A DNA stretch of 5,956 nucleotides from Betaproteobacteria bacterium (GTDB taxonomy: Bacteria; Pseudomonadota; Gammaproteobacteria; Burkholderiales; SG8-41). Under the pieces are notes generated by a model, which was not told the origin of the DNA, ran no database searches, and saw only the letters and a program-made list of their open reading frames with translations. Every line of letters starts with the position of its first letter. Within the stretch, counting starts at the first letter, position 1. The position numbers were made by a program, and so were the translations under genes. The stretch lies in contig JANYDM010000048.1 in NCBI GenBank assembly GCA_025363575.1, positions 1 to 5,956 on the forward strand, written 5' to 3'. Shown here one piece after another: positions 1-5,956 of this stretch.

Positions 1-2370
1 GAAGCGCCCGTCGTCTCGGCGCGACAGCAGCACTTTGACGTGTTCCGGTTTCGAAATTGCTTTCTCGACACTGGTCGGCGCGCCCGCTTCGTCGCTCGCG
101 CGGAAATATTTGCCGTCGAGCGGAAATGACGGCGCCTCTTCGCGCGACAAAACCGTATTCGGCTGAGTACCGGCGGCGATCAAAATCGTTTTTGCCGGCA
201 GATCGATTTGCGAAAGTTCGCTCCATTTGCCATCGTCACCGCGCTTTTGTACTGCCACCCGCAGCGCACGGGCATGGCCGAACGCGTCGACTTCAACGCT
301 CAGCGGCGTCAGCCCTTCGCCGAAATAAATGCCCTCTTCCAGCGCTTTTTGAATTTCCTCGTGATTGAGCGTGTAAGACGGGCTGTCAATCAAACGCCGG
401 CGGTAAGCAATGGTCACCCCACCCCATCCTTGCAGCAATTCGAGCGTGCGCGCTTCGCGATTTTGCGCTGTTGCCTGCTTGCGTTCATCGCGCAGTGCGC
501 GTGCATGCGCGAGAAACTCATCGGCGATAATGCGCTCTTCGTCGTTCCACGCAATGCGCGCCGCGGCCTCGCCGTGCGCGCGCGCCATCGCTTCGTAACG
601 ACGCAGAAATTTCTCGACCTGCAGCGGATAGTAGGCAAGCGATTCGGTGGCTGTATCGATCGCAGTCAGGCCGCCGCCAACCACGACTACCGGTAATCGG
701 ACCTGCATGTTGGCAATCGAATCCGGCTTGGCCGCGCCGGTCAGTTGCAGCGCCATCAGGAAATCCGACGCTGTCCGCACGCCGCGCGCGAGACCATTCG
801 GCATATCGAGCACTGTCGGGCGGCCGGCGCCGAGCGCGAGCGCGATGTGATCGAAGCCGAGCCCGAACGCTTCATCGGCGCTCAGCGTGCCGCCAAAGCG
901 CACGCCACCGAACAACGCGAACTCCGGCCGCCGTTCGATCAGCAGGCGGATGATCTTGAGAAAATTTTTGTCCCAGCGCACGGTAATGCCGTATTCAGCG
1001 ACGCCGCCAAAGCCGGCCATTACGCGTTCGTCGAGCGCCTCGTACAGAGCCCGGATGTCACGGATCGGCTCAAATCTTACGCGCGCCCCGCGACTGTCGA
1101 CGCCCGAAATCTGCGGTGGCAGCGGCTCGATCTTGAGGCCATCGATGCCGACGACAGCGTGGCCATCGTTCATCAGGTAATGCGAGAGCGAAAAACCGGC
1201 GGGCCCCATGCCGGCGACCAGCACGCGCTTGCCCGACGGCGTTTTCGGACACGGCGTGCGCAGGTTGAGCGGATTCCAGCGCGTAAGCAGGCTGTAAATT
1301 TCGAAACCCCACGGCAATTCGAGCACGTCTTTCAGGGTGCGCGTCTCGGCTTGCGGAATGTCGACCGGCTCCTGCTTTTGGTAAATGCACGCTTTCATGC
1401 AGTCATTGCAAATGCGGTGCCCGGTCGCCGCCACCATCGGATTGTCGACGATGATCACGGCGAGCGCGCCAATCGCAATGCCCTCGGTCTTGACCTTATG
1501 AAATTCAGAAATCTTTTCTTCGAGCGGGCAGCCGGCGAGCGTCACCCCGAACGGGCTCCGCTTGAATGACGCGGCGCCGCGTCCGCTCGCGCCCTTTTCC
1601 TTGAGCCCCTTCGAGCATGAATCCTTGGCTTGCTCATGACACCAGATGCAGTAATGCGCCTGATCGAGTGCGCCGGTCAGATCAGTGCCGGGATCGGTCA
1701 GCTTGAAGCCGTCGCGACGCCGGAGTTGCGCGGCATCAGCGGAAAATCTGGTGTAACCCGCCGCATCATCGGTGACCATTGGCACGAGATGTTGATAATC
1801 GAGTTTATGCGGCGCTTTGAACAACACACCCGCGCGATGCCCTGCCTTCCCCGCCGGCGTTTGCGTCGCCCACGCTGCGTACTGCAAAGCGAGTTCGAGT
1901 TCCATTGCGTGCGCCGCTTCGTCGACTTGCCACTTCGCCACGCGCTGCGCGAACGCGAGCTCGGTAAACTCGCCGCCGAACAAATCAGCGAGCCGGGCAT
2001 GCAGTGCGGGTCCATCGAGCACCGCGGCGGCTTCCGCTTTATATTTATGCAGGGCCTTACGCTGTACGAACAGACGCTTGCAACTGAATAGCGGCGCGAG
2101 CTCGTTATGGCGCGCCGACAGCGCACCGACCTCAGCCGTTATGTCGAACAGTTCAGCGATGAAATCATCGAGGTGCGGCGCCAGCGCGATCAGCAACTCC
2201 GATTCCTGCTTGTTGGTGAGCACGTCGGCTTGCGCGCGCGCCAGGCGCAGTTGAGCGCATAACGTAGCGTCCGCCGCGTCGAGCGCGGTCAGAAAGGCGG
2301 CATCGACACGCAGCAGGCCGGCGCGCGAATAGAGGTCGGCGAATTCGAGCCCGTGGGGCAGTTTCAGCAT
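1..2370 (-). CDS. Large GltD-like FAD/NAD(P)-dependent oxidoreductase with Cys clusters (partial, C-terminus off the left edge)
   Basis: Translating from the ATG at 2370 gives 790 uninterrupted codons to position 1, with no stop, so the gene continues past the edge. Residues 1-230 form a mostly helical, Ala/Leu-rich region that I do not recognise. Cysteines follow at 241, 244, 252 and 281 (YCIWCH start), then 321, 324 and 328 (RICNDCMKAC) and 374, suggesting one or two Fe-S clusters as in the GltD N-terminal domain. A dinucleotide-binding fold starts at 383 (VLVAGMGPAG; Gly387, 389, 392). A second is at 561-576 (VVVVGGGLTAIDTATE), matching the NAD(P)H-site motif of GltD relatives. ALGAGRP (512-518) and AAGTQPN (732-738) match the later FAD-side motifs. 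These support electron transfer between NAD(P)H, FAD and Fe-S in the cytoplasm. GltD itself is about 470 residues, so this is a much larger variant; I recall long 'pyridine nucleotide-disulfide oxidoreductase' proteins of this kind in Proteobacteria. The partner and substrate are unknown. No Shine-Dalgarno motif precedes the ATG. Confidence 0.88.
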   Translation of the reverse strand, partial: MLKLPHGLEFADLYSRAGLLRVDAAFLTALDAADATLCAQLRLARAQADVLTNKQESELLIALAPHLDDFIAELFDITAEVGALSARHNELAPLFSCKRLFVQRKALHKYKAEAAAVLDGPALHARLADLFGGEFTELAFAQRVAKWQVDEAAHAMELELALQYAAWATQTPAGKAGHRAGVLFKAPHKLDYQHLVPMVTDDAAGYTRFSADAAQLRRRDGFKLTDPGTDLTGALDQAHYCIWCHEQAKDSCSKGLKEKGASGRGAASFKRSPFGVTLAGCPLEEKISEFHKVKTEGIAIGALAVIIVDNPMVAATGHRICNDCMKACIYQKQEPVDIPQAETRTLKDVLELPWGFEIYSLLTRWNPLNLRTPCPKTPSGKRVLVAGMGPAGFSLSHYLMNDGHAVVGIDGLKIEPLPPQISGVDSRGARVRFEPIRDIRALYEALDERVMAGFGGVAEYGITVRWDKNFLKIIRLLIERRPEFALFGGVRFGGTLSADEAFGLGFDHIALALGAGRPTVLDMPNGLARGVRTASDFLMALQLTGAAKPDSIANMQVRLPVVVVGGGLTAIDTATESLAYYPLQVEKFLRRYEAMARAHGEAAARIAWNDEERIIADEFLAHARALRDERKQATAQNREARTLELLQGWGGVTIAYRRRLIDSPSYTLNHEEIQKALEEGIYFGEGLTPLSVEVDAFGHARALRVAVQKRGDDGKWSELSQIDLPAKTILIAAGTQPNTVLSREEAPSFPLDGKYFRASDEAGAPTSVEKAISKPEHVKVLLSRRDDGRF

Positions 2371-2380
2371 GGGGAGTGAG

Positions 2381-2409
2381 ACGATATTGCGATGGGAAAA
2401 AGCAGTCAA
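2381..2409 (-). promoter_or_regulatory. Candidate sigma70-type promoter for the oxidoreductase gene
   Basis: Read on the minus strand, TTGACT (2409-2404) and TATCGT (2386-2381) are separated by exactly 17 nt. They match the -35 consensus at 5 of 6 positions and the -10 consensus at 4 of 6. The ATG at 2370 begins 10 nt after the -10 box, so transcription would start about 3-5 nt before the start codon, giving a leaderless or nearly leaderless mRNA. That fits the absence of a Shine-Dalgarno sequence. The call is by eye. Confidence 0.45.
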
Positions 2410-2475
2410 ACATAGCACAAAAGCCGTCGACTGTCAGGGATGTGCGCGTGCCGAATCCACCGTAAGTTCTTGTGC

Positions 2476-2490
2476 GATAATTAAATTATC
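2476..2490. promoter_or_regulatory. Perfect 15-bp AT-rich palindrome, candidate operator in the divergent intergenic region
   Basis: GATAATT and AATTATC flank a single central A as a perfect inverted repeat. It stands out because the surrounding DNA is GC-rich. It lies between the oxidoreductase and the transporter, 6 bases upstream of a -10-like TAAAAT, where a repressor or activator could act on the transporter promoter. The binding protein is unknown, and no regulator gene lies in the window. Confidence 0.35.
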
Positions 2491-2496
2491 AAGCGG

Positions 2497-2502
2497 TAAA
2501 AT
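2497..2502 (+). promoter_or_regulatory. Candidate -10 box for the transporter gene
   Basis: TAAAAT matches the sigma70 -10 consensus at 5 of 6 positions and lies 26 bases before the presumed translation start. I see no convincing -35 box at 16-18 bp spacing; the AT-rich palindrome occupies much of that space, so activation could depend on a regulator. Confidence 0.25.
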
Positions 2503-2514
2503 CCTGCGTTTAGC

Positions 2515-2531
2515 AGAGGAGATCCACCATC
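2515..2531 (+). promoter_or_regulatory. Strong ribosome binding site followed by ATC in place of a start codon
   Basis: AGAGGAGA (2515-2522) is a strong Shine-Dalgarno sequence. Seven bases after GGAG (2518-2521) lies ATC (2529-2531), in the frame of the transporter's N-terminus. No ATG, GTG or TTG occurs in this frame between the stop at 2511 and the first membrane segment; the first are GTG at 2580 and ATG at 2598, both inside it. The ATC therefore looks like a mutated ATG, or a very rare non-canonical start. Confidence 0.5.
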
Positions 2532-2702
2532 AATCGAGCAGCCCATACGCATGTCGCGGGATGGCGCACGCCGGCCGTCGTGCTGGCCTGCGGCAGCATG
2601 GTGCTAATGCTCTCAGTGGGAACACGGCAGAGTTTCGGCCTGTTCCTGCAACCGATGACGCTCGACCTCGGATGGGCGCGCGAGACATTTGGTTTCGCCA
2701 TT

Positions 2703-2718
2703 GCAGTGCAGCAGTGCA
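2703..2718. repeat. Perfect 8-bp tandem duplication (GCAGTGCA x2) causing the MFS frameshift
   Basis: Two copies of GCAGTGCA lie back to back at 2703-2710 and 2711-2718. The net +8 changes the frame by +2. With one copy removed the translation reads AIAVQNIVWG, which fits the family at the TM2 start. This identifies the repeat as the mutation itself. Confidence 0.85.
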
Positions 2719-3123
2719 AAATATCGTGTGGGGTCTTGCCCAGCCGTTTGCCGGCGTAATTGCTGATAAGTTTGGCGCCGCGCGTGTCATCGCTGGCGGC
2801 GGTATTTTCTACGCGCTTGGGCTCATGCTGATGGCGTACTCCAGCACTTCTCTCGCGTTTGATTTGAGCGCCGGCTTGCTGGTGGGTCTGGGACTAAGCG
2901 GCTCAGGCTTCGGCGTGGTGATGGGAGTTGTCGGACGCGCCACACCGGCGGCCAATCGCAGCGCAGCGCTTGGTTTCGTCGGCGCCGGCGGCTCGTTCGG
3001 CCAGTTCGCGATGCTGCCTTTGGGCCAGGCGTTAATCTCGCATTTCGGCTGGCTGAGCGCATTGATCGTGCTGGCCGCAATTTCGCTGGCGATCGTGCCG
3101 CTTGCAGCGGCGCTCGCCGGCCG

Positions 3124-3152
3124 GAATTCCAATGCTCAATCGAGCACGCAGA
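3124..3152. other. Junction joining two 3'-truncated convergent gene fragments
   Basis: Plus-strand MFS similarity stops near 3123, and minus-strand PF06684 similarity stops near 3153. Both genes lose their C-terminal halves here, and the ~30 bases between fit neither. One deletion between convergent genes, or a misassembly, explains both truncations at once. Confidence 0.6.
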
Positions 3153-3362
3153 GCCTCCCAGCAAGCGCACCAGATCAGGCATAAGGCGTTCGCCTAGCTC
3201 AGCGCCCATATCGAACATCGGACTCAAGTCCTCGACAAAACGCCCGCCATAAGGATTCTCGATCACGGCTATGCCGACCACATGATTGACTGGGCGAGTC
3301 GCTTTGCGGCCGCCTTCGGCGTACACGGTCTCGCGTGTCACCACGATTTTCTGGATTTCCAT
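3153..3362 (-). pseudogene. Amino acid synthesis family (PF06684/DUF1185) protein, N-terminal fragment
   Basis: From the ATG at 3362 the first ~70 residues read as a PF06684 N-terminus: MEIQKIVVTRETVYAEGG, then AVIENPYGGRFVEDLSP (residues 32-48) and GAELGERLMPDLVRLLGG (53-70). Family members are about 190-200 residues, so roughly two thirds are missing. After residue 70 the frame stays open to 2823, but that part is antisense to the MFS gene and is not protein of this family. A structural-genomics member from Bordetella has a chorismate-mutase-like fold, and a role in amino acid metabolism was proposed; the true activity is not settled. The start follows GAGG-type Shine-Dalgarno sequences. 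It lies 76 nt after the GcvT-GcvH stop on the same strand and was probably the last gene of that operon. I see no terminator in the gap. Confidence 0.78.
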
Positions 3363-3378
3363 GATTCCTCGATTCCTC
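3363..3378. repeat. Perfect 8-bp tandem duplication in the PF06684 leader
   Basis: GATTCCTC occurs twice in tandem on the plus strand (3363-3370, 3371-3378), which is GAGGAATC twice on the coding strand, directly before the ATG. It duplicates the Shine-Dalgarno core, leaving GAGG 4 nt and 12 nt from the start. It is the second perfect 8-bp tandem repeat within 700 bases. Confidence 0.75.
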
Positions 3379-3438
3379 TAAGTCTGTCAGGACAATAACA
3401 ATCTAGTATTAACGCGTGCCGCACAAGCGCTAACAGGC

Positions 3439-4989
3439 CTACGTCACGCGCTGGTCCTGCGACCATTCGTCGTACCGCCGCAGCCGCCGCGTCAGGTCCC
3501 CGTACTCCGCAAAAGCCATCAAGTCCTCGTACTCGCGCGGGGTTTTGACATGCAGCTTCAGCATGCCTCGTTGCGCATAGGGATAGGCGTTGACAAGGCC
3601 GGGTTGCTGGATCAGCGCCTCGTTTGTTTCAATCACATCGCCCGTTACCGGCGAGATGATATCGAACGATCTTCGATAGCTGTCGATCCAGCCTGCGGGA
3701 GATCCCTTCGTGATGCTGTCTCCCACCCTAGGTAAATCCACACACAGGATATCGCCGAGGCTGCGTTGGCCAAAATCGGAGACGCCCAGCGTAATCACGT
3801 TCTCGCGTCGGTCCTCGACATGCGCCCATATGTGGGAGCTCGTGAAGCGCAGACCATAAGGTGAATGAGTGATGACCGAAGGTTCTTCCTTCGCCGTGCG
3901 CGGGTAAAACGGCGTCGCGACGACACGCCCTTGGCGTCTCTTGCCACGGACGTGGACCTCGATTTCCGTGCCGATCTCGGCGTGATCGATGCCAACGTAG
4001 CCGAGCCCGAGGTTGCGTCCGCTCAAGCTCGCCGACAGCGGTCCACTCGTCACGCGGCCGATTTCCTTTCCGTTTCTATAGATTCGGTAGCCGTTGCGAA
4101 TCGTCAGATGCCCCTCCATTTCGAGGCCCACCAGCTTCCGGCTCACGCCATTCGCTTTGATCCGCGCGAGGGCCTCGTTGCCCAGAAAGTCTTTGGAGAG
4201 CTTGACCACCCAGCCGAGTCCTGCTTCGAAGGGATTGGTCTCCGGGTCCATGTCGTTTCCGTTCAGCAGGTAACCGGCCTCCGTCCTCAGACTTTCCCGC
4301 GCCGCTACGCCGTGCGGCACGATACCGAGAGGCCGGCCCGCCATCAGCAACGCATCCCAGATCCACGGCGCCAGGTCGCGCGCGACCATGATTTCATAGC
4401 CGCGATCACCAGTGTAGCCGGTGCGGCTGATGATGCACGGCACGTCCGCGTGTTCGGTGTGGATGGTTGTCTGCACGAGCCAATAATATTGCAGGGTCGA
4501 AAGATCGGCCTGCGTGATGCGCTGAAGCGCTTCCCTCGACTCCGGTCCCTGCAGCGCGAGCAAAGCCGTATCGGTGGAGATGTTGCTCACCTTCACATTC
4601 ATTGCGCGTGAGTGTCTCAGCACCCACTGATAATCCTGGTCGGTCTTGGTCACGTTAACGACCCACCGGAAGTGATCAGCCGCCAGTCGGAAGCACACGA
4701 GATCGTCGATGACCATGCCGTTCTCGGTGCACATCACCGAATACAAGGCCTGATTGTCAGAGAGTTTGGCGGCATCGTTGGTGATTAGCTTTTGCACCAG
4801 CGCCAGTGCATCCGGACCTTCGAAATCGATCTCGCCCATGTGCGACACGTCGCACAAGCTGACGCCTTGACGCGTCGCGAGATGCTCCGCCAGATGGCCG
4901 CAATAGTGCATCGCGCGCGCGAAGTCTTTGAGGTTGATGATTGCTGATGCATCGCGCACATGGCAGTCATACAACGGTGTGTGTTTCAT
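3439..4989 (-). CDS. GcvT-like aminomethyltransferase fused to a GcvH-like domain lacking the lipoyl lysine
   Basis: The ATG at 4989 (516 residues) is preferred because AAGGGAG lies 9 nt upstream and TPLYD follows at residues 4-8, as at a GcvT N-terminus. An in-frame ATG at 5052 would add 21 residues unlike the family and has no good ribosome site. Residues 1-370 are GcvT: DVSHMGEIDFEGP (47-59), NGMVIDDLV (90-98, with the Asp pair at 95-96 where the folate-binding Asp lies), LLALQGPE (143-150), RTGYTGDRGYEI (189-200) and ARESLRTEAG (230-239). Residues 378-499 are GcvH: SSHIWAHVED, GVSDFGQRSLGDI, SPVTGDV. GcvH carries lipoyl-lysine in ESVKA; here the aligned stretch is DSYRR, with Arg439 at the lysine position. 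The FxGWxMP loop of GcvT is also altered (LKDFARAMHY). Likely role: cytoplasmic one-carbon transfer to tetrahydrofolate from an unknown methylated substrate rather than ordinary glycine cleavage. No gcvP is seen. It lies 71 nt downstream of the hydrolase. Confidence 0.85.
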   Translation of the reverse strand: MKHTPLYDCHVRDASAIINLKDFARAMHYCGHLAEHLATRQGVSLCDVSHMGEIDFEGPDALALVQKLITNDAAKLSDNQALYSVMCTENGMVIDDLVCFRLAADHFRWVVNVTKTDQDYQWVLRHSRAMNVKVSNISTDTALLALQGPESREALQRITQADLSTLQYYWLVQTTIHTEHADVPCIISRTGYTGDRGYEIMVARDLAPWIWDALLMAGRPLGIVPHGVAARESLRTEAGYLLNGNDMDPETNPFEAGLGWVVKLSKDFLGNEALARIKANGVSRKLVGLEMEGHLTIRNGYRIYRNGKEIGRVTSGPLSASLSGRNLGLGYVGIDHAEIGTEIEVHVRGKRRQGRVVATPFYPRTAKEEPSVITHSPYGLRFTSSHIWAHVEDRRENVITLGVSDFGQRSLGDILCVDLPRVGDSITKGSPAGWIDSYRRSFDIISPVTGDVIETNEALIQQPGLVNAYPYAQRGMLKLHVKTPREYEDLMAFAEYGDLTRRLRRYDEWSQDQRVT

Positions 4990-4998
4990 GAATTGCAT

Positions 4999-5005
4999 CT
5001 CCCTT
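4999..5005 (-). promoter_or_regulatory. Shine-Dalgarno site deciding the GcvT-GcvH start
   Basis: AAGGGAG on the minus strand ends 9 nt before the ATG at 4989. Another ATG at 4998 abuts the motif with no spacing and cannot use it. The site also disfavours the in-frame ATG at 5052, only 8 nt after the hydrolase stop. Confidence 0.6.
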
Positions 5006-5060
5006 TTTAGATCCACCGACTTCCCTTGATCTGCAGGGCTGCCGCGCGCCATCCGATCGG

Positions 5061-5642
5061 CTATAGGCCCATCTGCGCGATCAGCGCCTTCGTCAATGGG
5101 TCGTTCGCATCGCCGAGACGGTCGGTGACGTCGAAGTGATTGTCGCCCGGCGTGGATACATATTCTGCCCTGACGCCGTGCAGCCTCAGGCGCGCCGCGT
5201 ACTCGAGCGACTGCCAGTGAAACAGATGAGGCTCGTTGCCGCCGACTGCGACGATGGAGGGGGCCTTGGCGATAAACGGCAGATACATGGGGCTCATGGC
5301 TTGCGCTTCCTCAGCCGTGAGCCGGATGTCCGGTTGTAGTTGCGAGTGGCGATGCGGCTCGATGTCAAACAACCCACTCAAGGGTGCCGTGCCCTTGATG
5401 AGATCGTTCGCCAAATCGGCCTCCTTCTGCCAGTCGGTGGCGATCATCATGCCGGTCAGGTGGCCGCCGGCGGAGTGCCCCGATACGTAGATCTTTTTCG
5501 GATCGCCGCGGTACCCGGCGATGTTCTTATGAACCCATACGATCGCCCGCCGCACCTGGTGGACGATGTCAGTGATGCGCACCTTCGGACAAAGATCGTA
5601 ATTGAGCAGCACGACCGTCGCGCCAGCGGCGAAGCCGGAATC
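5061..5642 (-). pseudogene. Kynurenine formamidase/esterase-like alpha/beta hydrolase, N-terminally truncated
   Basis: The frame is open from 5696, but family-like sequence begins near 5642 (SGFAAGATVVLLNYDLCP). Counting from the GTG at 5612 (residue 1): LNYDLCPKV is at 3-11, the nucleophile elbow GHSAGGHL at 45-52 with Ser47, VGGNE at 123-127 where Glu127 could be the acid, and GDNHFDV at 156-162 with His159. These match the arylformamidase/BD-FAE-type esterase family, which hydrolyses small amides or esters in the cytoplasm. Intact members usually have about 80-100 more N-terminal residues, including the oxyanion-hole HGG(Y/W) motif; these are absent. Upstream in frame lie unrelated residues and a TGA at 5699-5697, and no ATG. 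The GTG start would leave out the first core strand, so a functional product is unlikely. The TAG at 5061-5063 is followed after 71 nt by the GcvT-GcvH start, suggesting an operon. N-formylkynurenine as substrate is not supported by anything else here. Confidence 0.75.
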
Positions 5643-5665
5643 TATCGCCCCCGCGACCTTCCTTG
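5640..5665. other. Junction between the hydrolase fragment and an unrelated plus-strand coding fragment
   Basis: Minus-strand hydrolase similarity ends near 5640. On the plus strand, peptidase-like sequence becomes recognisable from about 5641 (IAPATFLEPMSHWFQGWN). Two genes in opposite orientation thus abut or overlap at their 5' ends, and the hydrolase lacks its start. A natural divergent pair would keep both starts and an intergenic region, so this is a rearrangement or assembly breakpoint. Confidence 0.5.
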
Positions 5666-5670
5666 AGCCG

Positions 5671-5956
5671 ATGTCGCACTGGTTCCAGGGCTGGAATCAA
5701 TGTGCCGAGGAATCCATCGCGATGTCGCTCTCGTATTTCGGCAGCAAACTCGACCCGAACACGGTGACAGCGTACCTACGGCCGAACAACGGCCCGAAGG
5801 ACGGCCCGCCGAAAACCACGACCACGATCCTCGACGTGGCGACCAAGAAGGAGACAGCGTTGACGCTGCCCGCCGGCCACATCGCCAACGGCTTTTCCCC
5901 GGACGGCAAGAAGCTCGTCACCATGCAGATGGATATCGGCACGGGCATGCCGGTCA
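5671..5956 (+). CDS. C39-peptidase-like start joined to a PD40/TolB-like repeat (partial, possibly chimeric)
   Basis: The frame is open from 5602 to the window end. ATG 5671 is the first ATG but has no Shine-Dalgarno sequence, and similarity seems to begin before it. Residues 4-39 from that ATG (HWFQGWNQCAEESIAMSLSY to TAYLRP) resemble the start of C39-type papain-like peptidase domains, whose usual motif is NxCGPxxxAMxLxYxG. Cys11 is kept, but the Gly-Pro after it is Ala-Glu here. From about residue 45 the sequence changes character: TTTTILDVATKKE, then LPAGHIANGFSPDGKKLVTM, a PD40/WD40-like propeller blade with the FSPDGKKL signature. A C39 domain normally runs about 130 residues, so the blade comes too early for an intact peptidase. 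Either the two parts were joined by a rearrangement or this is an unfamiliar architecture. The propeller style recalls Planctomycetes or Acidobacteria more than the rest of the window; that is an impression. Confidence 0.45.
   Translation, partial: MSHWFQGWNQCAEESIAMSLSYFGSKLDPNTVTAYLRPNNGPKDGPPKTTTTILDVATKKETALTLPAGHIANGFSPDGKKLVTMQMDIGTGMPV

Follow-up and report, generated by a model that had tools for sequence, protein, structure and literature searches.

The fusion gene and its neighbourhood

The window analysed here, i.e. the whole stretch of 5,956 nucleotides from contig JANYDM010000048.1 of a Betaproteobacteria bacterium, carries on its minus strand an open reading frame of 516 amino acids without internal stop, which combines a complete GcvT with a complete GcvH fold (Table 1). 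All three Pfam domains of the protein, GCV_T, GCV_T_C and GCV_H, score above their cut-offs. An earlier note on this DNA, made from the letters alone, had described a GcvT module that is followed in frame by a GcvH-like domain with conserved flanking signatures, and both parts of the description were confirmed; LGDI, SPVTGDV, NEAL and LVNAYPY are all found in the translation. The same holds for its reading of DSYRR in place of ESVKA. The DSYRR of the query aligns on the ESVKA of the solved pea H protein without any gap in that stretch, hence Arg439 occupies the column of the ESVKA lysine, which is the lipoyl attachment site. The note also gave the codon of Arg439 correctly as CGA, but placed it at 3684-3682, which is the GAC codon of Asp436 and 9 bases off the true position (Table 1).

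Table 1. Features of the fusion gene, its product and the adjacent genes in the window.
Feature	Position	Strand	Remarks
MFS transporter fragment	2556-3181		match ends near 3128, profile positions 46-175 of 347
AA_synth (PF06684) gene, truncated at a junction after its first 76 codons	3135..3362	-	starts 76 bases downstream of the fusion gene
GcvT-GcvH(Arg) fusion gene	3439..4989	-	516 aa plus stop; 124 further fused relatives
GcvH-like domain, residues 380-498	3496..3852	-	Pfam GCV_H 91.8 bits, cut-off 22.2
D-S-Y-R-R hairpin tip, residues 436-440, replacing E-S-V-K-A	3670..3684	-	from alignments; Arg439 codon CGA at 3675-3673
Linker, residues 363-378	3856..3903	-	Thr374 and Pro377 invariant in 120/120
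GCV_T_C barrel, residues 284-362	3904..4140	-	Pfam 78.2 bits
GCV_T folate-binding domain, residues 6-261	4207..4974	-	Pfam 267.8 bits
GGGAG, plausible ribosome-binding site	4999..5003	-	9 bases upstream of the start codon (ATG at 4989); inferred from sequence
Alpha/beta hydrolase (Abhydrolase_3 / BD-FAE), N-terminally incomplete	5061..5657	-	ends 71 bases upstream of the fusion gene

The neighbouring genes are broken, as had been claimed, since the profile matches of the MFS transporter, AA_synth and the hydrolase are all partial: the hydrolase match starts at profile position 28 of 210, and the AA_synth match covers 73 of 175 profile positions before it stops at 3135. Hydrolase, fusion and AA_synth share one strand with gaps of 71 and 76 bases and may therefore form a single operon, a gene context that rests on one mosaic contig. 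The approximately 2.5 kb stretch with these three genes appears to lie between unrelated sequence, with junctions at 3128-3135 and at about 5657-5690. At the first junction the MFS homology stops and AA_synth starts in the opposite reading direction. These mosaic junctions look like either an assembly chimera or a real rearrangement. By eye, the N-terminal part of the MFS transporter can be followed in a different frame before about 2712, a piece that gave no MFS match. Finally, positions 1-2418 of the minus strand hold an open reading frame of 806 amino acids, which is open at the window end and matches Pyr_redox_2 (398-623) and, slightly below the cut-off, Fer4_20. We read it as an iron-sulfur oxidoreductase linked to NAD(P), whose long N-terminal region lacks any Pfam match.

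Proteins of family PF06684 were linked to amino-acid metabolism when their first structures were described (PMC2954203). In our plasmid searches we examined seven of the 121 matching AA_synth loci and one of the 278 matching hydrolase loci. An alpha/beta hydrolase gene was present in four of the seven AA_synth loci, and a luciferase-like monooxygenase together with a flavin reductase in two of the seven; none of these eight loci contained a GcvT-like gene. Adjacent pairs of AA_synth genes occur in a Sulfitobacter cluster with 6-hydroxynicotinate reductase (L032, 6411-7573) and in one of Arthrobacter that includes a luciferase-like monooxygenase (L036, 6396-7555); such pairs perhaps represent two-subunit assemblies in the breakdown of N-heterocycles. 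TgnF of Acinetobacter takes part in the breakdown of trigonelline (N-methylnicotinate). HcdD of the 7-hydroxycoumarin cluster belongs to PF06684 and was compared with TgnF by its authors, who were unable to demonstrate the proposed effect (PMC7913881). Because PF06684 relatives sit in these catabolic settings (HcdD, TgnF, plasmid clusters), it is a reasonable guess by analogy, and nothing more, that hydrolase, fusion and AA_synth act in the catabolism of a nitrogenous compound.

Arginine at the lipoyl site as a family trait

A search in 5.8 billion proteins resulted in 3028 homologues, of which the best 120, query included, were analysed. Each of these 120 has all three Pfam domains, the 119 other proteins are 64-78% identical to the query, and Arg439, Asp436 and Tyr438 are found in every row of their alignment (120/120). 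The H region of the divergent member P0118, used as query in a search that gave 7 matches and depends on shared words, yielded one new member. Four more were among the best 120 matches of a search with 15 divergent members, below which 7,450 further matches score lower. The three residues are likewise present in all 125 fused sequences collected in this way (120 + 5 added). The earlier note had held that lysine in close homologues would mark the present copy as a decayed allele; among the 124 other fused members, nearly all of them best-scoring matches, none has lysine, and fusions with lysine may occur among the more distant matches. It had also considered a single sequencing error at Arg439 as unlikely, which agrees with arginine in 125/125. 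One member, P0113, has 121 extra C-terminal residues (517-637), which are rich in arginine and perhaps result from read-through past the normal end.

The conservation of the tip is not shared by the H domain as a whole. In the 120-sequence alignment 111 of its 120 positions vary and only 9 are invariant, three of which are the D-x-Y-R tip residues. In the same alignment, the mean pairwise identity is 0.563 for the H domain versus 0.743 for the T domain, i.e. the H domain evolves faster and nonetheless has an invariant tip. For the decay test we used the 122 of 125 fused sequences with at least 505 amino acids and scored the positions conserved in 95% of the family. The window copy deviates at none of these positions in H and at two in T, compared to family means of 0.4 and 1.5 (n=122), and thus shows no sign of decay.

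The T domains of 32 of the 125 fused and of 22 ordinary proteins were placed in a tree, the root of which is not known. In this unrooted tree the fused T domains all fall on one side of a branch with a support of 100/100 and a length of 1.16 changes per site. A recent fusion confined to this contig is ruled out by the homologue search and the tree. Of the two explanations that had been offered for the intact frame, selection or recency, the latter is thus contradicted by the family-wide arginine and the long stem of the fused group; constraint on the Arg439 site is supported (Arg in 125/125). Arg439 is a real family trait, and its conservation is of the kind expected for a functional residue.

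Differences from ordinary GcvH and GcvT

The fused family was compared with an ordinary set of 22 gcvT + gcvH pairs, which comprises 20 of the best-scoring Myxococcota loci from 282 genomes, one Enhygromyxa contig and one Roseateles plasmid and is therefore narrow (20/22 Myxococcota); locus L003, a T-like match without an H match, was left out. The lipoyl-site residue is Lys in 22/22 ordinary GcvH proteins. As switched we counted positions with a residue that 80% or more of the ordinary set share and that is a different one in 95% or more of the fused family. The H domain has four of them, Glu to Asp436, Val to Tyr438, Lys to Arg439 and Trp to Gly475, and the first three form the tip.

In the E. 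coli H protein, as has been described, Glu12, Glu14 and His13 hold the aminomethyl-lipoyl arm, which encounters Ser67, Asp68 and Tyr70 as it leaves (PMC7733448). The counterpart of Glu14, residue 387, is Glu in only 7/125 fused sequences versus 22/22 ordinary ones, and that of Ser67, residue 442, is Ser in 2/125 versus 21/22. At residue 445, the counterpart of Tyr70, Tyr or Phe is found in 21/22 ordinary proteins and is absent from the six commonest residues of the family, which account for 123/125 fused sequences. Two pocket residues are largely kept, the His13 counterpart in 124/125 and the Asp68 counterpart as Asp or Glu in 121/125, and the Glu12 counterpart is unconserved in the ordinary set, too. 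Furthermore, the mean charge of the H domain is -4.3 in the fused family versus -17.2 in the ordinary set. Taken together, Arg439, the replaced pocket residues and the changed charge indicate the loss of the attachment site, of part of the arm shelter and of the acidic surface, with fold and tip still under constraint. The statement of the earlier note that this domain is unable to serve as the usual shuttle is thereby supported, as no lipoyl arm is possible at the Arg439 site.

The T domain keeps the catalytic Asp96 as well as Met51, Tyr83, Asn112 and Arg231 in 125/125 fused sequences. Glu195 is found in 123/125, and the window protein has Asp there. Residue 100, which we take to be the equivalent of Y101 in E. 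coli GcvT, is Tyr in 52 of the 125 sequences and Phe in 58, the other 15 having Leu or Met; the window protein has Phe. In the E. coli enzyme Y101 is described as a contact to tetrahydrofolate, THF (PMC12560246). Judged by these residues, the T domain retains the catalytic Asp and several, not all, of the folate contacts.

Applying the same thresholds, 18 positions of the T domain are switched. Six of the 18 lie in residues 14-32 (p 1e-4) and seven in residues 228-247 (p 9e-6), both stretches being picked post hoc. Gained in the first stretch are Lys21, Arg25 and His32, with Lys21 and Arg25 present in 123/125 fused sequences and gaps in the remaining two rows. The strongest positive charge shift along the T domain is at residues 19-37, and these gains together with this shift give a weak hint to an anionic partner. 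The hint is weak because the shift is not uniform: residues 110-118 and 228-247 go negative, and the whole T domain changes by +6.6.

Structure models were calculated with AlphaFold for two fused members. The first used an alignment of 115 of the best 120 proteins (P0069, P0089, P0090, P0113 and P0120 left out) and the second an alignment of 60 of the 125 fused sequences. The two-domain fold is confidently predicted, with pTM values of 0.87 and 0.83. These values are, in our estimation, higher than expected for a freely floating H domain, which suggests a fixed arrangement of the T and H domains. A role of the H domain as a lid would be consistent with the high pTM of both models and with the two invariant residues in the linker.

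Occurrence, annotation and related systems

Among plasmid records, 888 matched the fusion, with less than 60% identity at the best place of each, and plasmid carriage of the fusion was rejected on this basis. The best 40 of these 888 matches are 31.8-37.2% identical and, where annotated, mostly represent separate gcvT and gcvH genes. The label of the plasmid collection is not always reliable, as it includes some chromosome-sized records, e.g. an 11.85 Mb record of Nonomuraea. In the viral contigs scanned, no relative of the fusion was found. For 282 genomes of Myxococcota, the matches listed include no open fusion, and those spanning T and H have at least one internal stop. Scanning genome contigs with exact peptides of one sequence revealed one ordinary gcvT-gcvH pair with Lys at the site. 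A description of a GcvT-GcvH fusion or of an Arg-type H protein was not found in the titles and abstract openings that our searches of open-licence PMC papers brought up.

The protein scores 308.2 bits against the GcvT equivalog TIGR00528 (cut-off 235.85), which was also matched at E 1e-5 by 60/60 fused members sampled, the set behind the second structure model. The GcvH models, in turn, stay below their cut-offs (TIGR00527, 90.4 vs 115.85; PRK01202, 101.3 vs 117). Because the GcvT equivalog accepts the protein and the GcvH models reject its H part, the family tends toward a plain GcvT annotation. This is the name at NCBI for P0038, P0088 and P0090 from metagenome-assembled genomes of Burkholderiales, Methylomirabilota and Steroidobacteraceae. 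By sequence and fold the protein is a GcvT, and its partner domain has the H-protein fold and fails the definition of GcvH, with Arg at the lipoyl Lys position in 125/125.

Hence, from the known GcvT aminomethyltransferases (TIGR00528; 1woo, 1yx2, 3a8i) the fusion differs by the H domain that cannot be lipoylated and by the 18 switched T positions, and from the GcvH carriers (TIGR00527; 1htp, 3ab9) by Arg instead of the lipoyl Lys, the D-x-Y-R tip, the altered pocket and the less acidic character. The GcvT fold is also shared by DmdA (3tfh), LigM (5x1i) and Tdm (9q59), which align to the T part only. DmdA and LigM act on small molecules without a lipoyl carrier, and we know of no H-like domain in DmdA, LigM or Tdm. 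The fused T domain scores nearer to true GcvT than to the models of the DMSP demethylase DmdA (PRK12486, 147.6 vs 410) and the TMAO demethylase (NF053776, 255.5 vs 1100, aligning at profile positions 411-755 of 763), both of which remain below their cut-offs. Tdm, too, is described as using the GcvT fold on a small molecule without a lipoyl carrier (PMC12560246). Recruitment of the H fold to another job is likewise seen in LbpA of sulfur oxidation, a GcvH relative outside glycine cleavage that binds lipoate (PMC6067878), and in GcvH-L of Streptococcus (5a35). However, these are separate proteins, and in contrast to the lipoate-binding LbpA the fused H domain has no lysine at the site.

Possible function of the fusion protein

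Since Arg replaces the attachment lysine in all 125 fused sequences, the protein probably works without a lipoic acid arm. The reading we favour, with a confidence that stays somewhat short of even, is a one-carbon transferase that uses THF, needs no lipoyl group and acts on a small substrate, perhaps an anionic one; its pseudo-H domain would serve as a fixed lid or anchor. The T domain would bind tetrahydrofolate and receive from the small substrate a one-carbon unit, either methyl or methylene/aminomethyl. Instead of shuttling, the fused H-like domain would be held at a fixed site on the T domain, where, by analogy with the known T-H complex, it probably covers the cavity mouth. There, the D-x-Y-R tip and the T-domain residues Lys21 and Arg25 may help to hold an anionic substrate or the folate tail. 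Hydrolase, fusion and AA_synth might then be used to degrade a nitrogenous compound, which is perhaps N-methylated.

In the main competing explanation, the T domain would still work in glycine cleavage, together with a lipoylated GcvH made as a separate protein, and the pseudo-H domain would be a regulatory or docking module that occupies or gates the H site or recruits a P-protein. We consider this unlikely, though the most probable of the alternatives. Against it, some of the switched T positions are clustered near the N-terminus, and this region of T is reported to be essential for inducing change in H (PMC7733448). Neither gcvP n among the neighbouring open reading frames scanned by profile, which are cut short.

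Alternatively, the fused H domain could be purely structural, stabilising the T domain or a dimer, with an arginine tip that has no catalytic or binding role. The faster evolution of H compared to T would fit such a function, but the D-x-Y-R motif is invariant precisely at the old active tip of a domain in which most positions vary, and we regard this explanation as rather improbable. Still less can be said for docking of a partner enzyme by the pseudo-H tip, which would deliver an iminium or formaldehyde equivalent. FAD domains do so internally in dimethylglycine oxidase and sarcosine oxidase, and the proposal is drawn from this analogy. However, no such oxidase was seen among the open reading frames scanned beside the fusion, and the AA_synth plasmid loci examined do not include a GcvT-like gene either, making this a very unlikely option. 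Decay of this allele, or a sequencing or assembly error that changed Lys to Arg, would suit a mosaic contig with broken genes and is nevertheless ruled out for practical purposes by arginine in 125/125 and by the lack of excess deviations in the window copy.

Coming back to the lipoyl-independent transferase, it might represent a lipoate-free branch of the glycine-cleavage proteins, in which a captured carrier without its arm became a fixed substrate-binding lid and the D-x-Y-R contact replaced the role of the arm; we regard this tentative proposal as somewhat less likely than not. In any case, the automatic GcvT label means that genomes may be credited with glycine cleavage that the fusion protein may not perform. 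If this proposal is true, a new family of THF-dependent one-carbon transferases is hidden under the name GcvT. Furthermore, should the lid model hold, a modified carrier domain would have turned into a fixed part of an enzyme after the loss of its cofactor, and replacing the Arg by Lys or Ala would be a simple way to ask which part the H fold plays in catalysis apart from bearing the arm.
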